This document shows positions 1-64,000 of a stretch of DNA of 64,000 nt, piece by piece. The DNA lies in NCBI RefSeq assembly GCF_003999195.1, contig NZ_RJVR01000258.1, positions 1 to 64,000 on the forward strand, written 5' to 3'. The notes beneath the pieces are model-generated. The model saw only the letters and a list, made by a program, of their open reading frames with translations. It was not told the DNA's origin and ran no database searches. The translations under genes were made by a program, and so were the position numbers. Numbering within the stretch: the first letter of the stretch is position 1; each line of letters starts with the position of its first letter. This DNA is from Streptomyces soli (lineage in GTDB: Bacteria > Actinomycetota > Actinomycetes > Streptomycetales > Streptomycetaceae).

Positions 1-20
1 GCGCGCTGGTCGTCGGTCAT
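1..20 (-). CDS. Possible start of a gene leaving the window (partial)
   Basis: An ATG on the minus strand at position 20 opens a frame reading M-T-D-D-Q-R before the window ends. A TATGCT box lies about 35 nt upstream on the same strand (near 50-55), so this may be the first codons of a divergent neighbour. There is no strong ribosome site and too little sequence to name a product. Confidence 0.3.
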
Positions 21-92
21 CGTCAAAGGCGGAGCGATTCGGTACACACCTCAGCATAACAAACTACTGACAGTCATTTGAGAGTCACTACA

Positions 93-1193
93 CTAGGGGA
101 CCGCCGGCGGCATCTGCCCGGCGATCCACCGCAGCGCGGTGGGCAGCATCGCCCGCCAGACACGGGTGTTGTGGCCGCCGCGCGTCAGCGTGAGCAGCCG
201 GCTCGCCTCCGGGTCGCGCAGCTCGCTGAGCAGCGCCCGCGCGGCGTAGACCGTGTTGCCGTCCTGTTCGCTGCCTGCCATGAGGAGGGCGATGCCGGGC
301 TGGCGCTTGGCGTCCCGCAGTTCGAGGTACGGATTGTTGGCGCGGGCCAGCGCCGGGTGACGGGTCACCAGCTGGGCGACCGGGGCGTTGTAGCCCGAAA
401 GGCTGACGGCGGCGTGCAGCGTGTGGGGGTGGTGGAGCACGAGGTTGACCGCGCAGTAGGCGCCGGCCGAGTAGCCCATCACGGCCCAGTGCGCGGCGTC
501 GGGGGCGACCCGGAAGTTCTGCTTCACCGCCTCCGGCACATCCACGCCGAGCCACGTCGAGGTGCGGCTGCCGTGCGGAAGGTCCGCGCACCCGGGGTCG
601 ACGTTGCCGAGGACGTTCATCTTCGGGGCCACGAGGATCATCGGCCGGACCTGGTGGGCCCGGATGAGCGCCGTCAGCTCCCGCTGCACCCCCATCGCCC
701 CGAACCATGCCCGTGGCGTCCCGGGATACCCCGGCAACAGCTCCACCACCGGGAACGCCGTCCGCCGGTACGCCGGTTCGTAGTATTGCGGCGGCAGCCA
801 CACATCGACCTCCCCGGTGATGTGCGAGCGCGGCCCCGTCACCGTGGTGCGCAACACCCCGTTCTGCAGGGGTGTGAACCGCACCCGCCGTACGTCGGCG
901 GCCACCGCGCCGCCCGCCACCTGCGGGCCTCTCCGTCCTGTCGCGAGGTGGACCTGGCCGTTGCCGCCGCCGAGCAGGTCCGTCCACGAGTCGTACAGCC
1001 CGTAGGTGTTGTTCACCCACACCAGAACCGTGAGCACCGCGGTCGCCTGACAGGCCATCGCCATGACCGCCCTGGCCACCACCCGCACCGGCAGCGGCCC
1101 CGGCACCCGGTTCCAGCCCACCACCAGCCCGGCCAGCGCGGCCACGACCAACCCGATCGTCATCCAGAAGAACGCCGTCCCCGTAAGACTCAT
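93..1193 (-). CDS. Membrane-anchored alpha/beta-hydrolase esterase (esterase D / antigen-85 type)
   Basis: The product is 366 aa. It has two or three hydrophobic helices in the first 60 residues (MSLTGTAFFWMTIGLVVAAL onwards), then an extracytoplasmic alpha/beta-hydrolase domain. Landmarks are an LLPGYPG oxyanion-type strand, the nucleophile elbow GYSAGAY and a late GGHNTRVW histidine motif, as in the esterase/mycolyltransferase-like family. The start at 1193 is preferred over an ATG 18 nt upstream because a GGAGAGG ribosome site precedes it by 6 nt. Known family members hydrolyse or transfer acyl esters at the cell surface; the substrate here is unknown. It is transcribed away from the 1352 gene, and the 158 bp between them hold both promoters. 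Confidence 0.8.
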   Translation of the reverse strand: MSLTGTAFFWMTIGLVVAALAGLVVGWNRVPGPLPVRVVARAVMAMACQATAVLTVLVWVNNTYGLYDSWTDLLGGGNGQVHLATGRRGPQVAGGAVAADVRRVRFTPLQNGVLRTTVTGPRSHITGEVDVWLPPQYYEPAYRRTAFPVVELLPGYPGTPRAWFGAMGVQRELTALIRAHQVRPMILVAPKMNVLGNVDPGCADLPHGSRTSTWLGVDVPEAVKQNFRVAPDAAHWAVMGYSAGAYCAVNLVLHHPHTLHAAVSLSGYNAPVAQLVTRHPALARANNPYLELRDAKRQPGIALLMAGSEQDGNTVYAARALLSELRDPEASRLLTLTRGGHNTRVWRAMLPTALRWIAGQMPPAVP

Positions 1194-1321
1194 GACACGC
1201 CTCTCCGGCATCCTGGCGTCCCGCCCCGTCCCGTTGCGTGTGCGCGGACACCCTTCGATCCAAGAGATGATGATTCCGCCCCCGGGGTTTCAGACAGAAC
1301 TCCCCTCACTCCTTCGGCGCG

Positions 1322-1344
1322 TTGTCAGTGGCCGGTGCGATGAT
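1322..1344 (+). promoter_or_regulatory. DNA-damage (RecA-NDp / PafBC-type) promoter motif
   Basis: TTGTCAGTGGC lies at 1322-1332, then 6 nt, then GATGAT at 1339-1344. The first half matches the LexA-independent DNA-damage promoter core known from actinomycetes exactly. The -10 half matches at the A2 and T6 positions only. A GTG start lies 7 nt after the -10, which would make a leaderless transcript. Confidence 0.55.
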
Positions 1345-1351
1345 CTGTCGC

Positions 1352-1810
1352 GTGGGTGTTCTCTACGGCTATTACGCCGCCGCCGATGACCGCGACGCCG
1401 TCAGAGCAGTCGTCCGGGCCGATGACCAGCCCGTCGGGACGGGCTTCGACCAGTTCGTGATCAAGGGCATCGACCCGGCAGTCGAGTTGCTGCCCGCCGA
1501 AGCACTGATCACCGGCCGGGACCATGACGAGGTCACCGCGGATCCGCGGCGTTGCGCGCTCATCGGGATGGTCGGCGACGGCGAAGTGGTGGCGGTGTCG
1601 CTCACCGACACCTTCCGGGACGAGTTGGCCGGCTTCGACAGGACCATGCTGAATGATGTCGCGGTCGGGTGGGCCCGTTCTCCCCAGGCCTTCTACGGGA
1701 CGCCGGACCCGGATCCGTACATCCTGGCGGACTTCCTGACCGACCTGGCCGGTCTCGCAACCCGCGCCCGCACCGAAGGTCACCGGCTGTACTGCTGGAT
1801 CTGCCCCTGA
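1352..1810 (+). CDS. Conserved small actinobacterial protein, unknown function
   Basis: The product is about 152 aa, starting MGVLYGYYAAADDRDAVRAV. It resembles small Streptomyces proteins that begin M-G-V-L-x-x-Y and have no assigned role. It is acidic, with no membrane segment or signal peptide. TTG 1322 and ATG 1340 are also in frame, but the GTG at 1352 matches the family's usual N-terminus and lies 7 nt after a -10-like box, so a leaderless start is proposed. The promoter motif suggests induction by DNA damage (inference). A conserved C-terminal stretch (FYGTPDPDPYILADFL) is visible, but no catalytic motif was recognised. Confidence 0.6.
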   Translation: MGVLYGYYAAADDRDAVRAVVRADDQPVGTGFDQFVIKGIDPAVELLPAEALITGRDHDEVTADPRRCALIGMVGDGEVVAVSLTDTFRDELAGFDRTMLNDVAVGWARSPQAFYGTPDPDPYILADFLTDLAGLATRARTEGHRLYCWICP

Positions 1811-1840
1811 CGGGCCAACTCGGTCCGGGGCCGGTGCGCG

Positions 1841-2434
1841 TCAGGTCAGGGTGTCGAGCCAGCGGGTGAGGCGGGCTCCCTCGCGGGTCATGATCTCCGG
1901 GTCGCGCAGGGCGTTGGAGAGCAGGGACATGCCCTGGTAGGCGCCGACGAGTGTCAGGGCGAGTCCTTCGGGGTCGGCCAGGCCCATCCGGCGGTACTGC
2001 TGTTCCACCCAGGCCAGCAGCCGGCGGATGACATGGCCAACCGCGGGGTCGAGGCCGCCGTCGGTTCGCTTGCCGAGTTCGACGGCGAGGGTGCCTGCGG
2101 GGCAGCCGTAGCGGGCCGCGGTGTCGCGCTGGCCGACCCACGCCTCCACGAGGCCCTTGAGGCGTTCGCGCGGGTCGGGGAGCTGGTCGAGCCGGTCAGT
2201 GAGGGCCTTCAGGTGGGTGGTGTGCTCGGAGAGGGCGGCCTCGACCAGCTCGTCCTTGGTCTTGAAGTAGTAGTACACGTTGCCCACCGGGACATCGGCG
2301 GCGCGGGCGATGTCGGCGATGGTCGTGCGCTCCACGCCCTGCTCGTACAGGACCTGGGCCGCGGCGGCCATCAGCCGCTCCCGCTTACCGGCGGCCCTTC
2401 CCGTACGGGCGGGGGAATCCGTTGAGTTAGTCAC
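1841..2434 (-). CDS. TetR/AcrR family repressor
   Basis: The product is 197 aa. The N-terminal helix-turn-helix is typical of TetR (residues about 15-60, TTIADIARAADVPVGNVYYYF), followed by a helical ligand-binding domain. A TTG at 2452 is in frame, but GTG 2434 is preferred: a TATAGT -10 box on the minus strand (2447-2442) lies 7 nt upstream, suggesting a leaderless mRNA. The promoter sits inside an inverted repeat (2424-2445), and a second copy (2488-2509) precedes the divergent NmrA-type gene. The regulator therefore probably represses both itself and that oxidoreductase. The inducer is unknown. Confidence 0.88.
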   Translation of the reverse strand: MTNSTDSPARTGRAAGKRERLMAAAAQVLYEQGVERTTIADIARAADVPVGNVYYYFKTKDELVEAALSEHTTHLKALTDRLDQLPDPRERLKGLVEAWVGQRDTAARYGCPAGTLAVELGKRTDGGLDPAVGHVIRRLLAWVEQQYRRMGLADPEGLALTLVGAYQGMSLLSNALRDPEIMTREGARLTRWLDTLT

Positions 2435-2445
2435 CCGACTAACTA
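2424..2445. promoter_or_regulatory. TetR operator, copy 1
   Basis: GAGTTAGT, 6 nt, ACTAACTA: an inverted repeat with 7 of 8 arm positions paired. It overlaps the -10 box and first codons of the minus-strand TetR gene, so bound protein would block its own transcription. Confidence 0.8.
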
Positions 2446-2487
2446 TAGACAACCGGCGACCAGTCCGTGCTAGCGTCTGATTCAGAG

Positions 2488-2509
2488 GAGTTAGTCAGCC
2501 AACTAACTC
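2488..2509. promoter_or_regulatory. TetR operator, copy 2
   Basis: GAGTTAGT, 6 nt, ACTAACTC: a perfect 8-bp inverted repeat with the same arms and spacer length as copy 1, centred 64 bp away. It lies 24 bp before the ATG of the NAD(P)-binding protein and just downstream of a possible TAGCGT -10 box at 2471-2476. Confidence 0.82.
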
Positions 2510-2533
2510 ATTTCTCGGAGTGGGGAGATCGAC

Positions 2534-3355
2534 ATGATCGTGGTGACGGGTGCGACCGGGAACGTCGGGCGGGCGCTGGTGCGGATGCTCGCCGAGGCTC
2601 AGGTGCCGGCGACGGCCGTGGCCCGGCACATCACCGAGGCCGACGTGCCGCCAGGGGTGCGGGCGGTGGCCGCCGACCTGGCCGATCCGGGCGGTCTGCG
2701 GGGCGCTTTCGCGGCGGCGGAGGCGCTGTTCCTGCTGGTGGCGGGCGAGGACCCGAACGGCATCCTGGACGTGGCGAGGACCGCCGGGATCCGCAAGGTG
2801 GTGCTGCTGTCCTCGCAGGGCGCCGGGACCCGCCCGGAGGCGTACCGGCACCCGGGCCAGTTCGAGGCGGCCGTGCGGGGGTCCGGGCTGGGCTGGACGA
2901 TCCTGCGGTCGGGCGGGATCGCCACCAACGCCTTCGCCTGGGCCGAGTCGATCCGCACGGGACGGGAGGCCGCAGCGCCGTTCGGCGACGTCGGCCTGCC
3001 CTTCATCGACCCCGATGATGTGGCCGCGGTCGCCGCCGCCGTCCTGCGCAAGGACGCTCACCTGGGCGCCACCTACACCCTGACCGGCCCCGCACCGACC
3101 ACCCCGCGCGAGCGGGCCACGGCGATCGCGGCGGCGCTGGGCGAATCGGTGCGCTTCACCGAACAGTCCCGCGAGGAGGCCCACAAACTGATGGCGCAGT
3201 TCATGCCGCTGCCCGTGGTCGAGGGCACCCTCGCCATCCTGGGCGAACCGACCGAGGACGAACAGCAGGTCAGCCCCGACGTCGAACACGTCCTGGGCCG
3301 GGCGCCCGGCAGCTTCGCCGCCTGGGCGGAGCGCAACGTCGGGGCCTTCCGCTGA
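2534..3355 (+). CDS. NmrA-like NAD(P)-binding oxidoreductase
   Basis: The product is 273 aa with a Rossmann fold. The dinucleotide-binding motif GATGNVGR is at residues 6-13, followed by the strand LFLLVAGED and the VVLLSSQGAG segment typical of atypical short-chain dehydrogenases of the NmrA/QOR2 type. The Y-x-x-x-K catalytic pair of classical SDRs is absent, so the protein may be a redox sensor or quinone reductase rather than an alcohol dehydrogenase. The ribosome site GGGGAG precedes the ATG. It is the likely regulated target of the divergent TetR gene, since it carries an identical operator. The stop overlaps a CTG that opens a decayed downstream gene. Confidence 0.87.
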   Translation: MIVVTGATGNVGRALVRMLAEAQVPATAVARHITEADVPPGVRAVAADLADPGGLRGAFAAAEALFLLVAGEDPNGILDVARTAGIRKVVLLSSQGAGTRPEAYRHPGQFEAAVRGSGLGWTILRSGGIATNAFAWAESIRTGREAAAPFGDVGLPFIDPDDVAAVAAAVLRKDAHLGATYTLTGPAPTTPRERATAIAAALGESVRFTEQSREEAHKLMAQFMPLPVVEGTLAILGEPTEDEQQVSPDVEHVLGRAPGSFAAWAERNVGAFR

Positions 3356-3510
3356 GCACGCCGGTCGAGGACTTCCTCGCCGAGCCGCACGTGGCCACCC
3401 TGACCACCTCGCGTCCCGACGGCTCGCCACACGTCGTCGTGGTGCGCTTCACCTGGGACGCCCAGGCGGGGCTGGCCCGTGCGGACAGGCTCGGCCTTCG
3501 CCTCCCGTAA
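3352..3510 (+). pseudogene. N-terminal remnant of a PPOX/F420 split-barrel oxidoreductase
   Basis: A frame beginning at CTG 3352, overlapping the previous stop as CTGA, reads S-T-P-V-E-D-F-L-A-E-P-H-V-A-T-L-T-T, then R-P-D-G-S-P-H-V-V-V-V. This is the opening strand pair of pyridoxamine-5'-phosphate-oxidase-like or F420-dependent proteins. It diverges and stops after 52 codons, against roughly 130-150 for the family. The overlap suggests it was once coupled to the upstream gene with an ATG now mutated to CTG. It is almost certainly non-functional. Confidence 0.65.
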
Positions 3511-3684
3511 CTGCCGCCCGCGGGCCGGAGGCCAGGGCCATCCGGAAGCATGAACGGCGCGACCATACGCCCCCACCGGATGCGGCCCGCCCCGCCGTCG
3601 AATCCCACGACGTGAGGAACTTCCAGCTGGTGGAACCCCGTGCCCCACCATTCCCTCTTGTAAGGCGAACAGGAGGAATTCGGC
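3511..3684. other. Gap with no convincing gene
   Basis: These 174 bp between the PPOX remnant and the PIG-V-type gene contain no convincing gene. The last part holds an AGGAGG ribosome site (about 3670) for the downstream ATG. Frames crossing it on the minus strand have no recognisable domains. Confidence 0.5.
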
Positions 3685-4899
3685 ATGGACGACAGCCCCC
3701 AGGGGGTCATCGGCACAGCCACGCGGCAGCTCGTGTCGCCGCCGCAGCCCGCCGCGCCGCCCCGGGTGTGGTGGTGGCGTGCCGAGCTGAGGCGGGCAGC
3801 GCCCGCGCTGGCGTTGTTCGCCGCCGTGCGGCTGACGGGGGTGGTCATGGTGGCCATCTGGTCGCTGCACCTCCACCGGCATCCGCGTAACGTGCTCGGC
3901 CTGGAATGGGACGGCGGGTGGTACTGGCACATCGCCCGGTACGGCTACGGCACGATCGTCCACACCCCGGGCAGCAGCCGCGTCTACAACGACCTGGCCT
4001 TCTTTCCTCTTTACCCGGGGCTGGTGCGCACCGTGAGCACGGTGCTGCCGATCGGCCCGGTCAACGCGGCGCTCGTCGTCTCGTGGGTCGCCGCCGCCTT
4101 GGCCGCCTGGGGTGTGTACGCGATCGGCGAGCTGCTGCACGGACGACGGGTCGGCATCGCGCTCGTGGCACTGTGGGCGCTGCTGCCGCACGCCGTCGTC
4201 CTGACGATGGCGTACACCGAGTCCCTGATGACGGCCTTCGCCGCCTGGGCGCTCTACGCCGCTCTGACCCACCGCTGGCTGACCGCCGGGACCCTGGCCG
4301 CGCTGGCCGGGCTGTGCCGCCCCAACGGCGTCGCGGCGGGGGCCGCCGTCTCCGCGGCCGCCGCCGCCTACCTCTGGCAGCGCCATCGCGTCGGCGAGCC
4401 CACCGTCCCGCGCGCCTGGGGGGCAGTTCTACTCGCCCCCGCCGGGTGGGTCGGCTATGTCGCCTGGGTGGGATTCAAGACGCACAGCCCCGCCGGCTAC
4501 TTCCAGGTGCAGAGCCGATGGGGCTCGAAGTTCGACTTCGGCCACTACACCCTTTTCATGCTCAAGCACCTGATCACCGGCCACGACACCCTGGTCGTCT
4601 ATCTGACCGCCGGAATCGCCATGGGCTCCGTCCTGCTGTTTCTCCTGGGCATCCTGGACCGGCAGCCGGTGGCGCTCATCGTGTACTCCGCGTTCCTCAT
4701 CACGATGGCCCTCGGCGGCGCCCACTTCTTCACGAGCAGACCGCGGCTCCTGCTGCCCGCCTTCCCTCTCCTGCTCCCACTCGCCCTCGCCCTGGCCCGC
4801 GCCCGCCCGCGCACCGTCGCCGTCCTGCTCACCGGCCTGGCCGGGTTCTCCTTCTTCTACGGCACCTACCTGCTGACCGTTTCCCGGCACCCCCTGTGA
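3685..4899 (+). CDS. Integral membrane mannosyltransferase-like protein (PIG-V / GT-C fold)
   Basis: The product is 404 aa with about 9-10 membrane helices. PIG-V signatures are present: LEWDGGWYWHIARYGY in the first extracytoplasmic loop (the acidic catalytic position of GT-C enzymes), FFPLYPGLVR, and MAYTESLM. Members transfer mannose from polyprenyl-phosphate mannose to lipid-linked acceptors outside the membrane. The acceptor here is not deducible. The AGGAGG ribosome site is well placed. The N-terminal 35 residues are proline-rich and cytoplasmic. It is separate from the next plus-strand GT-C-like gene by a small convergent gene. Confidence 0.82.
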   Translation: MDDSPQGVIGTATRQLVSPPQPAAPPRVWWWRAELRRAAPALALFAAVRLTGVVMVAIWSLHLHRHPRNVLGLEWDGGWYWHIARYGYGTIVHTPGSSRVYNDLAFFPLYPGLVRTVSTVLPIGPVNAALVVSWVAAALAAWGVYAIGELLHGRRVGIALVALWALLPHAVVLTMAYTESLMTAFAAWALYAALTHRWLTAGTLAALAGLCRPNGVAAGAAVSAAAAAYLWQRHRVGEPTVPRAWGAVLLAPAGWVGYVAWVGFKTHSPAGYFQVQSRWGSKFDFGHYTLFMLKHLITGHDTLVVYLTAGIAMGSVLLFLLGILDRQPVALIVYSAFLITMALGGAHFFTSRPRLLLPAFPLLLPLALALARARPRTVAVLLTGLAGFSFFYGTYLLTVSRHPL

Positions 4900-4942
4900 C
4901 GGCTTGTAGCTCCCTGCGCCCTGGATCCTGAAGCGGGTCCGG

Positions 4943-5152
4943 CTACCAGGCGTCCGGGCCGCCGCCGCGCCATTCGATGAGCTCGGGGTCGGTGAGGGTC
5001 GAGTCGTCGGCTTCGAGTCCGGCGCGGCGGAGGAACTCCACCAGGTCGGCGACGCCTCGCGCGGTACCGACACGCTCGCCCCGTACGGCCACCCGGCGGT
5101 GTCCGTTGAGCGCCGGATACACGATCACGGGCGGGGGCGCGTCGGGGTTCAT
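4943..5152 (-). CDS. Conserved 69-aa Streptomyces protein
   Basis: The product is a small soluble protein starting MNPDAPPPVIVYP and ending IEWRGGGPDAW. The ending W-R-G-G-G-P and the V-x-D-L-V-E-F-L-R-R-A-G-L segment recall a small family widespread in Streptomyces, with no known function. An upstream in-frame ATG at 5338 would add 62 arginine-rich residues that look non-coding and would overlap the divergent gene at 5299, so the ATG at 5152 is chosen. No motif suggesting catalysis is present. Confidence 0.75.
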   Translation of the reverse strand: MNPDAPPPVIVYPALNGHRRVAVRGERVGTARGVADLVEFLRRAGLEADDSTLTDPELIEWRGGGPDAW

Positions 5153-5298
5153 GGGGCCAGCCTTGCGGGCCGTCGGCGATGCCGCAATGGCAGGGGTCCA
5201 CCGGATGCCGCGCGCGAGTGGCCGGGGGTGGCGGGCGCTGCGAGCGTTTGGGGGGGTGCCGGGTCGCCGGCGCCGGTGCGCGGTGAGGAGGGGCCAGG

Positions 5299-6789
5299 GT
5301 GTCCGATCACCTATTCGACCGAACGAGGCCCGCCGCACCGCGCACCCGGGCGGCGGGCGAGCGGGTGCCGCGTGCCCTGCCCTGGCTCGCCGGGGTGAGC
5401 GTGGCCTACATCCTGGTCCAGCTCGCGCTGGTGGTGCCGGGGTCGGGGCTGGGCTGGGACGAGACGGTGTACACGAGCCAGGTCAGCGGTTCGGTCCCGG
5501 CGGCCTTCTTCAGCGCGCCGCGTGCCCGGGGCATCACGTTCCTGGCCGCGCCGGTGGCCGAGCTGACAGGATCGACGCTTGCCCTGCGCGTGTGGATGGC
5601 GCTGCTGTCCGGGGTGGGGCTGTTCGTCGCGCTGTGGGTGTGGCGGAAGCTGCTGCCGGTACGGGTGCTGGCGCTGGCCGGGGGGCTGTTCGTGGGGCTG
5701 TGGATCACCCTCTACTACGGGCCGCAGGTGATGCCCAATCTGTGGGACGCGTACGGCGTGCTGGTGGCCGTCGGCTGCTTCCTGCGGGCGGTGCGGGACC
5801 GGGCCGACCGAGCTGCCGTGGTGGGCCTGGCGGCGGGGGTCGCGGTGGCCGGGCTGATGCGGCCGCCGGACGCGGCGTGGCTGGCGATGCCGCTGGTGGG
5901 TGCCGCGCTGTTGGTCCGGGAGTGGCGGCGGCCCGCGCTGCTGGCCGTGGTGGCGGTGGGCTTGGTGCTGGGGTGCGGGGAGTGGGTCGTCGAGGCGTTC
6001 GTACGGTATGGGGGGCTGGCGGAGCGGCTGCGGCTGGGTAGCGACATCCAGGGCGGCATGGGCCGGCACTTCGCCGTGGACGATCAGATCCGGGCGCTGG
6101 ACGGGCGGGCGCTGTGCCGCCCGTGCGACATTCCGTGGCGGCACCGGATCACGTCCGTATGGTTCTTCGCCCTGCCGGTGGTTGCGGTGGCCGGCGTGGT
6201 GGCGGCGCAGCGGGCCGGGCGCCGGGCCACGGCGCTGCTGCCGCTGGTGGTGGCGGCGTTCCTGGCGGTGCCGTACCTGTTCCTCATCGACTACGCGGCG
6301 CCGCGGTTCCTGCTGCCCGCGTACGCCCTGCTGGCGCTGCCGGTGGCGGACTGCCTGTGGTGGGTCGTCACCGGTCCCGGCGGCCGGCTGCGACTGGTGG
6401 CGGCGACGCTCGTCGCGGTCGCCCTGTGCGGGCACCTGGCCGTCCAGTTCCGCGTGCTGACGCACATCGTCCACAACAACCGGGTGCAGCGCGCCGCGAA
6501 CGACTCCATCGCCGACCGCCTACGGGAGGCCGGGGTGCGGCCGCCCTGCATGATCACTGGTGACTCATCGGTCCTGATCGCCTTCTACGCCGGCTGCGCC
6601 TCCCGGGCGATGGGTGGCGCCGACGCCAGCATCACTCCGGCGGGCGTCCGGGCCGTGGCCGGTGACAAGCCGGTGGCCATCCTGCTGAGGGAGGGCCAGC
6701 AGCCTCCTGCCTTCGCCCGTCAGTGGCGGGTTGTGCAGCTGCGTGACGGCGTTTCGTTCCGGGGCTACCGCGCCTACGTCTCGACCTAG
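5299..6789 (+). CDS. GT-C-like integral membrane protein (putative glycosyltransferase)
   Basis: The product is 496 aa with about 10-11 membrane helices and a soluble C-terminal domain of about 110 residues. Just after the first helix the loop GLGWDETVYTSQVSG carries adjacent D-E, the usual position of the catalytic acid in GT-C glycosyltransferases. The GTG start has a GAGGAGG ribosome site. The C-terminal part (PPCMITGDSSVLIAFYAGC) resembles the extracytoplasmic domain of dolichyl-phosphate-mannose-type transferases. Substrate unknown. Its stop codon touches the left arm of a 228-bp inverted-repeat element. Confidence 0.72.
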   Translation: MSDHLFDRTRPAAPRTRAAGERVPRALPWLAGVSVAYILVQLALVVPGSGLGWDETVYTSQVSGSVPAAFFSAPRARGITFLAAPVAELTGSTLALRVWMALLSGVGLFVALWVWRKLLPVRVLALAGGLFVGLWITLYYGPQVMPNLWDAYGVLVAVGCFLRAVRDRADRAAVVGLAAGVAVAGLMRPPDAAWLAMPLVGAALLVREWRRPALLAVVAVGLVLGCGEWVVEAFVRYGGLAERLRLGSDIQGGMGRHFAVDDQIRALDGRALCRPCDIPWRHRITSVWFFALPVVAVAGVVAAQRAGRRATALLPLVVAAFLAVPYLFLIDYAAPRFLLPAYALLALPVADCLWWVVTGPGGRLRLVAATLVAVALCGHLAVQFRVLTHIVHNNRVQRAANDSIADRLREAGVRPPCMITGDSSVLIAFYAGCASRAMGGADASITPAGVRAVAGDKPVAILLREGQQPPAFARQWRVVQLRDGVSFRGYRAYVST

Positions 6790-7016
6790 CCAGTGGCTCG
6801 TGGCGCAACCTGGACCGGCTCGCGACGTGCCCCCAGGCACCGCACCTCGCTGCGTTGTCGCATCACCCGAGTACACCCAGTACGAGAGCGATCTCCCCCA
6901 GCCTTCGGCCGGTGGGGGTCCCCCCGGCCGAAGGCTGGGGGACCCCCACCGCCTTGCGATGCACGGCACCAGACGCCGCTCGTTACCCGGCCAAGGTTGC
7001 GCGACGAGCCACTGGC
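6789..7016. repeat. 228-bp inverted-repeat element filling a convergent intergenic gap
   Basis: The outer arms are 26 bp, at 6789-6813 on the left and 6991-7016 on the right, and match at about 24 positions. The left arm reads GCCAGTGGCTCGTGGCGCAA. The centre is itself palindromic (6895-6941). The element exactly spans the gap between the stop codons of two convergent genes. Its inner 133 bp (6848-6980) recurs at 56245-56378 with about 85 % identity by eye, so it is a dispersed, MITE-like or terminator-like repeat. Confidence 0.75.
6895..6941. terminator. Bidirectional hairpin within the repeat element
   Basis: CCCCCAGCCTTCGGCCGG at 6895-6912 pairs perfectly with 6924-6941 around an 11-nt loop. 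An alternative hairpin pairs GGTGGGGGTCCCC (6911-6923) with 6938-6950. It lies between convergent genes, so a role in two-way transcription termination is likely. There is no U tract, as is common in Streptomyces. Confidence 0.6.
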
Positions 7017-7017
7017 C

Positions 7018-9123
7018 TCAGTGCGTCAGGTCCGTACCGAAGAGTGCGGACAGCCGCTGGCCGAGAACGGGAGCGATGGCTTCGGCATACGACTCGGCCA
7101 TGTGGCTGTTGTCGCGATAGGCCACAGTGTTTCCCACCACCACAGGACAGTTGCCCGCAGGGCTGCACAGCCAGGGCACGGGGTCGATCACCGAAGCGTG
7201 GGCCAAGGTTGCCGCGTTCCTGGTCGCGGTCCTCCGGGACGCGTCCTGGATCGCCTTGGACGCCTGATTCGCACAGCTCTTGAGCTTCAGCGGATGCGCG
7301 GCCGCACAGTCGACCGCGTCCACCTTCGGCCACGGAGTGTCGAGGAGAGCGGCCACCCGGGTGCCGGAAGTCCCGAGCCTCTGGAAAGTGTTCCGGAATC
7401 CGTCCGTCCAGCCCTGAAGGGAATTCTTCATCGGCTGTGCGGGGGTGCCGGCCTCCGAGGACGAGACGATCACCAGGGCGGGGTGGAGCCCATTGATCTT
7501 GGCAATCGCCTTGTTACGCCAGGTGTCACAGGATGTGTACGGATTGCCGTTTCTAATGATGGTCACCGCGGCCGTTTTGCAGGATGCCTTTGTCAGCGAT
7601 ACGAGTTTCCAACCGCGCTCCAGCGCGAGCCGGTTCATCGCCGGAAACCACTGAGCCGCGTGGGAATCACCGAAGAGCACCACGGTCTTTTTCGAGGAGG
7701 TGTCTCCGTAGACACAGGGGGGCGTTTGTGTGCTCACGTAGTTCAGATGGCATCCGTCCTGATAGACCGCGGACTTTATGGCCTTGATCTTGTCGAGTGA
7801 CGGCGTGAGGTTTCTCGGCAGGCGCGTTGGGGACGTTTTCAGGAGTTCCGTCAACCGCGCCTGCGGATCCGGCGCGGCGGTGAGGGTTGCTTTCAGCCCG
7901 GCCGCGGACCCGCCGGTGTTGACCGACGGGGGAAAGGCCGCCGCGACCAGGGCGATGGACGCGGCCCCTGCCGAGAGAGCGAGACCGAGCCACAGCGCCC
8001 GGCCGGGCCGGTCCAGCCGGTTGCGGAATGCCTTGTGGAAGCGCACCGGATTCTCGACCAGGCGGAGCGTCACCCACGCCAACGGCAGCGCGGCCGCGCT
8101 GAGCAGAAGGGCGAGCGGAAGGCTGTTGGGCATCTTCAAGGCCATCGGTCCAATGATCAGAAGTGGCCAGTGCCACAGGTACCAGCCGTACGACAACCCG
8201 CCGAGCCACACCGCCGGTCGCCTCGCCAGCAGCAGTCCCGCGCCCAGTGGAGCGGGTGCACAGCCGCCGGCCAGCACCAGCCCTGCGCCCACAACCGGCA
8301 GCACCGCGTCATACCCGGGGAAAGGCGTGTTCGGGCCGAAGACGAGCGCCGACAGCACGATGCAGAGTAGCCCGATCCACGTCATCGGCGCCGCGATCCT
8401 CGGTGACAGCCGCTCCAGCCGGGCCACGGACAGCGCCAGCAGCGAACCGACGCCGAGCTCCCAGATACGGGTCTGCGAGCCGAAGTATGCCCAGGGCGCC
8501 GAGGTCTGCGTCGTCGACACGCTCAGCCCGAACGACACCAGGCAGAGCACCACCAGCGGCGCCGCCAGAAACCCGCGCCGCCGCGCCACCTTCCAGCTGA
8601 GGAGAAGGAGCACCGGCCACACCAGATAGAACTGCTCCTCGACGGCCAGCGACCAGAAGTGCTGGAACGGTGAGGGCGGGCTCCCCTGTGCGAGATAGTC
8701 CGTGCCATTGATCGCCAGCCGGAAGTTCACGGCGTACAGCGCGCTGCTGAGCGCGTCGCCCGCGTACTCGGTGAAGCGAATCTTCGAAAGGAACAGCCAG
8801 GCGCCGCCAAGTGTGGTGACGATCACAAGTGTTGAGGCGGGCAGCAGGCGCAGGGCCCGGCGGGCGTAGAACTTCCGGATCGAGATGCCGTCTGAGGCGG
8901 ATATCTCACGCAGCAACAGCGAGGTGATGAGAAAACCCGAGATCACGAAGAAGACGTCGACCCCGACATAACCACCGCTGAGCAGGCTCACCCCCGCGTG
9001 GGAGAAAACAACCAGCGAGACCGCCAGGGCGCGAAGCCCTTGAATGTCCAGCCGAAGCGTGTGTTGTGCGGCATTTCCTTCGCGCGGCGAGTTGCTGAGC
9101 CCGGCAGGCGCCGCGCTCAGCAT
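7018..9123 (-). CDS. Acyltransferase-3 / OafA-type membrane protein with C-terminal SGNH domain
   Basis: The product is 701 aa. Residues about 20-380 form the ten-helix acyltransferase-3 domain: LDIQGLRALAVSLVVFSHAG, with the H of FSHAG and the R-x-x-R pair in FYARRALRLLPAS, and the FWSLAVEEQFYLVWP signature. Residues about 430-701 form an SGNH hydrolase-like domain with GDSHAAQW (nucleophile Ser) and DNSHMAE (catalytic Asp/His). Proteins of this architecture move acetyl groups across the membrane and onto cell-surface polysaccharides or peptidoglycan. No good ribosome site precedes the ATG, so the start is somewhat uncertain. The gene is convergent with the GT-C-like gene. Confidence 0.9.
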   Translation of the reverse strand: MLSAAPAGLSNSPREGNAAQHTLRLDIQGLRALAVSLVVFSHAGVSLLSGGYVGVDVFFVISGFLITSLLLREISASDGISIRKFYARRALRLLPASTLVIVTTLGGAWLFLSKIRFTEYAGDALSSALYAVNFRLAINGTDYLAQGSPPSPFQHFWSLAVEEQFYLVWPVLLLLSWKVARRRGFLAAPLVVLCLVSFGLSVSTTQTSAPWAYFGSQTRIWELGVGSLLALSVARLERLSPRIAAPMTWIGLLCIVLSALVFGPNTPFPGYDAVLPVVGAGLVLAGGCAPAPLGAGLLLARRPAVWLGGLSYGWYLWHWPLLIIGPMALKMPNSLPLALLLSAAALPLAWVTLRLVENPVRFHKAFRNRLDRPGRALWLGLALSAGAASIALVAAAFPPSVNTGGSAAGLKATLTAAPDPQARLTELLKTSPTRLPRNLTPSLDKIKAIKSAVYQDGCHLNYVSTQTPPCVYGDTSSKKTVVLFGDSHAAQWFPAMNRLALERGWKLVSLTKASCKTAAVTIIRNGNPYTSCDTWRNKAIAKINGLHPALVIVSSSEAGTPAQPMKNSLQGWTDGFRNTFQRLGTSGTRVAALLDTPWPKVDAVDCAAAHPLKLKSCANQASKAIQDASRRTATRNAATLAHASVIDPVPWLCSPAGNCPVVVGNTVAYRDNSHMAESYAEAIAPVLGQRLSALFGTDLTH

Positions 9124-9258
9124 CGACGGGCCCGAGCGCCAGTGGTTGAAGTCGTCACGGAATGGAAGACGGGCTGAATCAGTGAGGGTTCACCGTGCCA
9201 TGGTGAGAGTTGGTTAAGGGCCGCCTACCGCTACGCCGCGCCGCCCGCCGCCCGCCGC

Positions 9259-9696
9259 TCAGAGCGAGTGCGCCACGACCCGGCCCGCCATGACGGCCTC
9301 GACGAAGGCGGCGGGCGGGGCGTAGCGGTGGGCGGTGACGTAGTGCACGACCAGGTCGGGGGCGATCAGCCAGGTGCCGGGGGCGGCTGAGCGGAGGCGC
9401 AACTCCCCGTGGCCGACCAGGATTTCCTCACCATGGCGGGAGACCTTGACCGGGTAGGGGCGGCCGCCGGTGCCGAAGAGCCGGCGGGGGCAGAGCAGGC
9501 AGCCGTGCCAGCTGCTGGTGACGGCGCTGCGGTGGTCGCGGGTGAGGGCGAAGAGGCGGTCGGCGAAGGCGCCGTCGGGGTCGGCGGTGGGGTGGTCGTG
9601 GGCGGGGTGGAGCCAGCCGACGCAGGAGGCGGAGATGCCGGGAGGAATGGTTTCGGTGAAGTAGCCGTACGGACTCAGGTCCTCGTAGTACGCCAT
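9259..9696 (-). CDS. Conserved actinobacterial protein (MAYYEDLSPYGYF family)
   Basis: The product is 145 aa and opens MAYYEDLSPYGYFTETIPP. Similar N-termini are common in Streptomyces proteins of unknown function that continue with a V-G-W-L strand. The GGGGAGG ribosome site supports the ATG at 9696 over an upstream GTG. Four cysteines occur, including C-L-L-C near residue 75, which could bind metal. The last part (YVTAHRYAPPAAFVEAV) is also typical of the family. Its function is unknown. It lies downstream of the large phosphatase-superfamily gene on the same strand. Confidence 0.7.
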   Translation of the reverse strand: MAYYEDLSPYGYFTETIPPGISASCVGWLHPAHDHPTADPDGAFADRLFALTRDHRSAVTSSWHGCLLCPRRLFGTGGRPYPVKVSRHGEEILVGHGELRLRSAAPGTWLIAPDLVVHYVTAHRYAPPAAFVEAVMAGRVVAHSL

Positions 9697-9757
9697 CGCC
9701 GGCCTCCCCGCGCGCCCCGTTTGCGGCGCCCAGCGTCCACGCAGGCGCGGTGGCAGG

Positions 9758-11887
9758 TCAATAACCCATTCGGGCCTTGCTGCGGCCGGGCGTCCGCGCG
9801 TCATCCGTATGGACCGTACGGCTGCTGCCGTGGTCGCTGTGCCGCAGCCACCCCCGGAGCACCGCGTGCACCGCCTCGGCGCCCACCAGGCGCTCCTCGG
9901 GGCCCTCGAGTGCGTACGGGTGCATCAGGAAGGCGCGGCTCTGGTCGCCGCCGAGGCCGCCGTGTGAGCCGACCTGCTCCTCGAAGGCGTGGACGGCGCC
10001 AGTGGCCGGGTCGCACGCGGAGTTGACCATGATGTCGGCGGCGTGCGGGAAGTCGGCGGTGCGCCGCACCGCGGCGGCGGCGCCGGCGCCGGCGCCGAAG
10101 GGGGTTAGCGGGTCGGTGCCGGTGACGCGGCCGGTGTCGAGCTCGTGCTCGCCGCCGCCGGGGCCCAGGACGAGGGGGCCGCGCAGTTCGCTGCGTACGA
10201 GGACGAAGCCGACGCCCCGATGCTCCGCCAGGGTGCGCAGCAGGGCGGGATGGCGGCGGTCGATGTCCTCGCGGGTGGCCCGGCCGGGGATGTCAGGGAA
10301 GCTGATCAGGCCGAGGTTCCCGGAGGCCAGCACCACCGGGTCCGACACCGGTCCCGCGCACTCGGCCTCCTCCTCCGCCCGCCACTTGTGCTCCGGGCGC
10401 CGTAGCGCCGCCCGCGCCGCCGTACGGGCTTCGGCGCCGCTCGCCGTATGCCTCGCGCGGCGCGACACCGGCAGCCCGCAGCCCGCGCGGACCAGGTCCT
10501 TGAGGCGGAGGCCGTACGCGCCGGAGAAGGTCTCGCCGTGGCTCTGCCCGTGGTCGGACAGCAGCACGATGCGGTACGGGCGGGGGGCGTAGCGCGAGGC
10601 GTCGGCGATCAGGCGGATCATGCGGTCCAGGCGGGTCAGCACGCGCATCGCGTCGGCGCTGCGCGGCCCGGAGTGGTGCGCCACCTCGTCGTACGCGACC
10701 AGGTCGGCGTAGACGGCGTTGCGGCCGGCCAGCATGTCGCCGATCACGGCGGCCACGGCGACGTCCCGTTCGATGACGGTCGCGAAGGCGCGGGCGAGGG
10801 GGTAGAGCCCGCCGCGCTTCACGCGGGGACGGTCGCGGCGCACGAAGCGCGATGTCGTCGACTCGGCGATCTCGCGGGCCCCCTCGGCCAGGAAGGAGGC
10901 GGCGGTGCGGACGGCGTTGGCCGGGTCGGAGAAGTACGCGAAGTAGCCGGTGCGCGAGCGCGTCAGCCGGCCGCGCCCGGACACCGACATCACGAGCGCG
11001 AGCTGCTCCGCGCCGCCGCTGAACAGATTCCCCCGGCTCGCCCCGCCGCCGGCCAGCAGTCCCCGGTCCCCGGTGCGGGCCACGGCCCGGCGCTCCAGTT
11101 CGGCGGCGCTGGACGGACGGTTGCAGACGATCAGCTGCCCGGTTTCCTTCTCGTACCAGCGGAAGGCCGGCACGTCCTCGTTCGTCCCGTGCAGGATGCC
11201 GAGCTGGCTGGCGCCGGTCTGGCTGCTCCAGTCCGTACGCCACGGTACGAGGCGGTGGCTGGAGTCCAGCCACTCGGCGACCGTCTCCATGGCGGCCGGG
11301 CGGGCGCGGCCCTTGCAGTGCGTCGGGCGCACCGCCTCGCGCAGCACGTCGTGGCCGACCCCGTCGAGCTGGAGGAACACGATCCCGGGCGGTGGCGGCG
11401 GGCTGACGTCGGCCGCCACCCTGCGGCTCCCCCGGCGCCCGGCCAGTCGGGCCAGCCTGCGGCCGTACGCCTCGTCGTCGCGCATGGCGAGCGTGGTGCT
11501 GGTCGCCGACGAGGTCGCCGACATCGCGGCGGCGATGAGCACGGCTGTCACCGGGGTCACGTCGCCCCGCCACTCCGGCGCGATGCGCAGCGCGATCAGT
11601 AGCAGCGAACCGTTCAGGAAGAACACCAGGCCGCCGAGGACCAGGGCCGGCACCAGGAGCAGCGCCCGGACCAGCACCGGCCACACCAGCGCGCTCAGCA
11701 GTCCGAACGCGCCGGCGCCGACGGCCGCGGTGACCGCGATCCGCGTCGGGCTGTCGCCGCTCGCCGACTGGATCCTGAAGTCCGGCAGGATCCCCGCCAG
11801 CACGGCCATCGTCGCCGTCGCCACCGCCCACACGGCCAGTACGCGGCCGATCGTGCGGCCCACTGACCGCCACCGACGCAAGTTCAT
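9758..11887 (-). CDS. Large membrane protein of the alkaline-phosphatase superfamily with N-terminal four-helix (holin-like) domain
   Basis: The product is 709 aa. Residues 1-135 contain four membrane helices like the phage holin/Mycobacterium 4TM family. Residues about 165-690 form an alkaline-phosphatase-superfamily domain: LQLDGVGHDVL (first metal Asp), SQTGASQLGILHG (nucleophile region), DEVAHHSGP, LSDHGQSHG, and GSHGGLGGDQSRAFLMHP supply the usual metal-binding D/H set. Relatives are phosphodiesterases, nucleotide pyrophosphatases or phosphoglycerol transferases. Since the catalytic domain follows the helices, it probably faces outward and may act on envelope polymers (inference). Confidence 0.82.
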   Translation of the reverse strand: MNLRRWRSVGRTIGRVLAVWAVATATMAVLAGILPDFRIQSASGDSPTRIAVTAAVGAGAFGLLSALVWPVLVRALLLVPALVLGGLVFFLNGSLLLIALRIAPEWRGDVTPVTAVLIAAAMSATSSATSTTLAMRDDEAYGRRLARLAGRRGSRRVAADVSPPPPPGIVFLQLDGVGHDVLREAVRPTHCKGRARPAAMETVAEWLDSSHRLVPWRTDWSSQTGASQLGILHGTNEDVPAFRWYEKETGQLIVCNRPSSAAELERRAVARTGDRGLLAGGGASRGNLFSGGAEQLALVMSVSGRGRLTRSRTGYFAYFSDPANAVRTAASFLAEGAREIAESTTSRFVRRDRPRVKRGGLYPLARAFATVIERDVAVAAVIGDMLAGRNAVYADLVAYDEVAHHSGPRSADAMRVLTRLDRMIRLIADASRYAPRPYRIVLLSDHGQSHGETFSGAYGLRLKDLVRAGCGLPVSRRARHTASGAEARTAARAALRRPEHKWRAEEEAECAGPVSDPVVLASGNLGLISFPDIPGRATREDIDRRHPALLRTLAEHRGVGFVLVRSELRGPLVLGPGGGEHELDTGRVTGTDPLTPFGAGAGAAAAVRRTADFPHAADIMVNSACDPATGAVHAFEEQVGSHGGLGGDQSRAFLMHPYALEGPEERLVGAEAVHAVLRGWLRHSDHGSSRTVHTDDARTPGRSKARMGY

Positions 11888-12006
11888 GCCTCCAGCCTGG
11901 CCTATTTTCCGCCGCGCCGTGGGCCGGGGGCTTCGCGCATGGTTTCGGGTGGCTGCGGGGGTAGGGGAGGAACACCCGGCAGCGGCCCCGGGGCATAGGC
12001 TCGGCG
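11888..12006. promoter_or_regulatory. Divergent promoter region
   Basis: These 119 bp lie between two divergent genes. A TAGGCT -10-like box at 11996-12001 lies 5 nt before the ATG of the MBL-fold gene. No inverted repeat of note was found. Confidence 0.4.
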
Positions 12007-12813
12007 ATGAAGCGAGGAGGCGGTGTGGTCAGCGAGGCGGCGGTCGGCGTCACCTGGTGGGGACATGCGACGGTGACCGTGAGGGACTCGGGGGTCCGGG
12101 TGCTGACCGATCCGCTGTTCGCGCCGCGGTTGGCGCACTTGCGGCGGCGCGGGGGGCCGGTGCCGCCGATGGCCGCCCTCGCGGCGGATGTGGTGGTCGT
12201 ATCGCATCTGCACGCGGACCACCTGCACGTGGGCTCGCTGGCTCGGCTCGCGGACGGCACCCGCGTGCTCGTGCCGCGCGGCGCGCACGACGCGGTGCCG
12301 GCGCTGCGGCGACTGCGGCGGCTGGACGTGGTCGAGGTGGGCCCAGGCGACGAGGTGAAGGCGGGCCCGCTGACCGTACGGGCGGTGCCGGCGGCGCACG
12401 ACGGGCGGCGGTTGCCGTTCGGGCCCCGGCGGAGCCCGGCGCTGGGATACGTGATCGAGGGTGAGGCCAGGACGTACTTCGCGGGGGACACCGGTCTGTT
12501 CGACGCGATGGCGGAGGCCGTCGGGCCGGTCGACGCGGCGCTGCTGCCGGTGGGCGGCTGGGGGCCGTTCCTGGGCTCCGGGCATCTGGACGCGGGGCGG
12601 GCGGCGCAGGCGCTGGCACAGCTGGGGGCGCGGGCGGCGGTGCCGATCCACTACGGGACGTACTGGCCGATCGGAATGGACGGCGTGCGGCCGCATGAAT
12701 TCCATTCCCCGGGTGACGAGTTCGTACGGATCGCGGCCGGGCTCGCCCCGGAGGCTCACGTGCACAGGCTCGACCACGGCGAGAGCGTGGAGCTGGGAGG
12801 GGCCGCCCTGTGA
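12007..12813 (+). CDS. MBL-fold metal-dependent hydrolase (UlaG-like)
   Basis: The product is 268 aa. The metallo-beta-lactamase signature HLHADHLH is at residues about 70-77, preceded by TWWGHATVTV. Further metal ligands are the FAGDTGLF aspartate and the late IHYGTYWP histidine. The layout matches UlaG/RomA-like hydrolases. Start choice is open: ATG 12007 may be leaderless behind TAGGCT, while GTG 12025 follows AGGAGG (12015-12020) by only 4 nt. The stop overlaps the next gene as GTGA, so the two are translationally coupled. The substrate is unknown; N-acyl phospholipids or lactones are family precedents. Confidence 0.87.
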   Translation: MKRGGGVVSEAAVGVTWWGHATVTVRDSGVRVLTDPLFAPRLAHLRRRGGPVPPMAALAADVVVVSHLHADHLHVGSLARLADGTRVLVPRGAHDAVPALRRLRRLDVVEVGPGDEVKAGPLTVRAVPAAHDGRRLPFGPRRSPALGYVIEGEARTYFAGDTGLFDAMAEAVGPVDAALLPVGGWGPFLGSGHLDAGRAAQALAQLGARAAVPIHYGTYWPIGMDGVRPHEFHSPGDEFVRIAAGLAPEAHVHRLDHGESVELGGAAL

Positions 12814-13448
12814 TCGCCTTTCTGGCGGAGCAGACCTCGACCTCCGCCGACTCCACCCAGCAGGTGGTCGGCTATCCGACGCTCTTCTTCCTGGTGGCCC
12901 TCGGCTCGCTGGTGCCCGTCGTGCCGACCGGTGCGCTGGTGAGCGGCGCGGCGGTGGTGGCGTTCCACCGCCAGGACGCGCCGGTCGCGCTTGCGCTGGT
13001 GTTCGGGACGGCGGCGCTGGCCGCGTTCATCGGCGACATGGCGCTGTACTGGCTCGGCCACCGGGGCGTGCACTCCAAGAACGGCTCGCGGTGGCTGAAA
13101 CGGCTGCAGGACCGCGCCGAGCCGGGCCGACTCGAAGCCGCCCAGCACAAGCTGGAGGAGCACGGCGTCACGGTGCTGGTCCTGTCCCGGCTCGTGCCCG
13201 CCGGGCGGATCCCGGTGATGCTGGCCTGCCTGCTGTCCGAACTGCCGCCGCGCCGCTTCGCCCGCGGTGACATCCCGGCCTGCCTGGCCTGGGCCGCGGC
13301 CTACCAGCTGATCGGCGTCCTCGGCGGCTCGCTCTTCCCCGAGCCCTGGGAAGGCGTCGTCGTCGCGGTCGTCCTGACCCTCGCCGTCACCGCAGCCCCG
13401 CAGGCCTGGAAGTGGCTGGTCACCGTCACCCGTCCGACAACGCGCTGA
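12810..13448 (+). CDS. DedA/VTT-domain membrane protein
   Basis: The product is 212 aa with about 5-6 hydrophobic segments. The VTT signatures are visible: PVVPTGALVSGAAVV near residue 40, the FIGDMALYWLGHRG segment, and a conserved R in SRLVPAGRIPVMLACL (helix-loop re-entrant region). DedA proteins act in lipid scrambling and envelope homeostasis. The GTG start overlaps the previous stop. Its last 23 bp overlap the 3' end of the convergent aminotransferase-like gene. Confidence 0.85.
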   Translation: MIAFLAEQTSTSADSTQQVVGYPTLFFLVALGSLVPVVPTGALVSGAAVVAFHRQDAPVALALVFGTAALAAFIGDMALYWLGHRGVHSKNGSRWLKRLQDRAEPGRLEAAQHKLEEHGVTVLVLSRLVPAGRIPVMLACLLSELPPRRFARGDIPACLAWAAAYQLIGVLGGSLFPEPWEGVVVAVVLTLAVTAAPQAWKWLVTVTRPTTR

Positions 13449-14550
13449 GCGCCTCCCCCAACTCCCGCAGCGCCGCCGCGACATGCGGCACCGCCGACGG
13501 GTCTTCGGCGCGCAGGGCCGCCCGTCGCTGCTCCTCACCGGCGCCGCACAGCGGGCCGACGTCGATCCGTACCCGGGGCGCCGACTGGTCGTCACCGAAC
13601 CGGTGGCCGCCGAGCACCGGCCGCCCGAGCCGCCGGGTCAGCCACTCCTCGACGCCGGCCGCGTCCCGCTCGGTGCGCAGCGACGCCAGGTCCGCGTACA
13701 GCTGGAAACCGCACTCCGGCGGCCGGCACAGCGCGCCCGACCCCGTCACCGCCTCGTGCGCGGCCGCGCCCAGCGCCGCGTGCAGCCGCTTCGCCGCGTC
13801 CGTGTACGCCCGTACGTCCTCCGGCTCGCCCAGCGCGTACGCGGCTGCCCACGCGACCGGTTCCGGCAGCGCGACGACGGCCGCCAACGCCTCCGTACGC
13901 AGTCGAGCGCCCTCGTCGGTCGAGGGGAAGCGGGCGATGGCGGTGGGCCAGGCCTGCGGCACGAGGGAGGCGCCGAGGTCGGTGAGCACGACGGTGCGGT
14001 CGGGGAGGATCTCGGCGGGGCTCAGCAGCACGACTCCGTGCCGGACGGTGTCGCTGTACGTCTCGTCGGAGACCAGCAGCAGCCCCGCCTCGGCGGCCGC
14101 CTCGCACACCTCGTGCAGCGGCTCGGGCGGCGTGACCGTGCCCGTCGGGTCGTCGGCGGCGGACAGCACGAGAGCCCGCGGGTCCGCGCCCTCCTCCCTG
14201 GCCCGCCGGACCGCCTCCAGCAGCGCGAACGGGTCCGGGGCCCCGCCGCCCTCCGCCGGGGTCTGCACGCGCAGCGTCCGGCGCCCCAGCATCCGGCCCG
14301 GCACGGTGTGCCATGCGGCGGCCGGCCGGGCCAGGACCACGGCGTCCCCGCCGATCGCGGTGAGCACCGCGAGCAGCAGCGCCTCCCCGCCGGCCGCGGC
14401 GGCGGTCTGCGAGGGGTCCGTGTGCAGGCCCCGGCGCTGCCAGTACGTCGCCGCTGCCGCGGTGATGTCCTCGGTACCGGCCGGCGCCGCCAGGTGCGGG
14501 GCCCAGTACGGCGGCGTCGGCAGGCCTGGGTCGGGCCATGCAGCCAGCAT
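13426..14550 (-). CDS. Aminotransferase-fold (class I/II) protein lacking the PLP lysine
   Basis: The product is 374 aa. The fold-type-I layout is clear: ADDPTGTVTPPEPL replaces the usual N-x-P-T-G, SDETYSDTV corresponds to the D-E-x-Y motif, and PRVRIDVGPL holds the substrate-binding Arg. At the Schiff-base position, where relatives read S-L-S-K-x-L, it reads TDLGASLVPQAWPTAIARFP, with Ala instead of Lys. The Asn of NPTG is also Asp. It therefore probably cannot form the normal internal aldimine. The start ATG has an AAGGAG site. It is the only gene in its transcription unit, downstream of the sigma-factor gene and a hairpin. Confidence 0.8.
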   Translation of the reverse strand: MLAAWPDPGLPTPPYWAPHLAAPAGTEDITAAAATYWQRRGLHTDPSQTAAAAGGEALLLAVLTAIGGDAVVLARPAAAWHTVPGRMLGRRTLRVQTPAEGGGAPDPFALLEAVRRAREEGADPRALVLSAADDPTGTVTPPEPLHEVCEAAAEAGLLLVSDETYSDTVRHGVVLLSPAEILPDRTVVLTDLGASLVPQAWPTAIARFPSTDEGARLRTEALAAVVALPEPVAWAAAYALGEPEDVRAYTDAAKRLHAALGAAAHEAVTGSGALCRPPECGFQLYADLASLRTERDAAGVEEWLTRRLGRPVLGGHRFGDDQSAPRVRIDVGPLCGAGEEQRRAALRAEDPSAVPHVAAALRELGEALSALSDG

Positions 14551-14593
14551 CCGCGCTCCTTCTTTTTTGAGGCGAGTTGCCGCCGCTGCGCTT

Positions 14594-14632
14594 GTGGGGG
14601 TCCCCCCGGCCGAAGGCTGGGGGAGTACCCCC
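14594..14632. terminator. Palindromic repeat / terminator after the sigma-factor gene
   Basis: TGGGGGT at 14594-14600 pairs with ACCCCCA at 14627-14633, enclosing the CCCCCGGCC-GAAG-GGCTGGGGG hairpin shared with the other repeats of this window. The pairing extends outward through GCCGCTG (14583-14589) and CAGCGGC. It lies between two minus-strand genes and probably ends the upstream transcript. Confidence 0.55.
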
Positions 14633-14720
14633 ATTTCGACAGCGGCCGCTCCGCTTTGGCTCACTCGCCCCGTGGGCACCGGTTCCGACCAGCCTTGCAC
14701 CGGCGCGCGCCCGGGGCACT

Positions 14721-15501
14721 TCAGGCTTCGGACAGGGCCTGCGCGCGGAGGGCCGCACAGGTGCGACTGATGAGGCGGGAGACGTGCATCTGGGAGATGC
14801 CCATGATCTCGGCGATCTGGCTCTGCGTCATGTCGTCGAAGAACCGCAGGTAGAGGATCTGCTGCTCGCGCTCGGGGAGGACGCGCAGGCAGGGCGCAAT
14901 GGAGACATGGTCGACGACCGTGTCGAGGCTGGGGTCGGCGTGGCCGAGGGTGTCGAGGAGGGCCTGGCCGGCGGCGCCGGGGAGTTCGGCGTCGAGGGAC
15001 ATGGTGGCGTAGCTGTCGAGGGCTTCCATGCCCGCGTTGACCTCGTCCTCGGTCATGCCGCTGCGTTCGGCGATCTCGGCGACGGTGGGGCAGGCTGCGT
15101 CCGCCGAGAGTGTGGGTGAGCTCCTGACGGGCGGCGCGGACACGGTTGCGCAGTTCCTTGACGCGCCGGGGCACGTGCATGGCCCACAGGTGGTCGCGGA
15201 AGTGCCGTTTGACCTCGCCGACGACCGTGGGGACGGCGAAGCTTTCGAAGGCGGTGCCGCGCTCGGGGTCGTAACGGCCGACGGCCTTGACCAGGCCGAG
15301 GGCGGCGACCTGACGGAGGTCCTCGGCGCTCTCGCCGCGGTTGCGGAAGCGGCCGGCGAGGCGTTCCGCCACGGGGATCCAGGCGGTGACGACCTCCTGC
15401 CGGAGGGCGTCCTTCTCGGGGCCGTCGGGGAGTCGGGCGATGCGCCGGAAGGCCTCCGCGGTGTCCGGTGCATCGTCGTGCGGATGTGGGCGTGTTGTCA
15501 T
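14721..15501 (-). pseudogene. SigB/SigF-type RNA polymerase sigma factor with one-base frameshift
   Basis: Two overlapping frames together give a complete 259-aa sigma factor. The first (from ATG 15501) covers regions 1.2-3.0: QVAALGLVKAVGRYDPERGT, then HFRDHLWAMHVPRRVKELR, ending at ELTHTLGGRSL. The second resumes at PTVAEIAERSGMTEDEV (region 3) and runs through region 4 (LPEREQQILYLRFF, SQIAEIMGISQMHVSRLI). The switch falls in the GGGG run near 15087-15090 (CCCC on the coding strand). Removing one base restores one frame, and the span is 781 nt, which is 3n+1. It is a natural knockout, a sequencing error, or much less likely a programmed shift. AGGAGG lies 11 nt before the ATG. Confidence 0.82.
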
Positions 15502-15642
15502 CTCCGTCTGCGCCTCCTGCGGAATGGGGGCGTCCGGACAGGTTGGCGGGGGCGTCGGGGTCGCGCGGCTCGGGGGCCCTCTCGTCGACGGGGAAGATCC
15601 GCTGTGCGTTCATACGCTGCGGCTACTCGGAAGGGCGTCGCG

Positions 15643-15876
15643 CTAACTGCGCTCCCGGGCGCCCTCACGCGTTCTTCCCGCGAGCACGTCGCGGTGGGGG
15701 TGACGGCGGAGGTACTCGGCCTCCAGCGCGGTCATGCGCGTGGTGTGGGCCTCCAGGGCCGAGGGCGAGCCGTGGAGAAGGGTCTCGTGCCGGGTGCGGT
15801 GGACCGTTTCCAGCTCGTGCAGGAGTTGCCGTTCGTCCAGGTCAACGGGGTCGACGCCGCCGTCATTGGGGCTCAT
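15643..15876 (-). CDS. Small conserved protein (DUF6158-like), 77 aa
   Basis: The protein begins MSPNDGGVDPVDLDERQLL and contains ELETVHRTRHETLLHG and TALEAEYLRRHP, the consensus of a small charged helical family common in Streptomyces. It has no membrane segment and probably forms a coiled helix pair. It is divergent from the DUF2795-CBS gene, with 94 bp between. Function unknown; relatives tend to lie near stress sigma-factor genes, as here. Confidence 0.7.
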   Translation of the reverse strand: MSPNDGGVDPVDLDERQLLHELETVHRTRHETLLHGSPSALEAHTTRMTALEAEYLRRHPHRDVLAGRTREGARERS

Positions 15877-15970
15877 GGGCTGCGCATACCCCAGAGGGGC
15901 GGATTCATCCCCCGCCACCGGGTTAGGCGAAGGACGACCGAGAACCCGAAAGCTGAAGGGAGGAGTCATC

Positions 15971-16756
15971 GTGCAGCGAGGCAGTAACCGTCTCAGCGTC
16001 CACAAGGACGAGGAGATGAAGCACGAACTGGAGGGCCTGCTGCGCTCCGGACATCCCACCCGGACCGAGGAGTGGTACGACCCGGAGCCGGCGGCCGACG
16101 ACGACCCGGGGGTGGCGGGCGGCCCGGAAGGGGCCCAGCTGAACATCGAGCTGGCGCGGCACCTGACCCGCAAGACCTTCCCGGCCAAGCGCAACACGCT
16201 GGAGCGGGTGCTGGAGGGCAACCACGCGCCGGATCCGGTGATCGATGCCGTGAGCCGGCTTCCTGACGGCGACCACAAGTACCGGAACGTCCAGGAGATC
16301 GTCACGGCCCTGGAAGCCGTTAGGAGGCGAAAGCCCGTGGCAGAGCTGGTGAAGGACGTCATGACAGCCGGGGTCGCCGCGGTGCGGCCGCAGGCGTCGT
16401 TGGTGGAGGTCGCGACGTTGATGCGTGACCAGGACATCGGCGATGTGCTGGTCGCCGAGGGCGACCGGGTGGTCGGGGTGGTCACCGACCGGGACATCGC
16501 GGTGCGGGCGGTCGCCGACGGGGTCGACCCGCACTCGGTGAGCGCGGCCTCCGTGGCCAGCGGCGATCCGGTGACGGTGACCCCCAGGGACACGGTGGGC
16601 GAAGCCGTCACGCTGATGCGGGAGCACGCGGTGCGCCGCCTGCCCGTCATCGAGGACGGCCGGCCGGTCGGCATCGTCAGCCTCGGCGATCTCGCGGAGG
16701 AGCGGGACCCGAACTCGGCGCTCGCAGACATCAGCCGGGCGCAGCCCGACAGGTGA
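15971..16756 (+). CDS. DUF2795-CBS fusion protein (probably two fused genes)
   Basis: The 261-aa frame starts at GTG 15971 after a GGAGGAG site. Residues 1-120 match the DUF2795 family (RLSVHKDEEMKHELEGLLRSG; ARHLTRKTFPAKRNTLERVL; YRNVQEIVTALE). Residues 123-261 are a tandem CBS-domain pair (VKDVMTAGVAAVRPQASL; VVTDRDIAVRAVADGVDP; MREHAVRRLPVIEDGRPVG), a likely adenine-nucleotide sensor. No stop separates them. However, AGGAGG at 16322-16327 and a GTG at 16337 in the same frame mark what is elsewhere a separate CBS gene. Both a fused and a 139-aa short product may be made. In relatives these are two adjacent proteins. Confidence 0.78.
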   Translation: MQRGSNRLSVHKDEEMKHELEGLLRSGHPTRTEEWYDPEPAADDDPGVAGGPEGAQLNIELARHLTRKTFPAKRNTLERVLEGNHAPDPVIDAVSRLPDGDHKYRNVQEIVTALEAVRRRKPVAELVKDVMTAGVAAVRPQASLVEVATLMRDQDIGDVLVAEGDRVVGVVTDRDIAVRAVADGVDPHSVSAASVASGDPVTVTPRDTVGEAVTLMREHAVRRLPVIEDGRPVGIVSLGDLAEERDPNSALADISRAQPDR

Positions 16757-16790
16757 GCCGAACGTGTGACGTGGGCGGGTGAGACCCGCC

Positions 16791-18329
16791 ATGCGGCCCC
16801 GGTTCCGACACGTGAACGGGCCTCATGCGGGTACCCGCACCCGCATGAGGCAGAAATTCAGTAGCTGGGACCGGACGCTGTTCCATCAGGTCGCCACCCG
16901 GCAGTGGCCGGCCGCCGAGCGGGTGCTGCCGAGGCTGAGCCGCAGGGCCAACCACGGACTGCTGTGGTTCGGCGTCGCGGCCGGCATCGCGGCGGTGGGC
17001 GGCCGGCCGGGGCGGCGGGCGGCTCTGCGCGGGGTGGGGTCGCTGGCGCTGGCGTCGGCCACGGTGAACACCATCGGCAAGGGGGCCGTGCGCCGGTCCC
17101 GGCCGCTGCTGGACGCGGTGCCGGTGATGCGGCAGCTGCGCCACCAGCCGGTCACCACGTCGTTCCCGTCCGGGCACGCGGCGTCGGCGGCCGCCTTTGC
17201 CGTGGGCGTGGCGCTGGAGTCACGGCGGTGGGGGGCGGTGGTGGCGCCGGTGGCCTGGTCGGTGGCTTTTTCGCGGATCTATACGGGCGTCCACTACCCC
17301 AGTGACGTGGTGATCGGCACGGCGATCGGCGCGGGCGCGGCCCTGGCCGTACGCGGTGTCGTGCCGACCCGCCGGGATCTCGCGGTGCCTGCGCGGCCGC
17401 GCGCGGACGCGCCCGCGCTCCCCGAGGGGCGTGGGCTCTTTGTCGTCGTCAACGAGGCGTCCGGGCCGCCGGCACTGCTGGTCACGCCCACCGAACGGCT
17501 CAAGGGCGCCCTGCCGCAGGCACAGGTGACCGAGCGTACGGAGGACGACGACCTGGCCGAGCTGCTGGAGAAGGCGGCTCAACGGGCCGTCGAGCAGGGC
17601 GGGGCACTGGGCATCCACGGCGGTGACGGCAGCATCAACCTCGCGGCGACGATCGCGCTCCGGCACGGCGTACCGCTGGTGGCCTTCCCCGGCGGTACGT
17701 ACAACCACTTCGCCCGGGACCTGGGCATCGAGACCGTGGACGACGCGGCTCGGGCGGTCGAGGAGGGCAGCGCGGCCGCCGTCGACATCGCCCGCTTCAC
17801 CTCGCAGGACTCGGGGAACGCCGAGCCGGTGCCGTTCCTCAACACCTTCAGCATCGGCGCCTACCCAGAGCTGGTGCGCTACCGCGAACGCTGGGCCCGC
17901 CGCACCGGCAGCTGGCCCGCCGGGATCCTGGCGGCCCTGCACGTCCTGCGGACCTCGCAGCCGATCGACGTCGTCATCAACGGGCACCGTCGCCCGGTAT
18001 GGCTGCTCTTCGCCGGGAACTGCGCCTACCGCGGCGTGGGCCTGGCCCCCGTCCGGCGCCAGAACCTCGCGGACGGCCTGCTCGACGTGCGGATCGTGGA
18101 CGGTGGCCCCTTCGCCCGTACGCGGCTGATCGCCGCCGCCATGACCGGCGGCCTGGCGAACTCACCGGTCTACTCGGCCGCTCTGCTGCGGCGGCTTCGG
18201 GTCAGCGGAATGGCCGCGGGCGCGCACCTCGCCTATGACGGCGAGGTGGCGCCCGCACCCACCGAACTGGTCCTCGACAAGGTCAACGAGGCCCTGACCG
18301 TGTACCGACCGGCCACCGACGCGACCTGA
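16791..18329 (+). CDS. PAP2 phosphatase-diacylglycerol kinase bifunctional membrane protein
   Basis: The product is 512 aa. Residues about 25-200 are a PAP2 (type 2 phosphatidic acid phosphatase) domain with all three motifs: KGAVRRSRP, PSGHAAS and SRIYTGVHYPSDV. Residues about 215-510 are a diacylglycerol-kinase-like domain with GIHGGDGSINLA (GGDGS for the commoner GGDGT), FPGGTYNHFARDLGI and FLNTFSIGAYPE. The pairing of lipid phosphatase and kinase suggests phosphatidic acid/diacylglycerol turnover or an unusual polyprenyl-lipid substrate. ATG 16791 follows GGTGAG. Another in-frame ATG (16845) fits the homologous N-terminus better but lies inside a perfect hairpin. Confidence 0.85.
   Translation: MRPRFRHVNGPHAGTRTRMRQKFSSWDRTLFHQVATRQWPAAERVLPRLSRRANHGLLWFGVAAGIAAVGGRPGRRAALRGVGSLALASATVNTIGKGAVRRSRPLLDAVPVMRQLRHQPVTTSFPSGHAASAAAFAVGVALESRRWGAVVAPVAWSVAFSRIYTGVHYPSDVVIGTAIGAGAALAVRGVVPTRRDLAVPARPRADAPALPEGRGLFVVVNEASGPPALLVTPTERLKGALPQAQVTERTEDDDLAELLEKAAQRAVEQGGALGIHGGDGSINLAATIALRHGVPLVAFPGGTYNHFARDLGIETVDDAARAVEEGSAAAVDIARFTSQDSGNAEPVPFLNTFSIGAYPELVRYRERWARRTGSWPAGILAALHVLRTSQPIDVVINGHRRPVWLLFAGNCAYRGVGLAPVRRQNLADGLLDVRIVDGGPFARTRLIAAAMTGGLANSPVYSAALLRRLRVSGMAAGAHLAYDGEVAPAPTELVLDKVNEALTVYRPATDAT
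16821..16850. promoter_or_regulatory. Perfect 12-bp hairpin at the 5' end of the PAP2-DAGK gene
   Basis: CCTCATGCGGGT (16821-16832) and ACCCGCATGAGG (16839-16850) are exact complements around ACCCGC. The right arm contains the candidate start ATG 16845. It could end the upstream CBS transcript, mask the start, or be a protein-binding site. Confidence 0.6.
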
Positions 18330-18343
18330 TCCGACCGGCCGGG

Positions 18344-18754
18344 CTACTGACTGGACAGGCCCGCCAGCGCCCGGACGCCCTCGCCACCGATGGTGAGGGT
18401 GTCCGGCGAGCCGGCGTCGATGGACAGCGTCAGCTCGTCCGAGGGCCAGCTGCTGCTGAGCACCGCGAGCGGCACGATGCGGTAGCTCTGCGTGGTGGGC
18501 AGCGCCTGGGTCAGCCGTACCTCGTCGGTGAAGACCGGGACCAGCTTCGTGCCGTCCTCCTGCTCGTAGACCGGCAGCTGGATGGCCTGCTCCTCCGGGC
18601 CGCCGCCCGAGGCATCGGGCTCGCCCGGCACGGGCAGCAGGACGTCGCTGACGGCGAGCGTGCTCAGCGCCGCGGCGTTGTCACCCCCCACGGCGATCTC
18701 GTGCAGCGCACGCTGCGCGGGCGGCAGGGCGCCATTGGGGTTGCTCTCTGTCAT
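18344..18754 (-). CDS. SseB-family protein
   Basis: The product is 136 aa with an SseB N-terminal-type fold: ALHEIAVGGDNAAALSTLAVSDVLLPVP, then LPVYEQEDGTKLVPVFTDEVRL, a strand pattern typical of the family. The GGGAGGA site places the start at ATG 18754. It is soluble, with no transmembrane segment. SseB-type proteins in actinomycetes have no firm role, although ESX-related functions are suggested for some. The gene is convergent with the PAP2-DAGK gene, 14 bp apart. Confidence 0.78.
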   Translation of the reverse strand: MTESNPNGALPPAQRALHEIAVGGDNAAALSTLAVSDVLLPVPGEPDASGGGPEEQAIQLPVYEQEDGTKLVPVFTDEVRLTQALPTTQSYRIVPLAVLSSSWPSDELTLSIDAGSPDTLTIGGEGVRALAGLSSQ

Positions 18755-19037
18755 GGCCGGTTCCTCCCAGGTGCGTTTTTTACTACTTCGTACGGGGGTT
18801 GAAGGGGCCACTTACCCGAAGATGCGCCAGACATGCGTCCCGAGGAAATGAGGAAATAGGGATCGCGGAGGCCGGGGTGGGCGGAGCGTAGGGAAACCCC
18901 TCGCTTAGCGGCCGCCCCCACGGGTAGGCAGACGCAAGGGTGCCCTCCGCTTAACCTGCCTGACAGGTAAGGTGACCCTCATTTTAGATTCTCTTTGCCA
19001 TGCTTGCCATGCCCAGGTCTCATCGCGGAGGGTTGGT
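18755..19037. promoter_or_regulatory. Divergent regulatory region upstream of sseB-like and fes-like genes
   Basis: These 283 bp contain no gene. They hold the iron-box-like element (18965-18981) and, just before it, an imperfect inverted repeat TTAACCTG-N5-CAGGTAA (18951-18970). The rest shows nothing recognisable. Confidence 0.45.
18965..18981. promoter_or_regulatory. Iron box (IdeR/DmdR1-type operator), putative
   Basis: AGGTAAGGTGACCCTCA matches the actinobacterial iron-box core AGGTAAGGCTACCCTAA at 14 of 17 positions. It lies about 60 bp upstream of the enterochelin-esterase start, where ferrous DmdR1/IdeR would repress transcription when iron is plentiful. Confidence 0.6.
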
Positions 19038-20351
19038 TTGTCGATCATGCTGTCTGCCCCATGGGGCCCGCCGACCGAAGTGCCGGGCCACCCACCCCGC
19101 GCCCCGCGGCCGGCGCCTGTGGAACGCGTACGCAGCCCGAGAATCACCGCGCTCACCGAAGCCCCCGAGAAAGCACCGGACTTCTGGCGCGCGGTCGAGG
19201 CCGAGGGCACGCCGCTCGTCGAGCCCATCGCCGGGGACCCCGGGCATGCCGCCGTCACGTTCCTGTGGCGCGGCGCGGCGGCCACCACGCGCGCGGTGCT
19301 GGCGCTGCCCAACAAGCTTGCCGATCCTGCTGAGTTGACCGGCAACCTCATGTCCCGCGTACCGGGCACGGACGTCTGGCACTGGACCGTCCGCATGCGC
19401 ACCGACTGGCGGGCGACGTACGCGCTATGCGTGGACGACGACCCGGCCGCCGAGGTCCCCCGGGGCCCCGCCTACCTGCGGTGGCTGCACACCCGGCCGC
19501 GCCGCGACCCGCTCAACCGGACGTCCTTCCCCCGCCGTTGGGGCGGCGAGCCGCTGTCGGTCGTTGAACTGCCGGACGCGCCGCGCTCGCCGGCCGCCCA
19601 CTGGGAGAGACGGCCGGGCGGCCGCCGCGGCGAGGTCGCGGTCCACACCATGCGCAGCGCCAACCTGCGCAACTGGCGCCGGGTCTGGACCTACGCGCCC
19701 GCCGGCTACGCGGATCTGGCCGACCTGCCGGTCCTGGTCCTGCTCGACGGTGAGATGTGGGGGCCCGAGCTCGGTATCACGACCCTGCTCGACAACCTGA
19801 TCGCCGACGGAGTGCTTCCGCCGCTGGTCGCCCTCATGCCGGACTCGCTCGACAGCGACACCCGCTGGGACGAACTCACTTGCGACGACTCCTTCGTGGA
19901 CTACCTCACCCGCGAACTCCTCCCCTGGGCCGCCGGCCGCTGGCCCGTCACCGCCGACCCCTCCCGCACCGTCCTGGCCGGCCAGAGCCTCGGCGGCCTG
20001 ATGTCCGCGTACGCGGCCCTGCGCTGCCCCGAGCGCTTCGGCAACGTCCTGGTCCAGTCCGGCTCCTTCTGGTGGCCCACCTGCCCGGCCGACCCGGCCC
20101 GCGGCGAGGAATGGCTGACCAACCGCCTCGAGGCCACCCGGCGGCGGCCCATCCGCTTCCGCCTCACGGCCGGGCTGCAGGAGTGGGTCGTGCTGCCGGC
20201 CAACCGGCGGCTGCGGGACGTGCTGGTGGCCAAGGGGTACGAGGTCGACTACCGCGAGATCAACGGCGGCCACGACTATGTCTGCTGGCGGGAGGAGTTA
20301 GCGAAGGGGCTGGTCGCGATGCTGGGCGGCGTTGTCGTAGGCGGGTGGTAG
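19038..20351 (+). CDS. fes: Enterochelin esterase-like siderophore hydrolase (Fes)
   Basis: The product is about 437 aa. An N-terminal enterochelin-esterase domain (FWRAVEAEGTPLVEP; VTFLWRG; WHWTVRMRTDWRATYAL) is followed by an esterase-D-like alpha/beta-hydrolase. Catalytic features are the nucleophile elbow LAGQSLGGLMSAYA, the acidic region after FRLTAGLQE, and the final NGGHDYVCWREEL histidine. It would release iron by hydrolysing catecholate siderophore trilactones in the cytoplasm. The start is uncertain: TTG 19038 follows GGAGGG by 5 nt, and ATG 19047 is also in frame. An iron-box-like site upstream agrees with iron regulation. No siderophore synthase is nearby, so it may act on foreign siderophores. 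Confidence 0.88.
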   Translation: MSIMLSAPWGPPTEVPGHPPRAPRPAPVERVRSPRITALTEAPEKAPDFWRAVEAEGTPLVEPIAGDPGHAAVTFLWRGAAATTRAVLALPNKLADPAELTGNLMSRVPGTDVWHWTVRMRTDWRATYALCVDDDPAAEVPRGPAYLRWLHTRPRRDPLNRTSFPRRWGGEPLSVVELPDAPRSPAAHWERRPGGRRGEVAVHTMRSANLRNWRRVWTYAPAGYADLADLPVLVLLDGEMWGPELGITTLLDNLIADGVLPPLVALMPDSLDSDTRWDELTCDDSFVDYLTRELLPWAAGRWPVTADPSRTVLAGQSLGGLMSAYAALRCPERFGNVLVQSGSFWWPTCPADPARGEEWLTNRLEATRRRPIRFRLTAGLQEWVVLPANRRLRDVLVAKGYEVDYREINGGHDYVCWREELAKGLVAMLGGVVVGGW

Positions 20352-20361
20352 AAAAAACCGC

Positions 20362-20849
20362 ATGATGCCGACGCCTGAGCCACTGCCCTCCTTTGCTGAC
20401 CTTCTCACCCTGATCGACGACCGCTCCGCCGCCTTCCGCAAGGCCCTCGCCGGCGCGGACCCGGCCGCCAGGGTGCCGAGCTGCCCGGACTGGTCGCTGC
20501 GCGATCTCGTCGTCCACCTCGGCGAGGGGCACCGCTTCTGGGCCACCGTCGTAGCCGCCGGGCCTGCCGACACCCGCCGAGCGCCTGGCGCGATGTGGCA
20601 GCGCGCGCCGCCGCGCCCCTCGCCGAGGTCGAGGTGATCTGCTCGGACCCCGCCGAGCACCGCCGCCGTGCGGCGGCCCGCACCGTGGATATCGCCGGTC
20701 TCCCGCTGCCCGACTGGCAGTCGATCACTACCCGCGCTTACGAGTCGTGGGACCGCGACCGGATCGTCGTCGACACCGCCGGCCGGCGCGTCGAGGAGTG
20801 CCTCGGCGAGCTGCGCCGCGCCCTCGGGCCGCCCGTGGCCGGCTCGTAG
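20362..20849 (+). pseudogene. Chimeric remnant: maleylpyruvate isomerase N-terminus joined to an AAA-type kinase C-terminus
   Basis: Residues 1-70 from ATG 20362 (FADLLTLIDDRSAAFRKAL; VPSCPDWSLRDLVVHLGEGH) are the opening of the mycothiol-dependent maleylpyruvate isomerase/DinB family, which normally exceeds 200 aa. After about 20575 this frame decays. Another frame continues with SAWRDVAARAAAPLAEVEV, SDPAEHRRR and ESWDRDRIVVDTAGRRVEE, ending at 20849, which resembles the C-terminus of a small P-loop kinase (gluconokinase/adenylylsulfate-kinase-like). A deletion probably removed the end of one gene and the start of the next. Adding one C in the run near 20575 would join the frames. Confidence 0.68.
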
Positions 20850-20859
20850 GGCGGCGCTG

Positions 20860-21837
20860 TCAGCCGGTCGCCTCGGAGAGAATCTCCGTGAACCGGCTCA
20901 GGCCGACATTGCCGCCGGAGATGACCACGCCGATGCGGGCGGGGAGCGGGTCGAGGCGGCCGGAGAGGAGGGCGGCGAGGGCGGCGGCACCGCTGGGCTC
21001 GATGACGATCTTGAGCCGTTCAAAGGCGACCGTCATGGCGGCGCGGATGTCGTCGTCGCTGACCAGCACGATCTCGTCCACGAGGCGCTGGTTGACGGAG
21101 AAGGTGAGTTGACCGGGGGTGTCGGCCGCGAGGCCGTCCGCGATCGTTCTCGCGACCGGTACCGAGATCCGCGTATCCGCCGCCAGCGACTGCTTGGTGT
21201 CGTCGGCCTGCTCAGGCTCGACGCCGACGACGCGGATGTCCGGGGCGAGGGCTTTGGCCGCGGTGGAGCAGCCCGCCATCAGGCCGCCGCCGCCGATGGG
21301 AGCGAGGAGCGCGTCGAGCGGACCGGTCTCCTCGAGTAGTTCCAGGGCTACGGTGCCCTGCCCCGCCATCACGTGGGGGTGCTCGTAGGGCGGGATGAGG
21401 ACCAGACCGCGGTCGGCGGCGATCTTGTTGCCGAGCGCGACCCGGTCGCCGTTGTAGCGGTCGTAGGTCAGGATCTCGGCGCCGTAGTCCCGGGTGGCCG
21501 CCAGCTTGCTGGCCGGGGTGTCCTCGGGCATGAGGATCACGGCGGTGGTGCCGGCGATCCGGGCGGCCAGCGCGACTGCCTGTGCGTGGTTGCCCGACGA
21601 GTAGGCCGCGACGCCTCGCCGGAGCTGGTCGGGGCTGAGCCGTGAGACGGCGTTGTAGGCGCCCCGGAACTTGAAGGCGCCGATGCGCTGGAAGTTCTCG
21701 GCCTTGAGGTAGACCTCGGCGCCCACGAGGTTGTTGATCGTGGTGGAGGTCAGGACCGGTGTCCGGTGGGCGACTCCGTGGATCCGCTTCTGCGCCGCCC
21801 GTATGTCGTCGATCGTCAGAATGCCTTCGGAGCCCAA
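20860..21837 (-). CDS. Threonine ammonia-lyase / serine-threonine dehydratase, short catabolic type
   Basis: The product is 325 aa of PLP fold-type II. The Schiff-base lysine lies in GAFKFRGAYNA, the substrate loop in SSGNHAQAVAL, the phosphate-binding loop in GGGGLMAGCS, and the end motif is GVVISGGNVGL. There is no ACT regulatory domain, so it resembles the catabolic TdcB/serine-racemase-like or hydroxyaspartate-lyase branch rather than feedback-inhibited IlvA. The TTG start at 21837 has a GGAGGG site 7 nt upstream; in-frame alternatives further out lack one. It would give 2-oxobutyrate and ammonia from threonine. It is divergent from the acyltransferase gene. Confidence 0.87.
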   Translation of the reverse strand: MGSEGILTIDDIRAAQKRIHGVAHRTPVLTSTTINNLVGAEVYLKAENFQRIGAFKFRGAYNAVSRLSPDQLRRGVAAYSSGNHAQAVALAARIAGTTAVILMPEDTPASKLAATRDYGAEILTYDRYNGDRVALGNKIAADRGLVLIPPYEHPHVMAGQGTVALELLEETGPLDALLAPIGGGGLMAGCSTAAKALAPDIRVVGVEPEQADDTKQSLAADTRISVPVARTIADGLAADTPGQLTFSVNQRLVDEIVLVSDDDIRAAMTVAFERLKIVIEPSGAAALAALLSGRLDPLPARIGVVISGGNVGLSRFTEILSEATG

Positions 21838-21984
21838 TGCTCGTCCCTCCACTACTCGGATCGCCTCATTTCCCCGGTAATCGCCGCGGCGGTGTGACGT
21901 TCCCCACCTACCTGGAATGAAACGTAACGGACTGGCAAGCCTCCCCCTCATGCAACAAATGGAAACCGCACGTCAGGTGGCGTC

Positions 21985-23214
21985 ATGACGACGGCGACCG
22001 GGGTGACCCGGACGCCGCAGGCGCCGTCGAACACGGCCGAGGCCGGACCCGAGGCCGAGGCCGAGTCGTCAATTCCCGCCCCCGGCGCGGCCCCTGCCCG
22101 GGCCCCCGGACGGGGCACCGCTGCGGTGCCCTCGCTGCCGTCCTTGACTGGGTTGCGGTGGATGGCGGCGCTGCTGGTCTTCGGGCTGCATGTGCGTAAC
22201 TTCGGCTACTTCGGTGGCACGGGCGCCCGCATCGCGACCTGGGGATTCGGGGCCGGCGCCACCGGGGTGTCGTTCTTCTTCATCCTGTCCGGCTTTGTCC
22301 TGATGTGGTCCGCCCGGCCGGGCGACCGGGTGCTGGGCTTCTGGCGGCGGCGTGTCGCCCGGATCTACCCGGTCCACCTGGTCACCGCCGCGATCGCGCT
22401 ACTCATGGGATTCACCCTGGCCCACCAGCCGAAGCCCACCCTGCACCAGGGCCTGGCCAACGTGCTGCTGGCTCACTCCTGGTGGCGCCCCTGGTGGCAG
22501 ACGCTCGACCCCGTCAGTTGGTCGCTGGCCTGCGAGGCCTTCTTCTACGCCGTCTTCCCGCTGCTCGCCTTCCTGCTGCGCCGCCTCGGCGCCCGGGGCT
22601 CGGCCGTGCTGGCCGCGGTGTCGGTGGTGGCGGTTCTGGTCCTGGCCTGGGCGGACGCGCACCACCTGATGAGCCAGCCGGTCACTTCCTTCCCTGCGGC
22701 GCGCCTCCCCGAGTTCGTCCTGGGTGCCGCCGTCGCCCGCCTGGTGCTCCTCGACCGTTGGCGTGGGCCCAGCCTGGAGGGCTCGCTCGCCCTGGCGATC
22801 ATCGGCTACTTCCTGGTCCCCCAAGTCACTGCCGGGTACCCGACCAACGCCTGCACCCTCATCGGCTTCACCCTGCTCATCCCGGCGGCGGCCGTCGCCG
22901 ACATCCGCGGGCTGCCCTCACTGTGGCGGCACCGGCGGCTCGTGCGGCTGGGCGAACTCTCCTTCGCCTTTTACATGATCCACCTGCTGGTGCTGCGCGC
23001 CGGGACCAATCTGCTGGGCAGGTCCCCGCACTTCGGCGTCCTGACCGGACTGGCCGCCACCGCCACCGCGTTCGCCGTGGCGCTGGGTCTGGCCTGGGCC
23101 CTGTACGAGGGCGTCGAATCCCCCGGCAGGCGTCTGCTGTTGCGCCGCCGCCGTTCCGCGAAACTTTCGACGCCGGCGGCGCAAGAAGACCCGGCTGCCG
23201 TACGGGTCGGCTAG
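21985..23214 (+). CDS. Acyltransferase-3 family membrane protein
   Basis: The product is 409 aa. After a 45-residue proline/alanine-rich cytoplasmic tail come about ten helices. Family motifs are LTGLRWMAALLVFGLHV, where the catalytic His is present in GLHVRN, GVSFFFILSGFVLMWS, the RR of FWRRRVARIYPVHLV, and SLACEAFFYAVFP. Such proteins O-acylate sugars or lipids at the membrane. It lacks the SGNH domain of the gene at 7018. AGGTGG precedes the ATG. It overlaps the convergent TetR gene by 4 bp. Confidence 0.86.
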   Translation: MTTATGVTRTPQAPSNTAEAGPEAEAESSIPAPGAAPARAPGRGTAAVPSLPSLTGLRWMAALLVFGLHVRNFGYFGGTGARIATWGFGAGATGVSFFFILSGFVLMWSARPGDRVLGFWRRRVARIYPVHLVTAAIALLMGFTLAHQPKPTLHQGLANVLLAHSWWRPWWQTLDPVSWSLACEAFFYAVFPLLAFLLRRLGARGSAVLAAVSVVAVLVLAWADAHHLMSQPVTSFPAARLPEFVLGAAVARLVLLDRWRGPSLEGSLALAIIGYFLVPQVTAGYPTNACTLIGFTLLIPAAAVADIRGLPSLWRHRRLVRLGELSFAFYMIHLLVLRAGTNLLGRSPHFGVLTGLAATATAFAVALGLAWALYEGVESPGRRLLLRRRRSAKLSTPAAQEDPAAVRVG

Positions 23215-23786
23215 GCCCTGTCCGGTGCGGCGAAGCGCAGGCCGTCGATGACCAGATCGAGCAGTCGCGCGGCCCGCGCCTCGCCCTCCTTGCCGGGGCT
23301 GACCCGCCACAGAAAGCCCAGCATCAGCAGCACGTCGTCCGGGTCGACGCACGGCCGGATGCTGCCGTCGTCCTCGCAGGCGCGCAGCAGCGTGGTGACG
23401 GCCCCGACGATCGGCCCGTACGTCTCACCCACCAGGCCGTCGTCGGTGAGGGCGTGCAGTACGTCCGACAGGCCGTGCTTGATCCGCCCGTAGTACGCGA
23501 GCCGGTCGAACCACAGCCGCAGGGCCTCCAGCGGAGGGTGCTCCGCGAGCAGTTCGGGCGCGTATGCCGCGAGCCGCTCCACCTCGTGGCGATAGACCGC
23601 CACGATGAGCGCCTCGCGGGTGGGGAAGTGCCGGTACAGCGTCCCCGGGCCGACGCCGGCCTTCTTGGCGATGGAGTTCAGCGACGCGTCGCCGGCGGCC
23701 GTGAGTGCCTCCCGGGCGACCTCGATGATGCGGGCGCGGTTCTGCCGCGCGTCCGCCCGCACGGGCTCGTGCCGCTGCTCGGCCAT
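23211..23786 (-). CDS. TetR/AcrR family regulator
   Basis: The product is 191 aa. The helix-turn-helix at residues about 30-55 reads SLNSIAKKAGVGPGTLYRHFPTREAL, the classical TetR pattern, followed by a ligand-binding domain with an R-L-W-F-D-R-L helix. No clear palindrome was found upstream, where the 76-bp gap leads into a broken ABC ATPase gene; its former target may be that lost operon or an unlinked gene. Ligand unknown. Confidence 0.87.
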   Translation of the reverse strand: MAEQRHEPVRADARQNRARIIEVAREALTAAGDASLNSIAKKAGVGPGTLYRHFPTREALIVAVYRHEVERLAAYAPELLAEHPPLEALRLWFDRLAYYGRIKHGLSDVLHALTDDGLVGETYGPIVGAVTTLLRACEDDGSIRPCVDPDDVLLMLGFLWRVSPGKEGEARAARLLDLVIDGLRFAAPDRA

Positions 23787-23862
23787 GCCGACTCTCCACC
23801 CTCTCGTCAGGGACCGCTCGCCAACCGGAGACCCCTCCGCTAGTCAAGTAGATCACACCGGC

Positions 23863-24420
23863 TCACCGGGCCTTGGCCGCCCGGATGTGACCGTACGCAT
23901 GGGTGCGCAGCTCGGCGAAGCGCGGCAGGGAGCGGGTGACGATCTGGTCGCGGTCGTCCGGAAGGTCCACGCGGAGGTCCTCCTGTACGACGGTGGGCGC
24001 CGAGGAGAGGACGATGACGCACTGGGCGAGGTACACAGCCTCGTCGATGTCGTGGGTGACCAGGACCGTGGTGATGCCGAGAGCCGCCACCACAGGGCGA
24101 GGAGCAGGTCCTCCAGGTCGGCGCGGGTCTGGGCGTCGACGGCGGCGAACGGTTCGTCCATGAGCAGGACTTGGGGTTCGTACGCGATCGCGCGGGCGAT
24201 GGCGACGCGCTGCTGCATGCCGCCGGAGAGCTGCCAGGGGTGGGCGGAACCGGCGTCGGCGAGGCCGACGGAGGCGAGGGCGGAGCTGACGAGCAGGTCG
24301 CGGCGCGCGGGCGGGACGCGCTTTTCGCAGAAGGGAGTTCGACGTTCTGGCGGACGGTCATCCAGGGGAAGAGGCTGCGGCCGTACTCCTGGCAGACGAC
24401 GGCCATGCCGGGCGGCGGCC
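23863..24420 (-). pseudogene. Nitrate/sulfonate-type ABC transporter ATPase, 5'-truncated and frameshifted twice
   Basis: Three frames succeed one another. The first has [18 protein letters not shown] (Q-loop). The second has [20 protein letters not shown] (signature) and [19 protein letters not shown] (Walker B, D-loop). The third has [21 protein letters not shown] (H-loop) and ends at 23863. Walker A and all sequence before it are missing where the fragment meets the 3' end of the phosphopantetheinyl transferase gene. The pattern is that of SsuB/TauB/NrtD ATPases. It cannot encode a working protein. Confidence 0.82.
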
Positions 24421-24443
24421 ATGGGACCAGCGGCTCGCCGCGA

Positions 24444-25163
24444 TCAAACGGCTGGCGGAAACCGCAGAGCGCGCGGAGCCGTAGCCACCGCCACCGCCGC
24501 CCTGTACCCCACCGGCACCGCGAGGTCGCCGATGCTCCACCCCGGCACCGGATACGGAACCGGCCCCGCCCCGACCCTGCTGCGGTGCGGATTGTCCCCG
24601 AGCCCCGCCCCCGTGCCCTTCAGATACGCCTCCTTGCGCGCCCAGCACCGCCCGAAGGCCCTGCCCCGCTCGCCCCTCGCCAAGGCGTCCAGCTCGGCCC
24701 GCTCATCGGGGTGCAGTATCACGTCGCCCAACTCCTCGACGATCTCCGGCCCCGGCTCCTCCTCCACATCCACGCCCACCGGCCGCCCCGCGAAGGCCAG
24801 CAACACCAGTCCCCCACTGTGCGACAGCGAGAAATGCAGCCCCTCCGCCCCCACCACCGCCGGCCGCCCATGCGGCCCCCCGCACACCGGGCACTCCTCG
24901 CGCCCGATCACCACATCCCCCGGGGCCTCCCCCAGATAGGCCCCCAACAGCCTCCGCAGCACCACATGCGCGGCCCCGTACACATCTCGGTCGCCGTCCC
25001 GCACGAACCCCTCGTACCGCGCCCTCTCCCCCGCGTCCAGCACCTCCAGCCCTCCGGCCGCCACATGCTCCATCGCATGCACCAGCCACACCTCCGGCGC
25101 TTCCCCCGCCACCCCCGGCCGAACAAGCCCCTCCGGCAACGGACCAGGGCCCAGGACTCTCAC
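24444..25163 (-). CDS. 4'-phosphopantetheinyl transferase (Sfp type)
   Basis: The product is 239 aa. It contains the two core motifs of the superfamily: PVGVDVEEE (Mg2+ ligands) and FGRCWARKEAYLKGTGAGL (W-x-x-K-E-A). It also has the N-terminal LHFSLSHSGGLVLLAFAG segment. It transfers the pantetheine arm of CoA to carrier proteins of polyketide or peptide synthases. A conserved C-P-V-C-G-G-P-H-G-R-P element lies before the core, as in many Streptomyces PPTases. The GTG start follows AAGGAG by 8 nt. No synthase gene is in this window, so it probably serves pathways elsewhere. Confidence 0.9.
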   Translation of the reverse strand: MRVLGPGPLPEGLVRPGVAGEAPEVWLVHAMEHVAAGGLEVLDAGERARYEGFVRDGDRDVYGAAHVVLRRLLGAYLGEAPGDVVIGREECPVCGGPHGRPAVVGAEGLHFSLSHSGGLVLLAFAGRPVGVDVEEEPGPEIVEELGDVILHPDERAELDALARGERGRAFGRCWARKEAYLKGTGAGLGDNPHRSRVGAGPVPYPVPGWSIGDLAVPVGYRAAVAVATAPRALRFPPAV

Positions 25164-25290
25164 GCACGGGCTCCTTCAGCTGTCAGGCCGCCGACAAGTA
25201 CGGCCCGATCCTGCCAGAATTCGGCGCCCAAGGGCGCTCTGTCCGGCACCTCATCCGCACAAAGATTCGAACGCGGCGCCGGCGCCCTCG

Positions 25291-25916
25291 TCAGTGCAGG
25301 GCGCTCCCGGCCTGCCAGTCGGCCCAGCTGACGTTCCAGTCACCGTAGCCGTTGTTGACGGGGACGGTGGCGGTGGAGTGGAGGACGGTGACGACGTCGC
25401 CGACGCCGACGTGGTTGTAGAACCACTTGGCGTCGGCGGTGCTCAGGCCGATGCAGCCGTGACTGCCGTTGATGTGGCCGAACTTGCCCTGGTTCCAGGG
25501 GGCGGCGTGGGCGTAGGTGCCGGAGGGGGTGAGTTGGACGTCCCATTTGACTTACCGCCGCTGGCGGTGCCGCTGGCGGTGACGGTGTAAGTGACGCCGG
25601 GTGCGAGGCGGTCGGCGGAGGTCCAGGTGGCCTTGTCGCCGGAGAGGGTGCCGCGCAGCTTGCCGGGGCCCGGGGCGGTGACCTCGACGGCGGTGAGGGT
25701 GCCGGAGGTGACGCGGACGGTGACCTTGCGGTTCACGGCGACGGCCCGGCCGCCGGAGGCGGGGCTGACGGTGATGGTGGCGGCGGCGGGCGACTTACTC
25801 GAGCCGCCCGATCCGCCGGAGCCGCCCGAGCCACTGCAGGCAGCGGTGAGGGTGAGGAGGAGGGCGGATATGACGGCTGTCGCGGCAAGGACGGTGGCAC
25901 GGGGCTCACGCTTCAT
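25291..25916 (-). pseudogene. Lipoprotein L,D-transpeptidase with central deletion and frame change
   Basis: From ATG 25916 (after GGAGG) the frame has a lipoprotein signal (ALLLTLTAACSG), a glycine/serine linker and an Ig-like domain ending TYTVTASGTASGGK. The expected second Ig domain and first half of the YkuD domain are absent. In a different frame the sequence resumes at VKWDVQLTPSGTYAHAAPWN and the catalytic HINGSHGCIGLS, ending WADWQAGSALH at 25291. About 200 residues are missing. Without the deleted part of the YkuD fold, cross-linking activity is unlikely. Confidence 0.8.
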
Positions 25917-27325
25917 ACGGGGAGGTCCTCCCTCGGCGATTCGCGCTTGTGTACGTACAGACGCGGGCCGCCGCCCTTCCGGCTCCAGGTTCGGCGAATG
26001 AGCGTCCCACCGAGTACGACTAGCCCGGCAGCGCCATACGAAACGCTCTGCTGGACACCGCCCACGTAAAGAGCCGCCCCGGCGGCCGGAATCGCAAGCC
26101 ACTCCCAGCGGCCGTCGAGCGCGACGAGGGCGACCACGAGCAACGCGTACCAGGGGTAGGCCGGTGAAGTGAGCAGCAGCGCGGTGCCGGTGACCAGCAG
26201 TGCGCCGCGCCAGGGCCGGGCGCAGTCGCCGCGGCGCCAGACGTACAGCGCGGTGGCGGCGATCAGCAGGACAACGGCGGGGCCGGCCGTCCGGCCGGGC
26301 AGGAGGAGGCGGAGCAGCGCGAAGCGGCGTACGTCGCCCGACGCGTAGCCCTCCTCGTGCAGATAGCCGGGCAGGTAGCCGAGGACGCCGGCGCCGGAGG
26401 CCAGGACGTACGGCAGATACGCGAGCCCGACGGCGAGGGCGGCTCCCAGGACGACGCGGGCGGTCCTGCCGGGGCCCGGTCTGCCGGACAGCGCGCCGGG
26501 CAGGGCGAGTACGGGCAGCAGCTTGACGGCGATGGCGCCCCCGAGCCACACGCCGCGGCGGGCGCCGGGCCGGCCGGTGCCAAGGGCGAGGACGGTGAGC
26601 AGCACGCCGAGCGTGTCGATGTGCGCGTTGTTGACCGCGTCGAAGGGCACCGCCGGGCACCACGCCCACAGCGCGGCACCGCGCGGATCGCCACCGCGCC
26701 GCCGCAGTACGGCGAGCAGCGCGAGGGTGGTCCCAGTGGCCAGGAGGGCGCCGCCGATCTGCGCCGGCTTGTGGCGGGCTCCGGCGGGGCTCACCTCGTG
26801 GACGGCGAGGAACCAGCCCTCGGCGACGGGCGGGTAAATGGTGTGCACGGTGGGCCGGTTGATGAGGGTGCAGAGGCTGTCGCCGACCTGGTGCGACTGC
26901 CAGTCGTCGCAGACGGTGCCCTGGGGGAAGAGCCAGCCGTCGCGCAACGCCGCCAACTCGGGCGCGGCGGGCGGATAAGCGTACGGGGAGATCCCGGCGG
27001 CCTGCACGCGGCCGTCCCACGCGTAGCGGTACATGTCGTCGCTGGTCCGGGGCGGTGCCACCAGTGCCGCGACGGCGATCGCGGCGCCGCCCACCAGGAC
27101 CAGGACGGTCGCCGCCCGGACCGGGACCTTGCGCACGGTCCAGGCCGCGGCCCCGAAGAGCGCCCAGGCGGCCGCGTACCAGAGCAGCGGGCGGCCGTGG
27201 TTGTCATCGGCACGCACGCCGCCGAGGCGGAGAGTGGCGGCGACGACGGCGGTGAGCGCGGCGAGGAGGGCGGCGGTGACGATGGCTCGGGCGACGGTTC
27301 TCGCCGCTGCGATACGGATTCCCAC
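25913..27325 (-). CDS. GT-C-fold membrane glycosyltransferase (mannosyltransferase-like)
   Basis: The product is about 470 aa from GTG 27325, with about 11-12 helices. The large periplasmic loop after helix 3 carries TSDDMYRYAWDGRVQAAG, with a D-D pair at the catalytic position of polyprenyl-phosphate-sugar-dependent GT87/GT-C transferases, followed by SPYAYPPAAPEL. NNAHIDTLGVLL in a later helix region is a second family landmark. The open frame extends far upstream through unrelated antisense of the methyltransferase region, so the true start is judged from where the membrane protein begins. Its end overlaps the start of the L,D-transpeptidase pseudogene by 4 bp. Confidence 0.78.
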   Translation of the reverse strand: MGIRIAAARTVARAIVTAALLAALTAVVAATLRLGGVRADDNHGRPLLWYAAAWALFGAAAWTVRKVPVRAATVLVLVGGAAIAVAALVAPPRTSDDMYRYAWDGRVQAAGISPYAYPPAAPELAALRDGWLFPQGTVCDDWQSHQVGDSLCTLINRPTVHTIYPPVAEGWFLAVHEVSPAGARHKPAQIGGALLATGTTLALLAVLRRRGGDPRGAALWAWCPAVPFDAVNNAHIDTLGVLLTVLALGTGRPGARRGVWLGGAIAVKLLPVLALPGALSGRPGPGRTARVVLGAALAVGLAYLPYVLASGAGVLGYLPGYLHEEGYASGDVRRFALLRLLLPGRTAGPAVVLLIAATALYVWRRGDCARPWRGALLVTGTALLLTSPAYPWYALLVVALVALDGRWEWLAIPAAGAALYVGGVQQSVSYGAAGLVVLGGTLIRRTWSRKGGGPRLYVHKRESPREDLPV

Positions 27326-27509
27326 GCCGTCCACCGTCGCAGCCGGAGGCGGCCAGGGGGATCTTGCGGGGCCGTCCGTCCGCATTCCGTAAGGCGGCGG
27401 CGGTCCCTTTCCGGGCCTGGTCGGGGGTGTGATGGAGACATGCGATCCAACCTCCCCCGCCGCCTCCCCAGGCCTCCGCTTCCGGTCTTCAAGGGGCGGC
27501 CGCACGACC

Positions 27510-27761
27510 CGCGTACGGCTGAGGCTCTGGACAGACCCGGTAAGGCTCTGGACAGACCCGGCATTCCGGGGCCGGGGCATCGCGTCCGCTCTGGTCAGCG
27601 TCGCGATTGCGCATTGCGCGGAAGGCGGAGTCAGCACCGTCCGGCTGTCGGTGTGGAAGCGGCGGCAGGTGCCATTGCCCTGTAACGAGCGGCTTGGTTT
27701 CACTGTCACCGAGTCGTGGGACGAGCGGGATGAACTGGTGTGCATGGAGCGCGCCGCGTAA
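27510..27761 (+). pseudogene. GNAT acetyltransferase C-terminal remnant
   Basis: The frame contains FRGRGIASALVSVAIAHC, which is GNAT motif A (R-x-x-G-x-A acetyl-CoA loop), and ends ERLGFTVTESWDERDELVCM, motif B. The N-terminal half is missing. Just before motif A a 21-bp unit is duplicated in tandem, repeating R-L-W-T-D-P. No ribosome site or plausible start was found. It is a decayed fragment between a GT-C gene and a methyltransferase gene. Confidence 0.65.
27522..27561. repeat. 21-bp tandem duplication inside GNAT remnant
   Basis: AGGCTCTGGACAGACCCGG occurs at 27522-27540 and again, without a mismatch, at 27543-27561. The period is 21 bp (7 codons), so it preserved the frame. Confidence 0.85.
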
Positions 27762-27813
27762 GTGCCTTGTCGGCGCGGGCCTTCTCCACGGCACTCGGGA
27801 TCGCCGGACAGTT

Positions 27814-28467
27814 CTAGCGCCGCAGTTCCGCGAAGCGCCGCCCCTCGACGGCCCATTCGCCGGCCACCGCCCACCTCGTGCCGGCCGCCGCGACCCGCAG
27901 GGCCGTAAGGCCGAGGCGGGCCCAGGGGAAGTCGCGGCCGTGGTGGCCGAGGGCGTCCTCGACGCGGACGGTGAGGCGTTCGTCGACGTCGTACGGGGCG
28001 GCCTCGGCCAGCAGGGAGCCGCCGGGAGCGACGAGTTCGCGTACCCGGGTGAGCAGGGCGCGCGGGTCGCCGCCGATGCCGATGTTGCCGTCGACGAGCA
28101 GGGCTGTGGCCCACCGCCCTTCCGCCGGGAGCCGGTCGAAGACGGAGCGGCGCAGCACCGCGCCCCCGGCGCCGCGCGTGCGGGCGACGGCGGCGGGGCT
28201 GACGTCGACGCCGAGCGCGGGCAGCCCGTATGCCGCAAGGGCTGCGACCAGCCGCCCGGGACCGCAGCCGATGTCCAGCACGGGGCCCCGGCAGCGGCGC
28301 AGCAGTGCGGCGTCGGCGGCATCGGGCGCGGCGCACCAGCGCTCGACCTCCAGCGGGAGCAGCCAGCCGTCTGAGCGGCGCAGGAAGAGCGGGCCGCGGC
28401 CGGTGCGCAGGGCGAGGGCGTAGGGGTCGTCGACCCAGGGCTCGGGCTCGGCGGTAGTGGCGGTCAC
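27814..28467 (-). CDS. SAM-dependent methyltransferase (class I)
   Basis: The product is 217 aa. The SAM-binding motif VLDIGCGPGRLVAALAAYG is at residues about 63-80, followed by the acidic strand GVDVS and the LLVDGNIGIGGDP loop in place of the usual motif II. It is a small Rossmann methyltransferase with unknown acceptor. The GTG start overlaps the upstream gene's stop by 4 bp (28464-28467), so it is the third gene of a coupled operon with two glycosyltransferase-type enzymes. This gene set recurs in Streptomyces, with no settled product. Confidence 0.85.
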   Translation of the reverse strand: MTATTAEPEPWVDDPYALALRTGRGPLFLRRSDGWLLPLEVERWCAAPDAADAALLRRCRGPVLDIGCGPGRLVAALAAYGLPALGVDVSPAAVARTRGAGGAVLRRSVFDRLPAEGRWATALLVDGNIGIGGDPRALLTRVRELVAPGGSLLAEAAPYDVDERLTVRVEDALGHHGRDFPWARLGLTALRVAAAGTRWAVAGEWAVEGRRFAELRR

Positions 28468-29084
28468 CGGACGGCCACCCCGAGGGCCCGCGCGAAGCGG
28501 GTGCCGGGGGCGAGCGCGGCGACCTCGGCAGCATCGGCGGCGGTGTCCACGTCACGCAGCGGCGCCAGGTCGCGCACCCGGAGCCCAGCGTCGGTCAGCC
28601 TGCGCCGCTGGACCGCGCCCGTCGTGGGCGTCGACATGGGCACGCCCCGCACCAGCTCCGGGTCGGGCTCCGCGAAGCCGAGCGCCCAGAAGCCGCCGTC
28701 GGCCGCCGGGCCGAAGTACGCGTCGCAGTGCCGCCAGGCGTCCGCCGCCAGCGCCGGGGCGAGGAGCGCCGGGGTGAGCTGCGGGGTGTCCATCCCGACC
28801 AGCAGGGCCGGCCCGTCGCACCCGGCGAAGGCTGCGGCGAGCCGTTCGTCCAGGCCGCCCGGCACCTGCGGTACGACGTCGAAGCCGGCCGGCAGCCACG
28901 GCCCCGGCGCCCCTTCCAGGACCAGGACCCGGCGCCGGGCCGGGGCGCGCAGGACGGCGTCGAGCGTGTCGGCGAGGGCGGCCTCGGCCAGCGCGGCGGC
29001 CTCTTCCGGGCTGTACGGCGGCGTGAGCCGGGTCTTGGCCCGGCCGGGCACCGGCTCCTTGGCGATGACGACGAGGGTGGTCAT
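28464..29084 (-). CDS. DUF2064 / TIGR04282-type glycosyltransferase
   Basis: The product is 206 aa. It starts MTTLVVIAKEPVPGRAKTRL, a nucleotide-binding K-x-R-L motif typical of the TIGR04282 family (related to CofC/MobA-like nucleotidyltransferases and arsenosugar-biosynthesis glycosyltransferases). LLVGMDTPQLTPALL and DAYFGPAADGGFWALG supply the acidic metal/sugar-nucleotide motifs. The ATG overlaps the previous gene's stop (ATGA). It is coupled to a GT2 gene before it and a methyltransferase after it. Confidence 0.84.
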   Translation of the reverse strand: MTTLVVIAKEPVPGRAKTRLTPPYSPEEAAALAEAALADTLDAVLRAPARRRVLVLEGAPGPWLPAGFDVVPQVPGGLDERLAAAFAGCDGPALLVGMDTPQLTPALLAPALAADAWRHCDAYFGPAADGGFWALGFAEPDPELVRGVPMSTPTTGAVQRRRLTDAGLRVRDLAPLRDVDTAADAAEVAALAPGTRFARALGVAVR

Positions 29085-29764
29085 CGCACGCCGCACGCCG
29101 GTTCCGCCAGCACAGCCCGCATGTCCCGTACCGCGTGCCATGTCCCCCGCCATGTGCCGGTGACCTTGGAGCGTCCCGTACGCGGGTGGTAGGGCACGTC
29201 CGTCTCCCGTACCCGCCAGCCCGCGTCGGCGGCCCGGACCAGCATCTGCAGGGGGTAGCCGGAGCGGCGGTCGGCCAGGCCGAGGGCGAGCAGCGGTTCG
29301 CGGCGGGCGGCGCGCATGGGGCCGAGGTCGCGCAGCCGCAGTCCCGTACGGCGGCGGATGAGGCGGGTCAGCTCCAGATTGGCCAGGCGGGCGTGCGGCG
29401 GCCAGGCGCCCCGGCCGACGGGCCGCCGGCGGCCGAGTACGAGGTCGGCGGAGCCTTCCAGTACCGGGCCGGCGACGGAGGGCAGCAGCCCGGGGTCGAG
29501 CGAGGCGTCGCAGTCGCAGAAGCAGACCACATCGGCTGTCGCAGCGCTCAGCCCGGCGTGGCAGGCGGCGCCGAAGCCGCGCCGGGGCTCCCGCACCACG
29601 TAGGCGCCCAGGGATGCGGCGAGCTCGGCGGAGCCGTCCGTGGAGCCGTTGTCGACGACGATCGCGCGCCAGCCGGGCGGGATCCGGTCCAGCACCCAGG
29701 GCAGCGCGGCCGCCTCGTCGAGGCAGGGCAGCACGACATCCACAACACAAGGAGAGTCCGTCAC
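29081..29764 (-). CDS. Glycosyltransferase family 2 (dolichol-phosphate-mannose-synthase-like)
   Basis: The product is 227 aa with a GT-A fold: VDVVLPCLDEAAALPWVL, then VVDNGSTDGSAELAASLGA, and the D-x-D-type VVCFCDCDASLD motif for metal and nucleotide sugar. GRSKVTGTWRGTWHAVRDM at the end is the acceptor-side motif of polyprenyl-phosphate glycosyltransferases. The C-terminal membrane helices of larger members are absent. GTG start with weak ribosome site. It leads a three-gene minus-strand operon and is divergent from the two-component system. Confidence 0.87.
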   Translation of the reverse strand: MTDSPCVVDVVLPCLDEAAALPWVLDRIPPGWRAIVVDNGSTDGSAELAASLGAYVVREPRRGFGAACHAGLSAATADVVCFCDCDASLDPGLLPSVAGPVLEGSADLVLGRRRPVGRGAWPPHARLANLELTRLIRRRTGLRLRDLGPMRAARREPLLALGLADRRSGYPLQMLVRAADAGWRVRETDVPYHPRTGRSKVTGTWRGTWHAVRDMRAVLAEPACGVR

Positions 29765-29888
29765 GCCTCTGACAGTACGAACGGGAATCGGAACATTCAG
29801 GACCCCGGCTCCTTACGAAACAAGGACGTCCCCCGCCCGGCCCCCTTCCGGGGATCCGGCGACCCGCCGCCGGTGCGAGACTCAAAGC

Positions 29889-30659
29889 GTGACCACCGCC
29901 CCCCACGCCACCGCCCCGGAAGCCTCCCTCCGCCGGATCCTCGTCGTGGACGACGACCCGACCGTCGCCGAGGTCGTCGCCGGCTATCTCGCCCGTGCCG
30001 GCTTCGCCGTGGACCGGGCCTCCGACGGCCCCGCGGCAGTGGCGCGCGCGATGGCCGTACGGCCCGATCTGGTCGTCCTCGACCTGATGCTGCCGGGGCT
30101 GGACGGGCTGGAGGTGTGCCGCCGGATCCGGGAGGAGCAGGGCCAGGTGCCGGTGGTGATGCTGACGGCGCGGGGGGACGAGGACGACCGGATCCTGGGC
30201 CTGGAGGTCGGCGCGGACGACTACGTCACCAAGCCGTTCAGCCCCCGCGAGCTCGTCCTGCGCGTGGAGTCCGTGCTGCGCCGGGCGGGCGCGGCGACGG
30301 CTCCGGTCCCCGCCGGGCTGCCATGGCTGCGGGCGGGGTCGATCGCCCTCGACCCTGTGGCCCGGCGCGCCACCCGCGCCGGCAGCGAACTCGCCCTCAC
30401 CATCCGCGAGTTCGACCTGCTCGCCTTCTTTCTGCGGCACCCGGGCCGAGTGGTCGGCCGCCAGGAACTGATGCACCGGGTGTGGGGCTGGGAGTTCGGC
30501 GACCTGTCCACCGTGACCGTCCATGTGCGGCGGCTGCGCGAGAAGGTCGAGGACGACCCGGCGCGGCCCCGGTTGATCAGCACCGTATGGGGCGTCGGCT
30601 ACCGCTGCGACCTGCCCGCCGACGGGGCCGACCGGCAAGGGGAGGGCGGCGATGCATGA
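29889..30659 (+). CDS. OmpR-family response regulator
   Basis: The product is 256 aa. The receiver domain has the acidic pair VVDDDP, phospho-acceptor Asp in VVLDLMLPG, the switch Thr in VMLTARG, and Lys in DDYVTKPFSPREL. The C-terminal winged helix (REFDLLAFFLRHPGRVVGRQ; STVTVHVRRLREKVEDDP) is OmpR/PhoB-like. The GTG start has no strong ribosome site; a weak GAGACT box lies 6 nt upstream. The gene overlaps the kinase gene by 8 bp, forming one operon. Targets are not visible here, although the divergent glycosyltransferase operon is a natural candidate. Confidence 0.92.
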   Translation: MTTAPHATAPEASLRRILVVDDDPTVAEVVAGYLARAGFAVDRASDGPAAVARAMAVRPDLVVLDLMLPGLDGLEVCRRIREEQGQVPVVMLTARGDEDDRILGLEVGADDYVTKPFSPRELVLRVESVLRRAGAATAPVPAGLPWLRAGSIALDPVARRATRAGSELALTIREFDLLAFFLRHPGRVVGRQELMHRVWGWEFGDLSTVTVHVRRLREKVEDDPARPRLISTVWGVGYRCDLPADGADRQGEGGDA

Positions 30660-31761
30660 CCTGCTCCTCATCGCGGCCTACGCGGCCCTCGGCGCGGCCG
30701 CGGCCGGTGTCCTCGGCTCGATCGCGCTGCGCCTGTTGCGGCACCGCTCGGTCGCCCTGTCACTCGCCGTCGTCGCGTCCGTCACGGTCGGCGCGATGCT
30801 TGCCGGGACGCTGTCGGTGGCGTGGGCGATGTTCCTGTCCTCGCACGACCTCGGCGTGGTCACGACGGTGTGCGCCATAGCTGCCGTCGTCTCCCTCGTC
30901 ATAGCGCTGATCCTCGGCCGCAGTGTCGTCGCGGGCAGTCGCGCCCTGGCCGCCGCGACCCGCGCCTTCGGCAACGGCGACGGCTTCGCCCCGCCCGACG
31001 CGGCCCCCACCGCCGAACTCGCCGAGCTCGGCCGCGAACTGGCCGCCACCAGCGCCAGGCTCGCCGCCTCGCGGGAGCGCGAACGGGCCCTCGAAGCCTC
31101 CCGGCGCGAGCTGGTGGCCTGGATCTCGCACGATCTGCGCACGCCGCTCGCCGGTCTGCGCGCGATGGCCGAGGCCCTGGAGGACGGCGTCGCCGACGAC
31201 CCCCCGCGCTACCACGCCCGGATCCTCGCGGAGGTGGAACGGCTCAGCGAGATGGTCGGCGACCTCTTCGAACTCTCCCGCATCCAGGCGGGTGTCCTCT
31301 CCCTCGCGCCGACCCGCATGTCCGCGTACGACCTCGTTGGCGACGCCATCGCCGGTGCGGACCCGCTGGCGCGGGAGCACGGCGTACGGCTGGTCGGCGA
31401 CGGCGTCGAGGCCGTGCCGGTCGAGGTCGACGGCCGCGAAATGACCCGGGTTTTGGCAAATCTGCTCGTCAACGCCATCCACCGCACCCCGGCCGACGGC
31501 ACCGTCGCCGTGGCCGCGCACCGCCTCGACAACTCGGTCGTCCTGTCCGTCACCGACGGCTGCGGCGGCATCCCCGCCGAAGACCTCCCCCGCGTCTTCG
31601 ACACCGGCTGGCGCGGCACCGACGCCCGCACCCCGCCCGCCGGCGCCGGGCTGGGCCTCGCCATCGTGCGCGGCATCGTCGAAGCCCACGCCGGCCGCGC
31701 GGCGGTACGCAATGTTCCGGGCGGCTGCCGATTCGAGGTCGTCCTGCCCGCAGCAGGCTGA
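30652..31761 (+). CDS. Sensor histidine kinase
   Basis: The product is 369 aa. There are three hydrophobic segments in the first 90 residues with almost no extracytoplasmic domain, suggesting an intramembrane sensor. A HAMP-like linker (LAAATRAFGNGDGF) follows, then the H-box AWISHDLRTPLAGLRAM (phospho-His), N-box NLLVNAIHRTP, and G-boxes TDGCGGIP and GAGLGLAIVRGIVEAHAG. The N-box Asn-x-x-x-Asn pair is retained. It overlaps the response-regulator gene by 8 bp, and a GGGGAGGG-like site precedes the ATG. The signal is unknown, probably membrane stress given the topology. Confidence 0.9.
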   Translation: MHDLLLIAAYAALGAAAAGVLGSIALRLLRHRSVALSLAVVASVTVGAMLAGTLSVAWAMFLSSHDLGVVTTVCAIAAVVSLVIALILGRSVVAGSRALAAATRAFGNGDGFAPPDAAPTAELAELGRELAATSARLAASRERERALEASRRELVAWISHDLRTPLAGLRAMAEALEDGVADDPPRYHARILAEVERLSEMVGDLFELSRIQAGVLSLAPTRMSAYDLVGDAIAGADPLAREHGVRLVGDGVEAVPVEVDGREMTRVLANLLVNAIHRTPADGTVAVAAHRLDNSVVLSVTDGCGGIPAEDLPRVFDTGWRGTDARTPPAGAGLGLAIVRGIVEAHAGRAAVRNVPGGCRFEVVLPAAG

Positions 31762-31804
31762 ATCCGGGTGCGCCGGAGCCGGTGGGCGCCGTAGCGTGCA
31801 CCGC

Positions 31805-33088
31805 ATGGGTATCGAGCCGAGCGCTGAGCACGGGGACCGGCATCAGGACCTCATCGTCCGGGTGGTCCGTGAGGACGACATCGAAGAGTGGGGCCGGGCC
31901 GTACAGGCCGGCTTCCTGGCCCCGTTCCAGAAGGACGACATGGGCTGGCGGAGGCGGACCTTCGAGCCCGGCCGCTGGTTCGGCGCCTATGACGGGGCCC
32001 GCTGCGTCGGAACGTTCCGCGGTATCCCCTTCGCGCTCACGGTGCCGGGCGGCGCGACGCTCGCCGCCGACGGGATCGCCAGCGTGACGGTGACGGCAAC
32101 GCACCGCAGGCGCGGCCTGCTGACCCGGATGATGGCGCTGGACCTGGCGACCGCGCACGCGCGCGGGGAGGCCGTGGCGATCCTGATGGCCGCCGAGTAC
32201 GCCATCTACGGCCGCTACGGCTTCGGCCCGGCCGTCCGGAAGGCCGGGTACGAGATCGGGTTCTCCTCCTCCGGCGGTCTGCGTCCGGGCGTCGGCATCG
32301 GCGGCACGGGCCGTATCGAACTCGCGACGATGGAGGAGCTGCGCAAGATCGGGCCGGAGTTGCACGAGCGCCACCGCCTGACGCAGCCCGGCGCGATCAG
32401 CCGCCCCGCGTGGTGGTGGCAGTGGTACACCGGCGAGATCGCCAGGCCGGGGGCGTCGCCCTTCAAGGAACCGTTCGCCGCGCTGCACCGGGCGGCCGAC
32501 GGAGAGGTGACCGGGCTGCTGGCCTACCGGGTCGAGAGCGGCTGGAGCGACGGCCGCCCGGACTGCACGCTCACCGTCGTCGACCACATGGCCACCGACC
32601 GCGAGGCCGCCGAGGCGCTGTGGCGGTACGCCTTCTCGGTGGACTGGGTGCGCAAGGTCGTCGTCGACAACATCGCGCCCGACGATCCGCTGCCGCTGCT
32701 GCTCAACAACCCCCGGGCGGCCCGGCCGACCGTCGAATCCATCGACTCCCTCTGGCTGCGCGTCCTCGATGTGCCGGCCGCCTTCGGCACTCGTACGTAC
32801 CGGGTGCCCGGCCGCACCGTCCTGGAGGTCGCCGACCCGGCGGGCTATGCGGCCGGGCGCTGGGCCGTCGAGGCCGCCGCCGACGGCACCGGCAGGGCCA
32901 CCCGCACCGAGGACCCGGCCGACCTGGCGATGGACGCCGGCGCCCTGGGCTCGCTCTACCTCGGAGGCGAGTCGGTCCCGCGCCTCACCGCCGCCGGGCT
33001 GGTCCGCGAACTGCGCCCCGACGCCGCCCTGGAGGCCGATCTGCTGCTGCGCAGCGCTGTCGCGCCGTGGTGCCCGGACGACTTCTAG
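31805..33088 (+). CDS. Eis-like GNAT N-acetyltransferase
   Basis: The product is 427 aa, close to the usual 400-420 of Eis proteins. The N-terminal GNAT domain has VTVTATHRRRGLLTRMM (acetyl-CoA loop R-x-x-G-x-L) and YAIYGRYGFGPAV. A second GNAT-like region and a sterol-carrier-like C-terminal domain follow, and the protein ends in Phe (PWCPDDF), as Eis enzymes do, where the terminal carboxylate acts as base. Such enzymes acetylate several amines of aminoglycosides or protein lysines. ATG 31805 lies 7 nt after TAGCGT with no ribosome site, so the mRNA is probably leaderless. Confidence 0.88.
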   Translation: MGIEPSAEHGDRHQDLIVRVVREDDIEEWGRAVQAGFLAPFQKDDMGWRRRTFEPGRWFGAYDGARCVGTFRGIPFALTVPGGATLAADGIASVTVTATHRRRGLLTRMMALDLATAHARGEAVAILMAAEYAIYGRYGFGPAVRKAGYEIGFSSSGGLRPGVGIGGTGRIELATMEELRKIGPELHERHRLTQPGAISRPAWWWQWYTGEIARPGASPFKEPFAALHRAADGEVTGLLAYRVESGWSDGRPDCTLTVVDHMATDREAAEALWRYAFSVDWVRKVVVDNIAPDDPLPLLLNNPRAARPTVESIDSLWLRVLDVPAAFGTRTYRVPGRTVLEVADPAGYAAGRWAVEAAADGTGRATRTEDPADLAMDAGALGSLYLGGESVPRLTAAGLVRELRPDAALEADLLLRSAVAPWCPDDF

Positions 33089-33098
33089 GCCGGAGCGT

Positions 33099-34082
33099 TC
33101 ACAGCTCGGCGATGCCGTTCTCGAAGCGGACTGCAGGTTTCCAGCCGAGCTCGTCCCGCAGCCGCTGCGAGGAGGCGGTGATGTGCCGGACGTCGCCGAG
33201 CCGGTACTCGCCGGTGACGACCGGCGCCGGCCCGCCGCAGGCCGCGGCGAGCGAACCCGCCAGCTCGCCCACGGTGCGCGGCTCGCCGCTGCCGACGTTG
33301 TACGCGCGCAGCTCTCCCGGCGCGGTCCCGTCGGCACCGAGCGCGGCGAGGTTCGCCGCGGCGACATCCCGTACGTGGACGAAGTCGCGCCGCTGGCCGC
33401 CGTCCTCGAAGACCCGGGGCGCCTCGCTCCTGGCCAGCGCGGAACGGAAGAGGGCGGCGACGCCTGCGTACGGCGTGTCGCGGGGCATGCCCGGGCCGTA
33501 GACATTGTGGTACCTCAACGAGACCGCCCTCCCCTGGACGGCCCGGGCCCAGGCGGCGACCAGGTGTTCCTGGGCGAGTTTGGTGGCGGCGTAGACATTG
33601 CGCGGGTCGGCCGGGGCGTCCTCGCCGACGAGGCCGGGGCTGAGCGGCTCCCCGCACAGCGTGCACGGCGGCTCGAACCGCCCGGCGTCAAGGTCGGCGA
33701 CCCGCCGAGGCCCGGGGCGTACGGTGCCGTGCCACTCGCAGTCGTAGCGCCCCTCGCCGTAGATGACCATCGACCCGGCGAGCACCAGCCGCCGCACGCC
33801 GCTCGCGGCCATCGCGGCAAGCAGCACTGCCGTGCCGAGGTCGTTGCGGCTGACGTACTCGGGCGCGTCGGCGAAGTCCTTGCCGAGGCCGACCATCGCG
33901 GCCTGGTGGCAGACCGCGTCGACGCCGCGCAGCGCCTCGTCGACGGCCGCGCGGTCGCGTACGTCGGCGTGCGGCCCGGGGCCGTTGGCGTCGAGGACGC
34001 GGACGCCGTGGCCGGCTTCGGTCAGGGCGATGACGATGTGGGAGCCGATGAAACCGGCCCCTCCGGTGACGAGTACCAGCAT
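33099..34082 (-). CDS. NAD-dependent epimerase/dehydratase with cysteine-rich insertion
   Basis: The product is 327 aa, an extended SDR. The NAD motif is VTGGAGFIGSH (residues 5-15), the catalytic Y-x-x-x-K is YAATK, and VSLRYHNVYGPG with RRDFVHVRDVA are family strands. Unusually, an insertion before the active-site tyrosine contains C-E-W-H and then PPCTLCGEPLSPG, a possible metal knuckle. The substrate is probably an NDP-sugar. It lies convergent to the Eis-like gene, 10 bp apart, and 53 bp upstream of the peptidase operon's end. Confidence 0.87.
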   Translation of the reverse strand: MLVLVTGGAGFIGSHIVIALTEAGHGVRVLDANGPGPHADVRDRAAVDEALRGVDAVCHQAAMVGLGKDFADAPEYVSRNDLGTAVLLAAMAASGVRRLVLAGSMVIYGEGRYDCEWHGTVRPGPRRVADLDAGRFEPPCTLCGEPLSPGLVGEDAPADPRNVYAATKLAQEHLVAAWARAVQGRAVSLRYHNVYGPGMPRDTPYAGVAALFRSALARSEAPRVFEDGGQRRDFVHVRDVAAANLAALGADGTAPGELRAYNVGSGEPRTVGELAGSLAAACGGPAPVVTGEYRLGDVRHITASSQRLRDELGWKPAVRFENGIAEL

Positions 34083-34135
34083 GCGGCCGACCGTAGGTCA
34101 CAAACCCGCCCCGGAGGCGGCGGCGGGGCGCGACG

Positions 34136-35077
34136 TCACAACTCCGTAAGAGCCGGCACCTCCAGCGTCAGCGTCCCGGTGTCGGCGTCCAGGACGGCCG
34201 GGATCCCGAGCGGCACGGTGAGGGAGCTGTCGCAGTGCCCGAAGCCCAGCTCCTCCACGACCGGGACGCCCAGCCCGCCGAGCCGGTCGAGCAGGACCGC
34301 TCGCACATCCTCCGGGGGCCCGCAGTCACGCCAGGAGCCGAGGGCTATACCGGCGACGCCGTCGAGCCGGCCGGAGCGCAGCAGCTGGGTGAGGAGCCGG
34401 TCGAGCTGGTAGGGCCGTTCGCCGACGTCCTCCAGGACGAGGATGCCGCCGCGCTGGCCGGCCCGGGCGTGCGGGGTGCCGATGTCGGCGGCGAGCATCG
34501 CCAGGCAGCCACCCACCGTGACCCCCCGCGCCCGGCCGGGCACCAGGGGTGCGGCGGTAGCCGAGGTGAGGGTCCGAGCCGTCTCCGGCTCGAAGAGGGT
34601 GCGGCGCAGATGCTCGCGGGTGGGCTCGTCCTTGGTGAAGGCGACCCCCGCCGCCACCGGCCCGTAGAGCGTGGCGAGGCCGAGGCGCCGGGCGAACGCC
34701 TCGTGAAGGACCGTCACATCGCTGAAGCCGATGAAGGCCTTCGGCCCTGCCGCTGCCAGGGCATCCCAGTCGAGCAGGTCGATCATGCGCTGCGCGCCGT
34801 AGCCGCCGCGAGCGCACATCACGGCGGCCACGGCCGGGTCGCACCAGGCGTCCTGGACGTCACGGGCGCGCGCCTCGTCCTCCCCGGCGAGGTACCCGAG
34901 GCCGGGGTGGTGGTCCAGGACGTGCGGGGCGACGACCGGGTCGAGGTCCCAGCCGCGCAGGATGTCGAGCCCCACGTCGAGCTGCTCGGGCACCACGGGC
35001 CCGCTGGGGGCGACCACGGCGACGCGGTCGCCCGGCGCGAGCCGGCGGGGACGGAGAAGCGGCGTGAGGGTGGTCAT
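34136..35077 (-). CDS. S66 family LD-carboxypeptidase
   Basis: The product is 313 aa. The three catalytic positions of S66 peptidases are recognisable: FIGFSDVTVLH (nucleophile Ser), LVLEDVGERPYQLDR (Glu) and LGFGHCDSS (His). The N-terminal RLAPGDRVAVVAPSGPV is also diagnostic. The family cleaves the terminal D-Ala of muropeptide tetrapeptides in the cytoplasm or related peptide bonds (MccF type). The ATG overlaps the previous gene's stop. It is the last gene of a four-peptidase operon and supports a role in recycling cell-wall peptides. Confidence 0.9.
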   Translation of the reverse strand: MTTLTPLLRPRRLAPGDRVAVVAPSGPVVPEQLDVGLDILRGWDLDPVVAPHVLDHHPGLGYLAGEDEARARDVQDAWCDPAVAAVMCARGGYGAQRMIDLLDWDALAAAGPKAFIGFSDVTVLHEAFARRLGLATLYGPVAAGVAFTKDEPTREHLRRTLFEPETARTLTSATAAPLVPGRARGVTVGGCLAMLAADIGTPHARAGQRGGILVLEDVGERPYQLDRLLTQLLRSGRLDGVAGIALGSWRDCGPPEDVRAVLLDRLGGLGVPVVEELGFGHCDSSLTVPLGIPAVLDADTGTLTLEVPALTEL

Positions 35078-37065
35078 TTGCCGAGCTCCAGACGCGGTAC
35101 GGCGGGCGGGTCGAAGCCGAAGGTCTGCCCGTACAGCGAGAGTTCGGCCTCCAGGGAGACGATCATGGTGTCCTCGCGCCGGAAGCCATGGCCCTCGCCC
35201 TCGAAGGTGAGGTAGGCGTGCGGGATGCCGCGGCCGGCCATCCGCTCCAGGAAGCGCTCGCACTGCACGGGCGGGCAGATCACGTCGTCCAGCCCCTGGA
35301 GGAGGAGGAAGGGCGCGCTGATCCTGTCGGTGCGGTTGATCGTGGAACGCTCGCGATACCGCTCGGGGACCTCTGCCAGCGGGCCGATGAGGGATTCGAG
35401 GTAGCGGGACTCGAAGTCGTGGGTCTCGCCGTTGGCCGCCCAGCCGTAGAGGTCGAGGATGGGGAATCTGATCGTGCCGCAGGCGTAGAGGTCCGTCGAG
35501 GCCAGCGAGGCGCCGCTGGTCCAGCCGCCCGCGCTCCCGCCCCGGATGGCGAGCCGGGCGCCGTCGGCGCTGCCCTCGTCCGCCAGAGCCCGGGCGACGG
35601 CGGCGCAGTCCTCGACCTCGACGACTCCCCACTGCCCGCGCAGCCGTTCGCGGTAGGCGCGGCCGTAGCCCGTCGAGCCGCCGTGGTTGACCTCGACGAC
35701 GCCGATGCCACGCGAGGTGAAGTACGCGACCTCCAGATCGAGGACGAGCGGGACTCGGCTGGTCGGGCCGCCGTGCACCCACACCACATAGGGCGGCAGC
35801 TCCCCTTCGGGCGCGGCGAAGCCGGGGTTGCGCGGCGGGTACACGTGCGCGTGGATCTCCCGGCCGCCGGGGCCCGTGAAGACCCGCTCTGCGGGATCCG
35901 GGAGGTAGTCCGGGTCCACGGTGTCCTGGTGGGCGGCCCCGATGACGCGGGCGCGCCCGGTGGCGGTGTCGAGCTCGACGACCTCGTGGGAGGTACGCGG
36001 GCTCGCGGCGGTGCCGATGACCCTGGTGCCCGACGCGGTGAGCTGGGCGCCGGTCCACTCGGTCCACGGGCCCGCGGCGTCGGTGAGTTCGCCGGTGGCC
36101 GGGTCCAGCAGCCCCAGCCGTAGCGCGCCCCTGCCGTGCAGGACCGCGATCAGCCCGGTCTCCAGCGGCGTGAACCAGCGGGACCCCATCTGCCAGCCCG
36201 GTCCGGCGAACTCCTCCTCGCGCGGACACAGGTTGACCGCCTCCCCGGTCCCGGGGTCGAGGCGGTGCAGATTCCACCACCCGGTGCGGTCGGTGGCCGC
36301 CAGCAGGGAGCCGTCCACGGCCCATTCCGCCTGCGCAACGGACTCCTCGGGGCCGCCGATGAGCGTGCGGGCCCCCGTGAAGCGGCCGTCCTCCGCGACC
36401 TCGGCGATCTTCAGCTCGGTGCCGTCCCAGGGCATACGGGGATGGTCCCAGGCGATCCACACCGCCTGCCGCCCGTTCGGGGACAGCCGGGGCGCGGTGA
36501 CGAACCGGTGTGCGTCGTCGGACAGTTCGCGCACCGCGTCCCGGTCCTCGGCGGCGGAGCCGTCCAGCGGCACGGCGGCTATCGCCCGGCGCACATCACC
36601 GGGCCCCTCCCCCGTGTACTCCTCCAGGACGCACCACACCTCGCCCCGGTCCAGGCGCACCTGGGGATCCGCCCAGCGCAGCCCGCCGCCCACCGACGAC
36701 ACCGGGGTGAGCGGCCTCGGCTCGGCGCCGGGCTGGTCGGGCTCGTACGCGTACAGCCGCTGATCGGGGAAGTGGGAGAACACCACCAGCGGGCCGCCGC
36801 CCGGTCCGGTCGTGGCCGCCCAGGCGCGGCCGCCGTACTCGATGACCCGGGTCCGGACGTTCCAGGGCGCGGGCAGCACCGACTCCGTGCTGCCGTCGGC
36901 CCGGCGCCGCACCAGCGCGCGACGGCCGTCCTCGGCGGGGCGCGGCTCGGTCCACCACACCTCGTCGCCGACCGTGCCGGGGTATTCGGCGCGGCCGTCG
37001 TGGGACGCGGCCGTCCGGGCATCGATCGGCGACTCCCAGGCGCCGTAGGACGCGACGCGGGTCAT
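35074..37065 (-). CDS. S9 family peptidase (prolyl oligopeptidase / acylaminoacyl peptidase type)
   Basis: The product is 663 aa. Residues 1-380 form a beta-propeller with repeated W-x-D-G and strand motifs, and residues about 400-663 an alpha/beta-hydrolase. The catalytic triad is the Ser in IRGGSAGGWTSGA, the Asp in LQGLDDVICPPVQ, and the His in EGEGHGFRRED. VWVHGGPTSR is the usual oxyanion strand. It lacks a signal peptide, so it is cytoplasmic and would trim short peptides. ATG 37065 overlaps the M20 gene's stop (ATGA). Start and length agree with the family. Confidence 0.92.
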   Translation of the reverse strand: MTRVASYGAWESPIDARTAASHDGRAEYPGTVGDEVWWTEPRPAEDGRRALVRRRADGSTESVLPAPWNVRTRVIEYGGRAWAATTGPGGGPLVVFSHFPDQRLYAYEPDQPGAEPRPLTPVSSVGGGLRWADPQVRLDRGEVWCVLEEYTGEGPGDVRRAIAAVPLDGSAAEDRDAVRELSDDAHRFVTAPRLSPNGRQAVWIAWDHPRMPWDGTELKIAEVAEDGRFTGARTLIGGPEESVAQAEWAVDGSLLAATDRTGWWNLHRLDPGTGEAVNLCPREEEFAGPGWQMGSRWFTPLETGLIAVLHGRGALRLGLLDPATGELTDAAGPWTEWTGAQLTASGTRVIGTAASPRTSHEVVELDTATGRARVIGAAHQDTVDPDYLPDPAERVFTGPGGREIHAHVYPPRNPGFAAPEGELPPYVVWVHGGPTSRVPLVLDLEVAYFTSRGIGVVEVNHGGSTGYGRAYRERLRGQWGVVEVEDCAAVARALADEGSADGARLAIRGGSAGGWTSGASLASTDLYACGTIRFPILDLYGWAANGETHDFESRYLESLIGPLAEVPERYRERSTINRTDRISAPFLLLQGLDDVICPPVQCERFLERMAGRGIPHAYLTFEGEGHGFRREDTMIVSLEAELSLYGQTFGFDPPAVPRLELGK

Positions 37066-38384
37066 ACGGCACCCCCGCCCATCAGGAAGCGGTCGAGCAC
37101 CCGCACGCCGAAGTGCAGCGCCTCGACCGGCACCCGCTCGTCGACCCCGTGGTACATCCCCGCGTAGTCGAAGCCCTCCGGCAGCTTCAGCGGCGAGAAG
37201 CCGTAGCCGGTGATCCCGAGCCGCGAGAACTGCTTGGCGTCGGTGCCGCCGCCCATGCAGTACGGCACCACATGCCCGTCGGGGTCGAAGTGCCGCAGCG
37301 CCTCGCCCATCGCCGCGAAGGTGGGCGAGTCCAGGGGGGCCTGCAGCGGGATCTCCCGGTGCTGGAACTCCCAGTCCACGTCCGGCCCGGTGAGCCGGTC
37401 CAGGGTCTTGGCGAACTCCTCCTCGCCGCCCGGCAGCATCCGCCCGTCCACATACGCCATCGCGTGACCCGGGATGACGTTGATCTTGTAACCAGCCTGC
37501 AGCATCGTCGGGTTGGCGCTGTTGCGGACGGTCGGCTCGACCAGGGCCGCCGCCGGGCCGAGCTTGGCCAGCAGCGCGTCCACGTCGTCGAAGTCGGGCT
37601 CGAGGTCGTGCAGCGCGGCCAGTTCGGTCAGCGCCGCCCGCACGGTCGGGATGATCCGCACCGGCCATTCGTGCTCGCCGATCCGGGTGATCGCGGCCGC
37701 CAGCCGGCTCACCGCGTTCTCCCGGTTCACCTTCGAGCCGTGTCCCGCGCGGCCGTGGGCGGTCAGCTTCAGCCAGGCTGTGCCCCGCTCCCCGGCGGCG
37801 ACGGGGTAGAGCCGCAGACCGCCGCCCGCATGGAAGGTGAAGCCACCCGATTCGCTGATGCCCTCCGTGCAGCCCTCGAAGAGGTCGGCGTGCTCGGAGG
37901 CCAGGAAGGCGGCTCCGTAGGCCGCGCTGTCCTCCTCGTCGGCGGTGAAGGCCAGCACGATGTCGCGCGGCGGCCGCCGGCCCTCGCGGACCCAGGACCG
38001 CACCGTGGCCAGCACCATCGCGTCCATGTTCTTCATGTCGATGGCGCCGCGCCCCCACACCACCCCGTCCCGCACCTCGCCCGAGAACGGGTGGACGGTC
38101 CAGTCGGCGGCCTCCGCCGGCACGACGTCGAGGTGTCCGTGGACCAGCATCCCCGGCGCTGCGGGGTCGGTGCCCTCGATGCGGGCCACGACATTGGCCC
38201 GGCCCGGCGCCGACTCCAGGATCCGCGCCTCGATACCGGCCTCGGCCAGCCACTCGGCGATATACTCGGCAGCCGCGCGTTCGTTGCCGTCCCCGCCGCC
38301 CCGGTTGGTCGTGTCGATCCTGATCAGCTCCGAGGTGAACCGCACCACCTCGTCCATCGCCTGCTGGTCAGCCTGGTCAGCCAT
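37062..38384 (-). CDS. M20/M25/M40 family zinc peptidase
   Basis: The product is 440 aa. Metal ligands and catalytic residues are visible: LVHGHLDVVPAE (His and catalytic Asp), WGRGAIDMKNMDA (bridging Asp), FTADEEDSAAYGA (catalytic Glu-Glu), and GGGTDAKQF (final part). A dimerisation domain sits between. Such enzymes hydrolyse dipeptides or N-acyl amino acids. It overlaps the M55 gene by 8 bp and the S9 gene by 4 bp, firmly inside the operon. Confidence 0.92.
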   Translation of the reverse strand: MADQADQQAMDEVVRFTSELIRIDTTNRGGGDGNERAAAEYIAEWLAEAGIEARILESAPGRANVVARIEGTDPAAPGMLVHGHLDVVPAEAADWTVHPFSGEVRDGVVWGRGAIDMKNMDAMVLATVRSWVREGRRPPRDIVLAFTADEEDSAAYGAAFLASEHADLFEGCTEGISESGGFTFHAGGGLRLYPVAAGERGTAWLKLTAHGRAGHGSKVNRENAVSRLAAAITRIGEHEWPVRIIPTVRAALTELAALHDLEPDFDDVDALLAKLGPAAALVEPTVRNSANPTMLQAGYKINVIPGHAMAYVDGRMLPGGEEEFAKTLDRLTGPDVDWEFQHREIPLQAPLDSPTFAAMGEALRHFDPDGHVVPYCMGGGTDAKQFSRLGITGYGFSPLKLPEGFDYAGMYHGVDERVPVEALHFGVRVLDRFLMGGGAV

Positions 38385-39210
38385 ACTGTTCCTCCACCGC
38401 CGCCGATACGACTGTCGTCACCGCTTTGAAGCACCGGATGCCCTCGTACATCGTCGGCGAGGTGTACGTCACCCGCCGCTCCCCGGAGCGCTCCACCCCG
38501 GGCACCACCGTGGCCGCCCCCGCGAGGTGGACTGCGTCGAATTCCAGCTCGACGCCGAAGGGTCCACCCTCGCGTGGCTCGTGCCGCACCGCGAGCGCGG
38601 CCGCCTCCTTCGCCGCCGCCCGGATGTCTGCCGCCGTCCTGGCCGGCGGCCGGCACACTGCCGCATACCGTGACACATAGTCCTTCACGGCGACGGTGCG
38701 GGCCTGCGGCGCATAGCCCCTGGCGTCGATGCCCGTCCGGTCGTCGCCGGTCACGAGCACCACCGGCACCCCGTACTCGGCGACGACCAGCGCGTTGAGA
38801 TAGCCCTCGCTCGCCGCCTCGCCGTTGACCCACACGCCGGTGATGGAATTGGCCAGGTAGGTGTGCGCCAGCACCCCCTCCGTGCCCGCGCCGGTGTGGT
38901 AACCGACGAACGCTATGCCGTCCACGTCACCGTGTTGCACGCCTTCCACCATCGACAGGTCCTTGTGCCTGCCCGTGAGCATCTCGGCGCGCTCGTCGAG
39001 CCGCTCCAGGAGCAGATTGCGCATGCTCCAGTGCGCCTCATTGACCAGCACCTCGTCGGCGCCACCGTCGTAGAACCCGGCGATCGCCGCATTCACATCC
39101 GACGTGAACATGTGCCGGCAGCGCTGCCACTGCTCGCTGCCCGGCAGCACGTCGGCAGGCCAGGTCACGCCGGTGGCGCCCTCCATGTCGGCCGAGATCA
39201 GGATCTTCAT
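38377..39210 (-). CDS. M55 D-aminopeptidase (DppA-like)
   Basis: The product is 277 aa. DppA hallmarks are the N-terminal zinc motif ISADMEGATG, NEAHWSMRNLL, VGYHTGAG and VNGEAASEGYLNAL. DppA hydrolyses D-Ala-D-Ala and other D-amino-acid peptides. It is the first gene of the operon M55-M20-S9-S66. The upstream 129 bp to the PAS-protein gene should hold the promoter, but no clear -10/-35 pair was picked. Together with the LD-carboxypeptidase it points to salvage of peptidoglycan stem peptides. Confidence 0.92.
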   Translation of the reverse strand: MKILISADMEGATGVTWPADVLPGSEQWQRCRHMFTSDVNAAIAGFYDGGADEVLVNEAHWSMRNLLLERLDERAEMLTGRHKDLSMVEGVQHGDVDGIAFVGYHTGAGTEGVLAHTYLANSITGVWVNGEAASEGYLNALVVAEYGVPVVLVTGDDRTGIDARGYAPQARTVAVKDYVSRYAAVCRPPARTAADIRAAAKEAAALAVRHEPREGGPFGVELEFDAVHLAGAATVVPGVERSGERRVTYTSPTMYEGIRCFKAVTTVVSAAVEEQYG

Positions 39211-39339
39211 GGGACGTCACGTTACGCGGTGCGCGCGGCTCGCTCCATGGCCCCTCCGCCCCTGTGGATAACTCCACTGGCGCAGACCTCTGGCGCCCCC
39301 GCGACACGGCCTCCCCGGCCGGACCCTGCCGGACCCCGG

Positions 39340-39666
39340 TCAGCCCCGGCGCCCCGCCACCAGCCAGTTCGTCGGCACCTGGATGCGCGAGCCGTCGGCC
39401 GCGTACTCCGTCGTGGTCAGCGGAAGTGCCCCCCGCTCCAGCACGTCGAGCCCGGCCGACCGGAAGTAGTCCGGAATCGCCTCCACCGGCAGCAGGTCGA
39501 TGGCCGGCCTGCCCAGCGCCTCCTCCTTCGCGAGCCCGAACAGCCTGCGCGCGCCTGTGCTCCAGTGCGAGACCAGGCCCTCGCCGTCCACGACCACCAC
39601 GGCGAGCGGGACCCTGCCGGAGAGGCCGGAGCGGTTGTCCCCGCCCGGCGGTACCCGACGTTCCAT
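39340..39666 (-). CDS. Single PAS-domain protein, 108 aa
   Basis: The protein is almost entirely one PAS domain: VPLAVVVVDGEGLVSHWSTGARRLFGLAKEEALGRPAIDLLP, written here only as a PAS_4-type pattern, then ERGALPLTTTEYAADGSRIQ and VPTNWLVAGRRG at the stop. In larger Streptomyces proteins this domain precedes GAF and SpoIIE phosphatase domains, none of which follows here. It may be a stand-alone sensor or a truncated remnant. GGGAGC precedes the ATG. Confidence 0.65.
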   Translation of the reverse strand: MERRVPPGGDNRSGLSGRVPLAVVVVDGEGLVSHWSTGARRLFGLAKEEALGRPAIDLLPVEAIPDYFRSAGLDVLERGALPLTTTEYAADGSRIQVPTNWLVAGRRG

Positions 39667-39868
39667 GGCGCGCTCCCGATGCGAAGGTCTGCGACTCCGC
39701 TACCACGCCACGGTACGGCTGCCGCGAGGCGGCGCGTAGGGCAATGGACGAATCCGGCGTACGCCCGCGCGCGGGCAACCACAGGAGCCCGTGTTAGCGT
39801 CCTTTTTCGCTGATCGGACTCCAGATCGAAAGGTGCGGGGTCGACACCCCACTTGGAGGAGATCCCCC

Positions 39869-41479
39869 GTGGCCGTCCTGGAGCCGTCCCTACGCTTCGC
39901 ACCTCTGCGCCTGAATCTGCGGCACCCCGTGGCGGCGGCCACTCTCCTCGCAGGCGTCCTCCTCATCCTGTGGGCGCTCTTCCTGGCCAACGACGCCGGC
40001 GACCTCGCCGCCCAGTACGCCTGGACCGACTTCGCCCTCAAACACCCGGACTCGGCGTACAATTTGTCCTGGTATGGGGGTATGCATCCGGCTTCGTACA
40101 GCATCTTCTCCCCATACGTCATGGGCTTGCTCGGCGTCCGTACGACCGCCGTCCTCGCGGGCACCCTGTCGGCGACGATCGCGGCGCGGCTCGTCATGCG
40201 CTCCGGCATCGCCCGGCCGCTGCTCCCCGCGCTCTGGGCGGCCTTCTCCCTCTGGTGCGACGTGGCGTCGGGCCGCGTCACCTTCGCACTCGGCGTCCTG
40301 TTCGGGCTGCTGGCCGCCGAAATGGTGCTGGGTGGCACGCGCCATGTGGTGGGGGCCTCGGCGCTGGGCGCGCTCGCTGCCGCATGCAGCCCGGTCGCCG
40401 GGTTGTTCGTCGAGGTGCTGGCCGCCGCGCTCTTCCTCACCGGGCGCCGCAAGGTGTCGTACGTACTCGCTGCCGGGCCGCCGCTGGTCGTCGGCGCTAC
40501 CTCGCTCCTCTTCCCCTTCGACGGAGTGCAGCCCTTCGCCTGGTACTTCGCGGCGCTGCCCTTTGGCACGGCGGTGCTCGTCGCCCTGCTGGTGCCGCGC
40601 GAGTGGCGCGTCATGCGAGCCGGTGCGGTGGTCTACGCGGTCGGCATAGCGCTCACCTTCGCCATACCGTCGCCCATAGGCAGCAACGTTGAACGTCTGG
40701 GTCTGCTCTTCGGCGGCGTGGTGCTGCTGTCCGCCGCGCTGGCCAGTCGCGTCGGGGGCCGCCGGACCGTCGCCCTGTACGCCGCGTTCGCCGGCGTCGC
40801 CATCTGGCAGATCGCCAAGCCGGTCGTCGACCTGGTCAGCACCGCCCCCGCCACTGACACCGTCAGCCACGCCGCCCCCCTGATCGCCGAACTCGGCAGG
40901 CTCGGCGCCAACACCGCCCGCGTCGAGGTCGTCCCGCTCCGCTCCCACTGGGAAGCTTCCGGCCTCTCCCCGTACGTCAACCTCGCCCGCGGCTGGAACC
41001 GCCAGGCCGACGTCGAGCGCAACCCCATCTTCTACAAGGGCACCCTCACTGCCGCCTCATACCGCAACTGGCTCCACCACTGGGGCGTCCACTACGTGGT
41101 CCTCCCCTCCGACGCACCCGACGGCGCCGGTGTCGCCGAGAGCAAACTCATCACCTCCGCCCGCCTCTCCTGGCTCCAGCCCGTCTGGCGCGACGCCAAC
41201 TGGCAGGTCTACCGCGTCACCCACCCCCAGCCCCTGGCCTCCGCCCCCGCCACCGTCACCGACGCCGGCCCGGCCGCCCTCACCGTCAAGATCCCCTCCC
41301 CCGGCTCCTATCTCCTGCGCATCCCCTACTCCCCCTGGCTCGGCATCGAAGGCGCCACCGATTCGCTCCACGGCTGCCTCACCACGTCCGGCGACTGGAC
41401 GCGGCTCTACGCTCCGTCGGCGGGGACGTACCACATAGGTGCGCGGTACGCGCTCACGCGGGGCACGCCCTGCGAGTAG
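39869..41479 (+). CDS. Large integral membrane protein (GT-C/MFS-like), unknown function
   Basis: The product is 536 aa from GTG 39869, after GGAGGAG. There are about 11 helices in the first 380 residues and a soluble C-terminal domain of about 150 residues. The first outer loop (TDFALKHPDSAYNLSWYGGMHPASY) has acidic and aromatic residues where GT-C glycosyltransferases have their catalytic loop, but no classical D-E or D-D pair. The C-terminal part (WHHWGVHYVVLPSD; VYRVTHPQPL) resembles outer domains of membrane glycosyltransferases. Often annotated in relatives as an MFS-like or hypothetical membrane protein. Confidence 0.7.
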   Translation: MAVLEPSLRFAPLRLNLRHPVAAATLLAGVLLILWALFLANDAGDLAAQYAWTDFALKHPDSAYNLSWYGGMHPASYSIFSPYVMGLLGVRTTAVLAGTLSATIAARLVMRSGIARPLLPALWAAFSLWCDVASGRVTFALGVLFGLLAAEMVLGGTRHVVGASALGALAAACSPVAGLFVEVLAAALFLTGRRKVSYVLAAGPPLVVGATSLLFPFDGVQPFAWYFAALPFGTAVLVALLVPREWRVMRAGAVVYAVGIALTFAIPSPIGSNVERLGLLFGGVVLLSAALASRVGGRRTVALYAAFAGVAIWQIAKPVVDLVSTAPATDTVSHAAPLIAELGRLGANTARVEVVPLRSHWEASGLSPYVNLARGWNRQADVERNPIFYKGTLTAASYRNWLHHWGVHYVVLPSDAPDGAGVAESKLITSARLSWLQPVWRDANWQVYRVTHPQPLASAPATVTDAGPAALTVKIPSPGSYLLRIPYSPWLGIEGATDSLHGCLTTSGDWTRLYAPSAGTYHIGARYALTRGTPCE

Positions 41480-41484
41480 CCAAT

Positions 41485-41503
41485 TGTCAACTCGCGGTTG
41501 ACA
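41485..41503. promoter_or_regulatory. Operator 1 of the HTH-ClpN gene
   Basis: TGTCAAC-N5-GTTGACA is a perfect 7-bp inverted repeat. The right arm contains the -35 hexamer TTGACA (41498-41503) of the downstream gene. Confidence 0.85.
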
Positions 41504-41513
41504 GTTGGGTGAC

Positions 41514-41532
41514 TGTCAACCTAGCGTTGACA
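41514..41532. promoter_or_regulatory. Operator 2 and -10 region of the HTH-ClpN gene
   Basis: A second perfect TGTCAAC-N5-GTTGACA repeat, centred 29 bp from the first. It contains the -10 box TAGCGT (41522-41527), 18 bp from the -35, and ends one base before the ATG. Transcription should start at or very near the ATG. Confidence 0.85.
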
Positions 41533-41533
41533 C

Positions 41534-42250
41534 ATGACGCAGCCCATACGGCTCGATGACCTCATCGACGCCATCAAGAAAGTCCACTCCGACGCCCTCG
41601 AGCAGCTTTCCGACGCCGTCATCGCCGCCGACCACCTCGGCGACGTCGCCGACCACCTGATCGGCCACTTCGTGGACCAGGCACGGCGTTCCGGCGCGTC
41701 CTGGACCGAGATCGGCCGGAGCATGGGCGTCACCCGCCAGGCCGCCCAGAAGCGTTTCGTCCCGAAGGACCCCGGCGAGCCCTCGGACCTCGACCCCAGC
41801 CAGGGCTTCAGCCGCTTCACCAAGCGGGCCCGAAACGTGGTCATGGCCGCACACGAGGAAGCCCGTACAGCAGCCAATCCCGAGGTCCGCCCCGAACACC
41901 TCGCCCTCGGCCTCCTCAGCGAGCCGGAGGCACTGGCCGCAGCGGCCATCGTCGCCCGGGGCGTCCCCCTGGAAACCGTCCGCCAGGCCGTCACCGCCGC
42001 GCTCCCCCCTGCGGCCGACGAGGTGCCCGGGCTCATCCCGTACGACCAGGGCGCACGCAAGGTCCTGGAACTCACCTTCCGCGAGGCCCTGCGCATGGGC
42101 CACAACTTCATCGGCACCGAGCACATCCTGCTCGCCCTCCTGGAGCTCGAGGACGGCACCGGCGTCCTCACCGGCCTCGGCATCGACAAGGCGACCGCCG
42201 AAGCCAACATCGCCGGCTCCCTGGCCGCCGGCCGTGAGCAGAAGCAGTGA
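41534..42250 (+). CDS. HTH regulator with two Clp N-terminal repeats
   Basis: The product is 238 aa. Residues about 45-75 contain a helix-turn-helix (SGASWTEIGRSMGVTRQAAQKRF). Residues about 95-160 and 165-230 are two Clp-N repeats (FTKRARNVVMAAHEEAR, VRPEHLALGLLSEPEA; GARKVLELTFREALRMG, IGTEHILLALLELEDG), the substrate/adaptor-binding module of ClpC and ClpA. There is no ATPase domain. It could be a transcription factor controlled by or delivered to Clp. Twin identical operators cover its own promoter, so autoregulation is probable. The transcript is predicted leaderless. Its end overlaps the convergent phosphotransferase pseudogene by about 80 bp. Confidence 0.85.
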   Translation: MTQPIRLDDLIDAIKKVHSDALEQLSDAVIAADHLGDVADHLIGHFVDQARRSGASWTEIGRSMGVTRQAAQKRFVPKDPGEPSDLDPSQGFSRFTKRARNVVMAAHEEARTAANPEVRPEHLALGLLSEPEALAAAAIVARGVPLETVRQAVTAALPPAADEVPGLIPYDQGARKVLELTFREALRMGHNFIGTEHILLALLELEDGTGVLTGLGIDKATAEANIAGSLAAGREQKQ

Positions 42251-43205
42251 CCCGCTGGACGGTGCCGAACCACGCCTCCGCCAGCGAGTCCAGCGTGGGT
42301 TCCGGCGGCGCCGGCAGCACCCTGAAGTACCAGGGCAGATTGCTGTAGACATGCAGAAGGGTGTGCGCGAGCAGTTCGCGCGGAGAGAAGACGTGACCGT
42401 AGGCGGCCATGATCCGGCCGAGCAGGCGCGGGTCGCCGCGCGAGACGAAGACACCGACCGCGACGAAGTCGTACACGCGGTCGCCGATCATCGCGGGCTC
42501 GAAGTCGAAGAGTCCGGTCAGTGTCCATCGGCTCGGGTCGACGAGCAGGTGCTCGCGCATCACCTCGGTGTGCAGCAACACCCGCTCCGAGTCCTCGGCC
42601 AGCGGCTCGGACTCGAGAAACTCCGGTATCTGCTCGAGCCACACCTCGGGAAGGTCGCGCTCACGCTGCCGCTCCACCGTCGCCGCCCGCTGCCCGGCGA
42701 GGAAGGAGCCCCATGCCTTCGGGCCGAGCAAATCGCTCAACGGCTCGGTATCGAGGGCATGGAGCCCGGCGAGCAGCTCGCCGGTAGCGTCGGCCAACCG
42801 GTCCTGGTCCGCCCCCGACGCGCGCGGCCACGCCCCGGCCAGTCCCTCACCGGGGAGCCGCGACATCAGGACGTAGCGCCAGCCGTTCTCGTAATCGCCG
42901 GAGGCGTGGAGTTCGGGGTGGCAACGGGCAAGGCGCCCTGGATGAGCTCCAGAACCCGCGCTTCCGTGAGCCCGTCCCCGGCGCAGACCGTGGGATACAG
43001 CTTCGGCGCATGGCGGTCGCCGACGGCGTAGACCGGCACCGAGCCCTCGGGATAGCGGCGAAGGGCCTCGCCCCCGAGGCCCAGCCGGGCCGCCGGCCGC
43101 TCGGCGCCGGACGCACGTTCTCCTCGTGACCGAGACGGCGTCCCACTCGTCGTCCGTGTGCACGGCAGGCAGCATGTCCCGGAGCCCAAAGGTGCCTGCC
43201 CGCAC
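42168..43205 (-). pseudogene. Aminoglycoside-phosphotransferase-family gene with two frameshifts
   Basis: The N-terminal frame (MLPAVHTDDEWDAVSVTRR) shifts near 43125 to a second frame carrying RLGLGGEALRRYPEGSVPVYAVGD and HAPKLYPTVCAGDGL. It returns to the first frame near 42895 at PELHASGDYENGWRYVLMSR. The catalytic region VLLHTEVMREHLLV replaces the H-x-D-x-x-x-x-N loop (HTEVMREHL, with D changed to E), and FDFEPAMIGDRVYDF is the metal D-F-E motif. Adding one C in the run at about 42917 repairs the second shift. It would not produce a full-length kinase. Confidence 0.78.
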
Positions 43206-43223
43206 GCACGATTGGTTTTTCCG

Positions 43224-45590
43224 TCAGTCCTCGTGCCCCAGCTGGAGATCCCGCTCCGTCCGCCCCCCGCCCACGATCTGAAGCACCGTCGCGACAGGCG
43301 GGTAGCCGGAGGCGATGACCGTGTACGCGCCGGCGGCGAGATCGACGAATCGGAAGACGCCGTCGGAGGAGGTCGTGACGGAGTCGACGACGTTCCCGGC
43401 GGCGTCGAGGAGCGTGACGCGGGCGTCCTCGACGGGACGGCCGCCGGGGGCACGGACGGTGCCGCGAAGGATGGCGCCGCCGGCGAGTTCGATGTCCTGG
43501 CGGGTCTCGCGGGCCGGCTGTACGGAGACTGGCAGCGCGGCGGGGCGGTAGGCGGGGGCGGTGGTGGCCAGGGTGTATTCGCCGGAGATGAGGTCGGTGA
43601 GGGTGTACGCGCCGTCGCGCCCCGTACGGGTGGTGGCGATGACGTCGCCGCGGACGTCGGTGAGGGTGACGATGGCGTCCCGGACCGGCGTCCCGTCGGA
43701 GGTGTGGACCGACCCGGCGAGGCGGCCGGCGCCGCCAAGGACGACGTCGAGTTCGACGGGGCGATCGCCGACGGTGACGGAGACGGCCTGCGGCTGGTGA
43801 CCGCCGGCGGCGGCAATGAGGACGTACGAGCCGTTGCCGGGGGTGCTGAGGGCGTAGCGGCCGTCCTCGGCGGTGGCGCCGCGGCCGATCTGGCGGCCGG
43901 TGGAGTCGATGAGGGTGAGCGCGGCGCGGCCGACCGTGCTGCCGTCGGCGTGCTGGACGGTCCCGCAGACGGGGACGCCGGCTGCCGTGGACTCGGCCTT
44001 GCGGGCGCCGGGGACTTGGTGCTGGGTCTGGGTCACCAGGGGTTTCTCCTTGAGGAGGAAGGCGAGGAGGAAGCCGACGGCGAGCACCGGCACCAGGTAG
44101 AGGAAGATCCGCGGCATGGCGTCGGCGTAAGCCCGTACGTACGCGTCGCGCACCGCCGGCGGCAGTGCATGGACCAGTTGCGGGGTGATGGATTCCGGGT
44201 CCGGGAGGTCGGAGCCGCGTGGCAGCTCGACCGCCAGTCGGTCGCTGAGCCGGCCGGCGAAGAGGGTGCCGAAGATGGCCGCGCCGACGGAGCCGCCGAT
44301 CTGGCGGAAGTAGTTGTTGGCGCTGGTGGCAGCGCCGAGGTCGGCGGGGCGTACCGAGTTCTGTACGGCGAGGATCAGAACGGGGAGGACGAGCCCGATC
44401 CCGAGGCCCAACACCGCCATGTACGCGCTGTACTCGACCCGGGAGGTGTCCACCTTCAGCAGCGACAGCAGCCACATGCCTACCGCCGAGACCGCCCCGC
44501 CGAGCAGCGGGTAGAGCTTGTAGCGGCCGGTACGGCTGATGAGCTGGCCGGAACCGACCGAGGCGACGACGACGCCGAGCATCATGGGCAGCATCAGCAG
44601 CCCGGACTCGGTCGCCGAGGCGCCGTCGACCATCTGCAGGAAGGTCGGCAGATAGCTGGCGGCGCCGAAGAGCGCCACGCCGATCACCGCGCCGACGAGG
44701 GCGGTGACGTTGAAGATGCCGTCACGGAAGAGCCGCAGCGGGATGACGGGCTCGACGGCGAACCGTTCCACCAGTACGAAAAGCAGCGCACTGGCCAGCG
44801 CGCCCGCCCCCAGGCCGATGATGACCTCCGAGCGCCAGGCGTACGCCGTGCCACCCCAACTGGTCAGCAGGACGAGGCAGGTTGACCCGGCGGCGAGCAG
44901 CAGTGCGCCGAGGACGTCGAGGCGGGGCCGGACGGCGGGCTTGGGGAGGCGGAGGACGAGCGCGATGACGACGAGGGTCAGGAGCCCGAAGGGGACGTTG
45001 ATGTAGAAGCACCAGCGCCAGGAGGCGTGGTCAGTGAAGAAGCCGCCGATCAGCGGTCCCGCGACCGAGGCGAGGCCGAAGGAGGCGCCGATCAGGCCCA
45101 TGTAGCGGCCGCGTTCGCGGGGCGGGACGATGTCGGCGATGATCGCCTGGACGCCGATCATGAGGCCGCCGCCGCCGATGCCCTGGACGGCGCGGAAGGC
45201 GATGAGCTCGTCCATCGACCGCGACCAGCCGGCCAGGGCGGAGCCGATGACGAAGACGACGATGGCGAACTCGAAGACGCTCTTGCGGCCGAAGAGATCG
45301 CCGAGCTTGCCGTAGACCGGGAGGCCGATGGTCGAGGCGAGGAGGTAGGCGGTGACGGCCCAGGACATCTTGTCGAGGCCGTGCAGCTCGCCGACGATCT
45401 TGGGGAGGGCGGTCGCCACGATCATCTGGTCGAGCGCGGCGAGCAGTAGCGTGAGCATCAGCCCGAGGAAGACCAGCCGGAGCCGGCGCGGGCTGAGACC
45501 GGAAGGGGGAGCATCCAGGGGCGACGGAGCAATATCCCCAGGGGTGTCCGCCGCGTCGTCCAACCGCTCCATCAGCGTGCTGCCGCCCAC
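43224..45590 (-). CDS. DHA2-type MFS drug exporter with three C-terminal CnaB-like repeats
   Basis: The product is 788 aa. Residues about 35-540 form a 14-helix DHA2 (EmrB/QacA) transporter: [17 protein letters not shown] (motif D1), [17 protein letters not shown] (motif A), and [13 protein letters not shown] (motif B/C). Residues about 555-788 hold three repeats of about 75 aa with V-x-G-x-V-x-x-x-D-G-x-x-V and Y-x-L-x-x-L-x-x-G-x-Y patterns, i.e. carboxypeptidase-regulatory/CnaB-like beta-sandwiches. With 14 helices both ends should be cytoplasmic, an odd place for CnaB folds. GTG 45590 follows GGGGAG. Confidence 0.86.
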
Positions 45591-45673
45591 GTATCCGCTC
45601 CCCTCGTCGCGCCTGCCCTGCGAGCGACAACGATCTACAGGCGCGACGATGCTCCAAAGGGGCGCAGAACCAC

Positions 45674-45707
45674 CCGTATCGGTGACCTACCCGTATCGGT
45701 GACCTAC
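45674..45707. repeat. 17-bp perfect tandem repeat overlapping a stop codon
   Basis: CCGTATCGGTGACCTAC occurs twice head-to-tail (45674-45690 and 45691-45707). The second copy contains the stop codon of the minus-strand SRPBCC gene. The duplication leaves a second in-line copy of the same codons downstream. Confidence 0.85.
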
Positions 45708-46156
45708 TTCGCCGCGCCCTCGACCTCGCCGGCGAGCCGCGCCAGTACGGCGTCGTAGATCCGGTTCAGCCCCTTGGGCGCGAAGGTGCGCTCGAAGAAG
45801 CCGCCGATTCCGCCGGCGCCTTTCCAGGTCGTCGTGGTGACGACCTTGGAGCGGCCCTCACCCGCCGGGGTGACGGTCCAGGTCGTCACCATGGACGAGT
45901 TCTGGTCGGTCTCGACGAGCTGCCCGGCCGTCGGCTCGGTCACGGCGAAGAGGATGTCCCGGATCCGCTTCTCGGTGGCCTGGAGCTTCCAGTGCACGAG
46001 GGTGCTATCGCCCTTGCCGCCCTCGCGGACCTCGTACTCGCTGAACTGCTCGGGGAGCAGCTTCTGCCGCGTACCCGAGTAGTCCGCGAGCGCCGCGAAC
46101 ACCTCCTCCGGTCCCGCTTCGATCTCGCGCTGCGTGGTGGCCTCTACCTGGCCCAT
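45704..46156 (-). CDS. SRPBCC family (polyketide cyclase/START-like) protein
   Basis: The product is 150 aa. It is a helix-grip fold: VEATTQREIEAGPEEVFAAL (first strand and helix), WKLQATEKRIRDILFAV, TWTVTPAGEGRSKVVTTTTW, and a long C-terminal helix LNRIYDAVLARLAGEVEG. A hydrophobic ligand is likely; no catalytic residues can be assigned. GGAGGA lies 8 nt before the ATG. It is divergent from the radical-SAM gene. Confidence 0.85.
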   Translation of the reverse strand: MGQVEATTQREIEAGPEEVFAALADYSGTRQKLLPEQFSEYEVREGGKGDSTLVHWKLQATEKRIRDILFAVTEPTAGQLVETDQNSSMVTTWTVTPAGEGRSKVVTTTTWKGAGGIGGFFERTFAPKGLNRIYDAVLARLAGEVEGAAK

Positions 46157-46212
46157 CTGCCCGTCCTCCGTCAGTTGCGTAGTGCTCGGTGCTCCGGGCC
46201 CAAGCATCCCAC

Positions 46213-46242
46213 TCGACGTGATTCGCTCAGGTGTTCTATTAT
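46213..46242 (+). promoter_or_regulatory. Putative promoter of the radical-SAM gene
   Basis: TCGACG (46213-46218), 18 bp, TATTAT (46237-46242), a near-consensus housekeeping-type pair with an AT-rich -10 unusual for this region. The start codon follows 28 bp later with AGGAGG at 46261-46266. Confidence 0.5.
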
Positions 46243-46270
46243 CGTTTCCAGGGCAACGCAAGGAGGCACC

Positions 46271-47311
46271 ATGCGCTGGGACAGCCTGAGCCGCGACGGA
46301 GCCGAGAACACGAACGTCACCACCCCCGCGCTCTTCGGCACCGATGTCGTGTCGCGTACGTTCGACACACCGGAATTCCGCGGGATCACCTTCCACGAGG
46401 TGCGGGCCCGCTCGATCGTCAACCGCGTGCCGGGAGCGTCCCGCATGCCGTTCGAATGGACGATCAACCCCTACCGTGGTTGTAGCCACGCCTGTGTGTA
46501 CTGTTTCGCGCGCAAGACGCACAGCTACCTCGACCTCGACACCGGCCTGGACTTCGACTCCCAGATCATCGTCAAGGTCAACGCCCCCGACCTGCTGCGC
46601 CGCGAGCTCGCCGCGCCGCGCTGGAAGGGCGAGCACATCGCCATGGGCACCAATGTCGACTGCTACCAGCGCGCCGAGGGCCGGTACCGCCTCATGCCCG
46701 GCATTCTCACCGCGCTGCGCGATCGGGCCAACCCCTTCTCCATCCTCACCAAGGGCTCGCTCATCCTCCGCGACCTGGAGCTGCTCGAACAGGCGGCCCA
46801 GGTCACGGACGTCTCCACCGCCGTCTCCGTGGGCTTCACCGACCGCGAGCTGTGGCGCACCGTCGAACCGGGCACCCCCTCACCGCAGAAGCGCCTCGAC
46901 GTATGCCGCACCCTCAACGAGCACGGCATCCCCTCCACCGTCCTGATGGCGCCCGTCCTCCCCTACCTCAGCGACTCCCCCGAGCAACTGCGCGCCACCG
47001 TCCGCGCCATCGCCGAGGCCGGCGCCACCTCCGTCACCCCGCTCGTCCTCCACCTGCGCCCCGGCGCCCGCGAGTGGTACATGGCGTGGCTGTCCGTCCA
47101 CCACCCGCGCCTGATCCCGCGCTACAAGGCGCTGTACGCGGACGGGTCGTACGCACCCACCTGGTACCAGCGGCGCATCACGCGCCAGGTGCACGACCTC
47201 GCCACCGAATACGGCATCGGCCCGGCGCACCGCCCGGGGTCGATGCGCCGGGTCGAACCGGAACCGGTGCCGGAACCGGAAGCGGAGGCCACGCAGCTGA
47301 CGCTGCTGTGA
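46271..47311 (+). CDS. Radical-SAM protein of the Rv2578c / SplB-like family
   Basis: The product is 346 aa. The iron-sulfur cluster motif C-x-x-x-C-x-x-C lies in YRGCSHACVYCFARKTH at residues about 73-89. The GTNVDCYQRAEGRYRLMPG segment and FSILTKGSLILRDL are typical of the Rv2578c group, which is related to spore-photoproduct lyases. The substrate is unknown; nucleic acid repair is suggested only by distant similarity. The C-terminus is a low-complexity P-E-P-E tail. AGGAGG precedes ATG. Its stop abuts the convergent ArsR-SRPBCC stop in the palindrome TGATCA. Confidence 0.88.
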   Translation: MRWDSLSRDGAENTNVTTPALFGTDVVSRTFDTPEFRGITFHEVRARSIVNRVPGASRMPFEWTINPYRGCSHACVYCFARKTHSYLDLDTGLDFDSQIIVKVNAPDLLRRELAAPRWKGEHIAMGTNVDCYQRAEGRYRLMPGILTALRDRANPFSILTKGSLILRDLELLEQAAQVTDVSTAVSVGFTDRELWRTVEPGTPSPQKRLDVCRTLNEHGIPSTVLMAPVLPYLSDSPEQLRATVRAIAEAGATSVTPLVLHLRPGAREWYMAWLSVHHPRLIPRYKALYADGSYAPTWYQRRITRQVHDLATEYGIGPAHRPGSMRRVEPEPVPEPEAEATQLTLL

Positions 47312-48070
47312 TCACGTGTAGAGCAGCGACCCAGGCGTGGTGAGCAGCTCGCCCGTCTCCAGCCAGGTCTTCAGGCCGGAGAGAATCATCGGCCAGCCGC
47401 CGTACAGCTCGTCGTTCGCGCCCTCGCGCAGCTGGTCGTGGGTGACGGTCAGGCGGCAGGAGTCCGCGACGGGCTCGATCTCCCACGTCACCCTCGACGT
47501 GCCCTCGCTCTTCACCTCGTCGCTCCACAGCGCGACCATGCTCTGCACGAGCCTGCGCGGCGGGTCCACCTCCAGGATCTCCCCCGCGCCGAGCAGCCCC
47601 CCGGCGCCCGATGCAGCCATCTCGTACCGCGAGCCGGGCTTCCAGTCCGAGGTGATTCCGGCGCCGAAGTTGTACTTGGCCCTGATCTCGGGGTCGGTGA
47701 TCGCTTCCCAGAGGCGCTCCGGTGTGGTGCGGATGTAAATCTCGAAGATCTTTTCCATGGGGCTCTCCAGTCGGCGCTTGAGGCCACTGAGGCCAGCGGC
47801 CCAGGGTTCCGCGTACTTGCTCACCCACCGGTCGTGGACGAGCCGGATGGGGACGGGGTTGAGGAAGTGGAGCTTCTCGCGGCCCTGCCGCCTGGTGACC
47901 ACCAGGCCGGCCTCCTCCAACTGCTTGAGGTGCTTCATCACAGCGAAGCGTGTGATGTCGAAGCGCGCCTCCAGAGCGCTGAGCGTCTGCCCGTCCTCAC
48001 GGAAGAGCGCGTCGAGAAGACTGCGCCGAGTCGGGTCGGCGAGAGCCTTGAATACCGCGTCTTCCTCCAC
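47312..48070 (-). CDS. ArsR-type HTH regulator fused to an SRPBCC (AHSA1) domain
   Basis: The product is 252 aa. Residues 1-90 form an ArsR winged helix (VFKALADPTRRSLLDALF; ITRFAVMKHLKQLEEAGLVVT). Residues about 105-252 form an AHSA1-type SRPBCC domain (KIFEIYIRTTPERLWEAI; GSRYEM; VTHDQLREGANDELYGGWPMIL). At the join an ATG (47758) follows GGAGAG, so the second domain may also be made separately. The GTG at 48070 lies 6 nt after TATTTT; with TTGACA 18 bp upstream, a leaderless transcript is expected. A palindrome between -35 and -10 implies autorepression. Confidence 0.86.
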   Translation of the reverse strand: MEEDAVFKALADPTRRSLLDALFREDGQTLSALEARFDITRFAVMKHLKQLEEAGLVVTRRQGREKLHFLNPVPIRLVHDRWVSKYAEPWAAGLSGLKRRLESPMEKIFEIYIRTTPERLWEAITDPEIRAKYNFGAGITSDWKPGSRYEMAASGAGGLLGAGEILEVDPPRRLVQSMVALWSDEVKSEGTSRVTWEIEPVADSCRLTVTHDQLREGANDELYGGWPMILSGLKTWLETGELLTTPGSLLYT

Positions 48071-48076
48071 GCCCCC

Positions 48077-48106
48077 AAAATAGGTGACCTTTTGGTCACA
48101 TGTCAA
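48077..48106 (-). promoter_or_regulatory. Promoter and operator of the ArsR-SRPBCC gene
   Basis: On the minus strand: -35 TTGACA (48106-48101), 18-bp spacer, -10 TATTTT (48082-48077). The spacer holds GTGACC-N4-GGTCAC (48084-48099), a perfect 6-bp inverted repeat ideally placed for an ArsR-type repressor. Confidence 0.8.
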
Positions 48107-48190
48107 CGCCAGGTAAGTCGGCCACAGAGATGTCCCCCAGGACCGTACGGACCGCCCGGTCCTCCATCGCGTCCTCCCAACGATCGACAG

Positions 48191-48241
48191 GTAACGCCTC
48201 AGACGTTACACAGCCCAACTCCGTAACGGCAAGGGCGTTAC
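48191..48241. promoter_or_regulatory. Twin operators and promoter of the CGNR-regulator gene
   Basis: GTAACG-N7-CGTTAC occurs at 48191-48209 and again at 48223-48241, each a perfect 6-bp inverted repeat, with centres 32 bp (about three turns) apart. The second overlaps a TACGCT -10 box (48239-48244) placed 6 nt before the GTG start. No good -35 was seen. Confidence 0.78.
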
Positions 48242-48250
48242 GCTGGTCCC

Positions 48251-48832
48251 GTGGACGACGACACACGTGACGACCGCATGGCCTTCCGCTTCGACTGCGG
48301 CGCCACCTGGCTCAACCTGCTCGCGACCAGCGGCCGCACCTTCAGCACCCACCCCGTGGAGCGGCTCGCCACCCCCGAACGCCTCGCGGAGTGGTTCGAC
48401 CGCTGCGAGCTCGCCCCCGCCCGGCCCCCCGGCCCCCACGACCTGGCCGAAGCCCGCCGACTCCGGGAAATCCTCCGCCCCCTGGCCCTCGCCACCGTCG
48501 ACGGTGACCCCCCACCCCCCGGCCCCGCCGCCGACCTCGCCGCCCTCCTCGCCGCCCACCCCGACCCCGTACACCTCCTGACCCGCCACCGCCTCCTCCG
48601 CGAGCCCCCCACCACCCCCACCGCCGCCCTCGCCCGCATCGCCCGCCAAGCCGTCGACCACCTCACCGGCCCCGAGCGTCACGACCTGGCTGTGTGCGGC
48701 GAGCACGACTGCCGCGCCGTCTTCACCAATCCGACCGGCCGCCGACGCTGGTGCCCCTCGCCGGCATGCGCCAGCCGGGGACGGGTACGGGCACTGCGGG
48801 CCCGGCGGAAGGCGGAAACCGCTGCGGAATAG
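48251..48832 (+). CDS. ABATE/CGNR zinc-finger family protein
   Basis: The product is 193 aa. The N-terminal ABATE-like domain includes WLNLLATSGRTFSTHPVERL. A C-terminal CGNR zinc knuckle reads LAVCGEHDCRAVFTN, then RRRWCPSPACASRGRVRALR, giving four cysteines in C-x4-C...C-x4-C spacing with a basic tail. The domain combination is typical of actinobacterial stress-type transcription factors. It is preceded by two identical operators, so it likely regulates itself. The GTG start appears leaderless. The middle is proline-rich (PPPPGPAADLAALLAAHP). Confidence 0.85.
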   Translation: MDDDTRDDRMAFRFDCGATWLNLLATSGRTFSTHPVERLATPERLAEWFDRCELAPARPPGPHDLAEARRLREILRPLALATVDGDPPPPGPAADLAALLAAHPDPVHLLTRHRLLREPPTTPTAALARIARQAVDHLTGPERHDLAVCGEHDCRAVFTNPTGRRRWCPSPACASRGRVRALRARRKAETAAE

Positions 48833-48841
48833 GGTGCGTTC

Positions 48842-49378
48842 ATGGCGAGCGTGGGCGTGGGCGTGCGGTCGATGACCGAGGCGGATATTGATGCGGTGTC
48901 GGCGGTGCGGGTGCGGGGGTGGCAGGCCGCGTACGCGGGGATATTGCCGCAGGGGTATCTGGATGCGATGAGCGTGGAGGCGGACGCGGCGCGCAGGCGC
49001 GAGTTCTTCGCGAAGTCGTTGGGCCGGGTGGAGAACCTGGTGGCCGTCGACGCGGACGACGCGGTGGTGGGCTGGGCGGCGCACGGCCCGTACCGGGGGG
49101 AGGACGCGGCGTCGGGCGAGGGGGAGCTGTACGCGATATACGTACGCCCGGATCTCGTCGGCAGCGGCATCGGCCGGGCCCTTACGGACGCCGTGCTGGC
49201 CTCGGCCGAGGCGCGCGGCTTCTCCCGTGTCCGGCTGTGGGTGCTGGCGGACAACGCGCGAGCCCGGCGGTTCTACGAGAAGGCGGGCTTCGCCCCCGAC
49301 GGCGTGGTCCAGGAGGAGAGCTACGACGGCACACTGCTGCCGGAGGTCCGCTACGCGCGGGGCCCGGCCGGCCGCTAG
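48842..49378 (+). CDS. GNAT family N-acetyltransferase
   Basis: The product is 178 aa. GNAT motif A is LYAIYVRPDLVGSGIGRALTDAVL (Q/R-x-x-G-x-G/A form), and motif B RLWVLADNARARRFYEKAGF. The N-terminus RSMTEADIDAVSAVRVRGWQAAY resembles RimI-like acetyltransferases with small-molecule amine substrates. TAGGGT at 48830-48835 lies 6 nt before the ATG and overlaps the previous gene's stop codon, so it seems to have its own leaderless transcript inside the tail of the CGNR gene. Confidence 0.88.
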   Translation: MASVGVGVRSMTEADIDAVSAVRVRGWQAAYAGILPQGYLDAMSVEADAARRREFFAKSLGRVENLVAVDADDAVVGWAAHGPYRGEDAASGEGELYAIYVRPDLVGSGIGRALTDAVLASAEARGFSRVRLWVLADNARARRFYEKAGFAPDGVVQEESYDGTLLPEVRYARGPAGR

Positions 49379-49386
49379 AGTCTGTT

Positions 49387-50060
49387 GTGAAAGTGGATCT
49401 TGATCGTGCGGCTGCGCGGCCTGGTCTGCTCACCCAGTTCCACCCCAGCCTCGAACGTGTCCTGGGCCCCCGGCTCGATCACCCGGCCGTGACACACCTG
49501 CTGGAACGCTTCGGCTCCCCGGCCGCTCTGCACAAGGCCGGACGCCGTCAACTGGTCAACCTCATACGCCCCAAAGCCCCGCGCATGGCCGAACGCCTGG
49601 TCAACGACATCTTCGACGCGCACGACGAACAGACCGTCGTCGTGCCCGCCACCGCCACTCTGGACCCGATCGTGCCGTCGCTGGCCCGCTCCCTGGCCGC
49701 GGTCCACGAACAACGCCGCGCGCTCGAAGCACAGATCAGCGAGCTGCTGGAGGCTCACCCTCTTTCCCAGGTCCTGACCTCGATGCCCGGAGTCGGCGTC
49801 AGGACCGCCGCCACCCTCCTGATCACCATCGGCGACGGCTCGGCCTTCCCAACCGCCGCCCGCCCTGGCCTCCTACACCGGCCCCGCCCCAGCGACCAAG
49901 TCCTCCGGATCCTCCATCCACGGCGAACACGCACCCAGGACCGGAAACACCCAAGCCCTCCTCCGCCTCGCCCGCCACCGCATCAGCGTCATCTTCGCCA
50001 TGCTCCGCGACGGCACCTTCTACCAACCCCGCACCCCCAAGAAGCCACCGCATGACACAA
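49387..50060 (+). mobile_element. IS110-family transposase remnant
   Basis: The first frame (GTG 49387) carries LLERFGSPAALHKAGRRQLV, ALEAQISELLEAHPLSQVL and SMPGVGVRTAATLLITIG, the C-terminal Transposase_20 half of IS110 enzymes. At about 49860 it shifts to another frame with LASYTGPAPATKSSGSSIHG and EHAPRTGNTQ. That then jumps, by internal deletion, to ALLRLARHRISVIFAMLRDGTFY. The N-terminal DEDD catalytic half is absent. Inactive fragment without recognisable ends. Confidence 0.8.
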
Positions 50061-50094
50061 CCAGGGTTGACGAAGGACATAGAGGCACCCCCCA

Positions 50095-50302
50095 AGGGCA
50101 CACCATTGCCCTCTCACAACCGGTCGAACGCGCCGTCACCTGGCTCGTCCACCACGACGACCGCAAACTCCGTTACCGCGGCACCATCGCCAACGACGCC
50201 TGGCTTCACGCCCGCGCCGCCGCCCTCAAACTCCGCCAGCTGATCAACCTTGGACTCACCCACACAGGTCGCACCTGGAGACTCACCCCGGCCAGCACAT
50301 AG
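50095..50302 (+). mobile_element. C-terminal remnant of a second transposase
   Basis: In the same frame as the IS110 tail, the sequence PVERAVTWLVHHDDRKLRYRG, then ANDAWLHARAAALKLRQLI and NLGLTHTGRTWRL, looks like the last 65 residues of a DDE transposase of the IS1182/ISL3 sort (family not certain). It is fused head-on to the IS110 fragment, indicating a deletion joining two insertion sequences. Confidence 0.55.
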
Positions 50303-50623
50303 CCGCAAGGGCAAGATCTCCATGAGTCTTCTAGCCGCGCCGGATTCGTGTCACAACCGATCGCATACCTCGTGCTGCCGGGTGCCGTCCTCTCCCAGAA
50401 AATCCATGGCAACCGATTGACAATCGTTTTTGGGTAGCGGATCGTCATGGCAACGCAACCGATTGCATAGTCACGAAGGTGCGAGGGCCAGGCGACCACC
50501 TGCATTGACGGTACGGACACCCGGCACATCTACGCCGTGACAGGGGACGACGTCCGTTCAAGACCGCAATCGAATGCATAGAGCGCTGGAGGGACATCAG
50601 CCGACCGGGGCGGAACGAAGGGC
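50303..50623. promoter_or_regulatory. Intergenic region with four LacI-type operator-like sites
   Basis: There is no gene here. The 14-nt motif CAACCGATTGCATA or a close variant occurs at 50354-50367, 50410-50423, 50456-50469 and 50567-50580. The best copy, at 50456, sits in GCAACCGATTGC, a near-palindrome of the type bound by LacI/GalR regulators (10 of 12 positions symmetric). No LacI gene is in this window. Confidence 0.55.
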
Positions 50624-50962
50624 GTGGCAAGAACGATGACGTATGTCGCGAAGGACAGGCCCCGTATCGGCCGGCTCGGTGCGGGCCGGATGAGCTTCCA
50701 ACTGGCGGGCCGGTTGCTTGACGCGGGCCACGATGTGGCCGTGTACAACCGGACGCGCGCCAAGGCGGAGCCGCTGGCCGAGCGCGGGGCGGCCATTGTT
50801 GACCGACCCGATCAACTCGCGCACCAGGACGTGGTGTTCGTCATGGTGTCCGCCTCAGCGGATCTGGAGGTCGTCACGACTGGCCTCCGTCGGAGTACTC
50901 ACTCACCCGTACCACGCCCCGGTCTTCTGGTGGACAGCTCCACGGTGTCCACGCAGATCTAG
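50624..50962 (+). pseudogene. 3-hydroxyisobutyrate-dehydrogenase-like gene, N-terminal fragment
   Basis: The frame GRLGAGRMSFQLAGRLLDAGH, then VAVYNRTRAKAEPLAERGAA and VVFVMVSASADLEVVTTG, is the NAD-binding half of the beta-hydroxyacid dehydrogenase family. The G-x-G-x-x-G is degraded. VDSSTVS is the catalytic-site serine motif, reached after small frame changes near 50885. Everything after it is lost. It precedes the ABC importer operon and was probably once part of it. Confidence 0.72.
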
Positions 50963-50967
50963 CCACT

Positions 50968-51215
50968 CTTGGGCTGCAGTTCGGGCACGGCCTGGGCCTC
51001 GGCCTGCACGAACGCCCGACATCGGCCTGCTCAACAGCCTGGAGAAACCGGGGGGGATCCACGAGGGCATGGTCTTCGCGCTGAAGACCTACTGCCCCGC
51101 CTCGGACGGCTTTTCGGCCGCCCGAATCGAGGAGGAGGTCGTCGTCACAGCGGACGGGCCCCGGGTACTCACCAAGTTCCCGGCGCAGGAACTGTTCGTG
51201 GCCAATGCCGAGTAG
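50968..51215 (+). pseudogene. M24 (Xaa-Pro aminopeptidase-like) C-terminal fragment
   Basis: The first frame contains FGHGLGLGLHERP, the metal-binding His motif of M24 peptidases. After a shift near 51023 a second frame gives IGLLNSLEKPGGIHEGMVFA, then LKTYCPASDGFSAARIEEEV and the ending LTKFPAQELFVANAE. The rest of the enzyme is missing. Together with the preceding fragment it marks a deletion in a catabolic operon. Confidence 0.72.
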
Positions 51216-51320
51216 CACAGGCCGAAGAAACCGCACATCCGCAACACCGGCAGGCCCTCAGGGCCCTGCCTTCAGCACGGACATCCCATCGGCTCAACGA
51301 AGAGTCAGGAGACGCCGACT

Positions 51321-52565
51321 ATGAAGTGGAACAAATACTCGAAGACAACATGGCAGGCCGCCGTCGCCGCATGCGCGCTGGCGCTCACTGCGAGCGGCTG
51401 CGCGTCCGGCAGTGACACAGCGGCTACGGGGCAGCGGAACGGTCCTCTGGTGATCGGGGCCTCCGTGTCCCTCACCGGCGACTTCGCCGACAGCGGCAAG
51501 GCCGTGCAGCGCGGTTACCAGCTGTGGGCCGACTCGGTCAACGCCAAGGGCGGGCTGCTCGGCCGCAAGGTGGAGTTCAAGATCGTGGACGACCTGTCCA
51601 GCCCCACCCAGGTCATTACGAACTACCAGAATCTGATCAACCAGGACCATGTAGACCTGGTCTTCGGGCCGTTCTCCAGCCTGTTGACCGTACCCGCCTC
51701 ACAGGTCGCCAAGCGCTACGGCTACGCCTTCCTCGAACCGGCCGGAGGTGGTCCCCAGGTATTCGCCCAGCACCTGAACAACCTCTTCTTCGTCCAGCCC
51801 GCACCGTCCGTCCGCGCCGGTGACGTGTTCGCCAAGTGGGTGCTCTCGCTACCGGCCGACAAGCGGCCCCGGACCGCCGCCTACGCCGAGCTCGACGACC
51901 CGTTCGCCGGCCCGATCGCGGAGAGTATCCGTACCGCCTTCGAGGCCGCCGGCATCAAGACCGTCTACAAGCAGGTCTATCCGGCGGAGACCGCAGACCT
52001 GTCCCCCGTGATGTCCGGCATCGCCGCCGCCCACCCGGATGTGCTGGTTTCCGGAACGCAGAACAACGATGCGTACGCCCAGGTCAAGAGCCTCGTCCAG
52101 CTGAAGTTCAGCCCCAAGTTCGTCTTCATGTCGAACGGTGCCAATTCACCCCTTGAGTTCCCCGACAAGGTGGGGGCGGCCAACACCTCGGGCATCATGT
52201 CGTCCGGCGACTGGTACCCCAGCTCCACGGCCGCCGGCAGCGCCGAGTTCGCCGCGGCCTACGTGAAGAAGTACGGCGGCACCGCACAGCAGATCGACAA
52301 CAGCTCCGCCGAGGCGTACGCCTGCGGCCAGCTGCTCGCGGACGTCGCGAAGAAAGCCGGAAAGATCGACAACGCCACGATCATCAAGTCGCTGCACTCC
52401 GGTTCGTGGCCGACGCTGCTCGGAGACCTGGGCTGGAATGCGGACGGCGCCCCGACCTCGTCGTTCTCGTTGGTGCAGTGGCAGGGCGGCAAGCTCCTGC
52501 CGGTCTACCCCGCCGCCGCGGCCCAGTCGGCTCCCGTGTACCCGAAGCCGAACTGGGGCGGGTGA
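51321..52565 (+). CDS. Branched-chain-amino-acid/amide-type ABC transporter substrate-binding lipoprotein
   Basis: The product is 414 aa. The lipoprotein signal ends at LTASGCASG (Cys about residue 27). A periplasmic-binding-protein type I fold follows: VIGASVSLTGDFADSGKAVQRG, DDLSSPTQVITNYQNLI, VFGPFSS, and EAYACGQLL. This is the LivK/UrtA/FmdD-like group. It leads the operon binding protein-permease-permease-ATPase-ATPase. AGGAG lies about 10 nt before the ATG. The ligand cannot be read from sequence. The nearby dehydrogenase and peptidase remnants suggest a carboxylate or amino-acid derivative (inference). Confidence 0.9.
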   Translation: MKWNKYSKTTWQAAVAACALALTASGCASGSDTAATGQRNGPLVIGASVSLTGDFADSGKAVQRGYQLWADSVNAKGGLLGRKVEFKIVDDLSSPTQVITNYQNLINQDHVDLVFGPFSSLLTVPASQVAKRYGYAFLEPAGGGPQVFAQHLNNLFFVQPAPSVRAGDVFAKWVLSLPADKRPRTAAYAELDDPFAGPIAESIRTAFEAAGIKTVYKQVYPAETADLSPVMSGIAAAHPDVLVSGTQNNDAYAQVKSLVQLKFSPKFVFMSNGANSPLEFPDKVGAANTSGIMSSGDWYPSSTAAGSAEFAAAYVKKYGGTAQQIDNSSAEAYACGQLLADVAKKAGKIDNATIIKSLHSGSWPTLLGDLGWNADGAPTSSFSLVQWQGGKLLPVYPAAAAQSAPVYPKPNWGG

Positions 52566-52570
52566 GACAC

Positions 52571-53449
52571 GTGCACGCTCTTATCCAAGGCGTCATCCTC
52601 GGCGTCCTCACCGCCGGCGTCTTCGCGCTGATGGCCTCGGGACAGACTCTGATCTTCGGCATCATGAAGGTCGTGAACCTGGCCCAGGGTGCCATGGTCA
52701 TCCTCGGTGCCTACCTCTCCTACCAGCTATTCACCTCCTTCGGCCTGGACCCGTTCCTCGCCATCCCGGTCACTACGGTGATCATGTTCGCGCTCGGTGT
52801 CGCCGTCCAGTGGCTGTTCCTGCGGCCGCTGAAGAAGGACGACCGCTCGGAGCTCAGCCTGCTCATCACGTTCGCCGTCGCCCTGCTGATCGAGGGCGTC
52901 ATGAGCATCACCTGGCACACCACCTACCGCAGCATCAACACCGGCTATGCCAACTCCAGCTGGAGCCTGTTCGGCTACCAGATCACCTTGGTGCGGCTGT
53001 GGGCGTTCCTGCTGTCGCTCGCTGCGCTCGGCCTGCTCTACCTGCTGCTGAACCACACCCGGTTCGGCCGTGCTGTGCGGGCCACCGTGCAAAACCCGGA
53101 GTCGGCGAAGCTGCTCGGGATCGAGGCCGACCGCGTCTCCGCCCTCGGCTTCGGGCTTGGCGCGGCAACCGCGGCTGCGGCCGGATCGGTGTACGGGCTG
53201 CTCTACCCGTTCAATTCCGGCAGCCACTACGACCTCATCTCCAAGCTGCTGTCCATCGTCATCCTGGGCGGACTGGGCAGCGTCGGCGGGGCGGTGCTCG
53301 GCGCGGTGATCGTGTCGACGTCCTCCGCGGTCGTCGCCGCCACCATCTCGCCCGCCTGGTCGGAGATGACCTTCTTCGTGATCCTCATCGCGATCCTGCT
53401 GGTGCGGCCGCAGGGCATCTTCGGTACGACAGTCAGGGGTGCATTGTGA
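52571..53449 (+). CDS. Branched-chain-amino-acid-type ABC permease (LivH-like)
   Basis: The product is 292 aa with about eight helices. LivH landmarks are IQGVILGVLTAGVFALMASG at the start, FGIMKVVNLAQGAMVILGAY, and the EAA-like ATVQNPESAKLLGIEADRV loop, followed by VILGGLGSVGGAVLGAVI. GTG 52571 follows GGTGAG; an in-frame GTG at 52562 overlaps the previous stop and is an alternative. The gene overlaps the next permease by 4 bp. Confidence 0.9.
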   Translation: MHALIQGVILGVLTAGVFALMASGQTLIFGIMKVVNLAQGAMVILGAYLSYQLFTSFGLDPFLAIPVTTVIMFALGVAVQWLFLRPLKKDDRSELSLLITFAVALLIEGVMSITWHTTYRSINTGYANSSWSLFGYQITLVRLWAFLLSLAALGLLYLLLNHTRFGRAVRATVQNPESAKLLGIEADRVSALGFGLGAATAAAAGSVYGLLYPFNSGSHYDLISKLLSIVILGGLGSVGGAVLGAVIVSTSSAVVAATISPAWSEMTFFVILIAILLVRPQGIFGTTVRGAL

Positions 53450-54477
53450 CCCGTCTCCGTGGCGCAGGCCCCATCGCCTTCTTCGCGGTCCTGGCCTCAC
53501 TGCCGTCGTTCAACCTGGCCCACTGGACCATCAACCTGCTGATCTTCACGCTGATGTTCGCGGTGATGTCCAGCGCCTGGAACCTCGTCGGCGGGTTCGC
53601 CGGCTATCCGTCCCTCGGCCACGCCGCGTTCTTCGGCATCGGTGCCTACGCGGAAGCGCTCTGGTTCTCGCACCACCCGGTGAGCAGCGGCTACGAACCG
53701 TTCCTGCTGCTGCCCGCCATCGGCCTGCTTGCCGTCGTGATCGGTCTTCCCGTCGGTGCAGTGGCGATGCGAACCCGCACCGACGTGTTCGCCATCGTCA
53801 CCATCACGTTGCTCTTCGTCGTCCAGGGCCTCGCCTTCAACCTTCACGGCATCACCGGCGGCTCCCAGGGGCTGGCCATTCCGCCCGCTCCCTTCCCTGC
53901 GGCCACCTACGACCGGCCGTTCTACTACGTGCTGGTCGGCCTGCTCGCCCTCGCCATGGCGGTCACCTTCGCCGCCATGCGCAGCAAGGTCGGGCTGAGC
54001 CTGGCGGCGCTGCGCGGGGACGAGGACAAGGCGCGCGGCATCGGCATCCGGGTGACCGGGGTCAAGCTGCTCGCGTTCGCGGTCAGCGTCGGCCTGACCG
54101 CCATGGTCGGCGCCGTGTGGGCGTACTACGAGGGCTTCATCTATCCGCAGTTCGCCGTCGATCCCCTCATCACCATCGCGATGGTCCTCATGACGTTCCT
54201 CGGTGGCCGCGCCACCCTGTGGGGCCCGGTCCTCGGTGCCTTCATCCTCGAATCCGCACAGCAGTACCTCGCCTACCAGCTCGGCGGCAGCCAGGTCTAC
54301 CTCATCGCGTACGCCCTGGTTTTCCTGTTGATCATGCTGCTGCTGCCGCGCGGCATACTGCCGACCGTGCAGGACCAAATCCGGCGGCGGCGCCGGCGCC
54401 AAGCCCTCGACTCCGGTTCGCCCACCCTCACGCAGCCGGCGAATGCGGCTGCGACCGCAGGAGGTGGTCAAGCATGA
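53446..54477 (+). CDS. Branched-chain-amino-acid-type ABC permease (LivM-like)
   Basis: The product is 343 aa with about nine or ten helices. LivM-type segments are WNLVGGFAGYPSLGHAAFFGIGAY, the substrate-path motif GITGGSQGLAIP, the coupling loop LAALRGDEDKARGIGIRVTG, and MTFLGGRATLWGPVLGAF. A basic tail (RRRRRRQ) follows the last helix. The GTG start overlaps the LivH-like stop (GTGA), and its own stop overlaps the next ATG (ATGA), showing tight translational coupling. Confidence 0.9.
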   Translation: MTRLRGAGPIAFFAVLASLPSFNLAHWTINLLIFTLMFAVMSSAWNLVGGFAGYPSLGHAAFFGIGAYAEALWFSHHPVSSGYEPFLLLPAIGLLAVVIGLPVGAVAMRTRTDVFAIVTITLLFVVQGLAFNLHGITGGSQGLAIPPAPFPAATYDRPFYYVLVGLLALAMAVTFAAMRSKVGLSLAALRGDEDKARGIGIRVTGVKLLAFAVSVGLTAMVGAVWAYYEGFIYPQFAVDPLITIAMVLMTFLGGRATLWGPVLGAFILESAQQYLAYQLGGSQVYLIAYALVFLLIMLLLPRGILPTVQDQIRRRRRRQALDSGSPTLTQPANAAATAGGGQA

Positions 54478-55208
54478 CGGCACTGCTCGAAGTCACCGAT
54501 ATGACCAAGGTGTTCGGCGGCGTCCGCGCCGTGGACGGCTGCTCGTTCACCGTCGAACCGCACACCGTGACCGCGCTGATCGGACCGAACGGCTCCGGCA
54601 AGACGACCCTGTTCAACATGGTCACCGGGTACCTGGGTCCGGACAGCGGGCGAGTGCGCTTCGCCGGCCAGGATGTCACCGGTGTGGACGCCGGCACCCT
54701 GTACCGCCGCGGCCTGTCCCGCACGTTCCAGCAGGCGCGGGTGATTCCCCAGCTCAGCGTGCTGGAGAATCTGGTCGCGGCGGGTGGGTACAGCTGGCGG
54801 CAGCTGCTCACCACGCGGCGGGTCGGTCGCGCCGACCGCGACCGGGCGGGACAGCTACTGGAGGAGTTCCGGCTCTCCCACGTGGCGGACCTACTCGCCT
54901 CCGAACTGTCCTACGGCCAGCGCAAATTGCTGGAGTTCGCCGCCGTCCTCATGAGCGATCCGACCCTGGTGCTGCTCGACGAGCCGACCGCCGGCGTCAA
55001 CCCAGTCATGATCGACACGATGGAGCGGCACATCCGGGAGCGGCACGAGGCCGGAATCACCTTCCTCATCGTGGAGCACGACATGTCGTTCGTGATGCGG
55101 CTGTGCGATCCGGTGATCGTCCTTGACCAGGGCAAGCGGATCTTCAGTGGCGTTCCCTCCGAGGTGCAGGCCAACGCGCTCGTCCTCGACGCCTATCTTG
55201 GGAGCTGA
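54474..55208 (+). CDS. ABC transporter ATPase (LivG-like)
   Basis: The product is 244 aa. Walker A is IGPNGSGKTTLFNMVTG, the Q-loop SRTFQQARV, the signature ELSYGQRKLLEFAAVL (LSYGQ in place of LSGGQ, as in many LivG), Walker B LVLLDEPTAGVNP, and the H-loop LIVEHDMSFV. GGAGGTGG precedes the ATG. It pairs with the LivF-like ATPase downstream to energise the two permeases. Confidence 0.93.
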   Translation: MTALLEVTDMTKVFGGVRAVDGCSFTVEPHTVTALIGPNGSGKTTLFNMVTGYLGPDSGRVRFAGQDVTGVDAGTLYRRGLSRTFQQARVIPQLSVLENLVAAGGYSWRQLLTTRRVGRADRDRAGQLLEEFRLSHVADLLASELSYGQRKLLEFAAVLMSDPTLVLLDEPTAGVNPVMIDTMERHIRERHEAGITFLIVEHDMSFVMRLCDPVIVLDQGKRIFSGVPSEVQANALVLDAYLGS

Positions 55209-55210
55209 CC

Positions 55211-55933
55211 ATGGCACCGATTCTCACTCTGGACTCCATCGTGGCTGGCTACGGCGCGGGCGACATCCTCAAGGGTGTCGACCTGCAGATCGGAGCCGGC
55301 ACCGTAACCTGCCTCATCGGTCCCAACGGAGCCGGGAAGTCGACCGTCCTGAAGACCATCAGCGGGCTGCTGCGGCCGCGACAGGGATCCATCCGTTTCC
55401 ACGAGCAGGAACTCAAAGGCCTCTCGTCGAAGGCGCGGCTGCGGCTCGGCATAGTCCATGTCCCCCAGGACCGCAGTCTGTTCCCCGCGATGAGCGTCTG
55501 GGACAACCTGCTCACCGGCGGCTACACCATCCGGGATCAGAAGCTGCTCAGGGAGCGGGTGGACCGGGCCGTCGAGGCCTTCCCGATCTGCGCCAAGCGG
55601 GCCCGGGAACACGCCGGGTCGCTGTCCGGCGGTGAGCAGAAGCAGGTCGAGCTGGCCCGCACCCTGGTCCTCGACCCCGCGCTGATCCTGCTCGACGAGC
55701 CGTCCATCGGCCTGGACCCGAAGTCCCGCCAGCAGGTCTTCGCCAGCATCAGGCAACTCGCCGCCACGGGCCGCACCGTGCTGCTGGTCGAGCAGAACGC
55801 CCGCTCGGGCCTGGCCGCTGCCGACTACGGCGCGGTTCTCGAGTCCGGAGTGGTCCGGCTCGTCGCCACCGGCGCCGACCTGCTCGACAACCCCGAGGTG
55901 GGCCGCCTGTACCTCGGGGCGGCGGCGCGCTGA
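55211..55933 (+). CDS. ABC transporter ATPase (LivF-like)
   Basis: The product is 240 aa. Walker A is IGPNGAGKSTVLKTISG, the Q-loop IVHVPQDRSLFPAMSVWDNL, the signature GSLSGGEQKQVELARTLV, Walker B LILLDEPSIGLDP, and the H-loop replaced by LVEQNARSGLAAADYG (Q-N instead of H-D, normal for LivF). It lies 2 bp after the LivG-like gene with GGGAG overlapping that gene's stop. It is the last complete gene of the operon. Confidence 0.93.
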   Translation: MAPILTLDSIVAGYGAGDILKGVDLQIGAGTVTCLIGPNGAGKSTVLKTISGLLRPRQGSIRFHEQELKGLSSKARLRLGIVHVPQDRSLFPAMSVWDNLLTGGYTIRDQKLLRERVDRAVEAFPICAKRAREHAGSLSGGEQKQVELARTLVLDPALILLDEPSIGLDPKSRQQVFASIRQLAATGRTVLLVEQNARSGLAAADYGAVLESGVVRLVATGADLLDNPEVGRLYLGAAAR

Positions 55934-55959
55934 CTCAAGCCCCCTCGATCGGAGGAAGC

Positions 55960-56049
55960 ATGGCACCATCCACCAGGGCCAAGGCATGCCGTTCAGGCGC
56001 CGCCGCGGTCTTACCGCCGACCGACGAGTCCATCAGCCTCGAGCTGTAA
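55960..56049 (+). pseudogene. Start of a lost sixth operon gene (29 codons)
   Basis: GGAGG (55951-55955) precedes an ATG that opens MAPSTRAKACRSGAAAVLPP and ends at TAA 56047. Beyond the stop the same frame stays open for about 60 codons (LQTELRYFEKRATYGWITRL), so the TAA may be a nonsense mutation in a longer gene. No family recognised. Confidence 0.4.
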
Positions 56050-56224
56050 TGCCTGCAGACCGAACTGCGGTACTTCGAGAAGCGGGCTACTTATGGGTGG
56101 ATCACCCGGCTCGGTGTCTACCGTCTTACCGGAAACGCGCACAGGACGACGGCGCATGCCAGCTTGAAGTGGCGGGGACTGGAAACGGAGCATCAGCCAC
56201 CGCACCAGTCTCCCGCCTGCCCCG

Positions 56225-56375
56225 CGGCGTCTGGTACGCGCGCTCGCTGCGTTGTCGGAGTCACCCGAGTAGCCCACTACGAGGGCGATCTCCCCCAGAC
56301 GTCGTCCGGTGGGGGTCCCCCCGGCCGAAGGCTGGGGGACCCCCACCGCCTTGCGATCACATGCACCAGACGCCG
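56225..56375. repeat. Second copy of the dispersed palindromic element
   Basis: The terminal arms GCGGCGTCTGGT (56225-56236) and ACCAGACGCCGC (56364-56375) are exact complements. Inside, 56245-56378 matches 6848-6980 closely, including CACCCGAGTA, CGATCTCCCCCAG and the GGTGGGGGTCCCC/GGGGACCCCCACC hairpin. The left half of the inner palindrome has drifted (AGACGTCGTCC against AGCCTTCGGCC). Confidence 0.72.
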
Positions 56376-56424
56376 CTGGGGCCCGCCCTCCGGGCGGCCG
56401 GCGCTCTTTGCCAGACAGTGCCTA

Positions 56425-56919
56425 CTAGCCCAGCCTCGCCAGGGCGACCTCCGCCGCCTGCCGCAGCCGCGCGTCGCCGCACGCCGCACGGAGCAGGGGC
56501 TCGCCGCGCCGGTCGCCGAGGTCGCCCAGGCCCTCGACGCACGCCAGGGCGATCCGCCAGTACGGGGACTCGGGCTCCGCCAGCAGCCGCCGCAGCGTCT
56601 CCACCAGCGCGGGCACGGCCTCCGCCGCCCGCAGGGTGACGAGCAGCCGGATCGGCGGAGCCGCGTACGCGACGCGCAGCGGGTTCGTGGCCAGGGCGGC
56701 GGCGGCGCGGGCGGTGCGGGGGTCACCCAGGCGGGCGAGGGCGCGGGCGGCGATCTCGGCGAGGCCGGGGTCGCGGTAGTTGAGGAGCATGACCAGGGTC
56801 TCGAAGGCGCGGGGGTCGGCGGCCTCGGCCAGGGCCACGGCCGCGTCGAGCCGGGCGGCGACGGACTGCCCGGGCTCGGTGAGGATGGCCGCGAGTTCTT
56901 CTCGTAAGGCGGTGTCCAC
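56425..56919 (-). CDS. HEAT-repeat protein
   Basis: The product is about 164 aa, built almost wholly of helical repeats of about 30 aa: ARLDAAVALAEAADPRAFETL, AEIAARALARLGDPRTA, ALACVEGLGDLGDRRGEPLL, and the ending RQAAEVALARLG. Such proteins act as binding scaffolds. No catalytic residues. GTG 56919 is favoured over GTG 56925 because TAGGGT (56931-56926) lies 6 nt upstream, giving a leaderless transcript. Confidence 0.78.
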   Translation of the reverse strand: MDTALREELAAILTEPGQSVAARLDAAVALAEAADPRAFETLVMLLNYRDPGLAEIAARALARLGDPRTARAAAALATNPLRVAYAAPPIRLLVTLRAAEAVPALVETLRRLLAEPESPYWRIALACVEGLGDLGDRRGEPLLRAACGDARLRQAAEVALARLG

Positions 56920-56925
56920 CGGCAC

Positions 56926-57237
56926 ACCCTACGCCGCACGGGTCCGGCACATGCTGCGCTCATCTGTCAGCGAGCCAAATCACATGGGCGGAGGACTGGC
57001 GCCTAAGTTACTCGTCAGTTAGCCTTGAATCAACGTACGCAGCGGCCTGGTGACGCAGCCGCCGCGTGCAGCGGTAACAGCACGAAGTCGGTTCGGCACC
57101 ATCGCGGCGCGGCCCCGGGACAGGGCCCGCCACCCCCTTCACGTGTGGGCACGCATACCCGCGTACACGCCCCGCGGATCCACCCAACTCCACCTCGCAC
57201 GCCCGCGCGTGTGACCCTCAGCATCTGGAGTCTCGCG
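56926..57237. promoter_or_regulatory. 312-bp divergent region before the dehydrogenase gene
   Basis: There is no gene here. The minus-strand TAGGGT of the HEAT gene lies at 56926-56931. Around 57003-57022 an AT-richer stretch (AAGTTACTCGTCAGTTAGCC) holds a direct GTTA repeat and a TTAGCC box that could be the promoter of the 3-hydroxyacyl-CoA dehydrogenase gene, leaving a leader of about 200 nt. TGGAG precedes its ATG. Confidence 0.4.
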
Positions 57238-59040
57238 ATGGACCGTTCCCTTTCTCTCCCCCTTTCCTCCTCCGCCACCGTCGCCGTGGTCGGTCTCGGC
57301 ACCATGGGCGCCGGAATCGCCGAGGTCATGGTCCGTGCGGGCCACGAGGTCGTCGGCATCGACATCAGCGACGCCGCCGCCCGCCAGGCCGTCGAAACCC
57401 TGGAGGCGTCCACCGCCCGCGCCGTGCAGCGCGAGCGGATCACCGAGCAGGAGCGCACCGCGGCCCTCGCCCGCTTCCGTACGTTCCACGATCTGCAGGC
57501 CGCGGCCGAGGCCGACCTGGTCATCGAGGTCGTCACCGAGCACTTCGACGTCAAGCGTGAGGTCTTCACCGCCCTCGACGGGATCGTGAAGCCGGGTGCC
57601 ATCATCGCCACCGGCACCAACGCCCTGTCCGTCACCCAGCTCGCCTCGCACACCTCGCGCCCCGACCGCGTGCTGGGCCTGCACTTCTTCGCCCCCGCGC
57701 CGGCCATGAAGCTGGTCGAGGTGGTCTCCACCGTCCTGACCTCCCCCGAGACCACCGACACCGTCACCGAACTGGTCCGCGCCCTCGGCAAGGAGCCAGT
57801 GCCGGTCGGCGACCGCCCCGGCTTCATCGCCGACGGGCTGCTCTTCGGCTACCTCAACCAGGCCGCCGCGATGTACGAGGCCCGCTACGCGACCCGCGAG
57901 GACATCGACGCCGCCATGCGGCTCGGCTGCGGCCTGCCGATGGGACCGCTCGCGCTGCTCGACCTGATCGGCGTCGAGACCGCCCAGACCGTCCTGGAGG
58001 CGATGTACGAGGCCTCCCGCGACCGCCTGCACGCCCCCGCCCCGGTGCTCAAGCAGCTCGCGGCCGCCGGGCTGCTCGGCCGCAAGTCCGGCCGCGGCTT
58101 CTACACGTACGAGTCCCACGGCAGCGCCACCGTCGTCCCGGACGCCGAGACCCCGCAGGCCACCGGCACGGACACCCCCGGGCGCTCCGTCACCCGCGTC
58201 GGCGTCGCCGGCTCCGGCACGATGGCCACCGGCATCGCCGAGGTCTTCGCCAAGGCGGGCTACGAGGTCGTGCTCGCCGCCCGCACCCAGGACAAGGCCG
58301 ACAAGGCCGCGGCCCAGCTCGCCAAGTCCCTCGACCGATCCGTGGCCAAGGGCCGGCTCACCCAGGAGCAGCGCGACGCGGCCGTCTCCCGGGTCACGGC
58401 GGCCGGCTCCCTCGAAGGCCTCGCGGACGTCGACCTGGCCGTCGAGGCGGTCGCCGAGGACCTGGCGGTCAAGCAGCAGCTCTTCGCGACCCTCGACAAG
58501 GTCTGCAAGCCGGGCGCGGTGCTGGCCACCACCACCTCCTCGCTGCCGGTCGTCGCCATCGCCAAGTCCACGTCCCGCCCGCAGGACGTGATCGGCATGC
58601 ACTTCTTCAACCCGGCGCCCGCCATGAAGCTCGTCGAGGTGGTCCGTACGGTCCTCACCGCCGACGACGTCCACGCGACCGTCCGCGAGGTGTGCGGCAA
58701 GGTGCGCAAGCACGCCGTGGACTGCGGCGACCGGGCCGGCTTCATCGTCAACGCGCTGCTGTTCCCGTACCTGAACAACGCCGTGAAGATGGTCCAGGAG
58801 CATTACGCGACCGTCGAGGACATCGATGCTGCGATGAAGCTCGGCGGCGGCTACCCGATGGGCCCCTTCGAGCTGCTGGACGTCGTCGGCCTCGACGTCT
58901 CGCTGGCCATCGAGCAGGTGCTGCACAAGGAGTTCCGCGACCCGGGGCTGGCCCCGGCGCCGCTGCTGGAGCACCTGGTGTCAGCCGGCTGCCTGGGCCG
59001 CAAAACGGGGCGCGGCTTCCGCGAGTATGCGCGGCGCTGA
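57238..59040 (+). CDS. Tandem-duplicated 3-hydroxyacyl-CoA (3-hydroxybutyryl-CoA) dehydrogenase
   Basis: The product is 600 aa of two full dehydrogenase units (residues about 12-300 and 318-600). Each has an NAD-binding loop (VGLGTMGAGIAEVM; AGSGTMATGIAEVF) and a catalytic His loop (LHFFAPAPAMKLVEVV; MHFFNPAPAMKLVEVV). The second unit keeps the helix GFIVNALLFPYLN with its conserved Asn, whereas the first reads GFIADGLLFGYLN, with Asp. The second copy therefore looks canonical and the first modified. It would interconvert acetoacetyl-CoA and 3-hydroxybutyryl-CoA, feeding crotonyl-CoA to the ccr gene product downstream. Confidence 0.9.
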   Translation: MDRSLSLPLSSSATVAVVGLGTMGAGIAEVMVRAGHEVVGIDISDAAARQAVETLEASTARAVQRERITEQERTAALARFRTFHDLQAAAEADLVIEVVTEHFDVKREVFTALDGIVKPGAIIATGTNALSVTQLASHTSRPDRVLGLHFFAPAPAMKLVEVVSTVLTSPETTDTVTELVRALGKEPVPVGDRPGFIADGLLFGYLNQAAAMYEARYATREDIDAAMRLGCGLPMGPLALLDLIGVETAQTVLEAMYEASRDRLHAPAPVLKQLAAAGLLGRKSGRGFYTYESHGSATVVPDAETPQATGTDTPGRSVTRVGVAGSGTMATGIAEVFAKAGYEVVLAARTQDKADKAAAQLAKSLDRSVAKGRLTQEQRDAAVSRVTAAGSLEGLADVDLAVEAVAEDLAVKQQLFATLDKVCKPGAVLATTTSSLPVVAIAKSTSRPQDVIGMHFFNPAPAMKLVEVVRTVLTADDVHATVREVCGKVRKHAVDCGDRAGFIVNALLFPYLNNAVKMVQEHYATVEDIDAAMKLGGGYPMGPFELLDVVGLDVSLAIEQVLHKEFRDPGLAPAPLLEHLVSAGCLGRKTGRGFREYARR

Positions 59041-59053
59041 GCCGTACGCGGGC

Positions 59054-59075
59054 GGGGCGGCCTCACGGCCGCCCC
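59054..59075. terminator. Hairpin terminator after the dehydrogenase gene
   Basis: GGGGCGGCC (59054-59062), loop TCAC, GGCCGCCCC (59067-59075): a perfect 9-bp G/C stem, 13 bp after the stop codon, without a strong T run. Confidence 0.7.
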
Positions 59076-59245
59076 GGACTTCCCGCTCGAACGAGGAAAC
59101 ACGAACACGATGCAGTACGGTCCCCATGTGACTCCTCCCCAGGCACAGCCCGGGGCTTCTCACTCGGCCACTGACGTAGCCTCGTGGCGGACAAGCCCTG
59201 CCCGGTGCCTTGCGGCACGCCGCACACGCTAACAAGGAACGAAGG

Positions 59246-60013
59246 ATGGCCCAGCCCGTCAAGCCCGCCCGTACGTCCTCCGCCACGGCCCAGCGCCACC
59301 GCGTCCGCCAGGACTTGGCGGCCGCCGCGATGCACCTGTTCGCGAGCCAGGGCTACGAGGCCACGACGGTCGACGAGATCGCGGCGGCGGCGGGAGTCGC
59401 CCGGCGTACGTTCTTCCGGCACTTCCGGTCCAAGGAAGAGGCGATCTTCCCCGACCACGACGACACGCTCGTACGGGTCGGCGAGGTGCTGGAGTCGGCG
59501 GAGCCGCACGAGCACCCCCTGGACACGGTGTGCCGTGGCATCACGGAGGTCCTGCGGATGTACGCGGAGGCCCCCGAGGTCTCCGTGGAGCGGTACCGGC
59601 TGACCCGGGAGATCCCCATCCTCCGCGAGCGCGAGATCGCCTCCGTCGCCCGCTACGAGCGGCTCTTCACGCGCTACCTGCTCGGGCACTTCGACGAGTC
59701 CGCCCACCGCGACGGCGACGACGACCCCCTCCTGGCCGAGGTCGCCGCCTCCGCCGTCGTCGCCGCCCACAACCACGTCCTCCGCCGCTGGCTCCGCGCC
59801 GGCGGCAAAGGCGACGTCGAAGCCCAGCTCGACCACGCCTTCGTCGTCATCAAGGACACCTTCGGCACCGGCATAGGCGGCGGTCGCGCCCTGCCTGCGG
59901 CGCCGCCCGCCACGGTCTCCACGACCGGCGAGGTCGTCATCGCGGTCGCCCGCACGAACGCCTCACCGGCGGAGGTCATGCGCACCATCGAGAAGGCCCT
60001 GAAGGGCGCGTAG
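59246..60013 (+). CDS. TetR family regulator of the ethylmalonyl-CoA gene cluster (putative)
   Basis: The product is 255 aa. The N-terminal HTH reads TTVDEIAAAAGVARRTFFRHF, with the R-T-F-F variant of TetR, followed by an all-helical ligand domain and a C-terminal extension. AAGGAACGAAGG precedes the ATG. It sits between the 3-hydroxyacyl-CoA dehydrogenase and ccr genes. Inverted GTGCCA repeats in the ccr promoter are candidate binding sites. An acyl-CoA effector would be in keeping with the context but is not shown by sequence. Confidence 0.88.
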   Translation: MAQPVKPARTSSATAQRHRVRQDLAAAAMHLFASQGYEATTVDEIAAAAGVARRTFFRHFRSKEEAIFPDHDDTLVRVGEVLESAEPHEHPLDTVCRGITEVLRMYAEAPEVSVERYRLTREIPILREREIASVARYERLFTRYLLGHFDESAHRDGDDDPLLAEVAASAVVAAHNHVLRRWLRAGGKGDVEAQLDHAFVVIKDTFGTGIGGGRALPAAPPATVSTTGEVVIAVARTNASPAEVMRTIEKALKGA

Positions 60014-60280
60014 CGGCCACACCAGCGGGTTGGGGGCAAGTCCGTCCCTCCCCCAGCTGGACGCTGGGAGGTGCCCCCAGGGCGGGACGGGTGGGCCCAA
60101 CCCGCCCGCAGACGGCAACGGCGAGCACCCCGACGGCGCCGATCCGTGGGCCCGAGGCACCGTCGCCGAGTGCGGATCCGTGGCCGGATCGGGCCGGCCT
60201 CCCCCAAAGCTTCCTCCCCCAACCGGGGACTCCGGGGCACAGCCCCGGGGGGCACCCGGATTGCTCAGGTGTGACGAGGA
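60014..60280. other. Non-coding stretch with palindromes after the TetR gene
   Basis: This non-coding stretch begins with CCCCCAGCTGGACGCTGGGAGG (imperfect hairpin, about 60054-60075), holds scattered C-rich words, and ends with CCGGGG-CACAG-CCCCGG at 60232-60248, a hairpin often seen between Streptomyces genes. It probably serves as terminator for the TetR transcript. Confidence 0.45.
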
Positions 60281-60345
60281 CGTGCCATCTGCGCAAAATA
60301 TTTGGCACGCAGTGTCTTGCCGGGTGGCACCGCGTGCCATACCGT
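60281..60345 (+). promoter_or_regulatory. ccr promoter with inverted GTGCCA operators
   Basis: Inverted repeat 1 is CGTGCCA (60281-60287) with TGGCACG (60303-60309). Inverted repeat 2 is TGGCAC-CGC-GTGCCA (60325-60339). A -35 TTGCCG (60317-60322), 17-bp spacer and -10 TACCGT (60340-60345) frame repeat 2 exactly, so a bound repressor would block polymerase. The leader to the GTG is about 230 nt with no other gene in it. Confidence 0.6.
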
Positions 60346-60580
60346 GAGTTCTGTCCGGGCGGACGGCGAGCAGAGACACGCCGCTCGCCGTCTGTCCCCA
60401 AAGGCCCGGACGCCTGCGTCACAGGCATTCACCCGCGCCACCGCGCGCTCTGGCTCGTCCCGTGCGACCGTCACGGATAGCAGCACCGCCGAACCGACGG
60501 CACCACCAGCACCGAGAACACCCCGACGTTCCCTCAAGCGTCCAAACGTCACTACGTCGCGCTTCGCCGGAGGCCCCACC

Positions 60581-61918
60581 GTGAAGGACATTCTTAACGC
60601 GATCCTCGCGTCCGACAGCACCGCCGCAGATTTCGCGGCCCTGCCGCTCCCCGAGTCGTACCGCGCCATCACCGTCCACAAGGACGAGGCGACGATGTTC
60701 GAAGGCCTGACCACCCGTGAGAAGGACCCGCGCAAGTCACTGCACCTCGACGACGTCCCCGTTCCCGAGCTCGGGCCGGGCGAGGCGCTCGTCGCGGTGA
60801 TGGCCAGCTCGGTCAACTACAACAGCGTCTGGACGTCGATCTTCGAGCCGCTGTCGACCTTCGGTTTCCTGGAGCGGTACGGCAAGCTCAGCGAGCTGAC
60901 CAAGCGGCACGACCTGCCGTACCACATCATCGGTTCCGACCTTTCGGGCGTCGTGCTGCGCACCGGCCCCGGCGTCAACGCCTGGCACCCCGGCGACGAG
61001 GTGGTCGCGCACTGTCTGTCCGTCGAGCTGGAGTCCTCCGACGGGCACAACGACACGATGCTCGACCCGGAGCAGCGGATCTGGGGCTTCGAGACCAACT
61101 TCGGCGGCCTGGCCGAGATCGCGCTGGTCAAGTCGAACCAGCTGATGCCCAAAGCGAAGCACCTCAGCTGGGAGGAGGCGGCGGCCCCCGGCCTCGTGAA
61201 CTCCACCGCATACCGCCAGCTCGTCTCGCGCAACGGCGCCGACATGAAGCAGGGCGACAACGTCCTGATCTGGGGCGCGAGCGGCGGCCTGGGCTCGTAC
61301 GCGACGCAGTTCGCGCTGGCCGGCGGGGCGAACCCGATCTGCGTCGTCTCGTCCCCCCAGAAGGCGGGCATCTGCCGGGCGATGGGCGCCGAGGCGATCA
61401 TCGACCGCAATGCCGAGGACTACAAGTTCTGGAAGGACGAGCACACCCAGGACCCGCGCGAGTGGAAGCGCCTGGGCAAGCGGATCCGTGAGCTGACCGG
61501 CGGCGAGGACGTGGACATCGTCTTCGAGCACCCGGGCCGCGAGACCTTCGGCGCCAGCGTCTACGTCACCCGTAAGGGCGGCACCATCGTCACCTGCGCC
61601 TCGACCTCCGGCTACAACCACGAGTACGACAACCGCTACCTGTGGATGAGCCTGAAGAGGATCATCGGCTCGCACTTCGCGAACTACCGCGAGGCGTGGG
61701 AGGCCAACCGCCTGGTCGCCAAGGGCAAGATCCACCCGACCCTCTCCAGGACGTACACACTGGAGGAGACCGGCCAGGCCGCGTACGACGTGCACCGCAA
61801 CCGGCACCAGGGCAAGGTCGGCGTCCTCACCCTCGCACCGCAGGAGGGCCTCGGCGTGCGCGACGAGGAGCTGCGCGCCAAGCACATCGACGCCATCAAC
61901 CGCTTCCGGAACATCTGA
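60581..61918 (+). CDS. ccr: Crotonyl-CoA carboxylase/reductase
   Basis: The product is 445 aa, the normal length. The medium-chain reductase fold starts VKDILNAILASDSTAADFAA. Conserved parts are VMASSVNYNSVWTSIFEPLS, HIIGSDLSGVVLRTG, the NADPH loop IWGASGGLGSYATQFALAG, and FEHPGRETFGASVYVTRKGG, all close to Streptomyces Ccr. The enzyme reductively carboxylates crotonyl-CoA to (2S)-ethylmalonyl-CoA using NADPH and CO2, the committed step of the ethylmalonyl-CoA pathway and a source of polyketide extender units. GGAGG lies 7 nt before the GTG. The mutase gene follows 18 bp later. Confidence 0.96.
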   Translation: MKDILNAILASDSTAADFAALPLPESYRAITVHKDEATMFEGLTTREKDPRKSLHLDDVPVPELGPGEALVAVMASSVNYNSVWTSIFEPLSTFGFLERYGKLSELTKRHDLPYHIIGSDLSGVVLRTGPGVNAWHPGDEVVAHCLSVELESSDGHNDTMLDPEQRIWGFETNFGGLAEIALVKSNQLMPKAKHLSWEEAAAPGLVNSTAYRQLVSRNGADMKQGDNVLIWGASGGLGSYATQFALAGGANPICVVSSPQKAGICRAMGAEAIIDRNAEDYKFWKDEHTQDPREWKRLGKRIRELTGGEDVDIVFEHPGRETFGASVYVTRKGGTIVTCASTSGYNHEYDNRYLWMSLKRIIGSHFANYREAWEANRLVAKGKIHPTLSRTYTLEETGQAAYDVHRNRHQGKVGVLTLAPQEGLGVRDEELRAKHIDAINRFRNI

Positions 61919-61936
61919 ACGGGTCGGACACCAGAC

Positions 61937-63970
61937 ATGACTGAGCGTCAGAAGGATCGTCCGTGGCTGATGCGGACGTACGCGGGGCACTCCTCCGCGG
62001 ATGAGTCAAACGCCCTGTACCGGCGCAACCTCGCCAAGGGGCAGACCGGTCTGTCGGTCGCGTTCGACCTCCCGACGCAGACCGGATACGACCCCGACCA
62101 CATCCTCGCCCGCGGCGAGGTCGGCCGGGTCGGGGTCCCGGTCTCCCATCTGGGCGACATGCGGCGGCTCTTCCAGGACATTCCCCTGGAGGAGATGAAC
62201 ACCTCGATGACCATCAACGCCACAGCCATGTGGCTGCTGGCGCTCTACCAGGTGGTGGCCGAGGAGCAAGGTCTCGACGAGGCAGCCATCGCCAAGCTGC
62301 AGGGCACCACCCAGAACGACATCGTCAAGGAGTACCTGTCGCGCGGGACGCACGTCTTCCCGCCGGTGCCCTCGCTCCGCCTGACGACCGACATGATCGC
62401 GTACACGGTCAGCCGCATCCCCAAGTGGAACCCGATCAACATCTGCAGCTACCACCTGCAGGAGGCCGGGGCCACGCCGGTCCAGGAGATCGCGTACGCG
62501 ATGTCCACCGCGATCGCCGTCCTGGACGCCGTCCGCGACTCCGGCCAGGTGCCGCAGGAACGGATGGGGGAGGTGGTCGCCCGAATCTCCTTCTTCGTCA
62601 ACGCGGGCGTGCGCTTCGTCGAGGAGATGTGCAAGATGCGGGCCTTCACCCGCATCTGGGAGTCCGTCACCCGCGACCGCTACGGGATCGAGAACCCGAA
62701 GCAGCGCCGCTTCCGCTACGGCGTCCAGGTCAACTCCCTCGGCCTGACCGAGGCCCAGCCGGAGAACAACGTCCAGCGCATCGTCCTGGAGATGCTGGCC
62801 GTCACCCTCTCCAAGGACGCCCGCGCCCGGGCCGTACAGCTCCCCGCCTGGAACGAGGCGCTGGGTCTGCCGCGCCCCTGGGACCAGCAGTGGAGCCTGC
62901 GGATCCAGCAGGTGCTGGCCCATGAGAGCGACCTGCTGGAGTACGCGGACATCTTCGACGGCTCGCATGTCATCGAGGCGAAGGTGAACGAGCTGGTCGA
63001 GCAGTCCCTTGCCGAGATCGAGCACATCGAGGAGATGGGCGGCGCGATGGCGGCCGTCGAGTCCGGCTACCTCAAGTCGCAGTTGGTCTCCTCGCACGCC
63101 GAGCGCCGGGCCCGTATCGAGTCCGGCGAAGAGAAGATCGTCGGCGTCAACTGCTACGAGGGCACCGAGCCGAGCCCGCTCACCGCCGACCTGGACGCGG
63201 CCATCATGACCGTCGACCCGGCCAACGAGGCACGGGTGGTGACCGCCCTTCACGAGTGGCGGGCGAACCGCGACGAGTCCCGGGCACGGAAGGCCGTCGA
63301 GGCCCTGAAGGCGGCGGCGGCCGGCACCGAGAACCTGATGGAGGCCACGGTGGAGTGCGCCCGCGCGGGCGTGACCACCGGCGAGTGGTCCTTCGCACTG
63401 CGCGACGTCTTCGGCGAGTTCCGCGCCCCCACCGGCGTGAGCAGCGCCCCCGTCGCGGTCACCGCCGAGGCCGGCACCCCGCTGGCCGAGGTCCGCCGCA
63501 AGGTCGCCGCGACCGCCGCCGACCTGGGCGTCGGCAAGCTGCGGCTGCTGGTCGGCAAGCCCGGCCTCGACGGGCATTCCAACGGCGCCGAGCAGATCGC
63601 CGTACGGGCCCGCGACGCGGGCTTCGAGGTGGTCTACCAGGGCATCCGGCTGACCCCCGAGCAGATCGTCTCTGCCGCCGTCGCCGAGGACGTCCACTGC
63701 GTCGGGTTGTCCATCCTGTCCGGCTCGCACGCCGAACTGGTCCCGGACGTCCTCACCCGGCTGCGCCGGGCCGGCGTCGACGACGTACCGGTCATCGCGG
63801 GTGGCATCATCCCGCCCGCGGACGCTGCCAAGCTGATCGAGTACGGGGTCGCCGCGGTCTTCACGCCGAAGGACTTCGGCATCACGGAGATCATCGGCCG
63901 GGTCGTCGACGAGATCCGCCGGGCCAAGAAGCTGGGCAGTACAAGCACGTTTGATTCAGCGGAGGCATAG
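61937..63970 (+). CDS. meaA: Ethylmalonyl-CoA mutase (MeaA), coenzyme-B12-dependent
   Basis: The product is 677 aa. The N-terminal TIM-barrel substrate domain (MRTYAGHSSADESNALYRR; TGLSVAFDLPTQTGYDPDH; NPINICSYHLQEAGATPVQE) is joined to a C-terminal cobalamin-binding domain with D-x-H-x-x-G in KPGLDGHSNGAEQIAVRARD and the strand VHCVGLSILSGSH. The substrate-loop pattern and length match MeaA-type ethylmalonyl-CoA mutases, shorter than methylmalonyl-CoA mutase large subunits. It converts (2R)-ethylmalonyl-CoA to methylsuccinyl-CoA, the step after Ccr and epimerase. It follows ccr closely and is likely co-transcribed. Confidence 0.95.
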   Translation: MTERQKDRPWLMRTYAGHSSADESNALYRRNLAKGQTGLSVAFDLPTQTGYDPDHILARGEVGRVGVPVSHLGDMRRLFQDIPLEEMNTSMTINATAMWLLALYQVVAEEQGLDEAAIAKLQGTTQNDIVKEYLSRGTHVFPPVPSLRLTTDMIAYTVSRIPKWNPINICSYHLQEAGATPVQEIAYAMSTAIAVLDAVRDSGQVPQERMGEVVARISFFVNAGVRFVEEMCKMRAFTRIWESVTRDRYGIENPKQRRFRYGVQVNSLGLTEAQPENNVQRIVLEMLAVTLSKDARARAVQLPAWNEALGLPRPWDQQWSLRIQQVLAHESDLLEYADIFDGSHVIEAKVNELVEQSLAEIEHIEEMGGAMAAVESGYLKSQLVSSHAERRARIESGEEKIVGVNCYEGTEPSPLTADLDAAIMTVDPANEARVVTALHEWRANRDESRARKAVEALKAAAAGTENLMEATVECARAGVTTGEWSFALRDVFGEFRAPTGVSSAPVAVTAEAGTPLAEVRRKVAATAADLGVGKLRLLVGKPGLDGHSNGAEQIAVRARDAGFEVVYQGIRLTPEQIVSAAVAEDVHCVGLSILSGSHAELVPDVLTRLRRAGVDDVPVIAGGIIPPADAAKLIEYGVAAVFTPKDFGITEIIGRVVDEIRRAKKLGSTSTFDSAEA

Positions 63971-63975
63971 AAGAG

Positions 63976-64000
63976 ATGCAGTTCGGACGCACGTACGAAG
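63976..64000 (+). CDS. Start of a probable MaoC-type (mesaconyl-CoA hydratase-like) gene, partial
   Basis: An ATG 5 nt after the meaA stop, with GGAGG at 63961-63965, opens M-Q-F-G-R-T-Y-E before the window ends. MaoC-like hydratases of ethylmalonyl-CoA clusters commonly start M-Q-F-G-R-T-Y-E. The position after meaA agrees, but only eight residues are visible. Confidence 0.5.

What the first reader, a model, noticed from the sequence alone, without database searches (positions are those of the whole stretch)
41485..42250. HTH-ClpN regulator with twin operators on -35 and -10 and a leaderless start
Two perfect TGTCAAC-N5-GTTGACA repeats contain the -35 and -10 hexamers, and the ATG is at the expected first transcribed base. 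The protein combines a DNA-binding helix-turn-helix with two Clp-N repeats but no ATPase. This suggests a compact switch in which the repressor is sensed or removed by Clp proteolysis, possibly a little-described type of proteostasis circuit.
Basis: partly seen in the sequence, partly recalled or inferred. Interest (0 to 1): 0.75.

Follow-up and report, generated by a model that had tools for sequence, protein, structure and literature searches.

The report
ClpC2-type self-repressor with twin operators
This gene is a relative of a known mycobacterial self-repressor that senses molecules attacking the Clp protease, and following its DNA sites uncovers a wider, mostly undescribed family of switches built on the same DNA-reading module, including one fused to the front end of ClpX.

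Summary
In detail: two perfect TGTCAAC-N5-GTTGACA sites 29 bp apart carry -35 and -10, the ATG is at the expected +1, and the 238-aa protein is an HTH plus two Clp_N repeats without ATPase.

The circuit is known: this is an orthologue of mycobacterial ClpC2 (2023), an autorepressor with the same twin operators and inferred leaderless start, released when cyclomarin A binds Clp_N, not by proteolysis.

Beyond the paper: (1) all 29 members found in 35 congeners, and 27 of 29 further class loci, have twin operators. (2) The N-terminal HTH, rather than the published Clp_N arginines, most likely reads DNA: the 8ADA fragment stops before the recognition helix, and Lys73-to-Gln accompanies changed operators. 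(3) The twin-site DNA pattern alone leads to this HTH at 84 of 94 sites, attached to Clp_N, the ClpX zinc finger, DUF3887 or RheA-like partners. A shorter-spaced version leads to split HTH/Clp_N gene pairs. In a protein-led test, 74 of 79 ClpX-zinc-finger-HTH genes carry the operator, against 1 of 625 control windows.

The parts
41485..41503 (+). operator 1, TGTCAAC-N5-GTTGACA
   Evidence: perfect palindrome; conserved in all 29 members found in 35 congeners
41498..41503 (+). putative -35 TTGACA inside operator 1
   Evidence: sequence; 18-bp spacer to the -10
41514..41532 (+). operator 2, TGTCAAC-N5-GTTGACA
   Evidence: perfect palindrome; 29 bp from operator 1 (28/29 bp in relatives)
41522..41527 (+). 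putative -10 TAGCGT inside operator 2
   Evidence: middle of operator 2 is TA in 64 of 64 Clp_N-class twin sites, mixed in operator 1
41534..42250 (+). ClpC2-type gene, 238 aa, ATG at the expected +1
   Evidence: ORF; best solved relatives are ClpC2 chains
41534..41773 (+). N-terminal dimerisation/HTH domain, residues 1-80
   Evidence: 8ADA match, residues 3-66; profile match to the ClpX-zinc-finger-HTH and RheA-like families
41735..41758 (+). predicted DNA-recognition helix, residues 68-75 (K73 at 41750-41752)
   Evidence: aligned to helix 112-119 of the ClpX-zinc-finger-HTH model; residue 73 covaries with the operator
41849..42004 (+). Clp_N repeat 1
   Evidence: Pfam PF02861
42077..42205 (+). 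Clp_N repeat 2
   Evidence: Pfam PF02861

Best explanation
The gene encodes a ClpC2-type autorepressor. Dimers formed through the N-terminal domain bind each palindrome with their HTH, so that two dimers cover -35 and -10 and keep a leaderless promoter off (operator binding and occupancy of both sites are shown for mycobacterial ClpC2, inferred here). The C-terminal double Clp_N domain imitates the N-domain of the ClpC1 unfoldase. When it binds a ClpC1-targeting cyclic peptide or an unfolded or adaptor-like client, the repressor leaves DNA, the protein accumulates and acts as a sponge or holdase that spares ClpC1 (shown in mycobacteria for cyclomarin A; the natural ligand here is unknown). Sequence reading lies in the N-terminal HTH, with K73 setting the outer dinucleotide of the half-site (inferred from covariation); the Clp_N arginines would support binding or couple ligand to release. 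The same HTH and operator grammar serve a wider set of switches that differ in sensor domain.
For: Same protein architecture and closest solved relatives are ClpC2. Same operator, twin arrangement, promoter overlap and inferred leaderless start as published for ClpC2. Twin sites in all 29 members found in 35 congeners and in 27 of 29 further class loci. TA of the -10 in 64 of 64 second operators. HTH reading: partners without Clp_N have the same operator grammar; recognition-helix/operator covariation (K73 all-AC 57 of 59, Q73 0 of 5); the 8ADA chain ends before the helix; [quoted passage not shown] Three of four cyclomarin contacts named in the paper are identical here.
Against: No experiment in this organism. 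The mycobacterial double mutant of the Clp_N arginines binds DNA less well and derepresses about 2-fold. The isolated C-terminal domain and the dimerisation mutant were tested there, but the isolated N-terminal domain is not mentioned in the passages I read. Q73 proteins represent only about two independent changes. One contact residue differs (Y170 for F172), and ilamycin and ecumicin bind Mtb ClpC2 without inducing it, so ligand response cannot be assumed. The window protein alone could not be modelled (pLDDT 43).
Confidence: 0.85

Rival explanations
1. ClpC2 as published, but the operator is read by the Clp_N domain (Mtb R185/R189, here R183/R187), and the N-terminal domain only dimerises.
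For: EMSA of the double-arginine mutant and 2-fold derepression in vivo; R183 invariant and R187 nearly invariant among 25 aligned members.
Against: HTH proteins without Clp_N share the operator grammar; Clp_N members with one arginine replaced keep twin sites (four R/D, one S/R; 55 of 64 R/R; four not parsed); helix residue 73 covaries with the operator; mycobacterial ClpC1 shows little specificity for the operator.
Confidence: 0.1
2. The repressor is removed by ClpC/ClpP proteolysis under stress.
For: Presence of the Clp_N fold only; mild heat induction in mycobacteria, for which the authors suggest stresses affecting ClpC2 stability.
Against: The published trigger is ligand binding, after which ClpC2 accumulates instead of disappearing. 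No degradation evidence was found in the passages read.
Confidence: 0.04
3. The palindromes belong to another regulator and this gene is only a target.
For: A few ClpC2-type twin sites stand before other genes with no HTH ORF (L125, L126, L141).
Against: Pull-down, EMSA and reporter data for the mycobacterial orthologue; 84 of 94 examined twin sites lie before a gene or operon that encodes this HTH.
Confidence: 0.01

Closest known systems
Mycobacterial ClpC2 (Rv2667 and M. smegmatis), Taylor 2023, PMC10030653 (abstract, sections 7, 11, 13 and passages read)
   Same: Domain order, operator CGTCAAC-n5-GTTGACG, twin sites over -35/-10, inferred leaderless start, no ATPase
   Different: Operator ends TGTCAAC/GTTGACA instead of CGTCAAC/GTTGACG; Y170 for F172 at the cyclomarin site; ligand and function untested here; no Streptomyces among the seven organisms named in the paper's operator alignment legend
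RelI antitoxins and DUF3887/DUF2812 fusions (PMC13284704, passages read)
   Same: HTH domain related to the ClpC2 N-terminus, as those authors noted
   Different: No Clp_N; the authors found no inverted repeats upstream of the Mtb operon, whereas one related operon here (L110) has twin sites
RheA, thermosensor repressor of hsp18 (PMC11754652, passages read; operator sequence recalled, not seen; no deposited RheA sequence compared)
   Same: RheA-like genes here lie divergent from an HSP20-type gene and have GTCATC/GATGAC twin sites; HTH profile match prob 95.9
   Different: No Clp_N, different C-terminal region
Streptomyces ClpC2 of the Clp-ATPase literature (PMC9765437 passages; PMC12607617 abstract start in a listing)
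   Same: Name only
   Different: That ClpC2 works as a Clp-ATPase with ClpP1P2; the window protein has no ATPase domain

Membership tests
ClpC2 autorepressor | N-terminal domain homologous to 8ADA followed by a ClpC1-type double Clp_N | tested here: met
ClpC2 autorepressor | No AAA+ ATPase module | tested here: met
   238 aa, only Clp_N above cut-off in Pfam
ClpC2 autorepressor | YGTCAAC-N5-GTTGACR one or two bases before the ORF, often twice, over -35/-10 | tested here: met
ClpC2 autorepressor | Binds its operator and represses itself | not testable with these tools
   needs EMSA and a reporter
ClpC2 autorepressor | Binds cyclomarin A through Q94, F96, F172, E181 (Mtb numbering) | tested here: inconclusive
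   Q90, F92, E179 identical, Y170 for F172; binding not testable
RheA | Divergent hsp18-type target gene | tested here: not met
   The listed ORFs around the window gene show no HSP20-type gene by eye (not scanned one by one); the protein carries Clp_N
RelI antitoxin | Short HTH protein encoded next to a RelS/BrnT-like toxin | tested here: not met
   238 aa with Clp_N; no short toxin-like partner noted among the listed neighbouring ORFs (by eye)
Clp-ATPase (ClpC) | Two AAA+ modules | tested here: not met

The most novel reading that the evidence does not exclude
ClpC2 is one branch of a large, mostly undescribed family of self-repressed switches that share one dimeric HTH reading TGTCA-NN-N4/5-NN-TGACA, often twice over -35/-10 and often with a leaderless start, while the sensor is exchanged: the ClpC N-domain (fused, or as a separate gene in the same operon), the ClpX zinc-binding N-domain, DUF3887, RheA-type thermosensors and RelI-type antitoxins. 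By analogy, the ClpX-zinc-finger-HTH proteins would be decoy-sensors guarding ClpX as ClpC2 guards ClpC1, and one helix position (K73 in ClpC2) would largely set the operator code.
Probability: 0.6. Interest if true: 0.8.

Novelty: new member of a known kind. Interest (0 to 1): 0.58.

Why it matters
The window gene itself is a further ClpC2. What it opens matters more. ClpC2 is discussed as a rescue mechanism against ClpC1-targeting antibiotics, and where it touches DNA decides how ligands release it; the comparative evidence moves that site to an N-terminal helix missing from the published crystal fragment. A ClpX counterpart, seen here in named actinomycetes and in metagenome bins labelled Acidimicrobiia, Alphaproteobacteria and Myxococcales, suggests that bacteria use copies of Clp substrate-docking domains as sensors of Clp-directed attack or proteotoxic load. 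Operator prediction from one helix residue makes the family directly testable.

Tried and rejected
One search read minus-strand loci in the wrong orientation; one search replaces it. Single-sequence structure prediction of the window protein: mean pLDDT 43, not used. Fold search of the ClpX-zinc-finger-HTH model: clear matches only for the ClpX zinc-binding domain (2ds5-2ds8 and 1ovx, 58-59% identity, prob 1.00, E 0.004-0.04; a ClpX-ClpP model at 6e-4). Fis-like hits for the HTH half are weak (E 0.68 and above, prob about 0.2 or less) and not used; 8ADA is not among the 50 rows shown. PDB sequence search with the RheA-like profile puts ClpC2 8ADA and RelI only at E 0.16-0.17, behind unrelated chains at 0.003; the RheA link therefore rests on profile comparison, gene arrangement and operators. 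NCBIfam: only unfoldase models far below cut-off. The exact operator with 2 mismatches in the own genome gives 8 forward hits including the two here against 3 control hits, so no wider regulon of this protein is claimed. L011 and L061-L064 were chance or very weak HTH matches and were dropped. Twin sites L072, L096, L111, L119 have no HTH ORF within 100 nt and are treated as probable chance; they stay in the count of 94. Not examined: one of 95 twin sites (G011:C67) and 13 of 30 N8 sites. A search for the RheA operator sequence in print found only unrelated papers. Paper searches showed no paper on a ClpX-zinc-finger-HTH regulator, on ClpC2 together with RheA, or on the two-gene HTH/Clp_N form (I saw listings only); most subscription papers are not in that library.

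Full report
OBSERVATION. The two palindromes, the embedded -35 (41498-41503) and -10 (41522-41527), the 18-bp spacer and the ATG at 41534 are as described. They are the only matches in the window within three mismatches and the only perfect copies in the 9.4 Mb genome. The ORF 41534-42250 (238 aa) matches Pfam Clp_N twice and nothing else above cut-off. It begins 54 bases after the stop of the upstream ORF.

IDENTITY. Sequence search of solved structures gives ClpC2 chains first: 9p2p 1.3e-56, 8ad9 4.2e-44, and 8ada for the N-terminal domain 5.8e-30. Taylor et al. 2023 (PMC10030653; I read the abstract, sections 7, 11 and 13, and passages) show for mycobacterial ClpC2: dimerisation by the N-terminal domain; cyclomarin A binding to Clp_N; EMSA binding to its operator; a conserved CGTCAAC-n5-GTTGACG one to two nucleotides before the ORF; a second site in many species, the two together overlapping -35 and -10; an inferred leaderless transcript; autorepression lifted by cyclomarin A; and sponge-like protection of ClpC1. 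The window gene has this promoter and protein layout, so I take it as an orthologue and the circuit as known. Nat Commun 2026 (PMC12913811, passages) adds that ilamycin and ecumicin analogues bind Mtb ClpC2 but do not induce it. In Streptomyces papers 'ClpC2' names a Clp-ATPase working with ClpP1P2 (PMC9765437 passages; PMC12607617 start of abstract in a listing): a name clash.

CONSERVATION. In 35 congeneric genomes including the own one, 29 have a full-length member (28 besides the window, E below 1e-59); the six without one are G015 (71% complete), G021, G022, G031, G032 and G034. All 29 have two sites, each with at most one mismatch to YGTCAAY-N5-RTTGACR, 28 or 29 bp apart, with one base before the ATG; L026 also shows a weak overlapping third match. 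In a class-wide sample 46 of 148 genomes (own included) match at E 1e-30 or better; a few of these are paralogue-type or doubtful matches. Of the 29 loci fetched from that search besides the own one, 27 have two or more sites within two mismatches each (25 with 28/29 bp spacing and a 1-2 nt gap, two with 23 bp and 6 nt), and two have one recognisable site 29-31 nt from the ATG. In 64 Clp_N-class twin sites the middle of operator 2 is TA in 64 of 64, that of operator 1 is mixed, which places the -10 inside operator 2.

DNA-LED SEARCH. I then searched by DNA alone for GTCA-N9-TGAC-N10..13-GTCA-N9-TGAC. It occurs at 42 sites in 29 of 35 congeners and 55 sites in 45 of 148 class genomes (the own genome with two sites is in both), with no hit of the reversed control pattern. 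Of 95 distinct sites 94 were examined. At 81 an ORF with the ClpC2-type HTH starts within 100 nt. At three more (L095, L110, L134) a downstream gene has it, and these three are the only hits among 1443 other ORFs of the same loci. Ten sites have no such ORF: L072, L092, L096, L109, L111, L119, L125, L126, L137, L141.

SENSORS. Of the 81, 64 carry Clp_N. Seven carry the ClpX C4 zinc finger (Pfam E 9e-18 for L053; 6.9e-16 for L097; the others by the CxxC motif and alignment). Six are RheA-like, and the five inspected all lie divergent from the same type of small heat-shock gene (HSP20 confirmed by Pfam on one). Two are DUF3887-type (Pfam checked on a third, L050). Two have C-terminal regions without a Pfam match. 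'RheA-like' rests on gene arrangement as described in PMC11754652 (passages), on an operator recalled from memory, and on the profile match; I compared no deposited RheA sequence. A one-base-shorter pattern (N8) finds 30 sites in 21 of 35 congeners, again with no control hits. Of 17 examined (15 fetched with that search plus L041 and L043 fetched earlier), 14 are a small HTH gene followed by a separate Clp_N gene, one is another HTH gene and two have neither. The own genome holds, besides the window gene, a fused paralogue with CGTCAAT-N5-ATTGACG operators (L006) and one split pair (L008/L267).

CLPX COUNTERPART, PROTEIN-LED. CxxC...CxxC is present in 80 of 80. GTCARG-N5-CYTGAC lies within 180 nt upstream in 74 of 79 (one locus too short), against 1 of 625 control windows; a looser form is present in 77 of 79 and at least twice in 65. 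Spacing is more variable than in ClpC2 (18-42 bp; twin sites 26-31 bp apart within two mismatches in 33 of 80), and many starts lie 10 or more bases after the second site, so these are often not leaderless in the ClpC2 manner. The predicted structure (mean pLDDT 83, pTM 0.52) matches ClpX zinc-binding domain structures in its first part.

WHICH DOMAIN READS DNA. Taylor et al. propose Clp_N arginines 185/189. Four facts here point to the N-terminal HTH. (i) Proteins with no Clp_N use the same operator grammar. (ii) The 8ADA chain ends at the residue equivalent to V66, just before the predicted recognition helix 68-75, so the crystallised four-helix fragment could not show it. (iii) The operator's outer dinucleotide follows the helix (half-sites): QKR/QKK with AC in 234 of 236; QQR in Clp_N proteins with AC 7, AT 9, AG 4 of 20; WER (ClpX class) with GG 18 or AG 10 of 28; FQR/QQR in the DUF and other class with AG in 15 of 16; ENR/ERR (RheA-like) with TC 14, CC 8, TG 2 of 24. 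In the protein-led ClpX set the dinucleotides are GG 220, AG 25, GC 1. Counted by protein, K73 has all AC in 57 of 59 and Q73 in 0 of 5 (Fisher p 2.8e-6, but only about two independent changes, so the p-value overstates). (iv) Clp_N members with one of the two arginines replaced keep twin sites (four R/D, one S/R; 55 R/R; four of 64 not parsed). Against this, the double-arginine mutant binds less well, so a supporting or coupling role for Clp_N remains. That the ClpC2 N-terminus contains an HTH-like region was already noted by the RelS-RelI authors (PMC13284704, passages), who also list DUF3887 and DUF2812 fusions of RelI homologues. The operators of these partners, the ClpX class, the split class and the RheA link are not in the passages I saw.

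MECHANISM. Shown in mycobacteria: dimer, operator binding, autorepression, release by cyclomarin. Shown here by sequence: the same promoter-operator layout, its conservation, and the covariation. Inferred: leaderless mRNA, two dimers on two sites in this organism, HTH reading, and a natural ligand of the ClpC1-N-domain type. Three of four cyclomarin contacts named in the paper are identical (Q90, F92, E179) and F172 is Y170 (mapped by hand; residues).

VERDICT. The window gene is a new member of a known kind; the proteolysis-removal idea has no support in what I saw. The most novel reading is the wider family with exchangeable Clp sensors and a one-residue operator code. Searches listed no paper describing it in the held library.

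Noticed in passing
L110 (unnamed class genome G085), around 1500-1544: Twin sites 3 nt before the GTG of a DUF4258-like gene (below Pfam cut-off) with a RelI-like HTH gene behind it: a RelS-RelI-type toxin-antitoxin operon that does have operators, unlike the Mtb one as published.
   Followed up: partly
L125 and L126 (G061, G126), L141 (G096): ClpC2-type twin boxes before other genes: FAD-monooxygenase-like genes in two genomes of one genus, and a methyltransferase-like gene with a GTG right after the box (by eye). These genomes also have a ClpC2 gene, so its regulon may sometimes be wider.
   Followed up: partly
L047, L048, L049: Stand-alone Clp_N proteins of about 326-334 aa with a TGTCAATAC...GTATTGACA palindrome just before the start (seen in L047 and L049), opposite another gene; perhaps a further sensor type with a different repressor.
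   Followed up: no
L095 and L134: Twin sites directly before a small membrane-protein gene with an HTH gene behind it.
   Followed up: partly
L036 (G004): Natural K73Q-type change in an otherwise typical ClpC2, with a degenerated operator 1 and an intact operator 2.
   Followed up: yes
PDB 9p2p, 9p39, 9p4h: Three solved entries of a ClpC2 Clp_N domain closer to the window protein than the Mtb one; organism and paper not shown by the tool.
   Followed up: no
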